Part shown: in pieces, positions 1 to 64,000 of the stretch
Numbering within the stretch: the first letter of the stretch is position 1
Layout of the letters: each line of letters begins with the position of its first letter
Source of the DNA: Beverwykella pulmonaria
Taxonomy: Eukaryota > Ascomycota > Dothideomycetes > Pleosporales > Melanommataceae
Assembly (NCBI GenBank): GCA_001599595.1
Contig: BCHH01000004.1
Coordinates: forward strand, 2,134,452-2,198,451
Direction of reading: 5' to 3'
Length of the DNA: 64,000 nucleotides
Made by a program: the position numbers and the translations under genes
Notes under the pieces: model-generated
What the model saw: the letters and a program-made list of their open reading frames with translations, nothing else
Database searches by the model: none
Told to the model about the DNA's origin: nothing

Positions 1-484
1 AGAGCAAGAAGTGAAGAGAGCCGTAGACATGACATAACCCAGCCCAATTCCCTAATCCATCTACCATGAAACCCAAAAGTATTGAAGACTAACTGTAACC
101 CATGGCATGCATCCATGTCAACGCATATCACTTCATCCTTGGTGATTTCGAGCAGCAGTACAATAAAAGTTCGAAGTTCGCAATAGACCGAAGTCGAAGG
201 AGGCGCCGGTGAGGAAAGGAAGATAAGGGAATCTATCCCCAACGCATTCTAAGAAAACCTTGGAATCCTAGGAAGCATCTATAGAATGATCATGTCCAAT
301 GTGGAGGTCCATTATCAAAGCTCGAGTATCAATTCGGACGACACTTGAGCTGAGCTATTAGCATTGGCCCAGACTCGAATTACTTCTTCAGGACCCGTAT
401 CGAGTCTCTCGATACTTTGTATCCCGTCACCGGGTGCCTGTGCTGAAGCCTTCTGAAAAAGGCCATCGCCATGAATCCGAGTAA
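1..484. other. intergenic, no gene seen
   Basis: Sequence downstream of the minus-strand Pho80-like cyclin gene. I see no long reading frame and no RNA gene. It probably holds the cyclin 3' UTR and the edge of a neighbouring gene outside the window. Confidence 0.5.
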
Positions 485-1988
485 CTACGTAGCGCCACTG
501 AGAGAATGGCTACGGCTCCCAGACTGTCGGTCGTGCTGCTCTGCAACCTCGCGTGCATAGAATTCAACCAACATAGTGCCATACGCCTCCATCTCTTCCA
601 AAGGCACCGCCAGACGGAAGTCATTCAGCAACAGAAACTGCAACTCCAGATGATTGAGTTCGACAAGTGGCAAGCCACCGACCTATTATTAATTAGAAAG
701 CGTCCAGAAAATGAAGTTTCGAAGCGGAGGCAAATCATACCTTGGCATATCTTGAATTTGTGTAAAACACATCCGAGAAGAATTTGCTGGCACAGGTCAC
801 GCCTGCAATCACGAGACGATGTATGTTGAAACTATCGACCACGAAAAAGTGTGATAAGTTGTATGGATCGGATTCTAGGTCTTGCTGCGGCGGAGAGGGC
901 GGAGCACCATCTCGAACAGGCGTTTCGGCAGGTTTCCCTAAAGACCCAGAAGGGGGCGGGGTTGTTGCTTGTACCGAAGAAGCAGACTGTGGTGCTGCTC
1001 CAGAAACGGAGTTTCTGGATGCTCTTGAGTTCGCATCAACCTCGCCAGAGGCACGGTCCAGTGACTGCTGGTTGGCTTGGCGCAGACTGAGCATTGGGCC
1101 GGCGTTTACCCTTTCCGTCATCCTGTCAAAGTAGACTAGGAGACTAAGGAACACCTCGTAAGTGGTGGGGCAGTATTTGTGGATACGACTAAGATAGCTC
1201 AATATCGTTATACTAGGCACATTTTTGCCGTGAAATGCAAGAACACTGGTAGTCTGCTGACTTAGGCCGGAGGTTCCTTCTGGAGGAGGGATCTGACGAT
1301 GCAGATGCTCGTGCTGACGATCGTTTGTAGTAGTAATTTTTGTCAACAGCCCTGCCACCATTTCGATGATGTCCGACACGGGCATATCGCTGATCTCATA
1401 CTGTGGGCCAAGATCGCTCGGGTCTCGACGTTGCCGCCTCGAGAAAGATCGTGTTTGGGAGAACGGGCTGGACTCGTCGGTCGCAAATGTCTGTATGTGA
1501 GCCAAACTCTTTACCTTTATACGGCGTGGTGATACGGTCGTCGAGTCCAGAGGCAATTTTAGCGAGCCTATCGGGGATTGCTGGGCGGATGAGGCTGTGG
1601 AGGAGGAGGGCACGGGTCGGGGATTCGCTAGAGCGTTCGAGGTCGGGGTCGGCTGCTGCGAATGCGGCCGGAAACGCGGACTCGGTGGAGGCTGCGCTAG
1701 TTGCTGCGATCCGGAGCCGTGGGGGCTCAGATCTGAGGCGTTGTGATGTTGCGATCGCTGTCCTGGTGTTGAGCTTGAGGGCGGGGGGCCTGAATCGGCC
1801 ATCGGAACGTCGGCTGGTGGGGGAACTATTCGCAACGGCGGATTGGTACTGATCTGGGGAGAGGGGCGCACGGGGGTGTGGTGGACGGCAGGCGACTCCT
1901 GCGATTGCGGGTGTGCGTTGGGTCCGCCGCCGAACATGGTGTTATGGAAGTGGTGGCCACCAACGTCGCCCAACACTATCGATCCCAT
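485..1988 (-). CDS. Pho80-type cyclin (Pho85/PCL family), two exons
   Basis: Regulatory cyclin expected to bind a Pho85-type cyclin-dependent kinase; in fungi this pair controls phosphate signalling and related nutrient responses. Exons are 1988..741 and 682..485, joined in phase 0 across a gtatga...ag intron, giving about 481 residues. The first ~190 residues are low-complexity Pro/Ser/Gln sequence. The cyclin fold starts near residue 200 (VSDIIEMVAGLLTKI) and continues through PSITILSYLSRIHKYCP and FFVVDSFNIHRLVIAG. Across the splice site it reads YAK/VGGLPLVELNHLE, the conserved Pho80 'NxxYAKVGG' region. A Ser/Pro-rich insert of about 70 residues splits the cyclin box between helices, a common feature in filamentous fungi. 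The ATG at 1988 is the first in frame. The family is secure; the exact paralogue (PREG/Pho80 versus another PCL) is not. Confidence 0.88.
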
Positions 1989-3035
1989 TCCGCGGTTCTA
2001 GATGCACGTTGGAAGCTGCGGGTGTCAATACTTCGGTGGCCGGCCTGTGACAGAAAACGCTTGAGAAGGCGATGATTCTCCAGTCGCGAAAGTCGCGCGC
2101 CGGCTGCGGTTGATGTGTCGAGATGCAGGGGGCGCAGGGACGGATAGGCAGTGGAAGTACACGAGCGGACGCGCAGACTCCCAGCAAGCGGAGGGATACG
2201 ATGAGAGAGAGGAGAGTGCGATTGCAAGCACCACAGGAGAAAGATTGTGAGTCTGCACAATGACAGAGAAGAGGGTTGGTGGGAGAGTTTACTGTCGACT
2301 TGGCGTGCAGGTTTGTGTCTCCGCGATAAGAGAGCCGCTCCAGACCGGATTTGGGTAGCACCTCAGCTATGGACGTCTTGCTAGGCGTCGTGGGCGAGCA
2401 TTCCTGAGCTCGTACTTGCCGTGACCAAAGTGAATTGGACGGCGGAGTGTTGGGAGGAGGCGGGGAGAGGGGCAGCTCTCCGTAGGGCGGTGAAGGGGTT
2501 GAGTGACGAGAGTCGAGGTGTGGTGGGGAGTGGGTTGGCTCGCGGGTTCGTTAAAATGACGCTGCCGAACCCTTGTCCGATCTGCGACACTGATAACGTT
2601 CGCTGCCCAAATGGCTGCCCTGGAGGCTGTGGTGGGGAGAAAGTTTTGCTAATTCACTTTCACAACGAGAGCGTCTTGCTTGGGTCATTCTGATTCTCTG
2701 CAGCTTCACTTTTCCCTAACGGACCCCGTTGACGCTGCCGCATCTCCGTGTCAAGCTACGAGCGAAGGAGCTCATGGCCCCACGTTTATATCTGATTGGT
2801 TGCTAAAACCACGCCCCTACGTGTCTGATCTGACAGCGTGGGTGCACATTATTCGGATGGACCTCTGCAAGAGAGACTGTGCTTTTGGACGTGGGACAGG
2901 AGGGCTGAACCGGGGCTCTGCAATTAGTCCCATCCATTTGACTTTCGTTGCTGCAGCACATGCTTTGCACGTCTTCAGAATACCAGTTCTCTATGTTAGT
3001 ATACATATCCCGTCCTCACCGCCTCCACTGTTCCT
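1989..3035. promoter_or_regulatory. promoter region of the Pho80-like gene and 3' flank of PRE3
   Basis: No convincing gene. Both neighbours are on the minus strand, so this stretch should hold the promoter and 5' UTR of the cyclin gene (near 1989-2400) and the 3' end of the proteasome gene. Short reading frames here show no family signal. Confidence 0.4.
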
Positions 3036-3923
3036 CTATTGCTTGCCGGGACCGTCATAGGCCTGGTCAGGCAGATACAGATGTCGCTGCGCACCCTTGG
3101 CCGTGAGCACCACCATGCGAATGACACCACCCGAGCTTCCGTCCCACTTGATCGCCTCCTCCAGCGCGCCCTTCACGAACTCGACACCCTCTTCCTCCGT
3201 CATGTCCTCCTCCCAGTTTGCATCACAGTATCCGTAGATGTACGTAGATCCCGAGCCGCCAATTGCATACGACTGCTTGTGGAGAGAGCCGCCGAGAGGG
3301 ATCGAATACACCTGGCCGCCGTGTCGAGGGTCGTAGCCAGCAATGATCATGCCTGCCCTATTCCGATCTTAGTAAGGGCTCGCAAAGCCGATACGTAGCA
3401 CTTACGAGAGCTGGTCCTTGTTGGAGTAGCACAGCTCCTGGAAAATGGCGGCCGCAGTCTGAGTAGTGGGAGGCTCGTCATTTGTGATGCCGTACATGCC
3501 CAAATGATAGTGGACGATATCGGCCACTGCCTGGGTATCCGCCGCTGAGCCCGAACGACAACACCAGATTGTGTCGTGAACTTGTGTGAGCTTGTCCGTG
3601 ACTCGATTCGCGATGTATGCACCCGTCGTTGTCCTGCTGTCTGCGCCTAGTATCACGCCATCTTTGAAGTTGATCGCCATGCTGCGGGGCCAGTGAGAAG
3701 ACTGTATTTTGAAGTTGCGGCAAGTTGGGGGACAAACATTGAGGTTCCGAGGCTGTCGGTGCTTGTCAGTAATCTACCAGTAACTCAGGATAGAAACAAC
3801 CTACTTGACTTCTCCTTTCTTCAAGTGGTTCATATCAATGTGGATGCCATCTGTAGAAGGTGAGCTCCAAGCTTCAAAGACACGGCTAGTTTTACCTTCT
3901 CCTAGCATGCCAGTGGACATCAT
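3036..3923 (-). CDS. PRE3: 20S proteasome subunit beta type-1 (caspase-like activity)
   Basis: Catalytic beta1 subunit of the 20S proteasome core. Five exons: 3923..3896, 3850..3805, 3752..3738, 3681..3406, 3357..3036, total 228 residues. The N-terminal propeptide contains [15 protein letters not shown], close to yeast Pre3, followed by the cleavage site LG/TS: Thr becomes the N-terminal nucleophile after autocleavage. The core reads [18 protein letters not shown], then TGAYIANRV and [12 protein letters not shown]. The C-terminal half has [24 protein letters not shown] and [13 protein letters not shown], all beta1 hallmarks. Exon 3 is only 15 nt and carries the catalytic Thr codon. Phase is intact at every junction. 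It is divergent from the BEM46-like gene, with about 570 bp between the starts. Confidence 0.96.
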
Positions 3924-4495
3924 GATGCAAAGAGTGAGCGGAAAGAGGTCAGTGGGGGTGAGGAAAACTCGAGCAGGAAGAGGTTTATCGGCAAAGGGCG
4001 AGATTGCGAGGGTGGTGGAGCTGTTTGCGTTGTTGATGGAGATGCGAATTAGGCGCGAACGTTGACGCAGCTTCTGTCACGTGCACAGAATGCCAAGTCC
4101 GCGGCGATCATAGTTTAAGCTCCAAGAACCTCAGACCTCAAGATGGATCGGTTTCACAATCAGCGTCACAGTCGGTGTCTTTACGAACAGGCCAACAGAT
4201 CCCTTTCGCAGCCCTAATGAGGTGGTCTTCTATTATCAACCATCGTGCCCCTATCCCCGCCGCAGAAAATCCCGGACTCGCAGCGTAACTGTCTGCTACA
4301 CCTTTCCGTAGCAGCTCTACGCCTCCTCCCAAGTTAAATAATAATCTATCTGCGCTCGTGGTTGCATTTACAACCAGCGGCCTGCGAACTCAAGCATACC
4401 TACGTCTAGGTATCCAAACGTCACGCTCATCCAAGAAATCTACAATCTACCTTTCTAACCCCGGCCTGGGATTCATCGCTGCGAGTCGCGCAAAT
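3924..4495. promoter_or_regulatory. divergent promoter PRE3 / BEM46-like
   Basis: About 570 bp between two head-to-head starts. No coding signal of its own; upstream ATGs in frame with the BEM46-like gene (for example 4358) are possible alternative starts. I did not find a proteasome-associated control element that I could name with confidence. Confidence 0.45.
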
Positions 4496-5594
4496 ATGGC
4501 TTCGGCGCTCGAATCCGTCGTGTCCTACCTTCGCATTCCTCTCATCGCATCTTCTTCGATAGCGGCGGTACTTAGCGGTGCCCTCTATTTCAAGCAGAAG
4601 TGTGTATTTTCCAACATGCTCAACCAACCCCCCATACCGGGTTGCTAATATTGCCCAGCAATCTTATCTACCCAGCGAACATGCCTCCAGGCGCTCGAAC
4701 TGACGTCCCCCGGCCATCACAATTTGGCATAACCGACTTCGAAGAGCTGTTCATCCCTACACCAGATGGCGAGTCGTTGAGCGCGTTTTACCTCCGAGCG
4801 AACAAACAACACGCGCGCAATATAACTATTCTCATGTTCCATGGAAACGCGGGCAACATCGGATATAGATTGCCTATCGGACAAATACTAGAAAATGATC
4901 TTGGCTGTAATGTGTTGATGCTGCAGTATCGAGGCTATGGCTTGTCGACTGGCACTCCGAGCGAGAAAGGGCTCATGATCGATGCACAAACCGGGCTTGA
5001 CTACATTAAACAACGATCCGAGCTACGGGGCACTCGCATAGTACTCTATGGACAGAGTATCGGAGGTGCTGTGGCCATTGGCTTGGCTGCGAAGAACTTG
5101 AAGGAGGGCGACATTTCTGGCATGATATTGGAGAACACGTTTACCTCGATGCGAAAATTGATACCAAGGCAAGAAATCACCTCCTGACACTGCGGTAACG
5201 TTTGCTAACCATCGAAGTATTCTTCCCGCTGCTCGCATCATAACACCACTCTGTCACCAATTATGGAGTTCGGATGAAGCTCTTCCTAAGATAACCGGCA
5301 TTCCGATTTTGTTTCTCAGTGGCCTTAAGGATGAAATCATTCCGTAAGTTTCCATTCGGTGCAAATGGTGTCTTTGGAAGACTGGTCGGAGTGTACCGGT
5401 TGCGCGCGGACGAACGGAGTGCTTGTGGCTAACATTCCTTCAGTCCATCACACATGACCCGACTTTTTCAATTATGTCCATCCAAGGTGAAGATATGGAA
5501 AGAATTCCCAAACGGATCTCACAATGACACCGTCGCCGAGCCAGGATATTTCAACTACATCGAGGATTTTCTCGCTGAACATGTGGCTCGTTGA
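4496..5594 (+). CDS. BEM46-family alpha/beta hydrolase, membrane-anchored
   Basis: Serine hydrolase of the BEM46 (ABHD13-like) family; in fungi these proteins associate with ER/plasma membrane and affect polarity, but the substrate is unknown. Exons are 4496..4599, 4659..5168, 5218..5343, 5444..5594, giving 296 residues with all phases consistent. An N-terminal hydrophobic segment (about residues 15-33) precedes the fold. The oxyanion motif is FHGNAGNIG; the nucleophile elbow GQSIGG places Ser near residue 166; the acid is in GLKDEIIP (near 241) and the His in GSHNDT (near 271). Intron 2 starts with gcaag rather than gt, a GC-AG intron, and keeps frame only with that donor. The ATG at 4496 gives the usual family N-terminus; an in-frame ATG at 4358 would add 46 residues. 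Confidence 0.92.
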
Positions 5595-8500
5595 AGCAGA
5601 GCGAAGCAAAGCGAAGCATTTTGCATATGTCTGGCCGGAGCTATGCTCCGCATGCGCCGAGAGAACTAAGAGGGGTGCATACACCTTAGCGGCATGGTGT
5701 GTTTCGGTCTGGTTGACAGCGGCCTTAATTCCGCGTAATGGTTATACTCAAGAGTTGGGTAGTACTGACTGAGAAGGTGGGATGATGTGATTCATGACGT
5801 TAGTGTCAGTGGCCCATGGTAGACACACAGTAATGGAGACAGCCGCGAAATAGATATCGACGGATGGGTAGCGGAGGAATGCGATGTATGTTGGACAGAA
5901 GCTCATCTATGAGCATGCTCAACTCACTTCTTGTTTGCGCAGAAGCCGGTGTGGGGGTAGACCCACACCACGGTGATTTGTCAGTGTCGTAACAACGTCT
6001 CCCGTACACGACTAACACTGTGGTTGCATCTCTCGGTAGCTAAGACTTTGCACTTACTTTCCGCACCTAGGTGGCGTCTTTTAAGAATGACAATTTGGCA
6101 TGTTGTTGGTCGTCAGTCCCACCGAACAGCAGGTGCTGTTGTTATGAGTGTTTGGTGGGCCATCTGCCGTCGTTCATCGGAACCGCGCCCGGGAGAGCGA
6201 GGAGATCGGCAGGGGGATCTGTCAAATCCTAGCTGCCTAACTCAATGACGCGAGTACGAAGGAAGGTCTTTGCCACCTTTTTTTTACGTCCGAGGGGGCG
6301 TGGCGTGGCAGCACTACATGTTGTCACGTCTGTCGAGAGACGCAGGACGGTCACACAGCTTTAGGTCTAAGTCCTGCCGTCTCTGCCCATGGGGCATTTC
6401 TGCCTCGAAGCTAGAATTGTCGGGAGAATTGCTAGCGTCCCCTTCGCAGGTGATGGCGAAAGGGTGTTGTGGCTGCTCCTGCCTGAGGTCACGCTGTCTC
6501 CGCCATCCGCCTATCAATGTGGCAACAGAACGGACGAAGCAGCCTTGCAACGCGTCGTTGCACGAGCGCGAAAGGCTGGCTTGTCCCTATCGGCAAAGGC
6601 TCGGCGAGGAGAAGTCCACTGAGAAATCAATTGCTTCAAGCGTGGGTCCATCAACTGCAAGCCCGCCGTCAGCCACTAATTACATTGCTTGTCGCGGACC
6701 CTGAGAAGAGCAGCGGGTGCTAGCGCGGCGGTGACGTCGGTGGGGAAAGCTTGATTGGGAATCAGGCCCCGGCCACTCGCAGCATGAGGATCCCGACAAT
6801 CCCTATCGAAATTCATCGAGATTCCCATCACACAATCCCTAAATTGCATGTCCAGCGGGACGACAATCTGGCCCTGTTTTCGTCTCTTGACTACGCGACT
6901 CGTGCCCGACCGCAGCACATCAGCGCAACCGCCGACGTCAGAGTCCACAGCAGCGTGGCCAGTGTCTCGTCGGCCATGCTCCTCTCCTCGCATCTTTGCG
7001 TGCACCTCCGCCGCCGCCGCTGCACAGGGTCGCTGGCGCTTTGCACCTTTGTTGCCCAAGATCTTCATCTCCTCTGTGGCAGTGCTCGGCTCGACATATT
7101 ACGTCGATCCCGGGCCATTGGGGCGGGCCAGACCTTCGCGATGAGGCGGACTGGCCGAGGGGTTTGTGGCAAAGAGGTCCCGAGGATAGCTTCTGTCAAG
7201 TTTCAACCTCAATTGGGGCAACGGTTTGCACGCGCCGGCCAGCCAACGCTCGCCCGCCCGCCCAGGGCCGCAGATTGCTCCACCTCGCTGCCTTGCTACT
7301 GCCCTATCCTGCCCTTGTCGCCCACAGCACAAACTGAGGGGCAGTCCCGCTGGGCATAGACTTATATGCGGTATTTGCGCCAATTGGAGGCCTTGACTCG
7401 GACATCCGAGCTGTGGCGTTGGGCCGCTCGTCGGTTCTTCCATTTCACTCTTGCACTGTATCCTGCATCTCTCGAGGCCCTCTTCCACCCTCCACCACGT
7501 CACGCCCCTGGGCTTATCTGCGTGCGAATGCTTCTGCCGAGCAATGCACTGCCGCCGCGCAACGCAGGGCACGAGGGCGCTGCTTCCTTGCCCGGCTCCT
7601 GCGCGTCTGTGCTGGCCATCCTACTGCGAGCTGTCACAACCCAGTCATGGAATATTCTTATGGCAGCCACGCGGCGCTTGAGATTCCCCCTGTGGGCGTT
7701 CCTAGTAGTCGACAAGGCGTCGCCTGGGCGGGCTAGTCCGCGCATGTACCGTCTGTGTCCTCCGTTCCGCGGGCCTCTTTGGTGGCCTTGATTCGCTGGC
7801 ACGCGTCGGCATGGCAGTTGTTCGGGGGGCATGCATCGTCTCCCTTGAATTACTTCATGACTTTGAGCTAGCATGCAGAGCTGGTAAAACTGGCTTGGAT
7901 GTCTTGACCGCCCTTGTGTCCTGCCTCCAGGCCCTGCAGTCCCGCTTCTGACATTTCTTGAAGTTTCTAGAAACATCGCAATGTGCACCATTCCGCTCTC
8001 TGCCCCCAAAACCCCAACCCTTCTCCACAAGTCAACTGCTCCGTCCAAGCATTTAGCTAGCTCTTCCGCACGGTGATGCCAGGGTACAAAAGGCCCACTA
8101 AGATTTGCAGTTCATCTAAGATCAGCGGTGACGGCCCATGGCAGTCTAGAAACGGGATTTACTCGCCACACCTTTAACCCAACCCTCCAACACGAACCTT
8201 TTTTATTTATTTCTATCTTTTCTGACACGCAACGGAACTCAGCCCCCAATTCTCGCTTCTGGCTTCATTCTGGAAATCAACGTCGCCTCCAGGCTCTCGG
8301 TTCAACCCTGTCTGCTCCCAAACCCATTTCAACAGCCACAGCCATCCAGCCTGCGCCCAATCAGACCGCAAGGAAGCACTTGAGCAGAAGGCAATTGAGG
8401 CAGAGGGCCTGTCACCCTCTGCGGCATTCCCGCCTCTCGCTGGACCGCACTGTGAACCCATTACAAGTCGCCTCTCCAGCCTCAAGCATTAGCCCCGACG

Positions 8501-8945
8501 CAAGTTTCTCTTCTTGTCTACGTTACCGTCCCGCTCTTAATTCCCGTAAGGCGTCAACGGTACTCTTCTGCCGCCTGACTGGCCACGCAATTCCCTTCAC
8601 CAGTTTGTTCCGTTCCAAGCGAGCACTTTCGTCCAAGTCGGAGCCGACAATCTTGGCCCATCTTTTTATTCACTTCTGTTTTCTTCCACTCTCATTGGCA
8701 TACGCTCAAATACCTCTCCTTCTCATAGCATCCTCCTTTCGGTACGCTGTCTTTCCGGCTTGCCACTCAACTTATCCATTGTCTTGATATAGGACCAGGT
8801 ATGTAGTGCATTTCTATCTCATTATATCGAATTTGTTCGAGATATTGTCCGTACAGTCATTCACTTTTACGTTCAAATATGGGCTGACATGGCATTCGTT
8901 TGGGTACAGCAGTGGATTGCTCTTCCTGTCGTTTACGAGGATCCA
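5595..8945. other. long intergenic region and 5' leader of the YTH gene
   Basis: No gene that I can support. Several open frames at 6270-7800 on both strands overlap each other, lie in GC-rich sequence and show no family motif. From about 8160 to 8790 the plus strand is strongly C/T-rich, typical of a fungal core promoter and 5' UTR. A possible 5' UTR intron runs from a gtatgt donor at 8800-8805 to a gtacag acceptor ending near 8920, just before the ATG at 8946. Confidence 0.4.
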
Positions 8946-11084
8946 ATGGGCGACCTACCTCCAGGTACTATCGCGCAATCTTTGGACGTCTCAGCAGCTG
9001 GTCTTGCGCATGATGATCACCAAAACGTTTCCAAATTGCCCCCATCGGTTCCCAGAACCTCGAGCAACAACCCTCCCTTTTATTCGCAGCTCAATTCCAT
9101 CACGCAGGGCCAATTGCACCCCGATTTCCGCCCACACGCGCACTCGACGAGCCAACAGTATCCTTTACAAGAGCATAGCGCAAACCCTTTAAATATGGGA
9201 TCCATGGCTGGCGCACTTCCAGAATATCCTAATGATGCAGCTCAGACGAGCTCTCAGGCCCACCAACACGGCCAGCAACCACTGTCTGGAGCGTCAACAT
9301 CCGCGCTCGTTTATCAGATTCAACAACAACAAAACCTGCAAATGCCCGGCCACGGCCCAGGCTCCGTACCAACACATTCCTCTTATGGGCCTGGATTCGC
9401 GCAAGGCCAATACCAGCAGAACTACGCACCTACGCAAAGCTCTCAACACGCAAACTATTCGCTCTTCCCTCCGAACCAACAGCGACTGGCTGGCTCAAAC
9501 CCCATGCCAAACCCATACCAGCATTTCACCCAGCCTCAGCCCCAATACCTGTACTATCCGTTGCCCTACGGTTCTCAAACACAATTCCCCCAGGTATTTC
9601 CAGCACAAGGCGCACAGCCTCAGGCGATTTATGGTAGAAGAGCAAGCGCCTCCGGTGGGCATGCTGCAATGATGGGACAGAATGCGGAAATGGCACAACA
9701 TGAGATGAGCTACTCTTCAGCAAACCGCCCCAATCCTGGAGGGTTACAAGGAGAGATGGGGCCCATGGGGTCTATGTACGGCGGTGCATTCATATCACCA
9801 GGTGAGCAAAATACAAAGATTCCCAGCATGACTGAGAGTGATTATAGTCAGACAAACCCCCCGCTAACATATCAATTGCCAGTGCTGAACCAGCCAGGGC
9901 CTGTCAGTTCGATTCCCCGAGGACCGCCTCGAAAGCCGAAGCAATCAGGCCATGCTCTCTGGGTTGGAAATCTTCCTCCTGGAACAACAGTGGTTGCTTT
10001 GAAGGATCACTTCTCGCGAGACGCTACGAAAGACATTGAGAGCCTTTTTCTCATTTCCAAAAGCAATTGCGCGTTTGTCAACTATCGCACCGAAGCCTCC
10101 TGCACAGCCGCCATGCACAGATTCCACGATTCGAGATTCAATGGCGTTCGCCTCGTCTGTCGATTACGCCGTAGTTCAGCACCAGCTTCTGGGGTGCCCA
10201 CCGGTCCTTCAGCCATGCTGGGAAGTCAACAACCTGCCAGTACATCTCCACCAAGGTCACCACAAGACCTAGGGGATGAGGAAGCCCAGGCTGATACGGC
10301 GGAGTCTCAGAATTTGCAGAGCGGCGACGAGAGCAAGCATGCGTCCACAGCTTCTGAGAAGTATTTTATTGTAAAAAGTCTCACACTGCAGGATCTAGAG
10401 CTGAGCGTGAGAAATGGCATCTGGGCAACCCAGTCTCACAACGAAGAGTCATTGAACAAGGCTTTCCATGCAAGTTGATAAGCATTATGATCGTCTCTTC
10501 AAGTCAGTGCTAACAGGGATTAGTCGGTAGAGAATGTCTACCTCATTTTTTCAGCGAACAAATCGGGAGAGTATTTTGGTTATGCGCGTATGACATCACC
10601 CATCCTCGAAGATGCCACGCATTCTATTAGCTCGGCCCCGAGACCCGAAAACATCCTTGATGTTCCAGACGTGCCGAAGTCGATTCCAACGCCAGCCACG
10701 GAATTCGCCCCCAAGGGCCGGATCATCGATGACTCTGCGCGGGGGACAATCTTCTGGGAAGCACAACTTTCTGACTCGGAAAACGAAGACGGAGACCAGG
10801 AGAAAGAGCTGCTGCAGTTCGACGCTGATGCTTCGGCTGTGGCGCAGAGCTGGGGCAAGCCCTTCAAAATTGAATGGATCTCTACGAACCGACTCCCGTT
10901 TTACCGCACACGCGGGCTTCGCAACCCTTGGAATGCCAATAGAGAGGTAAAAATTGCGAGGGATGGTACAGAGCTCGAGACCAGTGTTGGGGAGCGTCTG
11001 ATACAGATGTTCCATCGGCTTGGACCCGCGGCGCCAATGATGCCACCTCCTCAGCTCAGCGCCTCTCAGATGCGACCGTACTGA
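8946..11084 (+). CDS. RRM + YTH domain RNA-binding protein (putative m6A reader)
   Basis: Predicted reader of N6-methyladenosine in mRNA. Exons are 8946..10473 and 10531..11084 (693 residues); the first acceptor that keeps frame is ggtag before 10531. The first ~330 residues are Gln/Pro/Tyr-rich and probably disordered. An RRM lies near residues 335-406, with HALWVGNLPPGTT as RNP2 and NCAFVNYRTEASC as RNP1. The YTH domain begins near 471 (KYFIVKSLTLQDLELSV) with NGIWATQ supplying the first cage tryptophan, continues as VYLIFSANKSGEYFGYARM, and after a long insert resumes with WGKPFKIEWI, LPFYRTRGLRNPWN and ELETSVGERLIQMF. The ATG at 8946 is preferred over 8889, which lies inside an apparent 5' UTR intron. 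The RRM-YTH architecture is known in filamentous fungi; binding specificity is inferred. Confidence 0.9.
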
Positions 11085-13754
11085 GTGAGGGTTTGCCGTC
11101 TTGGATACCGTCGTTTATGGGCGCATATCCACATCATTATAAGCGTTCTAGGAGACTTATTAGCACCTCGAGCGGCGTATTTTGTGTTTCGGTTCCCTAA
11201 TACTGAGAAGAAGCATGCAGCTTCTGGTCCTGCTGGGCAGGTTCACTATCTATTTTCACCCGTCGATATGAGACGGAGACGAGTTACGAAGGAAAACGAG
11301 TTTCGAGACGAGGTCGATGAAAGCAACGACTCACGGTATCTTGGTGGTGGAGATTCGCAATAATTGGAGATGAGGTTCAGGCGATGGGAAAGAATGAGGA
11401 GCCTCGTTGTTGAGTTCTGGCATTTTCACTGTTTCTTGCACATGTTTTTGTTGTGAACTCTCTGTCCTTTCTGCATTTTTTGTGGTCTTTTTGTTTTCTT
11501 AAAATCCACAGATTAATGTAATATATTGATTGATGCTTGGTGGCGGTGAACCTTTTTGCAAGCGCACTGCTTGCAAGCGACTGCGTGTGTATATGTAGCA
11601 TAATAATGGGTAATCGCACAGTATTCACGGCGTTTATGGAATTGATAATCTTCTCAAGGCCCTTTCTTACCTTCCTCTTCGTTTGGACTAAAGCTTGGGT
11701 CTCGGAGAACTTTCCCCACTTAAACCCACTACCTCGACTACATTGCCAAATGTCCAGTAGATCATGTCTACTCAGTGTGCTCCATATAGCTTCGACTCCC
11801 CGCAGCTACCGGCAATACCACGAGTCAATTTGCGCCTGAGCCAATCACGCGGTCCAACCGGATTGTCCACGTACATCCCGCCTTCAGCGTGGCGGATCAA
11901 AGATTCATTGGCACTGGAAAACACATTAACCTCTGCTCTCTGCTCGTTGTATCCAACCGCTGGCTGAACCTCGGGGAATCTGGCTGGTTGATCCCCTCAG
12001 CTTGTGGTTGTGAGGGGTCGGCCAGTAATGTAATCAAAGGATTGGGTTGCGTGGCGGGATTGGGATGGTATCATACGATAACCGCCACCACTTCCACCGA
12101 AGCACCGATGCGTCATGTCATGTCTGATACACACATCGACATGCACATGCACATGCACACGCTCATCGAGCTTGTCATCGACGAATCCAAGGCGGTGCGG
12201 TGTGTTGGTATCCTTGCCACTTCTCACTGGCGGCACTTAGGTTTTTCTTGTCTCCGGAGGACCTGCGGCCGGTCCCGAAGCCAGAGAAGGCTCGAGAATC
12301 GTCATTTCTCTTCTCTCGACACGGACGGTGATTCTACTGGAGTTTGGAACGCGCATCCAGAGACTGGTCTAGAGCTCCCTCCCTCCCTCCGCACTCTCCG
12401 CACGTACAGTAGTGCCTCCAATCCCAATGTTCCACTGGTTTCCATCCTCTACTGTAGTTCACTCTGCTCTACCTTCTTGGCTGTTCTGGAGGGAGGAGCG
12501 GACCAGCAGAATATTAATGTATGCACAGATGTCCGTCCATGTCTAATTACGCACCAACTGATGCAATTTTGCTGCTCGAATTTTAATTTCTCCATAGGGG
12601 ACTGTGCTGGTGGCTGTGCACGCTAGCCAGTGTTCAACAAGGATAGGGGCAGGGCGGAGTGGTAGGGGCCACGCTGTTCGGATGGAGAACGCGAGACCGA
12701 GATTGCTGGCCGTGATTGCTGGTTGGGATGAGATTTGGAGTGAGAAGGCAGGCTTGCCTTAGCCGCGCCTGGTCCGTAAGAAAAGAATGAGTAGCTAGAA
12801 GAAGTAGAATCCACGACGTGGCTATTATCAAGTGGGTACATATGCAGGAGCCCTGTATGTTCTAGTCATGGTTAGGGAGAATTCGCAATGTACGATGCTA
12901 CGGTAGTAATGCTGCCGGTGGAGGGGCGACGGTTGATGCTTAACAAATCACTTCTCTCCCCGTATATGTCTACCAGATTGAAAACTTTCCGTCTTCAACA
13001 ATTCCTCTCCTTGTAATTTAACTTCCCTTGCTGTTGTTCTCTTCACACCATTCTACCAATCCTCCCTGCTTTTCCGCCACACAATACCAAGCCCAATCCC
13101 ACGTCTTACGCGCCCTGTACAACCGTGTTTCCCTGCTTTTCGTTCCAGACCCCATATCGTTTTGTCTCGATACAGATTTCCCTGCATTTTCGACGCCTAA
13201 ATACCGAGATCTTCCCGATGCTGTTGTTAAAATATGCCGGTGGTGTGGCATTATGCTAGGGCGCGGGCTGCGTCATGCTCCTAGCCACCTTTGTACAAAT
13301 TTGTTTTTCCAAGGCACTCCTTGTGAATAACCCGCGTCTCTCACGTGTCTAAATATTCTATATTTCTACTGCCGGGTTTATTTGGTTAGCTAATGTACGC
13401 TTTCATTGCAAGCCCTAGACCTAGATGTCACAAATAGTAGAATTTAGGGACCACCAATCTGGCTCATGATGCACTATGTATCTGCCAGCAAATGCTATGC
13501 GCTGGAAGATGTAACTGCTGATAACATTACTGATATTGGGTTGTAGGTATAGAGTTTTCACAAACAGAAACTTTTGATCATCGTGGTCTGGGCCTACAAA
13601 GGGCGTATCTCTCCCCGACACAGACCGGATGGGAGTGTCAGTCGATGCAAAAGACCGAAATCCGGACGCCACATGTATCCTAAACACACAGGGCATTTTG
13701 AGACCTTAACGCCCGCGTTAAACTGTAAAATCCTATAATTCATGACTGACATGT
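11085..13754. other. intergenic, no gene seen
   Basis: Between the 3' end of the YTH gene and the 3' end of the minus-strand gene at 13755. The longest open frame (11889..12626, plus) is compositionally random, and no splice-supported exon chain emerges. It contains a short CATGCA-type hexamer run near 12141-12160. Probably two 3' UTRs plus non-coding DNA. Confidence 0.4.
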
Positions 13755-14642
13755 TCACCACGTCAGCCCAGTCACACGCTCCCACCACTTCACCAAGTCA
13801 GTCTGCTTGAGCTCGGGGAATTTATCTTGGTAATCGAGGGTGATCTGGCGCAAGAACCTCTCCAAAAGACCACGCCGTTCCACACAGCTATATGCCCGAA
13901 AGCGAAACTAACTCAGCTCAACACTTGCATGTTTATGGGGCCAATTCTATCGGTTTGTAGCTTCGTTAGGACAGTTGGCCTGGGAAACAGGACATGTACA
14001 CTGTACCTGACTGATTTCTCTCGACCTCAAGTCTTACCAGCGTGATATATACGAGCATCATTTCACAGGCGGCCACTTCAGGGAATATGCTGGGATCTGC
14101 TGCTACCCATGGTATGAGCACTTCCACCAACCTTCATCCTAGCTGCATGTTCCCAGTTATGTGGTGTTCGTGGATGGTCTCGAACTTTTTCCTGGACTGT
14201 AACTTGTCTAGAGATCTCAAGCTTCGGTCGAAATAGAGAAGGGGCACTGTTTGGCATAAGGTTAGACTGGGACGAATGCCTTGGGAAAGTCGACCACCTT
14301 ACCCGGCACATGTTTGTCGAACGCGGACAAGATTGTGTATTAAATTAAGTAGGCTTCTGCATTGGAAATCAAGAGCGTCCCTAGAGAGAGAGTTAACTAC
14401 TGTAGTACCAAAATGGGATAAATGAGGACGCTGTATCTCCTATCTCGTGATGAATGGTGCTCTTGAGCCAATTCATAGGATACACTTACTGGTCGCGTTC
14501 TTCAGTTGACAGGTGCCTGAACGCAGACGCAGTGTGAGCAACGTCGTCTGAACTTTGTTCAGCAACTTTCCGTGAAGCACTTCATGGGCTATGGCATCTA
14601 TATTCCACCCTTAGTATTTGGGCACTTTTTTCTCGTTATCAT
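13755..14642 (-). CDS. unrecognised protein, six short exons
   Basis: Not recognised. I rebuilt it from splice signals: 14642..14626, 14579..14490, 14380..14310, 14246..14204, 14131..14038, 13907..13755, total 155 residues with every phase consistent. Recognisable stretches are AFRHLSTEERDQDALDFQ, SLLNLIHNLVRVRQ, YFDRSLRSLDKLVEVLIPW, EVAACEMMLVYIT and a C-terminus containing RGLLERFLRQITLDYQ and KWWERVTGLTW. It is charged, helical and has no signal peptide. Donors include gtgccc, gtaagt, gtgccg, gttaca and gtaaga; branch-like actaag, taac and ctaac precede several acceptors. Upstream to about 15150 the same strand has further coding-like pieces (for example DLVYDSRNKQ then LRDTLGLEETNQLVP), so the true start may be further 5' and this may be the C-terminal part of a larger gene. 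Confidence 0.5.
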
Positions 14643-15783
14643 TTAGGAGCTTTCTTGCGGGTTCCTGGAACCAGCTCGGCCTCTACAGAGATACTCTCGT
14701 TCTGTATGGTAAGGTCCGCACCCTCGATAGTAGGAAAAAGCCCGGTCTTGTGCTCACCTCCACCCCTCCTGATCAGTTTGGAGGTCAGTAGTGGGAATAG
14801 TCAATCCACCGCCAGGAACCAATTGATTGGTTTCCTCTAAGCCTAATGTGTCGCGGAGCTGTACAAAGGAGGAAATAATGTCACCCAGAACTTAGCGATC
14901 AAGTTGCGCCTATCTAACTTGTTTGTTGCGGCTATCGTAGACGAGATCTTGGCCTCGATATTTTGCGCTGTATCTAGAGGGTACGCGCACATCCAGGATA
15001 AACGACGCACCATCTCTACCTGAAAGACCTCTTGCATGTGTTGCTTAAGGACGTTCACTCCGAGCTCCTGGAGTACGCGTTGTGGAAGGCATACTTTAAC
15101 CAGGCCTTGGACAGCATCTCTGAAAATGTCGTCATCATTCACCAAGCACGAGTCCGCGTTCGTTTACTTGTGGCTGACGCGCTTCGGGCTGGTGACAGAT
15201 ACTGATCGCAAGCTGTTCGCCCCATCAGCATGGCCGGAAAAGGACTCTCTTGCGCTTCTTGACATGTTGATCGTGTGAGTGAGTTTGAGCTGTTTTGGTA
15301 GGCTTCGGGTTAGTCCTGCAGCAATGATAGGTGGGCAGATCAAAGTGGTTGCCGAGACAGTGAGGATGCGAGAAGAAGTTGCGGTCGCGCGTCGTCGGGG
15401 GACAACCTCGCCGATGTATTCAAGTCGCGCAAACGCGTCCTCACGTGTGCGCACAAGGTCACAAGTCCCAGTGCCGTATACGCTGGGGGTGAGGAGAACT
15501 TGCACAATCCTTGCGCCTTGTGGTCCGAATTGGGTGGCTCTCCAGACGTGCCTAGTTCTTACCAGGCGAAGTGGTGAAGTGCAGTTCTGTTCGTCTGGAG
15601 CAGAGGGTCCGGTGGGGAAATCGGCTGCCAAGCTCCATGAAGCTCCGACCAATCGCGCGCGTGTACTTTCGGAGCTGTACAGAAAAGCTTCACTACCTCG
15701 TCGTTTGCTTCTTCCACCACCACGTCCCCCGCTATGCGATCGCGCCTTGTAGTGAATACCACGGCCGCACTACCCACGAAAAA
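14643..15783. other. region with possible extra upstream exons (minus) and promoter of the Net1/Dnt1-like gene (plus)
   Basis: The minus strand carries coding-like segments at about 15145-15010, 14975-14915 and 14875-14745 that could join the gene at 13755-14642, but I could not connect them without a stop. Close to 15780 the sequence should also hold the plus-strand promoter. Overlapping open frames at 15164-15752 look random. Confidence 0.35.
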
Positions 15784-18700
15784 ATGGCTGCAGCAAACAC
15801 TCGAATGCGATTGACCGTCCAAGTTCTCCCGCTCGAGGCAGAAAATGCACATGGCCCGTACCAAGCTGCCGCCGTTGCCGCGTTCAAAGGCAGGAAGTTC
15901 GCGCTGCCAGTGCAACTTGAGGACACGTTTGAGCAGGTCTGGGGTCAGATCGAGGAGCGATACAAACGGAACTACCTGACTCCACTACAAGCCGCGTGAG
16001 TTTTACCATGTCCTTATTTTTGGACAGCGGCGGAGACTTACGGACATGTGCAGGAGCTTCACCATCAAGAAACTACAAGATGCATACGACTGCGATCTTG
16101 ACTTGGGCGACACTGTGAGCTCGATATTTGAGGATGAGAGCGACCCGCTAAAGCGCACTATCAAAGTCATCCCCACCTTCGTTAACCGCGACTTTTCCGT
16201 TCCACCCACCTCACATCTCCGACCCGTCAGTTCCCAGAAACGTCATAGAGAAAGCGACGAGGACCATGCGAATAAAAGAGTGCGTCTGGAGAACCTCTCG
16301 AATGCGCGTGATCGGCCGCTGCCTTCCACCGAGTCGGAACAAAGCGGAGACCATGGCGCGGAGACCATCAGTACCCCCGCGATGGAGCGTGATGCGCGCT
16401 TGAGAAGATCCCAAACAGGAAGCTCCGTGTTAATTGTCGATACTGTGCGCACTGGAATGGAAGAGTTTGCGCCCGCCTTGAAGGAGGAGTCCCCAGAACT
16501 TGGGCTCCCCACAATGCGAAGCATCCCCGATTCCGACAAGGAACCGTCTCACAGCCCAGGGCGCTCCTTCAAAAAGCCGCTCCTACCAGCATCTGCATCG
16601 AGGAAGGCCCCACATGGTTACCTGAATGATAAGTCGCCTGAAGAGTCTCCCGAGAGCTCGTCGCCCGAGGTCCAAGATCAAAATGTTTCTGAAGGGCTGC
16701 AAAACCAAGGTGGAGAACGCGATAGGGAAGAAGTGACTATGGACGACGACCCAGTACCAAATGGCATTGATCTTGCCCTCACCCCAAATTCTGCACAGGA
16801 GCCAACTCCCAAATCCTCTAAACCTGTCCCGCGAAAGAGCATATATGACACACCAGGATCGCCAGAGTTTGTGGGAGGACCAGTGAAACGATTGAAGCCA
16901 TTGAAGACTTATGGTCGTTATCCACGCACGCCGAGGTCTACGAAGGAGCCGCTCCTCGCTCTCAATGGCACCCGATCCTGCTCTAAGAGCAGTCAAGCAA
17001 ATGGAAGCGAGTCGCTTAAATCACAAAATGGACCAATTGTGGGCGCTCGTACTTTTCAAAAGCCTAAGCTCGATGAAATCGTGTTCACTTCCCAGGAAAG
17101 AACTTCTTCTTCGCCTTCCCAAGACGCAGCCTCACTGACGAATCAAATCAATACGTCTGATCATTCGAAGCACGCACAAGTGGAGCGTATAGACGTTCCA
17201 ATTTCAAAGGAAGCTACGGTGAATAAGGCTGAGGGATCTAAGAATACAGCACAGACCCCTGAGCACAGTGGTGCGCGCAAACCAGGCAGAGTTTCAAGTT
17301 TGAAAAAACCTACCCAAAAAGCATATACTATGCCGATGGTGAATCCTTTCAAGAAAAGGGCCTCGAGTTCCAACAAGTCTGAGGGGCCGGTACTACCGAA
17401 AGCAGATACTGTTCAGCCCGTAGCCTCAAAGAACAAGAACAGCAAAATGCCGCCCATAGCTTCAACGTCACGCCCAACCCAATTGAGAGATGAAAGCCAA
17501 TCGAAAATTGCCAGAGAAAGTGCAGAGTTCGAGGCGAAGAGTTACACCACAACGACACCTAGGAGGAGAATTTCCCCAAAGGTTGCTATTCCAAACAAGG
17601 CACAACACATTCCGACAGACGCTCCTTCTGATCGCACTCCATCAGTACAGCCTTCAACCTTGCATCAACCAGGAAGCACCTCGTCGAGAAAAGAGACAGC
17701 AGAAGCGGCTTCGAATTTACTCAACGCTTTCAGGAAATCTGCGCCAACTAAAGAGAAACCAGTTTCATCTGTCGAGGTTGGCAAAGACCAATCTGTGCGA
17801 GGCATGTCAGACTCGTCTGATTTAAAAAAAATGCCACTCAGAAGCGAGGTTCCACTTCCAGACAACGTGAAGCATCTGGTAGAACACAAGACTGCAACGG
17901 TCGCTGAAGGAAGAGCCGCGACAAAAAACTCTGAGATCTTCAAAAAGCTAACAAAGAAGGCCCAAATGCCAACACAAGTGGCACAAAAGGCTGACTCCAA
18001 GATGAAGTCAACCTTACATGATGTCGTGAGAGGTATTTCCGAATCCTCAGCTAGGACAGGCACGCCGATAAGGACGGAAGTTCCCCTTCCGGACAATGTT
18101 AAACATCTTGCAGGTCGTCGAGTATCGGACTCAAGTTCTTCGAAACGTGCAGTAACCAAAAGTGAAGTACCTCTCCCTGAAAATGTCAGGCACCTCTACA
18201 AAGCCGGTAACCTATCAGCCCCGGTCCTTCAAGCGGCCCTTCCAGAACAGGAGACCAAGGTCACTAAGCCTTCGCCTCCTCCCGCAGTGTTGGCTCAGCG
18301 TGGTGTTGAGGATGCCATAGTCCTCTCCAGCGGGGTGTCATCAACTTCTTCTGACGATTCTGAGGAGGAGGAAGAGGAGGAGGAGGAGGAGGAGATCCAG
18401 GAGACACCGATGAAAGATACAAATGGCAAACTGACAACAACTACGCGCTCTGGGACGGAACCGGCAATTTTGGAAGAAAGCAACGCCGCCACTTCAGAAG
18501 ATGAAGATTCACTTCCCGATGTTGATGCTTTTGGCAAGACGTCTTCTGAAGACGACCAACCTCTCCAGGAGAAGGACACAGCACCCAATACTACGAATAG
18601 CATACCGCAGTCAGCACCATGCAACGCCGAATCCTGGGGATTCGGAGCAGATAAGCAACAGGATGCTGCGTTCCAAAACCCTGATGAGGAGATGGCGTCC

Positions 18701-19609
18701 CGGTCCAGTGTGCGCACACGATCATACTCACGCTCGCGTTCGCGTTCCGCCTCTGCGAGTACCACAGGGTCAGAGTCCAGGGAAGTGGCTCAGTCAAAGT
18801 CGGGATCCGTTTCTGGTGTAGACTCAACGCGATCATCACCTGCCGTCGCACGTCAACCTGCCCGTTTTCTCAGCCATTCTCCAACACCAAACAGCTCGAG
18901 CAGCGAAGATGAATCTGTAGCACCGAGCCCGTCACCAGCAAACGAAACACCTAAGAGGGTAATGAGTGACAAAGAAGGTGAAGTAGATAGTGACAGTTCA
19001 TCGAATGATAGCAGTAGCAGCAGCGGCGAGAGCGACCATGACGTCGACCACGCGGATGAGGGCGAGGACAAGGACGAAGACGTTGAAATGGGAGACGCAG
19101 ATAGTCATGCACAAGCCGGCGCCAAATCTCCAAGCCCTCCTCTGCCGTCGCCTCCAAAACCGCAACACAAAATTCCCAGTCCGCCAGCCGCCAGTCAGCC
19201 AACCAAAGTCCCGGCTTCTCAACCCCTCCCGCGCGTCTCCCAGGTTCCTTTCCCAAGCGCGAAGATCGAAGTCCCTTCTACCAATCCGACCACCAAAGCT
19301 CGGTCCTCCCAACCTCAGACCCCTACTACCGGACCACGCCGCCCAACTTATCAGAAGTTTCCAAGTATCAAACAACAGCTCAGTGCTGCGAGATCGACAC
19401 CCGCCTCCAGTCAACATGCTTCGAAGTTCGATGCTAGGACGCTGAAACTGAGCAAATTGACCAAGGCGAAGCAGCAAGGCAAGAAGGGCGCCGTGTTTAA
19501 CGGTGACGAAAGCAGTAGTAGTGACGAAAGCAGCAGCGACGATAGTAGTAGCGACGACGAGAGAGGGGAGAATAAGGGCAAGAACGGTGGGTTTTGTTCC
19601 GTTGCTTAA
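15784..19609 (+). CDS. Net1/Dnt1-like nucleolar protein (Cdc14-anchor family N-terminus)
   Basis: Large, mostly disordered protein of 1255 residues. Exons are 15784..15995 and 16054..19609; the phase-2 join gives LTPLQAA/SFTIKKLQDAYD. The first ~140 residues match the N-terminal domain shared by fungal Dnt1 and Net1 (Pfam 'Cytokin_check_N' type): MRLTVQVLPLE, VWGQIEERYK, YDCDLDLGDTVSSIFEDE, VIPTFVNRDFSVPP. In yeasts such proteins sit in the nucleolus and hold Cdc14 phosphatase. The rest is Ser/Lys/Glu-rich. Three copies of a EVPLPxNVxHL motif sit near residues 666, 744 and 773. Acidic Glu runs lie near 840, Arg-Ser dipeptides near 960, and acidic Ser/Asp tracts near the C-terminus recall Nopp140-like phospho-acceptor clusters. 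The family assignment rests on the N-terminal domain. Confidence 0.8.
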
Positions 19610-20245
19610 TGACAAATTTGTTATGGCTTTTTGGACATGTTTTGATGTTCCTTTTTCTTTTTTTGAATTGAATTGAGACATAACTGGGTATTGGCGTCTG
19701 TTCAGGTTCATCAAAGGCCTACGTCTTTAGCGTCGTGTCCTCGTTGTCTCATCTGGGTATGTTTATTGGGCATGGCATAGCTTCGGCGCTTTGAGCGTAT
19801 GTACTTCACACTTTTACCCTTCTCTGGACACGACTTTCTCTCTATATTGGATGGGTGGGCGAGAGTTGAAGGACGGTGTGAAGGATGACATGCCATATTT
19901 ATGAATACCTCAATATATGGTATTTGCTAAATGGTTGCACATGGCGTAGTACTCGTGACTGTTCAATCGAAGGTAGCTGTGTTGTAAGTGAACTGTGACA
20001 TGGGCTTCGAAGGTCGAGGTACTGGGCGTGTGCTCATATGTGTCTTGCTTCACATGTAGCGATGTCACTTTACCAGCAGAAAAGCCTACCACCATCCGAA
20101 TATAGATGTGAGCTGATTTCACGCGAGAACGATATTAACGACAAAGAAATATACAGTACAGTCTAATTCAACAGAACTCCATACACAGAGCACCGGCCCC
20201 CCGACCCGCATGCACAATTTCTACTACCCCGGCATCTCCATCTTC
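19610..20245. other. 3' flanks, no gene seen
   Basis: Convergent 3' ends of the Net1/Dnt1-like gene and the PLAC8-like relic. Pyrimidine-rich and TATA-like stretches are present but no coding signal. Confidence 0.4.
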
Positions 20246-20690
20246 TCACTTCAATACTACCCCTCTCTCCTCCCTGAGCACACAATCCCTTTTCGCCCTC
20301 ACAACCGAATAATACGTACAAAACGTCGCTTCGGCACAATCTCCCCACCAACTCCCTTCTATCCCGTATTTCCCTCGCAATATATAGAGAAGAACCCAAT
20401 TGCAGGATGCAGTTCAAGGTTGCTGTGGTAGTGTAAAGGGCGGTGAAGATCGCGCCCTGACGAAGATGGCGTTAGAAAAAGGGAAGAGGTGGAATACGGA
20501 GAGTATGTACCTGCAGAGACTCTTGCTATCGCTGACGTCGCGGTAGTATGTTTGCCCGTAGGAGACGCGCGGGAGGACGAAGCCTTTAAGACAGATACCT
20601 ATGACTAGGTGTTAGAAACCATAGTTTCCACTCTACCCGTGATGTCTAGCTAAGAGAGGAGGAGGAAAGGACATGCAGCAGCCGGGGCAG
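20246..20690 (-). pseudogene. PLAC8-like cysteine-rich gene, interrupted by one TGA
   Basis: PLAC8 proteins are small Cys-rich, usually membrane-associated proteins. Three pieces match the family: a Cys cluster SSCCPGCC (about 20690-20660), ICLKGFVLPRVSYGQTYYRD (exon 20598..20511) and the C-terminal block LLYILRGKYGIEGSWWGDCA then TFCTYYSVVRAKRD, ending at 20246. The second and third pieces join in frame across a gtacat...cag intron (exon resumes at 20456), but the reading frame then meets a TGA at 20416..20414, two to three codons before the conserved Cys-Asn-Trp. A GC-AG donor (gcatgt) would be needed to join the first two pieces. Either the gene is broken, or the structure is more complex than I can read, or there is a base error. 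The N-terminal exon is not resolved. Confidence 0.45.
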
Positions 20691-21866
20691 CAGGAGCTAC
20701 CTAGAGAGTAAATCCACTCTTTCTCTCTTGAACTCGCTCGGGGATATCTTGCTGGTCCCGTACCGGCTATCGCGGCGTGTACTGACGACTAGTTTCCAAC
20801 ACACTAAGGTGAGGATAAGTGAACCCACCGTAGATTGACGACGAGCGATGGTAAGTTCTACAAGAAATCTATGGTAGAGGAAAGAAGGAAAAAATGGCAC
20901 GAGAAGCACGCATTTATAACCCCAAGCTCGCGCTCGGAGAACACGACAAGCAAGATTTATAGCAAAGGATTCAACTCCTGCGACTCATACTCCGAGCTCT
21001 TATAGCAAAGGACGCGATGGAGGCGAGTAGCGTAGCTGCAGGTGAGGCCGAAATTCTGATGGAAGGACCATGGCAATAGGGATCAGTGGAAGACAGAAGA
21101 GACCAAAGCGAAGACTCGACTCTCACACATTGCAAACTCCTTCCCATTGACTTCACATCATAGCCCAACCATCGAGACAAGTAGTTTGTAACTGTGCACC
21201 AATGCACATTTCGATTATAGTTCCAGTGACGCACACATCAATTCCTATAAAACTCATCCACTCCCTATCCATCATCTCATCCCCCAGCCAATCATATCGC
21301 AACTGCGCCAACCAGTCCTTAAGCCAGATCGCACTCATCAAAATCACATCGCCACGCCCTTACGCTTACGCTGAAGCGTTCACATAAACGAGAAGGAAAA
21401 AGTGCGTTAAAGGGGGAATCTCAACGAGCGCAAGCTTACAAGCAAAACCTCAAGCGCAAGGCAATTTCCAAAGGAAGAAAACCGCCAAATAGGGCAAAAA
21501 CAGCCCAAAGTCTTGGAACTAGACCAAAGCCAAAATAAGGACGGGTTATGCAAAAACGTATCCAAGTCCATGTGACCATCCAAACATGGGCATCCGGAAC
21601 GCCGAAGGTGAGCAGCGTGGCAACACCGTTGATAGTGCCAAAATATTACTCTGTACATGAGAAAAAGATCGCGTCTGAGCCCATAGAGCCAGTCCTGGGT
21701 TCACTCAAATTAAGAATCAAAAATTAGGGAAATATAGTATATCGTGTGACTGGGTGTTGTTCGTCTAGGGAGACTATTGTTGGGAATAAGAGAGCCAATC
21801 GTTCACTGGGAGGGCGTGAGCGTGACTCAATCATGAGTTCGTTTCGGTTCTGTCAGAGATGTCGAT
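20691..21866. other. intergenic, no gene seen
   Basis: Between the PLAC8-like relic and the stop codon of the RhoGAP gene. The minus-strand upstream part may contain the missing first exon and promoter of the PLAC8-like gene. Nothing else is supported. Confidence 0.35.
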
Positions 21867-22209
21867 TCAATCAAATGCCGTCCCATCTCGCACAAGGCGA
21901 GGATCGACTCTCGGGTCGACACGTGGGTTAGGATCCATGCGAGGGTCCAAACGAGGGTCCATTCGAGGGTCGTAGTTGGAATTTGGCACATCCCGAATTC
22001 GCGGATTTGAGCCCTTCCTTTGACCCATCCCCATTAGAAGCATTCCACTTTCTCGTCGTCTCTGCTTAGCATCTCTTGAATTTCCAGATGATACAGCGCC
22101 ATTCAAGCTACCATACCCTTCCGCTTGATACTGTTGCTCGTAAAGAGGGGCGTCGTAGCTAGGTCGAAGCGGAATGAAGCCTGTATCGTAGCCAGCGTAC
22201 TGTGGATGT

Positions 22210-22268
<59 letters not shown>

Positions 22269-25200
22269 CTGTTGCGGCGGTTGCTGATGACCCCCTTGGC
22301 CCATAGGGAAACTTGAGGGTGCCTCAAATCTTTGAAAAGAAGTCTCATTATACGCAGGCGTGGGAAGATCAGAGAACATCTGACGACGAGGGGACCGAAT
22401 GGCTTCATCTCCCAGAGGAGGGGTGCTGATGTGAATCTCGTGGATTGGCGAACTGGCTTCATCAAGTGGTGTACCGAATATGTCTGAAAAGTCGGTCAAA
22501 AACATTGAAATCAACGGAGCCGGAATGTTGAGCGTAGGAGCGAAGACGATGCCGACATTTCTGACCGTCATCTTGTTTACATGTGCGTTGTCGATGATCT
22601 CAATGAGGTATGATGAAATGGCCCGCAGAAGCTCGAAGTTGACCGTGGGCAACTTGTGCACAAGAACGTTGAAAGTCTGAATTTTCTTCGATCGCTCGTC
22701 CATATCTATGTTTGTGATTAGCAGATTTCGATAACATGGTCAATTAAACTTACCTAGAACTTTGAGAAAGTCGAGGTGGAGGTCTCGAGTGAGGATGGAG
22801 GCAGGAAGTTCGCGGAGGTACAGCTTCAGAAGAGAGGCTACGGCATGGACGTCGTAGTACTGTCCATCGAGAAGCTTGACATCACCTTCGGTGTTGAAGC
22901 GCTCACGAAGACCTTTGATGAGAATGTTAGAGCCACTCAGCCTGAATATGCCTTCTTCACTGGAGGCCTTCTTAGCCGTCAGATATTCTAAGCAGCGGTA
23001 CACAACGGCCGGAAGTGCAGACCTGACACCAGCGGGCTGAGAATATTCGACTGCCTCCTGCAAGGGAATTCCAAATACATTGCGTTGTTGGATAACGCGC
23101 TCCGGACCTGGTTGTTGAGGAGTCCCAAGTTGGATATCAGATGAAGCACGACCCCTGAACCCAAAGATACTACGTTTCCTGTCTTTGATGGTGGTGGGAG
23201 CAGCCAGTGACTTGTTGCCCCAGAACTCGGCATTTTGGATAGGCGCTCCGTTGGTCGGGGCAGAAATTGCGGGATAGGGGTCACCTTGGAACGATGAGTT
23301 CTTGGGAGAATGTGCGTACTCCTTCGCTTCTCGATGGGTAGGTCCGCGAATGGGTGCTTCTGCCGCAACAGTGTCATCATAGCTGAGCGATTGAAGTCGG
23401 TCCCGCTTCTCAGTAATATCCGGGCTATCTTTTCGCCTTGTCCGAGACGAGTCGTGGTTCTGTACCTTTGCAACTGGTAAGCTCCGTGCCGACTCGGAAG
23501 CTTGAGCCTCAACTGGGGACGGCTCCTCTTGCCAATCTACATGTTGAAGTAGGGCATCAACCCATGCATCTCGTTCTTCGTCGCTCTCTGCACACAGCAC
23601 ATGGCGTACTAAGCTTGACGAATCTTTGCGCTTTGGCTCTAAAATGAGGAACGCATGACGATACTGGTTATCTTCGGAATCATCACGACGCTGGGGTGAT
23701 TGATTCGACTGTTGCTGAGACTGTTTCCCGATTTGTGCATTCAAGAGCTTGATAGTGCCAAGGTGGGCACCACCAACAGATTCGTAGTATCTGAACTCGG
23801 GACCGTCGAGAATAAAAAATCGTGCTTTCCAGCCACCGAAGTTCTTACCGCGCTTGGTTAAATAGCCTTCCTTTCGTTGCCGTCCTCCTTTAGGCGTGGA
23901 TGAGGCTGGAGCGATAGATGGCTCAGGTGCCAAAGTATCGTTGTTTTGCGCTCCAATGACGTCGGTCGAGAAAAATTCGCAAACAACCAAGGCAGCCTTC
24001 TCGCTCATGGGTGTTTCGAGTATGGTATCAAAATAGAGATTGAGGGCGGCTCTCCTGGCGTCCATCTTGGCAGGGGCATGACCGCTAAAGAGGGCGCGAT
24101 CAGGCAGCTTGCCATGGAAATCACAAAGCGACTTTAACTGCGTATCGAGGGTTGGTAGCGCCACTATGGTCTTCTCCATACGCCACAGTTGTTTGCCATC
24201 CGAGCGCGCGGAGATAGCAAGGATGAAGACGGGATCTTCTTCTTGTGGCTTCGGTGCCAAGTAGCTTAACCGCGACGGTCGTAGTCGAGAAGAATATACC
24301 TTTACATCGATGGAGGGCAATGCATTAGGAGGGAGCAAGAGTCCCGGATACTGGTCTGATACAAGCCCTCGATATACGTGCTCCGGGTCCGACGGATCAT
24401 TCTGACCCAGAGAGCCAGACTCGGAGTCAGGGCTGGGTTGAGCATTGGGCGGCTTAAGGAGATCCGATGATGGAGTTTGGTGTTTTGCTTGGGCAGGCTC
24501 GCGACCACCTTGAGGTGACGTATATGATTGGGGCGTGTATGGTGGCGGAGGGCTCGGCTGTCGCGGCGGCCGCGGTGCTTGCTGGGGCACCCCGGACCTT
24601 GGGGACATAGGAGGAGAAGCTATGGACTGTTTCGGAAATCTTGGCAACGGCGACCCAATTGGTCTGTCTCCTGGCCGTGGGCTCATGGGTAGACCAGGAC
24701 TCATCAAAGGTGGAGATCCGACACTTCTCTGCGCCATCATAGAGCTGTCTGAGTTGGTTGGACTGAGAAGGGCATTCAGGGAGTTCGCAGGGGGGTGACG
24801 AGGCGAAAGGGGCAGGCCAGCTTGCAGCGGATTGAACTGGCGCGGGGAGAGAGACCCCGCTGCAGACACAACTTCATCAGTTCCAGAAGCCTCGCTAGTC
24901 CCCGCCTTTGATTTGTTTTTGCTCTCGCTCTTCTTCTTTTTCGACTTGCTCCGAGCCGACTCTTGCACGAGCAGACCTTCTCGGACACGGTCGTCTTCTT
25001 CTCGTGTCTTCCGCCGGCCTCTTTCGACAATAGGAATCTCGTCGACCTCCAGCGTGTCGTCATAATCGGAATCGTCATTGTCACCTGCGGCGATTTGATG
25101 GAGATGTGCACTTGTTTTCGCGGGTTTTGATAGATTTAACGGAGCGGGGGGTGCTTTCCGGAGTGGATGTAGAGGCTTCCCTGGAGGCGGTTCAAAGCCA

Positions 25201-26642
25201 TCTCCACCAAGTACTGGAGTAGCCTGTGTAAATGATAGCGCGGGCGCTTTTAGATGGGTTCCAGGAGAAGCGGGCGGCGTATTGGACTCCTGGGTTGGGA
25301 CCGTCTCAGCAGTCACGGGCTCGACCTGCGGTTCCACAGTGGGGGAGTTTTCGTTTACTATGCCATTGAGTCCCAGACCCTTGCCTACGACATTGAGCGG
25401 CTTCACGGAGTAGTCAGTTGGGGAATTGACCGAGGACGGAGGGTTTGACGCGGTAGGGGCTTCTGACGAATGCGATGGCGACTGCGCTAGTTCACCTTCC
25501 GGGAACATCTGGCCCACTGTATGCCCTTGTACTAGCGGAGATATTTTGTGCTCGACCGCCTTTGGTACTGAGAGCGGTTTGGCGGGTTCGTCTGGTTGCT
25601 CGCTCGGGGCTGGCGACTGGCTTTGGTCGCGTTCTGCAAGAGAGTCAAATGTGTCAGACCGTTGAGGTGCTCCGGGGACTGGCGGCACTTGGTTGGTATA
25701 ATCTTTTAATTTCTTCCGATAGCGGTCCTTATCCTTCAATGCCCGCTCCAGATCTTTATTCAGGCCAAGGATCATGGTCCGTTGTTTCTCAACCAGCCGC
25801 CAGAGTTGGGCATTGTGATTAGAGACTTTTTGTTCGTTTTTCCACAATTCGAGCATGGCAGCTTCTGGCGAGCCTGCGGCCGCTATAAGACCTGCCATAT
25901 CTGGAGGGCCCACGGGGGGAGTGCTGTCCTGGGAGGGCTTATACGCATGGCTTGGATTCTGTCTGTAGGTTTGTGAGGCATTGGATGACAGAGAAGACAC
26001 TGCTGAGTCTATCGAAGGGTTGCGCTGGGCCGTGGGTCGCGTCTCTGCTGGTCGGTTCGGCCGCGAAGGGGGAGGCATGGCCACGGGAGATGATGGAGGT
26101 GAAATGCCGGCCGATGATGGAACGGATGCAGAGACGTTCCGTAGCTGGGCATACGAGGACAGTTTGACAGGCTGATTGGCGCCTCTACTTGCTATGCTGA
26201 CCAGTCTGGGTGGGCTCGCCTGGGTGAGCGTGGCCGCGTTTAATGGGTGATGTTCCTCCTCGGCTAGCAGAGCATCAAGCTTCTCGCGCGGGGAGCGTGG
26301 TTCGATGAAGGAGGTAGGTAGAGAGAGAGGAGAGAGAGGCGGCGAGCGCGGCGAGCGGGGACGCTGGCTGCTGGCAGGTGCGAAAGGTGCGCTCGACTGG
26401 AGGGGACTGGGGTTCGGTTTTCGGGGACCTCGACTGAACTGCTGGTCCACTGGGGACAAGGGCGGTGCAGCGTTCGGGCGCGTCGTCTCGCGCAGCGTCC
26501 GAAGGCTGTCTGCGATGGACGGCGAGGGAAGCAGAGGGCGGAACGGCGACGAGGGCGTGAGGGTGGGCGTGGAGGAGGTGGTGGAGGAGATGCTGCTGCC
26601 GCTGCCGCCCTCTGAGGATGCTGGCCCGTCGTGCTGAAGCAT
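21867..26642 (-). CDS. PX-PH-RhoGAP protein, Bem3 type
   Basis: GTPase-activating protein expected to switch off Cdc42/Rho at sites of polarised growth. Exons are 26642..22754 and 22705..21867 (1575 residues); the join inside the GAP domain reads LDFLKVL/DMDERSKK. Order: long disordered Pro/Ser-rich N-terminus; a coiled stretch near 300 (NEQKVSNHNAQLWRLVEKQ); PX domain about 780-880; PH domain about 910-1035 (KEGYLTKRGKNFGGWKARFF); RhoGAP about 1186-1375, with arginine-finger region EEGIFRLSGSN and NVGIVFAPTLNIP. The C-terminus carries a 22-Gln run and Asp-Pro repeats (RMDPRLDPRMDP). The reading frame is open 63 nt further upstream but only from a TTG, so the ATG at 26642 (MLQHDGPASS) is chosen. 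The domain order matches yeast Bem3. Confidence 0.92.
22209..22274 (-). repeat. CAG/CAA polyglutamine tract in the Bem3-type gene
   Basis: Twenty-two consecutive Gln codons (CAA and CAG mixed), flanked by Pro-Pro and His-Pro. It lies in the disordered C-terminal tail after the GAP domain. The mixed codons suggest a moderately old repeat. Confidence 0.95.
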
Positions 26643-29600
26643 GACTTGGGTTGTAAGTAATGCTGGCCCAAACCAGCTAGCACGGCGGACAAGGATGGGC
26701 TCCAAATTGGGATGTTCTGTAACTGCGGGTGGGGATTAGGCGTGTTTCGTAACAATTCCCGGGCCTGGGTGAATTGAATGTGCAGCACAGCTGGAGCTTA
26801 GCAGCGCGCGCGAGGTCTCGGGCAGAGGAGATGCGGTTTGCAGTTTTGTGGTTTGCACGCAGACAGACCGGGCGACTCAAGGGACAGCAGGACAGCAAAA
26901 GTGCCAGGAGCGCAATCAGGTGGTGTGCGAGGGCGCGGCAGATTACTCGTCCGCCCCACGCGCCCAGCGAGAGCAAGGTTGAGGCGAAGATGGGCCGTAA
27001 ATTAGACGGCAGCACCATTGCCTTTGCCTTTGCCTTTGCCCATGCCCATTCCAGCCATTCCAGTGCAAGCCGACTGTTGCCCTGCCTTTCGTTCCTGCGT
27101 CGAGCGAACGAGCCGAGAGCAGGCGCCGCGCTTTGTCCTTGTGCGCTGGATTTTCGAGGAGAGACGGCGGCTTGCTCACCAAGCTGAAACCTAGACGCTG
27201 GCGAGCCTTCTGAGCGTCCCAATTGGGCCTGCGGTAGTGATGGGCTGTCAAGCCATCACTTGGATGTCCACCGCACAACTCATGCATACGAGGAACTGCG
27301 TGGTCGCCTGCTGCTGGCGCACACGCCAGCACAGACTTTGGGAGCAGACATGTGTCGTCGAGGCGGGCTGCCCGAGGTTTCTCGCTCCCACCATCGCGAC
27401 TAATTGCTGCTGGTGGAGATGTAGCGCCCCCCAAGTGGTGGGTAGAAGAAGCCCGCTCCACTAGCCTATTGGCTGGCGCGGTCCATCGCTCAGATGTCGC
27501 TCCAGTGTTGACGGCTGCGAACTCACTGCGAAGCTTTTCTGCAGCCCCGAGATGAAAAGGCCCTGCCGGGATCACCACCAGGACCAATTGGCCACACCCA
27601 GCACGCCGAACAGAACAGGCCGCTTGTGTATCGTAAAGAATCGATGCTGCAGCCGGAACAGGGGAACCGTGCGTGCGCGCCACAAATGCCACGACATTGT
27701 CACATTGGACGTTCCGAATTTTGGGCGTGCAACCACACAGAAGACGTTGCTGATACAGACGGCTGATTTGACATCGCATTTCAGAAACAACTCTGGTGTC
27801 TGGGGCCCAAAAAATCGTACCATTTCCCCCCCGCTGCGGCCTGCCTGGAGTTGTCGACTAAATAGCCTTCTGGATTGCTGCAGTTGCTGGAGTCGCTGCT
27901 CTTGAAACCCTCTCCTTCTCATGCGCACGCAGATAACCGCCCACGGCTGCTCGCTTGAGCACAGCGGTTGACGAGCCCCTCACGCACTGCAGAGTGTAGC
28001 TGCTGCATGACCCGATCCGTTCTCCATATCTGTCCGTCTGTTCACTGCTGCAGCGACGCGTCAGGGGGAGATTGTAAAGGAACATGGCTCAGCAGAACGA
28101 TCCCCTTCTTCTTGTCCAGCGTCCTGTCCCACGATGGAAACAGCTGTGTGGAGATGAAGTGCGACCACCACAACGACCGAACAAAGAAGCAACTACAACA
28201 TCTTCCTTTACTTGCTCCAGTCAATCGCAAATGCACGAAGAAAGATGCAAGGCAAGATAAGGCCTCTCGCTCCTTGTCGCATACCTACTCCTAAGTAATC
28301 CCATGTCCCTTTGCAAAGGGAACTTGCAGCATGCAGCATCCAAACCAAGATTCCGACCACCTGCCGCGTTCCCGTGCCCCATTGGCTTCAGGCCAATTCA
28401 CCCGGCGGGCAAGTTGAGTGCCGACCTAGCCTAGGTATCACATGGAGAGTAAATTGCGTAAGCTACCACTACCTTGACTCAACATCAATACCTGGGGAAG
28501 AAGGTTCCTCGAACCGCTTGAAACTTTTCCAAGCCTCCTCTCTCCAATATAGACGCCGGGTATACTAAGCTCCATAAGACCTAGCATGACCATTGTCCAT
28601 GGTTCCCTTCATCTCTCTCAAACACCTCTTATCATTTCTCAAATCTTCACCTTCTCTTTCCAACTTTAATTTTCTTTGCCGAGTGGAATGTCTCTGATCG
28701 GAGATGCGAAAATGCAGGTACATAGTGCTCCTAAACTCCACCTACCGGATGCAGCCGAGTATCGACCACCCTGCGGCTCCAACGTTGCATTTCCATTTTC
28801 TAAAATCCTAAGTGGATTCCGCGAATCGGAAATAGAGAATCCTTCCGATCCCACAGTGCGGAGTACTGATACGAAGATTCTGATTCATTGCAACCCTTTT
28901 GCTTTTGCATTTCTATTCTGCGAGGCTGATGTGGAGATGGAGTCAGGAGGTGTCGATAACGCCTCGCAGCAGCAAATATGGGATTATTGCGGCGCGGGTT
29001 GTTTCGTACGACCGTTGGCCGTTGTAAAAACGGAGACGATGATCATCGTTGCAATGACGGATTGCTTTTCTCTAGGATTTGTTTGTTTGGAGCTTGGACT
29101 TGGACCTGGACCTGGATTGCTTGTTGCTCCTACGATGAGATGCTCTGACGTCGACTGGAATAACCATAGTCTATGAAACACCAGTGATGCTTGGTAAGGC
29201 TGAGAGAAGGGATTCCTTGGTGGAGAAGGAAGGATCAAGATTATAAACACTTGCTCACGTCATACATTTTCTCCAACTCCTGTTCTGCCTTCCGCTCACA
29301 ACTCTCCCAGGCACTTCCCCAGAACCCAATCCATCATTACCCCTCTCAACAGTTCAACCACTTCAGACGTCCTCTACACCGAGCTCACACCGTCGCACAT
29401 TCGTAGCTCTGACAGCGTACGGTGCATCTACCACCCTGTGTCTCGGATGGCCATGCGTGCTGTGTTCCCAATTGCGCATCACACGACAGCGTTCCTGGCG
29501 GTTGTGTCAGCACTCTGATCTTCGTAAGATGTTCTGGTTTCGTATGAATTGCTATATTAGGGTCTTACATAGTTGCTATTGGCTATGTTCCGCTGGTAGG

Positions 29601-30131
29601 ATGGAGATAAGACGGGTGAGCGCCACGGGGTTGTAAATGGCACATGGCTTGTAGGGCGAGGCGAGTTTGTGTGGGGGCGTAGAGGGGAGAGTGGTGGAAG
29701 ATTTTGGCGATGTAGATATTCTTGTGTTTTCTCTGCAGGGCTCGTGTTGTACTATGTATCTCGTATTGAAGACCTGACGGGCACATGCGTGCATACTGCA
29801 GTCGAGACTCACCAGTGTCCGGATTTAGGTGGAAAAGATATCTTGGAAATATTGGAAAACCTGGGCTTGATGGATTGGGAGAAAACGTGGGCCCGAATAT
29901 ATTTGAATGTCCTTACTATACCTTTAGGGGACGGCAGGCGACGAAGAAGTAGCAACATTTAGTCTACTGAGTCTACCTTGACGTTGGTACAAAAAGATGA
30001 AAAACTGGATTCACATCGGTATTCACCAGAGGGCACGGCACTATGAGTAGGGAAAAGCGTAACCTCTCAAATGGTTCTTTCATTGACGCCGGTCCATGCT
30101 TGCTGTACAATATGCTTACATATATCTCTTT
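26643..30131. other. long intergenic region, no supported gene
   Basis: About 3.5 kb between the start of the Bem3-type gene and the stop of uS13m. It likely includes the long promoter and leader of the Bem3-type gene (26643 to ~27800). Overlapping frames on both strands here and a 166-codon plus-strand frame at 28676..29176 have no family motif. A TTTGCC hexamer run lies at 27018-27040 and a Gly/Leu/Pro-coding hexamer run near 29093-29117. Confidence 0.35.
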
Positions 30132-30525
30132 CTACATCTGCACCCGGCCTGTGCCTCCACGTTCGATCCTGTTCAATCTTCTCGCCGTCGATATCTGGCA
30201 TTATTAGCATCCAACAGCGACGCACCCAAATTGGCCGCAACTCACCTGCGTTCTTGTCCTCTGGCCGCGCACCGGCAGTCCCATAGCATGCCGCCTACCC
30301 CTATATGTCCCCATATCTTTCAACCGTCTTATATTCTCCTGCACCTCTCTCCGCAGGTCATTCTCAATCTTCATGGTCGTGAGCTCCGCCGTGAGCTCCA
30401 AAACAGTGCTGTTCTTGAGAGTGCCGACTTTGGCCCAGGGATGGATGTGGAATCGCGCCATCACACGCTGCGATACTTTGGGGCCGATGCCGTAGAAAGT
30501 TTCGAGGGAGCGCTAGAGATGGTCA

Positions 30526-30575
<50 letters not shown>

Positions 30576-30690
30576 GTTGGGAGAGAGCTGAAAGCACCTT
30601 CACGAGCGATTGCTCAGGGAAGTTGAACCCAAAGATGAAGACCTGGCCCTATTAGCGCGCTTCATGGCAAGTCAATTGCACGCCTACCAT
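30132..30690 (-). CDS. SWS2: mitochondrial small-subunit ribosomal protein uS13m (Sws2 type)
   Basis: Component of the mitochondrial 37S subunit; S13 contacts the head of the small subunit and the intersubunit bridge. Exons are 30690..30688 (the ATG alone), 30642..30598, 30512..30246 and 30194..30132, total 125 residues with every phase consistent. Motifs: [35 protein letters not shown] (helix-two-turn-helix), [16 protein letters not shown] and the signature [20 protein letters not shown], then a basic tail [13 protein letters not shown]. The first intron separates the start codon from the rest; the second contains a 46-nt poly-C on the coding strand just before the acceptor. Transcription is divergent from the cyclophilin gene. 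Confidence 0.93.
30528..30573. repeat. 46-nt poly-G homopolymer (poly-C in the uS13m intron)
   Basis: An uninterrupted run of 46 G on the plus strand. On the coding strand of uS13m it is poly-C inside the 85-nt intron 2, about 15 nt upstream of the tctctag acceptor. The recorded length may be affected by sequencing. Confidence 0.98.
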
Positions 30691-30916
30691 CTTGCTATCT
30701 CGCCGCGCCTAAGCACAATTGATTTTGGTGGTGGTGAGGATCTGTAACTCGCCTGCAGTGCCGCGGGTCGCGAAGCGGGAAAAGCGTGACACCGGAAACG
30801 CCAAGCCATAAGCCAATACGTTTCAGAAGGGGCCACCGAGACGTTCCCGCCTCTGCTGTGCCAGTGCCATATAATCCACAACCCCCAATTGATCCCCACC
30901 GACATATCCATACACC
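30691..30916. promoter_or_regulatory. bidirectional promoter uS13m / cyclophilin
   Basis: Only 226 bp separate the divergent start codons. A CCAAT-like box (gccaatacg, near 30810) and a catataatcc element close to the cyclophilin start are visible. Assignment as a shared promoter is inferred from spacing. Confidence 0.6.
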
Positions 30917-31756
30917 ATGGCTTCTCTTCAGAGACTTGTCATTTCGGTCTTGTTGATCCTTACGGTCACCTTCGTCTTCTTCTCGCAAGTCGCCGAAGCG
31001 ACCAAGGGCCCTAAGATCACTCACAAGGTAATGCGCACTCTGAGCTGGAAGCTGTCTACATGAAGCTAACAACGCTGTACGATTAGGTCTACTTTGATAT
31101 CACTCACGGCGATAAAGAACTTGGACGCATTGTGATCGGCCTCTACGGCAAGACCGTGCCCAAGGTACGTTATCCGCCTTCACCATGGCACATGGACGTG
31201 AACTAATTGCTCTTGTAGACTGCTGAGAATTTCCGGTACCCTACATGCTCCGAATTCGCTGTACAATAGCTCACCATACCCAGTGCTTTGGCCACCGGCG
31301 AGAAGGGCTTCGGATATGAGGGCTCTACCTTCCACCGTGTCATCAAGCAGTTCATGATCCAGGGTGGTGACTTCACCAACGGAGACGGAACTGGCGGCAA
31401 GTCCATCTATGGCCAGAAGTTCGCCGACGAGAACTTCAAGCTCAAGCACAGCAAGAAGGGCATTCTCAGTAAGGCCCCCCACCTCCGAAAGGGAAGCAAC
31501 GTGGAGTCTGACGCCCGCAGGCATGGCCAACAGCGGTAAGGACACGAACGGAAGCCAGTTCTTCATCACCACCGTCGTCACCAGCTGGCTCGACGGCCGC
31601 CACGTCGTCTTCGGCGAGGTCCTCGAGGGCTACGAGGTGGTCGAAAAGATCGAGAACGCACCCAAGGGCGCTGGCGACAAGCCGGCCGAGACAATCAAGA
31701 TCGCTAAGAGCGGCGAGCTCGAGGTGCCAGAAGAAGGTATCCACGTGGAACTCTAA
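30917..31756 (+). CDS. ER-lumen cyclophilin (peptidyl-prolyl isomerase B type)
   Basis: Prolyl isomerase assisting folding in the secretory pathway. Exons are 30917..31027, 31087..31164, 31219..31235, 31284..31468, 31521..31756 (208 residues). A signal peptide (residues 1-28, hydrophobic [15 protein letters not shown]) precedes the cyclophilin fold: [44 protein letters not shown] (catalytic Arg in FHR), GSQFFITTV and [14 protein letters not shown]. The protein ends in HVEL, an HDEL-type ER-retrieval signal. A second outcome is possible: a gt donor at 31737 inside the last codons and an acceptor before 31816 keep frame into a 3' exon encoding a transmembrane tail (separate entry). Exon 3 is only 17 nt. 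Divergent from uS13m. Confidence 0.95.
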
Positions 31757-31815
31757 GCCAAGTGCTGTGGCCGCAACCCTGCTGTAGAGGCGCTGATACG
31801 TTTCCTTTTTGATAG

Positions 31816-32084
31816 TTTACGGCGCTGCAGAGCCTGCGATAGAGGGTGATAATCTCGATGTTACTTCCTCTCATTCCGCTCTTCCCTCGTCATCTGGCGC
31901 CGCAGACCCGGCTGGCGAGAAGGCGAACATTGCGATCTCTTCACAAGACACAGAGGGTTTGTCGTGGAGCATGAAGGTTTTTCTTCTGGGGGCCATCATC
32001 ACGGTGTGCGTTCTATTTATCCATTCTAGGAGAGGTACTGGCAGCGCGGCGGCAGACCGATTCAAAGAAAAAAGCATGGCGTAG
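31816..32084 (+). CDS. alternative last exon of the cyclophilin gene: membrane-anchor tail
   Basis: If the intron 31737..31815 (gtatcc ... gatag) is removed, the cyclophilin reading continues in phase 1 into this exon: 89 further residues, giving a 291-residue protein without the HVEL ending. The exon encodes an acidic Ser-rich linker, then MKVFLLGAIITVCVLFIH as a single transmembrane segment, followed by a short basic tail (SRRG ... KEKSMA). The frame is open for the whole exon and is not explained by any other gene. Splicing to this exon is an inference from sequence. Confidence 0.65.
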
Positions 32085-35030
<2,946 letters not shown>

Positions 35031-36315
35031 ACGCCCAAAGTCTGCGACACAGCGATACCCAGGGACCTAATTCTTTTCTCATATGCGATACACTGGGATG
35101 TCGTCTTGCACCAATCTCTTTACCCTGTTCACCACTACCGCAACAGGGTGGATATATTCGGTGGCCTCAGTCTTGTTTCCCTGTTTGCTATGGCCGACAA
35201 TTTTTCACACATTCACCAAATTTCATTATTCCTAGTTTTCTGCGATTCATTTCCGGTTACTGCGGAACGACACGGAAGTCCGGAACTTGCTCTCATACCC
35301 CGATCAGCATATAGACAGCGACTGTTTCTTTGCGGACCTGCCTCTTTTTCGAGCTCCACTGCATACCCAGGATATCCGGCGCATCATCGTCGAACTCATG
35401 TCGAGCTCGATATCATAGAAGGCAGAGGCAACCAGCCTTTTTTTCGGGAAAGGAATGCATTACGACCATTTTATGCCTCCGCTCTTCCTGCTCAGCATGC
35501 TGCTTGGGGGAGTCCTCAAATAGATCTCGTTTCACGGCTTGCGATGCCGACGACCTGTTTTCCATTTTTCTTTTTCTTACGTCTCATAAAAAGCGATTCC
35601 TTTTCCCTTGCCATACCCCCCTCGGCGAGCTCGTCTTTGTACGTCGTCTTTCTCAAAGCGGAGAGAGTCACTGGTGTGGATCTTTTTGGACGACGGAAAG
35701 AAAAGCTCGCTGGTTTCATCGCACATAGATGGCGTTCATGAGGGTTGCCCTTTTCTAATAGACCCTGTCTGAGGGTTGGCGAAGGAGATACCCCGATTTC
35801 GGTAGGCGATGATGCGAAAGGCTGCTCACGACGGAGAGAGGCTTTGGGCTTGCATCTACATGCCGTGATGCTCTCATGACTTGGGCGAAGGAATCACATA
35901 AAAGCACTGTTCGAACTGGACGGTGTAGCTATATAGACTAGTTTGCGGAGAGTAATCTGCTGGCTATCTCATGGAATTTTAGGAGTTTCTACAATCAGCT
36001 GAATGCGAATGCGTGTGAAGTGTGGTGCCATTACTTGGATTTAGTCTAGATCGAATCTAGCCCCTTGCGCACGTGCCTGGCTACGCGGCGTATGGCCCAA
36101 TGTTGTTCCGGGGCATGGCGATGATCCATGACAGCTTCCCTCGCATGCGCTTGCGCCTGCCGTTGCTTATCGAAAGCGATTCTTTGCCAAAAGCGTGCTG
36201 TGCATTTCGCCTGTGCTGCATCAATGTCTTTGCGCCCTTAAGCCCCCATTCGCCCACACCTGCATTCCTTCCTGCTGAAACCTTGCACGGCGCTGCGACC
36301 AAGCACAAGCTCAAC
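35031..36315. other. 3' UTR of DED1 and promoter of the Ies1 gene
   Basis: Nothing coding is supported. T-rich 3' UTR-like sequence follows DED1; overlapping frames around 35100-35740 have no motif. The frame upstream of the Ies1 ATG (from 36073) is open but lacks similarity. Confidence 0.45.
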
Positions 36316-39059
36316 ATGGATGCGAACACGACCTCAGCAGCAGTGCCACCACTACCACCACCTCCTCCGCCGCCGCGCATCGACGAGCCCGACTCCAGGA
36401 ACAGCCTCCGACACATCCTCGCCGCAGAGCCCGCAGAGCCCTCCATGGACGACGCGAAGCCCTCACCTCAACCACCACCAGCCAGCACCCTGAACGCCGA
36501 CGAGAATGAAGCCGTACAGGACGCACAGGATGCCTCCAAGACCGCGCCCGAAGCCGACCCGGGCAAGGCCTACTACACAGCGACCACGACCACCACGCGC
36601 CGCAATGCCAATGGGAGCGTCTCTTCTGTGTACTCAGGAAACAAAATTCGCCATCTAAAGAAGGATGACGGCATCCCGCTCTGGCGCAAGGACATCCAGT
36701 ACGACTTCCTGCGCTATGTCTTCGAGGATCCGCAGAAGGTCTTCCACAAGAAGTCCGAACCCACGAACCAGGAGCTGTTCAGCTTCGCTGACATCTACCT
36801 CGACGCCATGGCGAACAGTAGCAAGTGCAGCAAGATATTGAAAGACAAGCTGCTGACAGAGCGACCCGCGGCAGTAAACATGGCCATGGTCTGTCTGCTG
36901 GTCAACGTTGGGCGCATGAACACGACGCTAAACTGTAAGGCATATACGGTGCCAACATAGGCCTATAGCTAACACGCCCGCAGTCTTCCCTGAAATGCGC
37001 GCCCAGTTGCGAACCTACCACTCGATCCCATCCCTACAAGCCCGCCAGGATCCCAACGCCTACAAACAGCTTCAGGATGCCCCACGGCTCAAGTCGATTC
37101 TCAAGGGCGCCACCGAGGACGAAGAACAGCCCAGCACTGTAGAGGACATCAAGAACCACCCCGTCCCGCGGACGAACCCCGTCAACCTTATATTCGTCCT
37201 ATCGCAGTACGCCCCCAAGATCTCCGAGCTGCATTTCTTCCCACCACGCGACTTCTTCGATCTCGTCATGCGATCCAACCTAAGCAGCAGGTCTAGAGCC
37301 ACCGCGTTCCTATGGCTCATGTGGTGGTACCTGGAGAGCGACTTCTCGAACGAGGCGGCTCGCTCGAATCCGTTCGGGCCTGGCCAATACGGACCTCCTG
37401 GAGATCCTGCTACAGCGGACCACCCAATCAAATGTCCAGCGTTCGACTTCTTAACTCCGGAACAAGAGGCGTTGGAAAACGTGGATACAGTTGAGGAGAA
37501 GAACTTTGGTGAAATAAAGCGCAAAGAGAGGATTGGTATGTCTCCTGCTTCCGAAAGTATGACACTTTGCTAATATAGGCCAGCTATTCTTGGGAGTGAT
37601 ATGGCGCCGGTTGTCACTGGTCCGAAACGTAGTAGCAAAAAGGGTGAGTGGAGTCTTTATTTTATTGATACTAAGCGTTGCAAGGGACCTGTAACCCTCC
37701 TCTTTCTCAGCATTCATATCATCGTACCCATGATTCTTCTGCTCAGGTGTTCGAACAGAAGGCTCTGAAGTCTTCTTCATGTTTTTCCAGCGCCGTGCTC
37801 AAAGATTTCCCTCTGGAGCAGTTCGGCAAAACTGCGCCCAAACCTGAACCCAACCATTCTTCATTACCAAGAACTGCGTCCGCTAAAGTTCTGTTTCCTA
37901 TACCTACAACTTCTAACAACAAATCAGCTTTCAACCAAAATCCTGTCTTCTCAGTGCTAGCTGATGATGGCGCTTCTACACCTGGACGAGACAGACAGTC
38001 GCCATCTCATGGTAGGATGACCTTCACTTTGAGAGCGATATTATGGAATGGCATGACTAACGACCAACAGGCTCAGCACGAGGTCGTAGCAAGCTCGCAA
38101 AATCGCTCATAGAGCGAGAATACCCCTCAGACACCGACCGCACGCGTTCAGCATCCCCACCAGGCAGCGTCTACAATACGGGCAAGAAATCCACCCCAAA
38201 TATGCGCATCAACACGCTCCTCAACGACGACGCCTCAGCAGCAACCCCCGCCTCCAAAGGACCCGGCCGGGGCAACTGGTCCCGCAACCGCAATGGCGGC
38301 GCCCGTGCCTTCAAAGCCCGTCTCGACGCCCAAGCTAACTCACAAGACGGACAATCGCCCTCTGCCAACGCTCCGCCCCCCGGCTACACAGGCCCACACG
38401 GCTTTTACCTCCCCCTCAACGGCTCTGATCCCAGCCACAAACGCACCCGCCCCCTAACACAACACCAACTAGCAGTCGAGCAGTACCGCCGGCGCCGCGT
38501 GGAAGTGATCCTCGACCGCGGGATCCGCATTGAATACAAGCGAGCGCAGCGCCGCCGCCGACAAGATGGCTCCTTTATGCGCGCCTGGGTGCGCTGTAAA
38601 GGCGTGCAAGACGGCTATGACACCGACGAGGAGAGCACCATGCAAGCCCTCCAGCAAGCCGACATCGAAGTCGGCACCAAGACGCCACCACCTATGCTCG
38701 CAGGCCTCATCCCGCTTGATTTTGGCGGCGAACAGAACGATCACGGCGAAGAGGCATATCACCGAGCGAAGATGCTAACACGTGCGATCCGGCGCCTGGA
38801 GCGTTGGGACGGTGGGAAGCGCGCCCCGGCTCGATCGAGGAAGAAGAAGACGGGGGATCTGGTCTGGATGGGTGAAAGCAATGGGCATGAGGAGGGAAAT
38901 GAAGACAGGAGTGAGTATGGCGATGAAGACGAGGAGATGCAGGATGCCGAGGATGCGCTTGAGAGGAGGGAGGATGATATGGACACTGAGGATGAGGAGG
39001 ACGAGATGCGCAATGGGGGTGGGTATGATTTGCCGCCGTTGTCGAGCATGGTCGATTAA
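36316..39059 (+). CDS. INO80 chromatin-remodelling complex subunit Ies1
   Basis: Subunit of the nuclear INO80 ATP-dependent nucleosome remodeller, fungal 'Ino eighty subunit 1' family. Exons are 36316..36934, 36984..37535, 37584..37643, 37685..38011, 38071..39059, total 848 residues, phases consistent. After a Pro-rich disordered start, the conserved core begins with KIRHLKKDDGIPLWRKDIQY and DFLRYVFEDPQKVF, then FSFADIYLDAMANSSKCSKI, VNLIFVLSQYAPKISELHFF and ATAFLWLMWWYLESDF. A second conserved block follows the last intron (MRINTLLND, HQLAVEQYRRRRVEVILDRG). The tail is strongly acidic (DMDTEDEEDE). Intron 3 is only 41 nt. It is convergent with the polymerase delta subunit gene. Confidence 0.9.
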
Positions 39060-39547
39060 GTGGATAGGTGGTTCAGTATGGTTTACTCGCATGGTAAGAT
39101 ATGGCGTTGATAGGATATGGATATGGGTAAGGATCTTTGTCCTATGGGCCTCTCTGGCTCTGGTTATTGTGTGTAGGATCAGTTCTTTGTAGCATCATCT
39201 TACTTCCAGGGGGTAGAGAGTTGATACTGAGTTGGTATTTGTATCATTCAACGTTAAAAGCGAAACTTGTTAGGTCTGTCATATTGACTTTGTAGGCAGA
39301 GGTTTTCGTCTTATCTTCAGATTGATCAACCAATGATTCTGTGCACAGACATAGTTTTTCTTCATGAAGCTTTCAAGGTGCATGCCCAGCAAATGGGTAT
39401 CATTTCAACGCCCTTCCATCCTTCTATGGCGTTCCATCTTCTCAGACAGAATATGCGGAGCTTCTAGCCAATCTTTCAAAATGTTGGCTGTCGTGCTCCG
39501 CCTCCGCACTCTCTCGATCCCACGTTATCTGATCCGCTATGCGCGCC
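39060..39547. other. convergent 3' region between Ies1 and POLD2
   Basis: About 490 bp between two facing stop codons; presumably both 3' UTRs. No coding or RNA signal. Confidence 0.5.
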
Positions 39548-41309
39548 TCAATTCCCGTCTTCATCAAGAAGCGGTAAAGTCTGCACGATACCGAATTCCA
39601 CTTGCTCCACAGTCATCGTCTCCAAATCAACCAATACAATTGTCTTCGTCTCACTGAATTTAGGAACAGCGATCAAGAGCACCTGTTGATCCGCGGGACC
39701 ATGAATGATGCGATGTCCGAACTTGGGCTGGTTGCCGGCGAAGTAGATGTGTGGGCAGTCTCGAACGATGAGGGGGTCCTCGTCTTGGAAGGGATAGCAC
39801 CCTAGTCACGTTAGGATATCAAGATTGACGGAGCGTGTTAGTGGATTGGAAATGACGGCTTACACAAAGTGTCCGGCGCTGTCGGCGCGATACATCGCCA
39901 CCGCAGCATCATCTCCATGACCTCGAGAGGTTCGATATCATCGACATATTTCAGCAAATCTGCAACAGTCTGACCACCAGTGCCGAGAAACCTCCATCCT
40001 TCGATGTCACCTTCCCAGGGATTCGTCACGCTGTCTAGCCCTTCGCGACTCTCGTTGCTCTTGACGGGCGGATTTGCGTATTGTCTGCTCTGCGGGAAGA
40101 GAGCTGGATGAAGGGGTTGTTGGGGGAGGGCCACGTTTGCGGGATCGGAAGCGCCAGGCAATAGCGTTATAGGTAGGGTGGGTAGCACTCCGGAGAGAAT
40201 CATGTCGAGGCGTTCGGATGGGGAAGCGTTGTAGGCCGAGGCATCGTAGCCATAACCTTTCTTTCCGCTTTTCTTGATGGCGAAGTCTTCGCGCGATAAT
40301 ATCGGGGTGGAGTGTGACAGGCTGTCTCCCGCAATAATCAATCTTGACACGTTGGTCGCTTTAGATTGATCGGGAGCACCGCTCGCCTCGCCCGTGAGGT
40401 ATTCCAGCAGTAGGTCCAGTGCCAGCTCGTCGTCTGCTTTGCCCGTGATCTCCAGCCCAGACACAATAGCCACCTTCCCGGCCCTCTCTCGCTTTGGCTT
40501 CGACTTTTTGGCAACTGCAAGTTCTGAGTCGTCGCGTTCCCAACGTTGGGGTTGTCGTGGTAGATCGGCGTATTGTGTTGCTATGACTTGGAATGTGCCA
40601 TCTGCTTGTTCGGTACCTAGCGCTGCGAGCACGCACCCGGTTACGTAGTGTGCATGGAGGGCTTCGCCGGTGATTCGGAGGCGGCCGGATTCATCTTCGA
40701 GCATCATTTCATCTTCGGCTGAAGCGTAAGTTTCGCGGGGTGGAGGGGCGGCTATCCAGTGCTGGATTACAGCTTTAGCATGAAAGGAGTTATGTATGGA
40801 GGAGCGGGACACCACACCTCTTTTGATATATCATCCAGGATATTCGGCTTCAGTCCCATCTCCATGTATACCGTGCCGACCACCCAGCAGAGCTCGCCTT
40901 GCCGGACGTCGAGCACGCGGTCCACCATCCTCGCCTTTTCCTCCCCTAGCTTATACAACAGTCAGCTCGTGTTCGCTGCGATTCCTCGAACCGTTTCTGG
41001 AGTCATTCCACATCTGGGTCCGGGGAAGGCCTACCTTGAAATCCCACCATGCCTCATTCGCGCGCTGTTTCACCGCTTTCCGCAATTGTGAGAGCCGGAG
41101 AAAGTACATGTCTGCATATTGCTGCGAGTAGAGTTTCTCAGTGCCGCGGGCAAGGTCGAACGTATGAAGAGGGTTGTAGGCTGAGGGTGCTCTCGAAGGG
41201 AGGTTCGCGGGGTCTTCGCTGGAGACGGTCAGTGAATGTTCTTGCAATTGCAGTTGGGGGAGGATTACAAGGGCGCACCCTTCAACATATTTCCGTCTTC
41301 AAATACCAT
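39548..41309 (-). CDS. POL31: DNA polymerase delta subunit 2 (Pol31/Cdc1/POLD2)
   Basis: Regulatory B-subunit of replicative DNA polymerase delta. Exons are 41309..41279, 41240..41035, 40949..40818, 40761..39864, 39801..39548, total 506 residues with consistent phases. Motifs: SAYNPLHTFDL and QQYADMYFLRLSQLR near the N-terminus, then VDRVLDVRQGELCWVVGTVY and KPNILDDISKEHWIAAPPPR (OB fold and linker), and the inactive calcineurin-like phosphoesterase fold with VAIVSGLEITG, LLLEYLTGE, RLIIAGDS, LLPGASDPANVALPQQPLHP and TLWCYPFQDEDP. The first exon is the least certain: ATG 41309 is joined by a gtgcgc donor to the exon beginning 41240. Convergent with Ies1. Confidence 0.93.
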
Positions 41310-43620
41310 AATGTATGGGGAGAGAAAAGGGAGACGTGCGATTTGTGGGGTAAATGTATTGGTGAGAGCGTTCACGTTCGAGAAGTTGGGTAAGAAAGTC
41401 GCGTCTCGCGTCGTAGTTACGCTACTGCCCGAAGAGGAAATGTACTGGTCAGCCTCCTGATTTGGCCAAAACATAAAAGCTCATCAAGTGATGTTTCATA
41501 CACATACACATTCGTGCCCTGGCTTCTCCTTCTGCCCAGTATGGCTACCGAAGATACGCCAGAAGAACTTGAGCTCGAAGAAATGATGCGGTCGTTAGAG
41601 GAATGCACACTTCTCCTCCCGCTGCTGGTCCTAGCCGCACGACGGCATCTGCAATTGGCCGCAGATTGTTGCGAACGTGAAACGGCTAGGAATGACTAGG
41701 GCAACTCTATCAAAAGAAACTTCCGGCATGCTAGGGCATGTGTAGCACCACCGACAACGTAATCAATGGGGCAAGTAGTGCCGGCGGTGCCCCTCCAAAA
41801 CCCGCCACAGCATCGTTAGGGGCTTCTTAGTTCATAAACAAATGGAACAACACAGTTGAATGATTGAAGATCAAGTGGGGCAATCTCAAAGTCACATTTC
41901 CCACCACCATCGTAACCATTGCATGGGCAGTAACCGCTCTAGGACAGACATTTCGGAGAGCATTTCTGGCAGGAATTGGCAACGCAATGGCGAAAACTGT
42001 ATCATTTTAACGAGAGCGGGGAACTGGTGGGCAGAGTAAGTAGATCGAGCCGAGCAAGCGAATCAGAGGGAGAATCATCAGTTTGTGAAAATCATCCAGT
42101 ACGTTGTATCATCGCGAGGCGTTCCGTACATATCGACTAATAGTGTCGGAAAGCAATAATCAATGGAAGTAGACGCCAGAAAGCAATAGCAAGCGTTGAC
42201 AAATCATTCAGCCATCACGACAAAAATGCCTTGTCCTCTTTGAATGTCTCGTTGTCCACTGTCCCGCTTCCAGACGCTTGAGCTGCAGCATCGTACATGA
42301 CTTTTGCTGGGGACTTCCTCTCGTCCCAATATGAAACATATTTTTACTTCTATTCCTTTAAATCTACCCTTGAGCATCCAGAGAAAATATGTAGAGGCAC
42401 TTTATCATTAAACTGCTGGTGGTAAATGTCCTAGAATACGGTTATGCTACACGACCCCCCTCTTCGTTACGTTTCTGAGTCAGTGCTTTGGATTATCAAT
42501 GAACATGCAGACTCTACAGGTTCTGGGAGCTCTCAGAGTTCCCTATGCAGCACTGATGGGGGTGAAGAACACTTTCAGGAAGAATGAGAACAAATATATG
42601 AGGAACATGTCATTTTTGTCAGGGCATGTATCGCCAACGTCCAAGGAAGCGATACAGGCCATGAGGAAAGCCGGAGCGGTACCTTAGCAGCCGACATCAA
42701 ATGGATAATTAGTCATAACCCGGTACCAGAGGAATCAGCAACTAGGAAAAGCATGAAGAGGACTTGCACAGTTCTGCGTACATGCATGGACCAGTATCTC
42801 AGCTTGACTAATCTATCGCTATGAAAAAGTGGGAAGAGAAACAGCAAGCTGAGCAGGGACGTAGGCCTGTGGCTCCTCCACCTTGGTCATCGTCTGCTGC
42901 TTCGACAGCGTGAGACAACGGACTGTCGCCGTTGTCAGGAAACTAAGCGGAGAGTCATGAACGCTGGGGTGACTCTCTCCAAATAACTTCGGAATGGTTG
43001 ACATTCTCAGGGTTCATGCCGGCGACTCTTGCCCGCAGTTAAACTTCGTCGCTGCGTCGCTTAGGTCATCGAATGTTGTACTTCACCTCTCCAAACCTTC
43101 TTTCTCCATTCTCCAATATCATGAGTACTTTCATATCAACACAGATACTGTGACCAAAACAGCTAGACCCATACAACCAAGATGAGTTTACTAACTTGTC
43201 CAACAGCACTTCACTGTCCTGCAAGTTCGCGTGCGAAGTGCTCAGCGTTGTCACACACTAGGTTCGCCATGCAGTTTACAAATCAAAACCAACACGACAA
43301 TAAAACACACAGTATGAGAGGAAGTATTAGGCGTGGAATTTCGGGTATGACTATCTACATCACAAATTACATCCTCAGTCTTTCTCTCGTTTCGGCTTGT
43401 GGTCCTGTTAGGACCACGACCTCCCGAGCATTAGATGATCTATGTTCTAATCGAAACATGTCAGACCCAGCACGACGCGCCGTGCGAAATGCGATGCCCA
43501 TCCATCCAAAAAGTCAGCAATCCTGACCCGACAACCGCCCGAATCCATTAACGCGGATACGCCAGGGTGAAATGCGAGAGATTGAATATTTTGGTTTGTT
43601 GAGAGTACTATGAGTTTTGT
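41310..43620. other. intergenic, no gene seen
   Basis: About 2.3 kb with lower coding potential and several AT-richer stretches. Small open frames (41514-41699, 42499-42687, 43182-43526) lack motifs and splice support. The first part holds the POLD2 promoter. Confidence 0.4.
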
Positions 43621-43892
43621 TTACAACAGCTGCAGATTGGTCAGTGGGGTGTTCAATTTGGGTACAAGTTAAGAGGAAGGCTTACCATAGCGACACCTCC
43701 AGCAGCGAGGAGAGCAAAGGCTGATCCAGCGTTCGCAACAGCGGCACCGGTGAATGGCGGTGGCACGGAGGTAAGAGTAGCAGAGGTAGACGGAGAGCCA
43801 GTGCCAGTGGGGTAGGGCACGGTGGCGTTTCCGTAGCTGGCAGTAGCAGTGGCGGCGAGCGCAGCAACAATGGCGACGATGGAGAACTGCAT
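43621..43892 (-). CDS. small secreted, probably GPI-anchored cell-wall protein
   Basis: Exons 43892..43686 and 43629..43621 give 71 residues; the last exon encodes only Leu-Leu-stop. An N-terminal signal peptide (MQFSIVAIVAALAATATA) is followed by a ~35-residue Ser/Thr/Pro-rich segment (YPTGTGSPSTSATLTSVPPP) and a hydrophobic C-terminus (GSAFALLAAGGVAMLL). With a small-residue site (NAGSA) before it, this is the layout of a GPI-attachment signal. Such mini-proteins are common in fungal walls; the function is unknown. Without splicing the frame would add a few polar residues (VSLPLNLYPN) and lose the clean hydrophobic end, which supports the intron. Confidence 0.72.
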
Positions 43893-45298
43893 TTTGATAT
43901 GTGGGTTGGTGGTGGTGGTGGTTGTTGATATTAGGTAAGGTAGTGGTAGTGGCAGTGACAGTGATACCGATCAAAGCGAATGTTCGACTTGAGACTTGAT
44001 TGGAAAGTGAAAGTGTGCTTGTGAGATACCACCTTACCCTGGGGGCCGCTGCTCCGTTCTTATAATCTCTGCCTGTCTGATGGAAGGCCCCGACACTACC
44101 AGGAGAGATACCACCTTGGAAAGCACTTATCGCGTGCCCAGCCCCACGTCCGCGTTGCCATAGCGTCAATGCACCCTGGTCCCACATAGGGCGCTCTCGC
44201 CCGACCTCTCTCCACAAATCATCTGAGGGCACATCGCCCCCGGCCAGTAAGTCTCTGCAGCCGGCGCCGACACCGAAAACTGTTGACGGCTAGCCCTAGC
44301 CGCTACCAGCCGCCACCAGCCACATTCCCGCCACCGCACTGCCTTGTTCGTCATCCTTTCCATGCGGCGACGTCCTTGGGGAAAGAGGGCCGCCAGCGGA
44401 GCACTCACCGTGGAAGCGAACAAAGAAAGTGGCTGTCAGCGCGGCGCCTCCCTGGTACGCAATCCACCACCATGTTTCATCAATAATCATGATCGGCTCG
44501 GAAGGCTGGGCAGCAAAGCCGACGAAGACGACGACACCTGTCCACGACCAACACCTGCTGGCTAAAAATACCCGGCAGTCTGATATTCGTTCGCCATCCA
44601 GCCACCCCTTCTATCTCGCTCAGCAGATCTTCGGAAATTCAGCGCTGTTGATCAGCCCCCTTTGCCCTGACGCGCAATCTGCGTTTATCTCTTCGCAATT
44701 TAGCATCCAAGGCAAAGTAAGAATCTGTGTTACACGGCGACGGGAAAGGAAAGACTCGTGCCGCACGCCTCGCCCTCGATAACAACACGAGCGTCCAACT
44801 TTCCCTTTTCGTTTGCTTCCCCTGCCAGCACAACAATCAAATTTGCATTGCATGCATGCACGCCTCTCCAAATGTCGTGCTGGCATCCCCGCCCCAGCGA
44901 ATCTCGTGAGAACGTAGAGATCCAAGGATCGGGCGATTGGCCCCGCGGTCATCAATCCGGCATGTACTAAGTATTGGACTAGGTATATGTGGTTAGGAAA
45001 TTTTATCATGAGATGCACGGGGAAAGTGTGAATGCGACGCAGGTACCCTTTGGCCTGCTTCCTGCAAGCAGCAGCACTCGCGCGACACTCAAAATGCGAT
45101 GACGGTGAGCAAGCGCTGACATGTCAGCAATACTGCAGGTGAGCGGATAAACATGATGAGAAACGCTAGGGACCAAGCCTTATCTATCGAACGAATTCGG
45201 ATAATCTACATGGCCATGAAGGCGTGCTTTTATCTACATAAGCGCCGTCATAAAAACATCACAACTTGGACAGGATGGACCATTCCCAATGCAAACTC
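43893..45298. other. intergenic, promoter of the small wall-protein gene
   Basis: Upstream of 43893 the minus strand is the promoter/leader of the small secreted protein. Further frames (44166-45018, both strands) overlap each other and show no motif. Confidence 0.4.
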
Positions 45299-47289
45299 TT
45301 AACTGGCCCCAGGCGGTATACCCGCCCACGTTCCATTCGGCCACCATATCCCCGCCTTCGTAAAGTCGCTATACGTCACCCCACCGAACGGCAGATAATT
45401 CACAAACCCAAAGCGAAAATACTCGGGCCTGTCCATCGCATGCCGTGCCCAGGTAAAAGAATTGTCGCCGTCTTTATGGAAACCGCGGAAGCGCTCGACG
45501 TCATTTACAAGGACGCTGACGCCCTCGTAACCTTGCGCGAGACTGTCCCATGCAAATGTGATATTGGTCGAGTTGATCGTGGGGGCCAGAATGGAAGGTG
45601 TTCCGCTGCCAATTTGGGCGTCTCCGCGCAACGCTGCAGAGGTCTGGAGAATGGCAGCGAAACCCCAGCGGGCTACGCCGTTGATGAACAGGCCGACCAA
45701 GAGGCCTTGATATAAAAGGCTTGGTCGCGTTTGCAATGTTGTCCCTGGCAGTAGGAGTAGTCCTAGTATGTAGTGGTGGATGCGCAGGTCCAGTCCGGGT
45801 AGGGCCATGAGTATGAGAAGACCGATCCCGAGCATGGCGTAGAGGCCTAGGTATCGAGGGAGTCTGCCTTCGACTCTGAAACACCACGCTTGGAAGAATG
45901 CAATAATGGCCAGGGCGAGAACTATGAATATGAGTGCGACGATGGCTCCTGGTTGCTGCTTGATATCGTGGGGCGTCAACCGCTGAATGGGTATGAGTTC
46001 CAGCGTGACATTGCTGAGTGCGCCGACCCAGCAGCCACCCAGCCATAGGATTGTCTTCTCTATGTGTGCATTCAACTTCTTCAGTGTCTTGCGGACGCAG
46101 AAGTGATATATGAAGACGCTGATAAATGCGGCAGGAAGAAAGCTGCCAATAGCGGTGGATGCGAGAGATGGATAATCGGAATAAGGTGGAGGGTCTGACG
46201 CCATCGAGATCTGAAAGTAAACGATGATGAAGATAGGAAAGAAGAAAGCAGCCGGAGAAGTCGTGACGAGAGAAAGTATGGACGTAAAGATGGTTGATAG
46301 AATGAGCAGATTCCAACGAGGGTCTCGACATTTGCTTGCTGCAGAAATGACTTCCTGGCTGCGATTGAAATCGAAGGAAAGTGGAAAGCTTGAGTTGAAG
46401 CCTACACTCAGGATCCCGTTTCGCTCGATGGAACCGTAGCTGGGCTTCTCTCCTGTTAGTGTCAAGACACCGCAGCCTCCTCGAGCATCTTCCAGGATAC
46501 CTGCATGAATTGCGGCTCCACAGATGAAGGAATCGCCACGATATACAAATTCGTTCCCTTCTGACTCGTCTGGCGTCCCTCCTACAACTAGAGAGCGGTA
46601 GATAATCTGTTGATCACCAATGGTTCTGTAATTGAGGACTTGGACACCTGCACAGTCGGCGGGGCAGCTGAATGCAAAGGTCGAATCGTCGAAGGGAAGA
46701 CAATTCCTACCGTCGAGTCCACAGCTCGGGGAGTCTGGCCTGTGCATTGTGTTAGGGCGAGCTTCGCCACAGAGCTCATCTGCCAGACTTACCAAAGTCT
46801 ATTGATACATGACAGCTTTACAGGTGCTCCCAAGCCTGCTATGTCTTTAGGGGTCCCAAACTTGGAAAGAATGACTGAGAACAGCACAACCCAAAGAGCG
46901 AAAGTGGTGAAAAGGAGGCCAATTCGAGCGGCTCTTGGAAGGCGCGCTAGAAGGCGGGCTGGAAATGTCTGAACCGGCTCAAACAAAGGCTTGATGTGGT
47001 AGATCCGAGGAGGCTGCGGTCCCTTGATCCAGTCTACTGCTTTATGGAATCGGCTTGCGATGGGCTGAGGTATCCTATTCCAAACTTTCTGCCATTGTGC
47101 TGATGCTTCCGAACGATGGTGGGCGCCAGCGCCGTCATACTCATTGCTCGATCGCGTAGCCGGGGTAACCGATTCTGAACTGTCTCCAGGTTCCAGAGGA
47201 GCACCGCGCGCTATCTGGTCACCATTTTCGAGATCCACGATCCGAGGTTCCTGGTGTTTCGGTTGCGAGTGAGGACGGCTCGGGGCCAT
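45299..47289 (-). CDS. LCCL-domain multi-pass membrane protein
   Basis: Exons 47289..46793 and 46739..45299 (645 residues; the join reads RLW/PDSPSCGLDG). The cytosolic N-terminus is polar; a first transmembrane segment (LLFTTFALWVVLFSVILS, near residue 140) leads into an extracytoplasmic Cys-containing region with an LCCL domain: CPADCAGVQVLNYRTIGD, YRGDSFICGAAIHAGI, GGCGVLTLTG. It is followed by about seven hydrophobic segments (for example NLLILSTIFTSILSL, IVALIFIVLALAIIAFF, YLGLYAMLGIGLLILMAL). This topology is a known fungal LCCL family of unknown role. A terminal extracytoplasmic-looking domain has several N-glycosylation sites (NST, NIT, NGT). Confidence 0.88.
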
Positions 47290-48489
47290 GGTTCGGTTCG
47301 ACTCGACGTCTTTCGCATCGAGAACGTGCGCTCATCGGTAGGGCATTGCATCGGTTTTATCATTCAGGTCCCAAAGAGGTGGTGTCGAGCAAGTGCGTGA
47401 AGTTTGCTGATGGAGGCCTAAGGGAACGTTTCGAGCCAGGTCGCGACGGCACGTGCGCTTAGCGTGACCTTCCACCACGTACCTGTTGACGCAAACCATC
47501 AACACCATCCACCACGCCCAGCAGTTCATTGGAACCGACTCCCCCAGTTCGCTGCGAATATCCCTTGTGACTCCACATAATAGTCGGCAAGGGGTTTGTT
47601 CAAACCAAACAGAAACCTCCGGAGTCTCGACAACAACGCGACTACTCTCTCGCTGTCAGCCTGACATGTCGCAGCTTTCTATAGCCATGTTCAAACCCAG
47701 GAAGAGAGTATAAGAATTATTTCTCCTTGCAAGATCTCAGTCGGGCAAGGAGAGACTGAGTGTGGGCGCTGCCATCAATACAAATACTATTTACTCCTCA
47801 AGAAGACTGACGGCTCTGGATATTTACGCGACCAATTCGAAACCTTCTGCCACCCATTCCCATAGCCACGGGGAGAGCGTTAGCGCGATAGTTTGCCCTT
47901 TCAAGTAACAGCCGACGCTTTGGATCTTGATGTCGCAGACGCTTACGTCTGACATGCAAGGATATCGAAGTCAGTTTCTAATTGCGAAAGTTAATCCCTA
48001 TCGCGAGCCGTCCCCTCAGAATTGGTGGCCCGTGGCTCCTCCCGCGCGAGTGCCGTCTCCTGACAGGTCACGTTCTGGTCATATACGAGCCGATGCAACT
48101 CTTTCTTGTCCTAGCTCCTCTGTCTATTCAGTTCTTGGTGAAGGCATCGTTGTTGAAATTTCTAAATTCAAAGGCTTCAAGACTGTAAAACCGAGCAAAT
48201 TCTGCAATACGTATGTGGTTCCTGGTTCCTGGTTCCTAGTTCCTGGTTCCTGGTAAGTTGCAAGATCCGAAGTGGCAGTGCACCATGGCAATCACATCTG
48301 CAACGTCGCCATCCTGAGCCATGACTATGGAGGATTTGGAGGCGTCATGCAACAGCGAACGCATTGTGAACTTTAATGCCTAACTTTGCCCACGTGTGAT
48401 GAGAACTCAAACGCGCAGCTGTCAGTTGATCGTTCGCTGCCCTTTAGGCTTCATGTTTACCCTCCTTCTGTCGACTAATATTACCCCCA
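47290..48489. promoter_or_regulatory. divergent intergenic region LCCL / rhodopsin-like
   Basis: About 1.2 kb between divergent starts. It contains a tandem 7-mer near 48217. No exon chain is supported. Confidence 0.4.
48217..48251. repeat. tandem 7-bp repeat (GGTTCCT)x5
   Basis: Five head-to-tail copies of GGTTCCT, the fourth with one change (AGTTCCT). A minor satellite in the promoter region of the rhodopsin-like gene. Confidence 0.95.
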
Positions 48490-49717
48490 ATGGCTGGCGC
48501 AAGCGACGAAAGGAACGCCATCATTATTATAACTGTCTTGACGGTGGTGGCAACCATCGTCGTGTGCTTTCGACTGAAGAGGAGGAAGAGTAACGGGTTT
48601 CTCGGTGCTGATGACTGGATCATTGTCGCTGCGCTGTTGGTGTTGTACCTTCAAGATTTCTGGGCCTATACGCGTATGTCCGCCTGCCCGCCACATCGAA
48701 GCAGCTTTTTAACATGTCTCAATAGTTGCAGGTGTGGAAGGAAGGCCGTACAGTGCTCTAACACTCACAGAGAAGAAGTGGTTCCAAAGGGTAAGGAGCG
48801 CATACGCTCCTTGGTTTGTCTAGCATACTAACAACGCCTCTCAGACCTACTTCTTCGGAAACATCGGCTACTGCGTCCACGTCACAATCATCAAGATCGC
48901 CATCCTCATATCCTACAAGCGTATCTTTGGCCACATCCGCTGGACCCGCCATGCGATCCACTCCATGGCCGTCGTCTCCATTTTATGGGGACTCGGCGCC
49001 TTCTTCCCTTTTCTCTTTCAGTGCAGGCCTATCATCAAAGCCTATGAGCCATGGGTACCAGGGACATGCCAACGAATGCAGAAGTGGTTGTGGGCAACCG
49101 CAATTTCTAACATGATCATGGACTGGATCATCCTACTGCTCCCAATCATCCCGCTATTCAGCCTGCGATCACACTTTGGGGGGATGGGAAAGGGCCTTGT
49201 GTTTGCGTCGTTTGCGATGGGAAGTCTGGCTTGTTTGGCGACTTCAGCGAGGGCGTGCTTGAATACCTGGGGTTATGATGGAGTTTCCAGTTAGTACACG
49301 CTCTGCGACTGGTGGAGAACTGCGTTAATTGAAATCACAGCGAACGTCTTTCTAGCGTCGATATCTACATACGCCGAACCGATGATCGCTATCATCAGCG
49401 CCTGCCTCCCTTTCCTTCCGCTGAACCACTTCTTTGCCAACACTTTCTCTCGCATACGGCGTCTTTTCTCCAAGGAACCGAAATATCAGATACCCGAAGT
49501 CAACCTGGCGGACACAAAGACGAGTATTGTGGAACACACCATCACAGAACTACGAACTACACATGTGATATACCGGATTTCTACCTGGTTACCTCCAGCG
49601 CCCGTCAGACCGAGGACGGGAAATCAACCGCCGGATATCCTGGAAAACGCTCCTAGCTCGCATGGGACAATTGCAATACCTACTCGAGCAGCTCTGGCCA
49701 AAGATGGAATGAAGTAA
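48490..49717 (+). CDS. seven-transmembrane fungal rhodopsin-like integral membrane protein
   Basis: Exons 48490..48673, 48726..48790, 48845..49289, 49341..49717, giving 356 residues with consistent phases. Seven hydrophobic segments fit the fungal 'rhodopsin domain' membrane family (Pth11-related, without a CFEM domain): IIIITVLTVVATIVVCF; the diagnostic GADDWIIVAALLV; TYFFGNIGYCVHVTIIKIAI with LISYKRIF; SMAVVSILWGLGAFFPFLFQ; SNMIMDWIILLLPIIPLF; GLVFASFAMGSLACLATSAR; and TYAEPMIAIISACLPFL. The usual 'D-W-ii-llP-P' motif of TM5 is present. These proteins are receptor-like with unknown ligands. The cytosolic tail is about 95 residues. No retinal-binding Lys is expected or claimed. Confidence 0.85.
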
Positions 49718-49977
49718 TGCCACTGCCCTACTTTCTTTTGTTGCTATATTGGATAACAAAGCATCTCAGCGTTACATGTTGCATGGGAAGGGAAAGGTCT
49801 GGAGTTTCTGCGGCTAAGCATTCCGTTGGTTTGGACATAATGCACGTTATTCAGGCATAGCACAGGAGTACTTTGAGCTATTTGGCGTCGCGATATACCC
49901 GTCTAGTTTGAATTTATCTTTTACTTCCAGTTACACAGTCCTCAATAGTCACATGCTCGACGTGCTACTCCCCCAAA

Positions 49978-50751
49978 TCAAGCACCGTCCTCTCCACCCA
50001 TCACCTCCTCCACAACGCCCACAATAACATCCCCCAAACCCACCGGCCAACTAATCATTGGCTCATGCCCGGCCGCGCACCTAACCACCTTACTCCCCGC
50101 CCTCTGTGCAAACATCTCTTGATACTCCTTCGGACAAGCCCTGTCCTCCCCACAAACCAAATACGTGCTGCTCACATACTCATAAGCCGCTCTACTCATC
50201 ACCGTTTCCTGTACGCCATAACTCTGGCTAATCATCTTCGACACCCAGAGCTCTGCCTCAATGTCGTCCACGTCACTGAATAGGATTTCTTTGGCGTTCT
50301 TGAGGGAGAATGTGCCGTCGGCGTGGACGTCGTTGTTAGGCGATTCGCCGAAGGCCGATAGCACGGATTCGCCCACAGGGAGAATGAAAGCACAGAAGTA
50401 GAAGAAATGCGCCACGCCGCCTTTCTTGCCTTCCTCTTTCCTTCTTTTTAAAGTGAGACTTTCTGGGATTGCACTGCTGCCAACCAAGCCGCCGTAGGAG
50501 TGCATCGCTACGATAACGGTCTCATTTTCTTGGGTGATGAGCTGGGTCAGCGCTGCTTCCACGGCGTCGACGTCATTGGTGAGGGTTATACTGCGGAAAT
50601 TTGGCGTCGACGGCGTGCAGCTGGGGAGGACAGGGTGTGTGGTTGGAAAGCCTTTGCTTTGCAAATATGTGTGCAGGGATGTGTAGAAGGCGGGGGTTTG
50701 GAAGGAGCCTTGGATTAGGAGGATTGTTGGTTTTGAAGGGGTTGGTGACAT
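49978..50751 (-). CDS. alpha/beta hydrolase (AB hydrolase-1 fold)
   Basis: Single-exon, 257 residues, no signal peptide: soluble. It opens with KPTILLIQGSFQTPAFY (oxyanion region 'QG'), has the nucleophile elbow MHSYGGLVG (Ser near residue 85), an acidic strand STYLVCGEDRACP and a terminal GHEPMISWP with the likely catalytic His. This resembles the salicylate-esterase/EstC-like group common in ascomycetes; the substrate cannot be told. The ATG at 50751 gives the expected short N-terminus. The coding sequence ends close to the window's accessory block beside the NACHT gene. Confidence 0.88.
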   Translation of the reverse strand: MSPTPSKPTILLIQGSFQTPAFYTSLHTYLQSKGFPTTHPVLPSCTPSTPNFRSITLTNDVDAVEAALTQLITQENETVIVAMHSYGGLVGSSAIPESLTLKRRKEEGKKGGVAHFFYFCAFILPVGESVLSAFGESPNNDVHADGTFSLKNAKEILFSDVDDIEAELWVSKMISQSYGVQETVMSRAAYEYVSSTYLVCGEDRACPKEYQEMFAQRAGSKVVRCAAGHEPMISWPVGLGDVIVGVVEEVMGGEDGA

Positions 50752-51174
50752 GTTGGATTGCGCGTTGTCGTTGAAATTAGGGGAGGATGGAGATGTGGAT
50801 GTAGATCTCTAGGGCACGCGAAGAATTACATATGAGACTCCCATGGTACTATATATGTTAGGCGTCCCATGGACTGCACTAAATGGCTATCAAGAGGTCG
50901 CTTATGATGAGAGGATTCACGTGGGCGAATACAAAACGCAGTCCTTCTAACCCCTGTTAGCAATGTTTAATTTGCCACTGGAGTTGAAAAGTAGAGTACT
51001 TTCATTAGTATAAAACAGGCATCAAGCCATTTTGGATCAACACACTTCAGTGTCGCAAAAAGCATGAAATACCAAAAGTCGGTTAGACCCTAATTAACTA
51101 TCCCATCTTTGACAGCCGTGCTTGAAACTCCTCAAATCGCATGAACTCTCGTTTCAAAACATGATACCCACCTC
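50752..51174. other. intergenic between hydrolase and NACHT gene
   Basis: Promoter side of the hydrolase and 3' end of the NACHT gene. AT-richer, no coding signal. Confidence 0.45.
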
Positions 51175-53856
51175 TTAAACAAACTCTGGCATCTCCATAT
51201 GGGCCTTGGGCGTAGCAAATCTCACCAACTTGGCATAATATTCCAACAGCGAAAACAATTCCGGGCTCACATTTGCATGCGCAGCCTTCAACTTCTTCCT
51301 CTCCCCAATCCATCTCTCCTCCTCACCCGCCAGCATCTTCCTCACCGCCCGATTGTACTCCATCGCGTGCTTGATATCTTTTCTCTCCGCGCTCTTCGCC
51401 TTGATCCGCACGTAGCCTGTGAGATTGAGCCATAACGCTATATCGAGAAACGTCTCTGTAGGGTATCCCTTGGGCAAGTCCATTGCGGATATGGAGTCAT
51501 GCCGTTCGGCGATGCCAGTGCGGCCCACTTCGTCCAGGTATGTAAGCCGGACTTTTTTGTCGGTTTCTTCGAGACGGAGCGCGTACTCCATGCACCACGC
51601 GAGATCTTCCCAGACGGGGAAAACTTGGGTTTGGCCTTTTTGTTGGGGCCGCAGCGTTTTGAGAGCCCAGAGGCTGGCGTTGGCCCAGTATTCGTCTGCG
51701 TTGAAGGCGTCACCTCCCGTGGCTTGCCGGATTTTCTCGAGCACGGGGCGCGATTGCACAAAGTCTTTGATGCTGCGATGCGAGTAGTTTATCTTGAGAC
51801 GCCGGGGGTCCGCTACGCTGCTGTCGGGTTCTTCTTCGGCGTCAGTAGAGGGGGCGGAGCCCTCGAAGACGGTGAGAAAGTTCTTGCATTGCGTCTTGAG
51901 CAGGGCGAGCATGTCTTCGAGTCTTTTAGTTAACTCTGTGGGACGCAGGGGGCGGATTTCGGCGGAGAGGCTTGAGTTGGTGTGCGGATCGTTGGCAAAG
52001 GAGAGGGCAAGGAGGTCGGGGTACCCATGAGCGTCCACGAGACGGAAGAGCTGCGAGGCTTGTTGTAGGTCGACTTTATCGGTTCCGAGATCCTCGAAGA
52101 TATATGCGAGGAGAGGGTCCAACTCGGACTGGAGCGCCCACACGCGTGCTTGTAACGACACCACGTCGTCGGATTCGCTTGCGCCCTGGACGAGGAAGTC
52201 CGTGGCCAGTGTTGCCCACAAGAAGACGCCGGATGCCTTCTCGACAATATCGCCAATGAGATTATGCTTCAGTGTGTCGTCGGTCTCGTAACTACATATC
52301 TTGACCAGATGCTCTTCTGTGTGAACAACATGGGACACAAATAACCTGATGTCGTCGCTCATCATGGTATCAAGCATGAGGCTTGGTCGCTTTTCGAACG
52401 CATTCTGGAACCCTGGCATCGGACGACTGGAGGTGCATATCTTGACGTTGTCGCGCTTCGTTGCACTCATCAGCAGATCGACAACTGCTTCTGGGTACCC
52501 GCCCAACTCATCGAGCCCGTCGATCAAGAAGAAGAACTTCTTCGTCACATCTGAGATCATGAGTTCGAAGCCGCGCCGAAGATCTGGAAATGTGAAGTCG
52601 TGCATGCCGCCGCCATACGAGGTGAATTGATTCCACCGGTCCGCAAAGAGCCATTGGATTATGCCTGGATCCTGTTCGAGCGGGCCATATATCATGTCTT
52701 GAAGTGATTCGTAAAGCAAAGATCTCAATAGACCGGTGCTTGACATTTGCAGATCAAGACCGGAGCTCCAGAAGAAGAATGCAGCATTGATGCCGGGCGA
52801 TGCTCCTGACCAAGCTTCTAAGCTTGGGAAAAGCCGAGAGTTGCGGAACAGGTGCTTCATAAGCACGCTTTTGCCCGAACCTGGCTTCCCTATGCAAACA
52901 TGTTTAGCAAAAGCGAAGATGCAAAAGTTAAATCAGTTCTTACCAGTTATCCAGAACAGATTTTGTCCGCTCTTGTCGCCCAACCAATCCAAAAAGGCGC
53001 TCACCTGCTGCTGACCATCTTCGTAACCGGGGGGAGACTCAAACATCCATTCAAAGGTGCCATCATGTGCTGTAGGAATGCTATGGACGCGGTCATCCAA
53101 GGTCGCGAAATGTAATTTGGCAAATACTTCATGACAGAAATGTGCTTCGTTCTCGACATTGATCAAGGAATCGACCTTCTTTGAGAACTCCTCGACGTGC
53201 TTTTTGTTCTTTGGTTTCCAGTCGTTGGAATGAATTGCATCCATTGCCTCGTTCTGCCATCTTTCCCAATGGTGGATTTGGGAGTCGTCTGCACTAAAGA
53301 CAGGGAGGCCTGTCTCTGCCGACTGGTCGAGGTATGCCCTGCATCCAATTAAGCAGATGATTTTCCCCCCCACATTTCTGGTACGAACTGCTTACCGAAG
53401 GGCAACCAGGAGAGCCATATCGACCTCCTTTCGTACATTCTTGAGCTTCTTCTTGAGCCCCGTGATTTCCTTCTTCTTCCATACTGTGAGTAGTGCTTCA
53501 CGGCAGGTCTGCCATTTCGGATCTGAGAATGAGCCCCTCGCCTGTGCTTGCAGAATGGCATCAATTAGCGTCTGGGTCAGGAGCTTCGTGTCATCGCTGA
53601 GTTTGAGCAATTGTTCCGCGGCCTCACTAAGTTTCGGCCGCTTAGGATCCGCACTCAATTTCTTCAAATCATTGTGATCTATATTCAACGAAAGGCGAAA
53701 AAGGTTCTTGGCAACATCTTGCAGTATAGTGTGGTTCTCCACGGCGGCACCATCAGTCGGTTGGTAGATCTTGTGGTCCTTGGAGAGAATCTTAACGGAG
53801 AAGTCGACAATTTGGATGATGCTCGATGAGAGGCCGACGGCGGGAATGGGTTTCAT
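51175..53856 (-). CDS. NACHT (STAND) NTPase, NLR-like, without C-terminal repeats
   Basis: Exons 53856..53396, 53338..52944, 52889..51175, giving 856 residues with consistent phases. The N-terminal ~150 residues (PAVGLSSSIIQIVDFSVKIL, DGAAVENHTILQDV) match the helical N-terminal domain common to fungal STAND proteins, followed by coiled-coil-like Lys/Glu sequence. The NACHT module has the P-loop FWITGKPGSGKSVLMKHLF, split by intron 2 within the glycine of GK, and Walker B FFLIDGLDELGG near residue 405, then KICTSSRP (sensor). Fungal NLRs act in non-self recognition and cell-death control. No WD40, ankyrin or TPR array follows; the last ~400 residues are alpha-helical without visible repeats. 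An upstream in-frame ATG at 53970 exists, but MKPIPAVGL at 53856 fits the family start. Confidence 0.88.
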
Positions 53857-54867
53857 TGTGGGAGTGGAAAATGTGAAGGTGTTCGGAGGATTGGAGCTGT
53901 GTTGGTAGACTTCCAAGGGGGTGTAAAGTCCGTCAGCGTAAATTCCCCGCCACTGCGGCTTGGCCCCCATCCGTCTATTTTAAGTAACGTGATCATCATA
54001 TTGAAACGCTTAAATCCCCGATGCGAGCAAAAGGGCACAGCCATAGCCTACCAAGTTCATCTAGTTTGGCGCTCCGCTCCGCCTTGCGTATGGAGTCGCG
54101 AAAGACTCGCGATGCAGTTTAGGAAATGGAATTCCTGAGCACTCCTCTCATTTATTTGATGAGTTAGCGCGGTGGTCGGCCATGTGCGATGGTCATGCTT
54201 TCGAAGGGATCGACGGTCTATATGTATATATATATAAGAGAAGGATATATGAGGCGCGAAGACGGTGTTAAAGCGGAGTTGAACTACAAGGGACCTGGGC
54301 TTGCTACTGGTCAGATGAAATTTCAACACACTTGCTCTAACGGCTGAATGGAAAAGTATCTGATACAGGAATATTTTCTTTAATTCCCTAGTTGTTACAA
54401 ATAGTATTTGGATATGTCTCGACCGTCCTGGCCTCTTACTGAAGCCCCCCTCGTAGACCATTGGGATGGCAAACCAAGTAAACTGATAAATGTTCGCAAC
54501 TGGAGTGGTTGGCCATTCGATGAGTCAATGAGTAAGTAAAGAGGTATTCGATCTAGCAATCACTAGTAGCTTGAAGAAGCACAACCTATTCGAATGTGAA
54601 ATTAGGTATCAAAATCGGGACCAGAAGAAAAGACCTAAGTCATTGCAATCGAAGGAACGAACGTTCACCCATTTGGCTCGTGGTACATTTCTCTCGTCCA
54701 CTTTTTACAGCATTTCTTTTATCCAGCTCCTGCAATCTTTGAGCAAGAGCGCCTCCACTTGTTACTCCTGGAGTCAACTCCGACCACCCCTCAGCTACCA
54801 ACCCCATCATCACCTGCAGGCCAACCACATTCGTCAACATATATTGCCGCCACCATCGACGAAGGGA
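53857..54867. promoter_or_regulatory. divergent region NACHT / orphan gene
   Basis: Promoter of the NACHT gene and of the orphan gene at 54868. A TA-rich run (tatatgtatatatatataag, near 54218-54237) lies within. No coding exon is supported. Confidence 0.4.
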
Positions 54868-55836
54868 ATGGAGCTCGATTGCGGCAGACTTCCGACTCCT
54901 GAGGACTTTGGCGATCTGTACAATAGTCGAGCAGAGATGCTAATATTCAAGTGCGAATGGCCGGCTATGCACACTTTTTCATGATTGATGGAATGAGTAC
55001 TGACTATGCGTGTTAGTGGCTCTGATTCCCACTTTTGTCTGCGACACAAGCTCGACCTCGAATTCGACGATACGCCGCTGGCTAATCCGGGGCTTGCCGA
55101 TGATATCAATGGTCAACATGATCTCAGCCAGCAGATAACGCTCATTTACATGTGAAGCATCCCACCTCTTTATGTCCTAGCAGTTGTCTGACCTTGTACA
55201 GCACGTCGTTCTTCAAGGATAGCACCGACTTCGCTTTTGTTGTAAAGGGGCTCAAGAACATGACCGAGTTCAGCAAGGGAGTGTTCATGAAGAAGGCGTA
55301 CGTCGGACCCTGCTTTGCAACGCCGATCGTCGGATTTGACCTCGAAGAGATTTGCGGCGATGCGGAGGTCCGGCCTCATATTTTTGAGACTGTGTCGAGG
55401 ATGGAGACGAAGGGGCTGAGGTGGAGGTGAGTGTACATGGATTTGCTGTTCTGGCTGGCCCCAGGTCCGCTGATTTTTTTTCCTGAGGTATTACTACGAG
55501 ACTGCAAGGGTTGCATGGGACAATCTCGAATTCGACTGGCCGAAGTTTCACCGGCAGGCTCAGGAGAAAGTGGTGGGAAAGGCAGGAGCGGTGGAGGACG
55601 ATGCGTGCGCCGGGGCATCGCCGCCTGTACAAGTTCCGGCGTCAGACACCCAGGCGTCAGAAACGCGGTTAGAGCCGCTAGAAGAGGACCCAGAGAACAT
55701 GGCTTTGACACCAATTGATGAGACGAAGGAGGATAAAGAGGACTCTGAACTGAAGGACGAGAGGGGTGTGAACATGGAAGTGGGAGCAGACTTGCAGACA
55801 TTGGAGACCAATGCGTCCGACAGCGAGATGGGTTGA
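54868..55836 (+). CDS. unrecognised four-exon protein
   Basis: Not recognised. Exons 54868..54950, 55017..55151, 55202..55426, 55488..55836 give 263 residues; each join keeps phase (donors gtgcga, gtgaag, gtgagt; acceptors gttag, tacag, tgag). The N-terminal half contains PTPEDFGDLYNSRAEMLIF and SDSHFCLRHKLDLEFDDTP; the middle contains FAFVVKGLKNMTEFSKGV and CFATPIVGFDLEEICGD; then YYYETARVAWDNLEFDWPKF. The last ~85 residues are acidic and Pro/Thr-rich, likely disordered. There is no signal peptide or transmembrane segment. The N-terminal 'LYNS ... L.F.G' pattern is only loosely BTB-like; I do not assign that fold. Codon usage and frame continuity support a real gene. Confidence 0.62.
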
Positions 55837-56610
55837 GGAATTGCGCTATGGCTGTAATGATCCTCCTTTGGAAGAGCTAGCAGGATCTCATCAGATATGG
55901 GTAGGGTGGAGGACATATGCAATCGATGGTGGCGTTGTTTGGATGGGCTGGGGGCGTTGTGTCTTGGGCGTCCTATTGATCCGTACATGCACATGATTGA
56001 CTTGAATTTGTTCCTCGCCACCAACGGCCATGCGAGCGAACGAGAATTCAGATTTGCCTCGCCATGTCGTATGCAGCAGTGGAGGTGACAAGGTGCGGTT
56101 GAAAGCGTTGTAGGTTCCCATACCGTTCCCCAAACAAGCCGGAAACGCCATGACGTCGACAGCCAGGGTCCAGACTTGGCTGGCTCTCAGGGCTGCACAC
56201 GAACAACAAGGGTTGTATGGCTCGAAAAGGACGGATAAGCCGTTCCATGGCTGCCCGCGAACCACCAAGTGCTTGACCCTTTCTTGCTTGTTTCCTCCTC
56301 GTCCTCCTGCGAAAAGGCTTAGCAAAGCTTATTTCGGCGCTGGGGCTTGTTCCGGAGAGGACGGGTACTCGTCCAGCCGCTGAGTTCGCACCTCTTCCTT
56401 GTTTTGGCATCACCAGCTTATTCTTAACCACCCGTCCGTCAGACGCGCTCCGGCGACTGCAGCGGCTCGCACGCTCGACGTACCTCGACCCTTTCTAGCA
56501 TTTCCCAATTGCGCGTGCTTGTGTGTTTGCGACTGCCTGCGCCGCTTGTGCCTGCGCCGCTTCTACATCCGCAGTCCCCACCTGCCATCACGATACCCAC
56601 AACACCCACC
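55837..56610 (+). promoter_or_regulatory. intergenic and leader of the C2-domain gene
   Basis: No gene supported. The last ~250 bp before 56611 are pyrimidine-rich on the plus strand and likely the leader of the C2 gene. Confidence 0.4.
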
Positions 56611-58527
56611 ATGGCCGAAGAAAAGGACGCGACACAACACAATGGCGCCAATGGCGCCAATGGCGACCACCCCGAGACACCCCAGAAGACAGAGGACGGC
56701 AGCGACAAATCTCACATACCACTGAAGCCGCAGAAGACGGGAACCAACTCGAGCAAAAACAAAGGCCCAGCGGGAGGCTTCGACGACACGCCCATCGCCA
56801 AAGCCCCGCCTGGCTACACAGTCAAGTTCACCTTCCACAAGGCGACAAACCTCCCCCTCGCTGACATCAACACCCTCTCCGCCGACCCCTTCATTGTCGC
56901 TCAGCTGAGCACCGCGCTCCCGACCCGACACAAAGAAGACCCGCCGCTGCAGATCCGAACCCCAACCATCCGCCAGTCTACCGATCCCGTGTGGAATTGG
57001 GAGTGGATCGTGGCCAATGTGCCGGCCTCGGGGTTCAAATTGAAGTGCCGCATATACGACGAAGACCCGGCGGACCACGACGATCGCCTCGGGAATGTCC
57101 ATGTCAACGTGGATTCGATCAACGAGAAATGGCCAGGCATACACCAGCAGTCGTTTCCCGTCAAGAAGCGCATGGGCAGCAAACGGGCATACCTGCTCCG
57201 CGCCCTGGCCGTGTGCTTCAAGAAAGTCGAGCATATGAACGGCTTCTTGAATGTCAGCGTCGAGGTGCTTGGGAAGACAGACGATGAAAGTGGAGGACGC
57301 GCATACACCATTGGCCCGCAGTTCTGGATACGGCATCAGTCGCCGCTGCTGGGACGCTTGTTGGGGCAGAAGGAGCCTGTAGAGGGCGAAGACAGCGTAT
57401 CGCGAAGGACGGGGAAAACCAAACCCGAGAAATACAAGTAGGTCTTCACTCTCTCCTGAGGTATCGCGCTGCTCATGCTGACCCTTTCCAGCTTCCAAGC
57501 CAACCAGATGCAACTGCGTGGACCTGTTCCCGAAGCCATGTACCACCGCTTCGTCGAGTTCAAGCCCTTCGTCAAGGCCATGTTCACCGCTACCGGCGTC
57601 CGAGGCTTCATTCTATCCAAAGCCCTCCACCACCAGCATGCGCGCGTCTATAACTTTGACCAAAACACTGAATTCAAGATGTTCAAAGAGCCCTCGAAGG
57701 AGTTTACACAAAAGTTTCTCGAACTCGTCCACTACGACCAAGGCGGCCGCATATTCACCTACGTCCTGACCCTCGACTCTCTCTTCCGCTTCACAGAGAC
57801 CGGAAAGGAATTTGGCATCGACATGTTGTCCAAACATACCATGCATAGCGACGTAGCCGCGTATATCGCCTTCTCTGGCGAATTCTTCATCCGCCGCCTG
57901 GAGCACGCGCACCGCCCTCCCCCGGAAGAAGGTGGAAACAACAAAAGCCATCCCCCAGATGACATCTCGGGTGGGCCCCCGGGAGAGGACCCCAAGAAAG
58001 ATCCAAGCTACTATGAGATCATTATCGATAACGATTCCGGCACCTACCGCCCCAACGCGAAGCTTCTCCCCCAGCTCAAGGAATTCTTCCAGTCTAATTT
58101 CCCCGGCCTGCACGTCGTGACGCTCGATTGCCAGGGCGATGCAGAGAAGATGGAGGAGATGAAGAAGGAGCAGCGCGAGCGGAAGAAGAAGGAGGGCGAT
58201 CATATCATCTACACGCAATTGAGCAGATCCAGCAGTATGAGCAGTAGCGATGTCGAAGAGTTGGATCGACTAGAGGCGGCGGGAGAGTTGCCGGAAAGAC
58301 ATCTAAGACACCAAGTCATGCGTGAAGCAGGCGCCAGAGCGGACGCTATCAAGACGCATTTGAAGGAGTACAAACCAAGTAATAATCGAGAAGGCTGGAG
58401 GGGCTCAAAGCATCAGGCGAGGCAGGATGACGCTGATGCCGTAGCGGCAAAGGAGAAGGAGGAAAAAGAGGGAGAGCCTTCGACGAATAATGAGAAAACG
58501 AAGGAAAACAAAAAGGCAGCGGCGTAG
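56611..58527 (+). CDS. C2-domain protein of unknown role
   Basis: Exons 56611..57437 and 57492..58527 (620 residues; join KYK/NFQANQMQ with a phase-2 split). After a polar start, a C2 domain spans about 68-190: YTVKFTFHKATNLPLADINT, SADPFIVAQL, TDPVWNWEWIV and DEDPADHDDRLGNVHV, with the Asp residues that usually bind Ca2+ and phospholipid. A conserved C-terminal region follows: GPVPEAMYHRFVEFKPFV, SKALHHQHARVYNFDQN, LTLDSLFRFTETGKEFGIDM, AYIAFSGEFFIRR and ELDRLEAAGELPERHLR. The tail is Lys/Glu-rich. This architecture is a conserved, uncharacterised fungal protein. There is no transmembrane segment. Membrane recruitment is inferred from the C2 domain. Confidence 0.85.
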
Positions 58528-58860
58528 TGATGGTTCGGTGCTTACATGGACGTGGCTTGGCGTTTTCTTTTGCATTTGTGTCTGGTGGTGCGCACAGCGC
58601 GTTCGAGATGTTCTCTGATACCCGCGATTCCCTTTGTTTGTTTAGATGGGTGGGGGGGGGTGAAGATGGTGATGGATGCGTGTTGCATACAGCGAGCGAG
58701 CGAGTGAATGAGTAAGTACTGCTGCGGCTTCGGATTTTCCCTTTGTTTGATTCACTATTTAGGTTTGTGTCCATGTCACTTTCTTTCTAATCATAGTGTT
58801 TTAATATTAGCCATTCCTTCATCGCACCACCGGCTCTCCATCCCTCTTTCCCGCACTTTT
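58528..58860. other. convergent 3' region
   Basis: Between the stop of the C2 gene (plus) and the stop of the SnoaL-like gene (minus). A short poly-G and GAGC repeats are visible near 58650-58705; nothing coding. Confidence 0.5.
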
Positions 58861-59582
58861 TCAGAACTCCTTCATGATATTCTCCTCCCCGATCCGCGCT
58901 GTGAAGCTTACCGTCCGGGTCTTGATCCGCCATATCCCGCTTGCACCCTGCACACCTTCATAGTCTCCATCGGGCGCATCTAGACATACGAGCTCATCAA
59001 CGTAGCGTCCGTATGCAGTTAGGACTTTACCCGCGTGCACGCCTTGCCCGAAGTGGGCTGCTGTGAAGTAAGTTATTGTGTTTGCGGTCTTGGAGTCTTG
59101 GGATATGCGGATCATTTGTGTTGTCAGAGAGTGGTGTGTGGCGATGGGGCCGAGACTAGAGAGGGGTTGGAGTCAGTGAAAGTTAATCATGTAGGAGAGA
59201 GGCATAATTGGGGATAAGTTAATCCCTTTCGCCCTCAGAACACTGCATGGGACCAGCTTGCGTAGAAGACAGAGAGGGCCGGGTTTGAAGTCAGGCTCCT
59301 TTGCAGCAGGATCCTTTGCAGCAAGCTCCCTTTGCATCCACACAAGTTTGTAACCTGTAGTACATTCGCTCGAGTATGGGTTGAAGAGGGGGAATCGTAC
59401 CGGTTTATGATCGCGTTGCGAACGGCATCTACGCCTCGGAGGTCGGACTTGAAGGGGTAGTCGGCGACGACATCGGGGACAAAGACTTTTTGCAGCAGGT
59501 CGAGATATTTGGTGTCAAGGGCCTCGCAGTACCGCGCGAGGGTGTTGCGGATTGCGAGGGCATCGGCGGTGGTGTTCGACAT
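58861..59582 (-). CDS. SnoaL-like (NTF2-fold) protein
   Basis: Exons 59582..59401 and 59155..58861 give 158 residues; the phase-2 join reads IINR/LGPIATHHSLTTQM. The pattern ADALAIRNTLARYCEALDTK, VFVPDVVADYPF, GVDAVRNAI, the central His pair (ATHH), then AYGRYVDELVC and WRIKTRTVSFT is that of small SnoaL_4-type alpha+beta barrels. Members include polyketide cyclases and dehydratases as well as proteins of unknown function; no neighbouring biosynthetic gene is present to suggest a pathway. The 245-nt intron is long for this genome and contains three imperfect copies of a 15-bp unit. Confidence 0.82.
59294..59338. repeat. three imperfect 15-bp tandem copies in the SnoaL-like gene intron
   Basis: Plus-strand units of the type gctcctttgcagcag, the third diverged. 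They lie in the long intron of the SnoaL-like gene. Confidence 0.75.
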
Positions 59583-60559
59583 GTTTACGCTGGAGAAAGG
59601 AAGCTTGGATGAAAGGAGGCTACTGAGTTTGTATGGGAAAGTGGAGGTTTATTAATGTGTTTGGTTATACATTGAAGGATTGGAGATGTGATGTGGCCGT
59701 GGTGTGATATCATGTCGTCGTTCCCGAGAGCTCCTCCGAGGACGCATGCCGAGATGCAGCTGCATCGGTACCCCACTTTGGCACGACGGCCGCTGATGTG
59801 ATGGCTTCTCAAGACGGATCTGAAATGGTAGCATGCGATATCTTCAAGTCTGCGATTCGTCAATTATTCAGCGAACTGTCGTGGTTCATGATAGAGTGGC
59901 TTTCTGGTACTCAGACCATGCCAGAAAGCGTAAGCGGCGAGATCAATGGTGGATCTGCGAACGAGTGGGGATTGGACGGGCTGGACTTCAACTCAACTAC
60001 CCTCATCCATCGTGACCTCTTCATCGCCAGCCCATTTGTTCTTCTACCCTGCATCGTTGTATCATTGGGATCTGTGGGAGTTCTTCTTTGATCGACGACC
60101 TAAGTGGATATCTAGATATCTTTAGATAAACTGCCCCTCTCCATCCGTCATTCATTCGCCCTCTCCGTTTCATACTTGGTCTTTGCGATACCAAAATTTG
60201 CGTATGACGATTGCATGTTCACACCTGTAGCCTTGAAGCTATTCTAGCTTCTCTCGAAAGACTCATCTCGCCCACGGTCGATCGTAGTACAAATTAGTAC
60301 CAATCAACGCTTTTGGCAAGTGCTTTGAGAGCAGTCGTCAAACTGAACGCCTTTCAATTGTGCACGGAACAATTCACTGAGCTCTCACGCACTTGACAAG
60401 TGAAGTGTAGTATAGAGTAGCAACTCAACCACCTCTGTCACGCAAATAGGCTTGGAGGTAGCAAGTATGATTTTCTTCAAATCTAGTCGCTCAACTATGC
60501 TCCTTCAGTGGCGCAGTGACTTTTACGGAAAGCGGATATGAGCAAACCGGCAACAATTC
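59583..60559. other. intergenic, no gene seen
   Basis: Promoter of the SnoaL-like gene plus non-coding DNA. A plus-strand frame at 59798-60091 has no motif. GC content then falls abruptly at about 60560. Confidence 0.4.
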
Positions 60560-61098
60560 AAGCGAGGAAAATCAAAACTCAAAACTCAAAACGCACAATG
60601 CAAAATCAACAAATACATGCACACCTAAAAATTATTTCAATAATTAAATCATATTAAGTATAAATCAAGTAGACAATTAAAACATAAATAATAATGCTCC
60701 AACACTTGTACACTAAACTTAAAAGAACTAATACTGTGGCTAATACCGTGTCAAATAGACCACATGTTTGTAAATAAGTTTGACAATATGGAGCGAGGTT
60801 TAAAGCTAGAATATCTTATGGTGTCCTTGCATTTGTAATGTTTAAAAGTAAGTAGACCATTATATTTAGACTATGAAAAACTGTAAGTAGTGCTGAATCA
60901 ACCAATTCCTCAGCTCTACCTGTCTAATACCTGCCTAATGCCTGTCCCCAAAGTCAGAAACTAGAACTAGTTGTATACTTAGATATCTCCTCGCAGACAC
61001 TGATATATAGCCCAATACTTACTAACACCTATATTGCTAGTTGAGGATTGCGCCTTATTTATCTACTAATGATGCTTTGAGCGGTGATTGTGGATGAT

Positions 61099-61756
61099 CT
61101 AGACATAGTCGCCAAGAATATTAGCAATCTAGAAAGCATGTTGGAAGTCCTTCTGCTGGATGGTAACCTGCTTGGTGTGAATAGCAGACAAGTTGCAAGC
61201 TAAAGTTATTAGAACAATACTAGATTAATACTGAAGATGATATTAGCATACCTGTCAAGCATGTAGTTATAAATGCCTCAGCTGCCTCTTGCAAAGTAGT
61301 AAGTGCATTTAATTGGAACTGTTTAATAAGTTTTTCGCCTTTAGTATTTTGGAAATCCTCTAGAATTTCACAAACAAGGCAAATAAATTAGGTTTTTGGG
61401 ATAAGAGTGCTAATACATTACTAGTAGTGTTAGATCTCACAGAGAGCAGAGCCTAATACTAGTATTAGTCAAAAATTTAGATGATACTATACATAGAACT
61501 TACAACCAGGCCTTGCTTTCACCTTCTTAGGTCTACTAGTGGTAGCTCCACAGTAGACAGGCGCTTTGACAGCATTCTTATTATACAAAATGTTCTTGCG
61601 TTTAGCAGGCTTTTTAGGTGCAGACTTGCGCGGTGATTTGGTAGCAATCTTCCTGCTGAAGGCTAAAACAGCTATTAGCAAATAGCTAATACTAGTACTA
61701 ATACTAAGATTACTAGTTGCTCCAAGTGGGCGATTGGGAGGGCGAGTTCTTGCCAT
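61099..61756 (-). pseudogene. histone H3-family relic (H3/CenH3-like), RIP-damaged
   Basis: A degenerate H3-type histone gene. The N-terminus reads MARTRPPNRPLG and, after a 51-nt intron-like insert, FSRKIATKSPRKSAP, close to the H3 tail PRKQLATKAARKSAP. A Lys-rich stretch follows, then RPG at the start of the core. In the core I can read an AL-EI remnant with stops, then STLIPK, LVCEILEDFQN, LNALTTLQEAAEAF and, after another intron-like insert, LSAIHTKQVTIQQKDFQ followed by a stop and IANI. These match the H3 core blocks (KLPF..LVREI, AL.ALQEA.EA, L.AIHAKRVTI..KDIQLARRI). At least four in-frame TAA/TAG codons sit where Gln or Arg is expected, and Arg-to-Cys changes fit C-to-T mutation. The extended, altered tail suggests an H3 variant or CenH3 rather than canonical H3; that part is inference. 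Confidence 0.72.
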
Positions 61757-63539
61757 GATAGTGTAGATATAATAGACGGTAATAGTAATTCAGTTGCAAT
61801 GAACAGGAGTTGACAATTAACGCAAAAAGTAAGTGGTAGAGGAAGAAGGTTGGTTGCTGAAGAGAAGATATAAAGGTTTCAGAATAGTAAAAAGTTAGGT
61901 AGGTGAAGGTGAAGGTGAAGGTGAGATAACAGGTGAAGGTAGAAAAAAATGCGAGAAATTCTTAACTAATACCTAGTCTAATACTATTAGTCCTAATTCT
62001 CCGCTCATTGCAAAGCAAAGCCAATTGTAATAAAGCCAGAAAAAACAAAATCTAACAATTAGTTAGAGATTACAAACTAAGAATATATTCCAAAGCTACT
62101 CACTTGCATAAAGACTAATACCCAGCCTAATACTTGTATTATTAGCAGATTCTAACTGGCAACGTCACGCGGTTTTAGAGAGGTCTTAATAATAGCTAGA
62201 AGTTAAGTTTTGGTAATAAAGCGCAAAGCACTTTCTCTGTTTGCCTTTTACTTAAAATTTTGCTAGGGTAAATTATTAAGTTAGCTTCACACAAACACAC
62301 TAAAACTCCATAACACCTGCACTTAATTCAACCTGGCCACAATTACTAGCTAATTAGCATAATACTCAACTAATACTTGCCAATACCACACGCGTGCATT
62401 ATAACTAATCAAAAATAGAAGAAACAAGCCAGCAAATACTCTACAAATCCAAATACCATCAAAAACAATGCCATTCGCGCAAAGAAAACTAGTGAAGACT
62501 TCTTAGTTATAAGGGGAAAAAACGCTAATAACACAGTAAGACCCACAGCAGAATAGCTAATACTTAGACTAATGCTGTAAAGGCGTCTTTAAAGCTATAG
62601 AAGAACAAGTTCAAGCCGCGTATCCAACATCTACTAGATGCAGAATCCAACAAATTAAAACGCAACTAGCTAGAGAAGGACCTAAGGGATTAGTGCAAGA
62701 ATGCAGCCCTTAATACTAGGTATAAGATAAGTATTAGGTTAGTATTAGGCAGAGCTAACAGTATACAGGGCGAAGCAAAACTTGCTCTAGACTTAGCAAG
62801 CAATAGCGCGCACTGGCAACCCTAAATCTCATTACCTATCCCTAGACACTCTGTTTAAAGCACAGACGCGTGTCTGGCTTCTTAACAATAAGTTTATGCC
62901 GCCCTAGCATATTATTGATAGCGCAACGGCTACTATTGCTGTCAGCTCTCTACCAAGCAGTTAAGAGGAAGATAGCGTCTAAAAAAGCACTAGAAACACA
63001 AACTAGGACCAAGATGAACAAGACTTACGCACAGAGAAGGAGTTGTGGGCCAACCTTAGATACTAGCTGTCTATTAAGCAATACTAGAACAGCCAGCTTA
63101 ATATAGTAGTTTGGAAATTAAGTGTTATACGCACTTAAGGCTTAAGGGCATTTCTACTGCGCATAACACTTGACCAACTTAAGGCAAGTAAATTCTAGAT
63201 AGCCTAATACTAAGACTAATACTTAGCAGGAATATATAAACTGGCTTAACCTAAATATCCTGTCTATAGTAGTTGAAATGCTTAGCAAGCTCAAGCAGCG
63301 CTTTAAACAGGTACGTTGAGCATTTGTCTAGGTATTGGGCCATTGCTAACAATTCCTAGATTGTAGCCGTCCAAAAAGCATATAAAAAGACACAAGTTGC
63401 GTATAAGAACGATATCGCGATTGACAGCAACTTAGGTGTACCAATACTGCTATTCTTAATGCTATTTACTAGTCCTGAGCGCGTCCTACTATCTCTACTC
63501 TACTAAGCTTAACGTGGCGGAACATTCTAGGGTTCTAAG
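61757..63539. other. RIP-degraded sequence without an identified gene
   Basis: Contains only short open stretches, for example a ~50-codon plus-strand run at about 62589-62740 and one at 62870-63106. No family could be named. Confidence 0.4.
61902..61925. repeat. (GGTGAA)x4 hexamer run
   Basis: Four direct copies of GGTGAA/GGTGAG, followed by a fifth partial copy at 61932. Located in the upstream region of the H3-like relic. Confidence 0.9.
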
Positions 63540-63983
63540 TTCAAGCTTTTTGACAACAATTAGCCGTCTAAACTTCCTAGTGTCTATAAACTACAGACTA
63601 TTAAGGACTACAGAAGGGACTTTCCACTTACAGCTATTAACATAACTAGGGCTGCAGACCTGCTAGACAATATTGTTAAGCTATTGCCAAAAGAGAACAA
63701 TGAGTTAGACGAAATAGCTAAAAACAAACCTGCCGTGGAAGATGATTAAATAGAAGGAGTTTTGGAGGATAAAGATGCTATAGATGTTAATCTAATAGAA
63801 GCTAGGGAAGACGATTAGGATATAGAGATGCCCAACATTGATGAATTCCTAAATTTGGGGTTACTCTGGCAAGATAATAAGAGGCAGAGCAGTATGTATG
63901 CTATAGATGACGTGGAGAACGTATTAGATAATGAATGGGAGTCTTAGGGTGAGGAGACCCAAGCGCCTAAGCAGCTGAACTAA
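63540..63983 (+). pseudogene. acidic protein remnant with TAG/TAA interruptions
   Basis: One frame reads as protein for about 147 codons but contains four stops, all TAG or TAA. Legible stretches are SVYKLQTIKDYRRDFPLT, TRAADLLDNIVKLLPKENNE, MPNIDEFLNLGLLWQDN and DDVENVLDNEWES, ending APKQLN-stop. Restoring Gln at each stop by single C-to-T reversal is what RIP would require. The protein would be acidic and the family is not recognised; it may be the C-terminal part of a repeat-encoded protein. Confidence 0.5.
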
Positions 63984-64000
63984 AGGTATTAGGTGGTATT

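Follow-up and report, generated by a model that had tools for sequence, protein, structure and literature searches.

The 64,000-nucleotide stretch analysed here, referred to as the window, corresponds to C4:2134452-2198451 of a genome comprising 45.6 Mb in 31 contigs. According to the window profile, GC content is about 0.52 before 60 kb and 0.37–0.40 beyond. Within the AT-rich part, a histone H3-like gene with in-frame stops, designated H3-A, extends on the minus strand from 61756 to approximately 61063. The H3 blocks named in the original prediction are present on this strand and in order; one concern was that they might lie in incompatible frames, and the frames do differ, but three GT-AG introns, each with a CTAAT branch-like site, connect them. 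In the predicted splice model, made by eye and by homology from the sequence, exon 1 (61714..61756, with an ATG start at 61756) is followed by intron 1 (61663..61713, 51 bp), exon 2 (61504..61662, the remainder of an altered tail), intron 2 (61453..61503, 51 bp), exon 3 (61252..61452), intron 3 (61200..61251, 52 bp) and exon 4 (61063..61199). The histone fold begins at the start of exon 3, which ends at LQEAAEAF, and exon 4 reads SAIHTKQVTIQQKD..., with an approximate end, the true stop being uncertain owing to mutations. Introns 2 and 3 are both in phase 1 and fall at the codons aligned with H3 T45 and D106, respectively.

The spliced read, with X at the stops, scored 54.5 bits against the histone profile PF00125 (cut-off 26.4 bits; E = 1.8e-14; residues 23–158), which bears out the assignment to the H3 family. 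Recognition depends on the splice model, since two unspliced pieces of the gene matched 0 Pfam families each and a six-frame scan of the genome with PF00125 returned 14 matches, the H3-A locus not among them. In a second genomic copy of H3-A on contig C16, two stretches reached singly only 13.8 and 14.1 bits, below the cut-off. The in-frame stops lie at residues 75, 78, 79, 89, 158 and 168 (first Met = 1), and every one is TAA or TAG; the first three align with R52, Q55 and K56 of the host H3. A protein search with H3-A gave 4 matches among 21 candidates, including P0003, a hypothetical protein of Pseudogymnoascus destructans that is possibly, judging by its sequence, a divergent H3 of comparable kind. 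When six transposon H3 reads were used together as a search profile, 7982 of the 7990 scored candidates passed, and the best 120, mostly long plant and animal H3, contained no usable relative.

The longer, altered tail that had been anticipated is evident: H3-A begins with MARTRPPNRPLG and has no canonical ARTKQTARKS tail. It is without K4 and K9 contexts and keeps a K27-like RKSAP motif (HKSAP in the C16 copy). The suggestion that the gene might be a CenH3 copy did not hold. The W of the loop-1 RW motif is a hallmark of CenH3, and at this site F is found instead in H3-A as well as in the two other transposon-associated types described below, H3-B and a hAT-borne H3. Loop 1 is longer in H3-A than in H3, which can also be the case in CenH3. 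The core of H3-A is 44% identical to the host H3 and 40% to the host CenH3, with no special likeness to the latter, and when a joint transposon-H3 profile (A2) was compared with solved structures, the best 60 of 175 chains were H3 types, one of them an H3.1/CENP-A chimera. A CenH3 copy is ruled out by the core comparison, the loop-1 F and the ordinary H3 character of the best structures.

We interpret the AT-rich island as one copy of an IS3EU-type DNA transposon with the structure and fate proposed here, at a probability of roughly 0.85, which gives substance to the earlier idea of a gene carried by a mobile element. The part inside the window spans 60524..64000 and continues beyond the window end; the whole C4 copy occupies C4:2194975-2207488 (12,514 bp including a nested insertion). 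A genome-wide paralogue search with the H3-A DNA recovered the second copy at 94% identity, and region alignment placed the corresponding element, inverted relative to C4, at C16:813496-825319. The left terminal inverted repeat (TIR; 60524..60612, plus strand, 89 bp) starts with TACGG and is identical to the reverse complement of the right end, and the 6-bp target site duplication (TSD) GACTTT at 60518..60523 has its twin after the right end at C4:2207489. Both copies have the perfect 89-bp TIR TACGG..CCGTA and a 6-bp TSD, GACTTT on C4 and CTTAGA on C16; in the latter, an extra copy of a 19-bp part of the terminus stands outside one end, and CTTAGA sits beyond it. These features agree with the available descriptions of IS3EU elements, namely TIRs of more than 30 bp with TAYGG..CCRTA ends and TSDs of 6 bp (PMC12730594), or TA..TA termini and usually 6-bp TSDs (PMC10045372).

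A gene with such clear homology to H3 might instead be a copy of the host H3 or CenH3, made by segmental duplication or retroduplication, that sits in a repeat by chance and is not cargo. We consider this extremely improbable: matched termini and TSDs enclose H3-A in both copies, the second copy with a TSD of its own contradicts the duplicate reading, and the introns, tail and loop 1 are unlike those of the host H3 and CenH3. A plain duplicate of the host H3 is ruled out by the termini, the target duplications and the introns.

At the right end of the element, outside the window, lies a decayed transposase match (C4:2206318-2207283, minus strand). Its read, with X at stops, had a sole match among 3070 candidates, P0005 (E = 5.9e-76; 43% identity over 57% of the query), the domains of which are Clr5 and the integrase core rva_4 (73.5 bits for rva_4). 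The element's own read stayed below the Pfam cut-offs, with 18.7 bits for rva_4 (cut-off 26) and 19.3 bits for HTH_21 (cut-off 28.1); the putative DDE integrase-type transposase is assigned through P0005. Of its three presumed catalytic acids, two are replaced in both copies, by N and K. A 338-aa open reading frame with no stops, related to the IS3EU-type transposase, was also observed at C10:103120-104076; no terminus match to the element family and no H3 match was found near it.

A hAT carrier for H3-A has precedent: hAT is named in the available text of both papers that assign a transposon-borne H3 to a type of carrier (PMC3538342, PMC6710886), and an H3-bearing hAT element exists in the same genome. 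We give this reading only a marginal chance: the TSDs are 6 bp rather than 8 bp in both copies, the ends are TACGG, the transposase matches a Clr5 and rva_4 integrase protein, and 0 of the 81 hAT dimerisation matches fall inside either copy, the nearest lying at C16:834983, 9.7 kb past the C16 copy. The 6-bp TSD and the transposase match rule out hAT as the carrier of H3-A, and we retain the IS3EU-type assignment.

Termini of this family occur elsewhere in the genome. A search with the first 301 bases of the element produced 34 matches, four at the ends of the two copies and 30 elsewhere. Among the latter are four pairs that face each other at distances of 0.8 to 1.9 kb and look like short non-autonomous relatives. 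At C1:4803745, a divergent end matches the left end over about 300 positions at 71–72%, and the H3 searches of the genome listed no match there.

The IS3EU-type element also holds a second H3-like gene, H3-B, located outside the window 6 kb from H3-A (C4:2202442-2203251, plus strand); an H3 search of the genome placed its counterpart at C16:817733-818542. The C4 version of H3-B reads as 221 residues, about 120 of which form the tail, and contains four in-frame stops. Its C16 counterpart keeps the third-intron donor GTAAGT, with a change after it. H3-B starts with MALTKQ and contains ARKTP, and may, as far as these motifs indicate, retain K4- and K9-like sites. A tail stretch around APVY is common to H3-A and H3-B. 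A further decayed, possibly coding stretch runs on the plus strand from 62573 to 64000 and past the window end; the C16-copy sequence between H3-A and H3-B, including the counterpart of this stretch, had no credible Pfam match except histone. Two insertions were observed in the element. The C4 copy contains, outside the window, a 1.1-kb insertion at a TA site with inverted ends ACATCGG..CCGATG (C4:2201035-2202156), which probably postdates most of the mutation described below, because it is less AT-rich than its surroundings and missing from the C16 copy. A solo-LTR-like insertion (TGTAACG..CGTTACA) with the 5-bp duplication CGTGT lies at C16:823028-823447, and a similar sequence occurs on C2.

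The H3 search of the genome additionally identified broken H3-like genes of a different family at C2:23187-23707, C8:194276-194796, C16:75349-75869 and C4:1791188-1791705. The carrier of this family ends in TAGGCTGGCGAATGGG. In the H3-bearing copy C4:1790611-1831286, TAGGCTGGCGAATGGG stands at both ends, facing, and each end is flanked externally by the identical 8 bp CTTATTAA; the H3-like gene lies near one end and a hAT dimerisation domain (C4:1830495-1830737) near the other. With this 8-bp TSD, terminus and dimerisation domain, the second H3 carrier is a hAT element. An 8-bp TSD was found in two of the three end pairs examined: a short member nested in the same copy (C4:1824002-1825550) has TCTAGGAC on either side, and the pair at C1:498718-500264 has no matching TSD. 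For the C2, C8 and C16 copies the far end was either masked or could not be located, and a dimerisation domain near the terminus at C2:4720180 falls outside that end and was not counted as evidence. The read of the hAT-borne H3 keeps ARTK and KAPRK and is without K9 and K27 contexts. The C4 copy spans 40.7 kb and is unusually long or heavily nested; it must hold nested insertions, of which at least one, the short member named above, was identified. Scattered single N bases occur within the C8 copy (C8:189600-199500) and may reflect a collapsed repeat in the assembly.

The alignment of the two IS3EU-type copies revealed 492 differences over 11,389 sites: 247 C/T, 243 A/G and 2 transversions. 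The 490 transitions fall mostly in CpA context (324), followed by CpG (85), CpC (6) and CpT (6), with 69 ambiguous, and the TpA/ApT ratio is 1.51 and 1.59 in the copies versus 0.59 and 0.88 in the C4 flanks. Judging by this mutation spectrum, the differences between the copies would be the product of RIP and almost nothing else; this upholds the RIP damage that had been proposed. Since almost all differences are of RIP type, the copies were near-identical at the onset of mutation and their spread was recent. The hAT copies follow the same trend in a less pure form, with 71 transitions and 5 transversions between C2 and C16, and 58 and 5 between C2 and C8. The intact relatives that the original prediction envisaged elsewhere in the genome did not appear, as no transposon-borne H3 copy among those found is intact.

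Intron positions link the transposon H3 genes. Two introns, at the T45- and D106-aligned codons and both in phase 1, are common to H3-A, H3-B and the hAT-borne H3. The host H3 gene (C8:263751-264092) has, by sequence reading, introns at codons 8 and 120, and the host CenH3 gene (C11:474223-474592) has one intron, at neither site. The comparison sets the transposon H3 genes against these two host genes and does not show the sites to be rare among fungal H3 genes, for which 31 intron sites have been reported (PMC3029354, in the part available). Because the two sites are shared and missing from the host H3 and CenH3, we argue that the transposon H3 genes descend from a common ancestor, and somewhat favour a single transposon-associated H3 lineage that would have passed between superfamilies.

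An alternative is that IS3EU and hAT elements each took up a chromosomal H3 by chance, through independent passive transduplication with no function for the transposon. Chance capture is the published view for hAT elements of Pseudocercospora fijiensis, as far as that account is available (PMC6710886), and the protein tree also counts in its favour. In this tree of 18 rows, 3 of the 15 inner branches are well supported, and each of these unites no more than two copies of the same type; H3-A and the hAT-borne H3 group at 74/90 with H3-B elsewhere, so the three transposon types are not united with support. The hAT-borne H3 (C2 copy) is also closer in its core to the host H3 (60%) than to H3-A (47%) or H3-B (41%). 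Rapid change in the transposon H3 genes could be the reason for this pattern. Against independent capture stand the two introns at the same codon and phase in all three types, missing from the host H3 and CenH3; these shared introns disfavour separate captures from the present host genes, and donors in other fungi with these introns could still have supplied them. On balance we find independent capture the less convincing account, though one with some chance of being correct, and lean towards the single lineage.

A scheme for the IS3EU-type element, a cut-and-paste DNA transposon, can be proposed on this basis. The DDE transposase encoded at the right end would have recognised the 89-bp TIRs and inserted the element with 6-bp TSDs. 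The cargo consists of two divergent intron-containing H3-like genes, H3-A and H3-B, neither of them copied from the H3 or CenH3 genes that the host now has. After the element had reached two copies, RIP would have mutated both, wrecking the H3-like and transposase genes. The altered H3 might have been placed into chromatin and weakened the silencing of the element; for H3-A and the hAT version, which have no clear H3K9 context, we infer such a role only tentatively and think it rather unlikely. Its model is the TET/JBP genes of fungal transposons, and H3-B would suit such a role less well. Combining these ideas, the genes may belong to a dedicated, transposon-adapted H3 lineage older than its present carriers, moved between IS3EU and hAT like TET/JBP in rust fungi and serving as an anti-silencing device: H3 without the normal sequence around K9 (and, for the hAT version, also without that around K27) would be deposited in chromatin at the element, where it would prevent the heterochromatin mark, and a division of tail and placement functions would account for the two versions in the IS3EU element. 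We regard this full combination as speculative and doubtful.

Histone H3 in fungal transposons has precedents, so the notion of an undescribed repeat-borne histone family does not stand as a whole. Available accounts report H3L, an H3-like gene of Pyrenophora tritici-repentis carried by a hAT transposon, in 2013 (PMC3538342); H3 within hAT elements in P. fijiensis and five of its relatives in 2019, one or two per element and called an intronless retrocopy (PMC6710886); and R25, a deRIPed H3-containing repeat of Stagonospora nodorum, in 2010 (PMC3017866). Like H3-A, H3L has an altered tail with an insert, lies between DNA-transposon TIRs and is neither H3 nor CenH3; it is described, however, as one gene per hAT element in 26 nearly identical copies with mostly open frames (PMC3538342), whereas the element here is IS3EU with two different H3-like genes each, every found copy broken. 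The P. fijiensis elements likewise contain one or two H3-like sequences and show CpA-biased RIP beside a single intact host H3, but are reported to have a 20-bp TIR, an 8-bp TSD and hundreds of copies (PMC6710886), in contrast to an 89-bp TIR, a 6-bp TSD, two copies and retained introns. R25 is also a RIP-degraded repeat, with weak similarity to H3 and to a DNA transposon (TDD4) after deRIP; it was filed as an endogenous gene region, and the comparison with our element is by description only (PMC3017866, as available).

On the side of the carrier, a 2012 meeting report mentions "Intons", IS3EU-derived fungal transposons with five to six proteins, as well as transposons of different superfamilies with host-derived proteins (PMC3520738). 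The element here is similarly an IS3EU-derived fungal DNA transposon with several genes and, by description only, may be an Inton; that account, in its accessible part, names no histone and gives no sequence, and the name was found in no other paper of the partial literature searched. The TET/JBP transposons of rust fungi, both IS3EU and hAT, resemble our elements in their IS3EU termini and TSD and in chromatin-related cargo across several superfamilies in one host group, with a DNA dioxygenase as cargo in place of the histone (PMC12730594, in the part available). Styx of Zymoseptoria has been linked to IS3EU, without histone cargo in the available accounts (PMC10853768, PMC9970103). No tie between IS3EU and a histone gene was found in the partial literature searched. 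As far as this search extends, H3 in an IS3EU carrier, as a pair of intron-bearing genes, is new; H3 in hAT elements of Dothideomycetes and multi-gene fungal IS3EU derivatives, announced in 2012, are already known from these sources.

Histones are usually regarded as host property. That H3 is also carried by a transposon superfamily unrelated to hAT, in the form of two different genes whose introns recur in the hAT version, lowers the likelihood of chance capture and prompts one to ask whether transposons deploy their own histones against silencing. Two unrelated carriers in one genome suggest that altered histones may be useful cargo for mobile elements. The intron-bearing copies also call into question the retrocopy account of published transposon-H3 cases. 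A 16-residue insertion described in the second P. fijiensis H3 copy (PMC6710886, in the part available) corresponds to 48 nt, about as long as a short intron, and could represent one.
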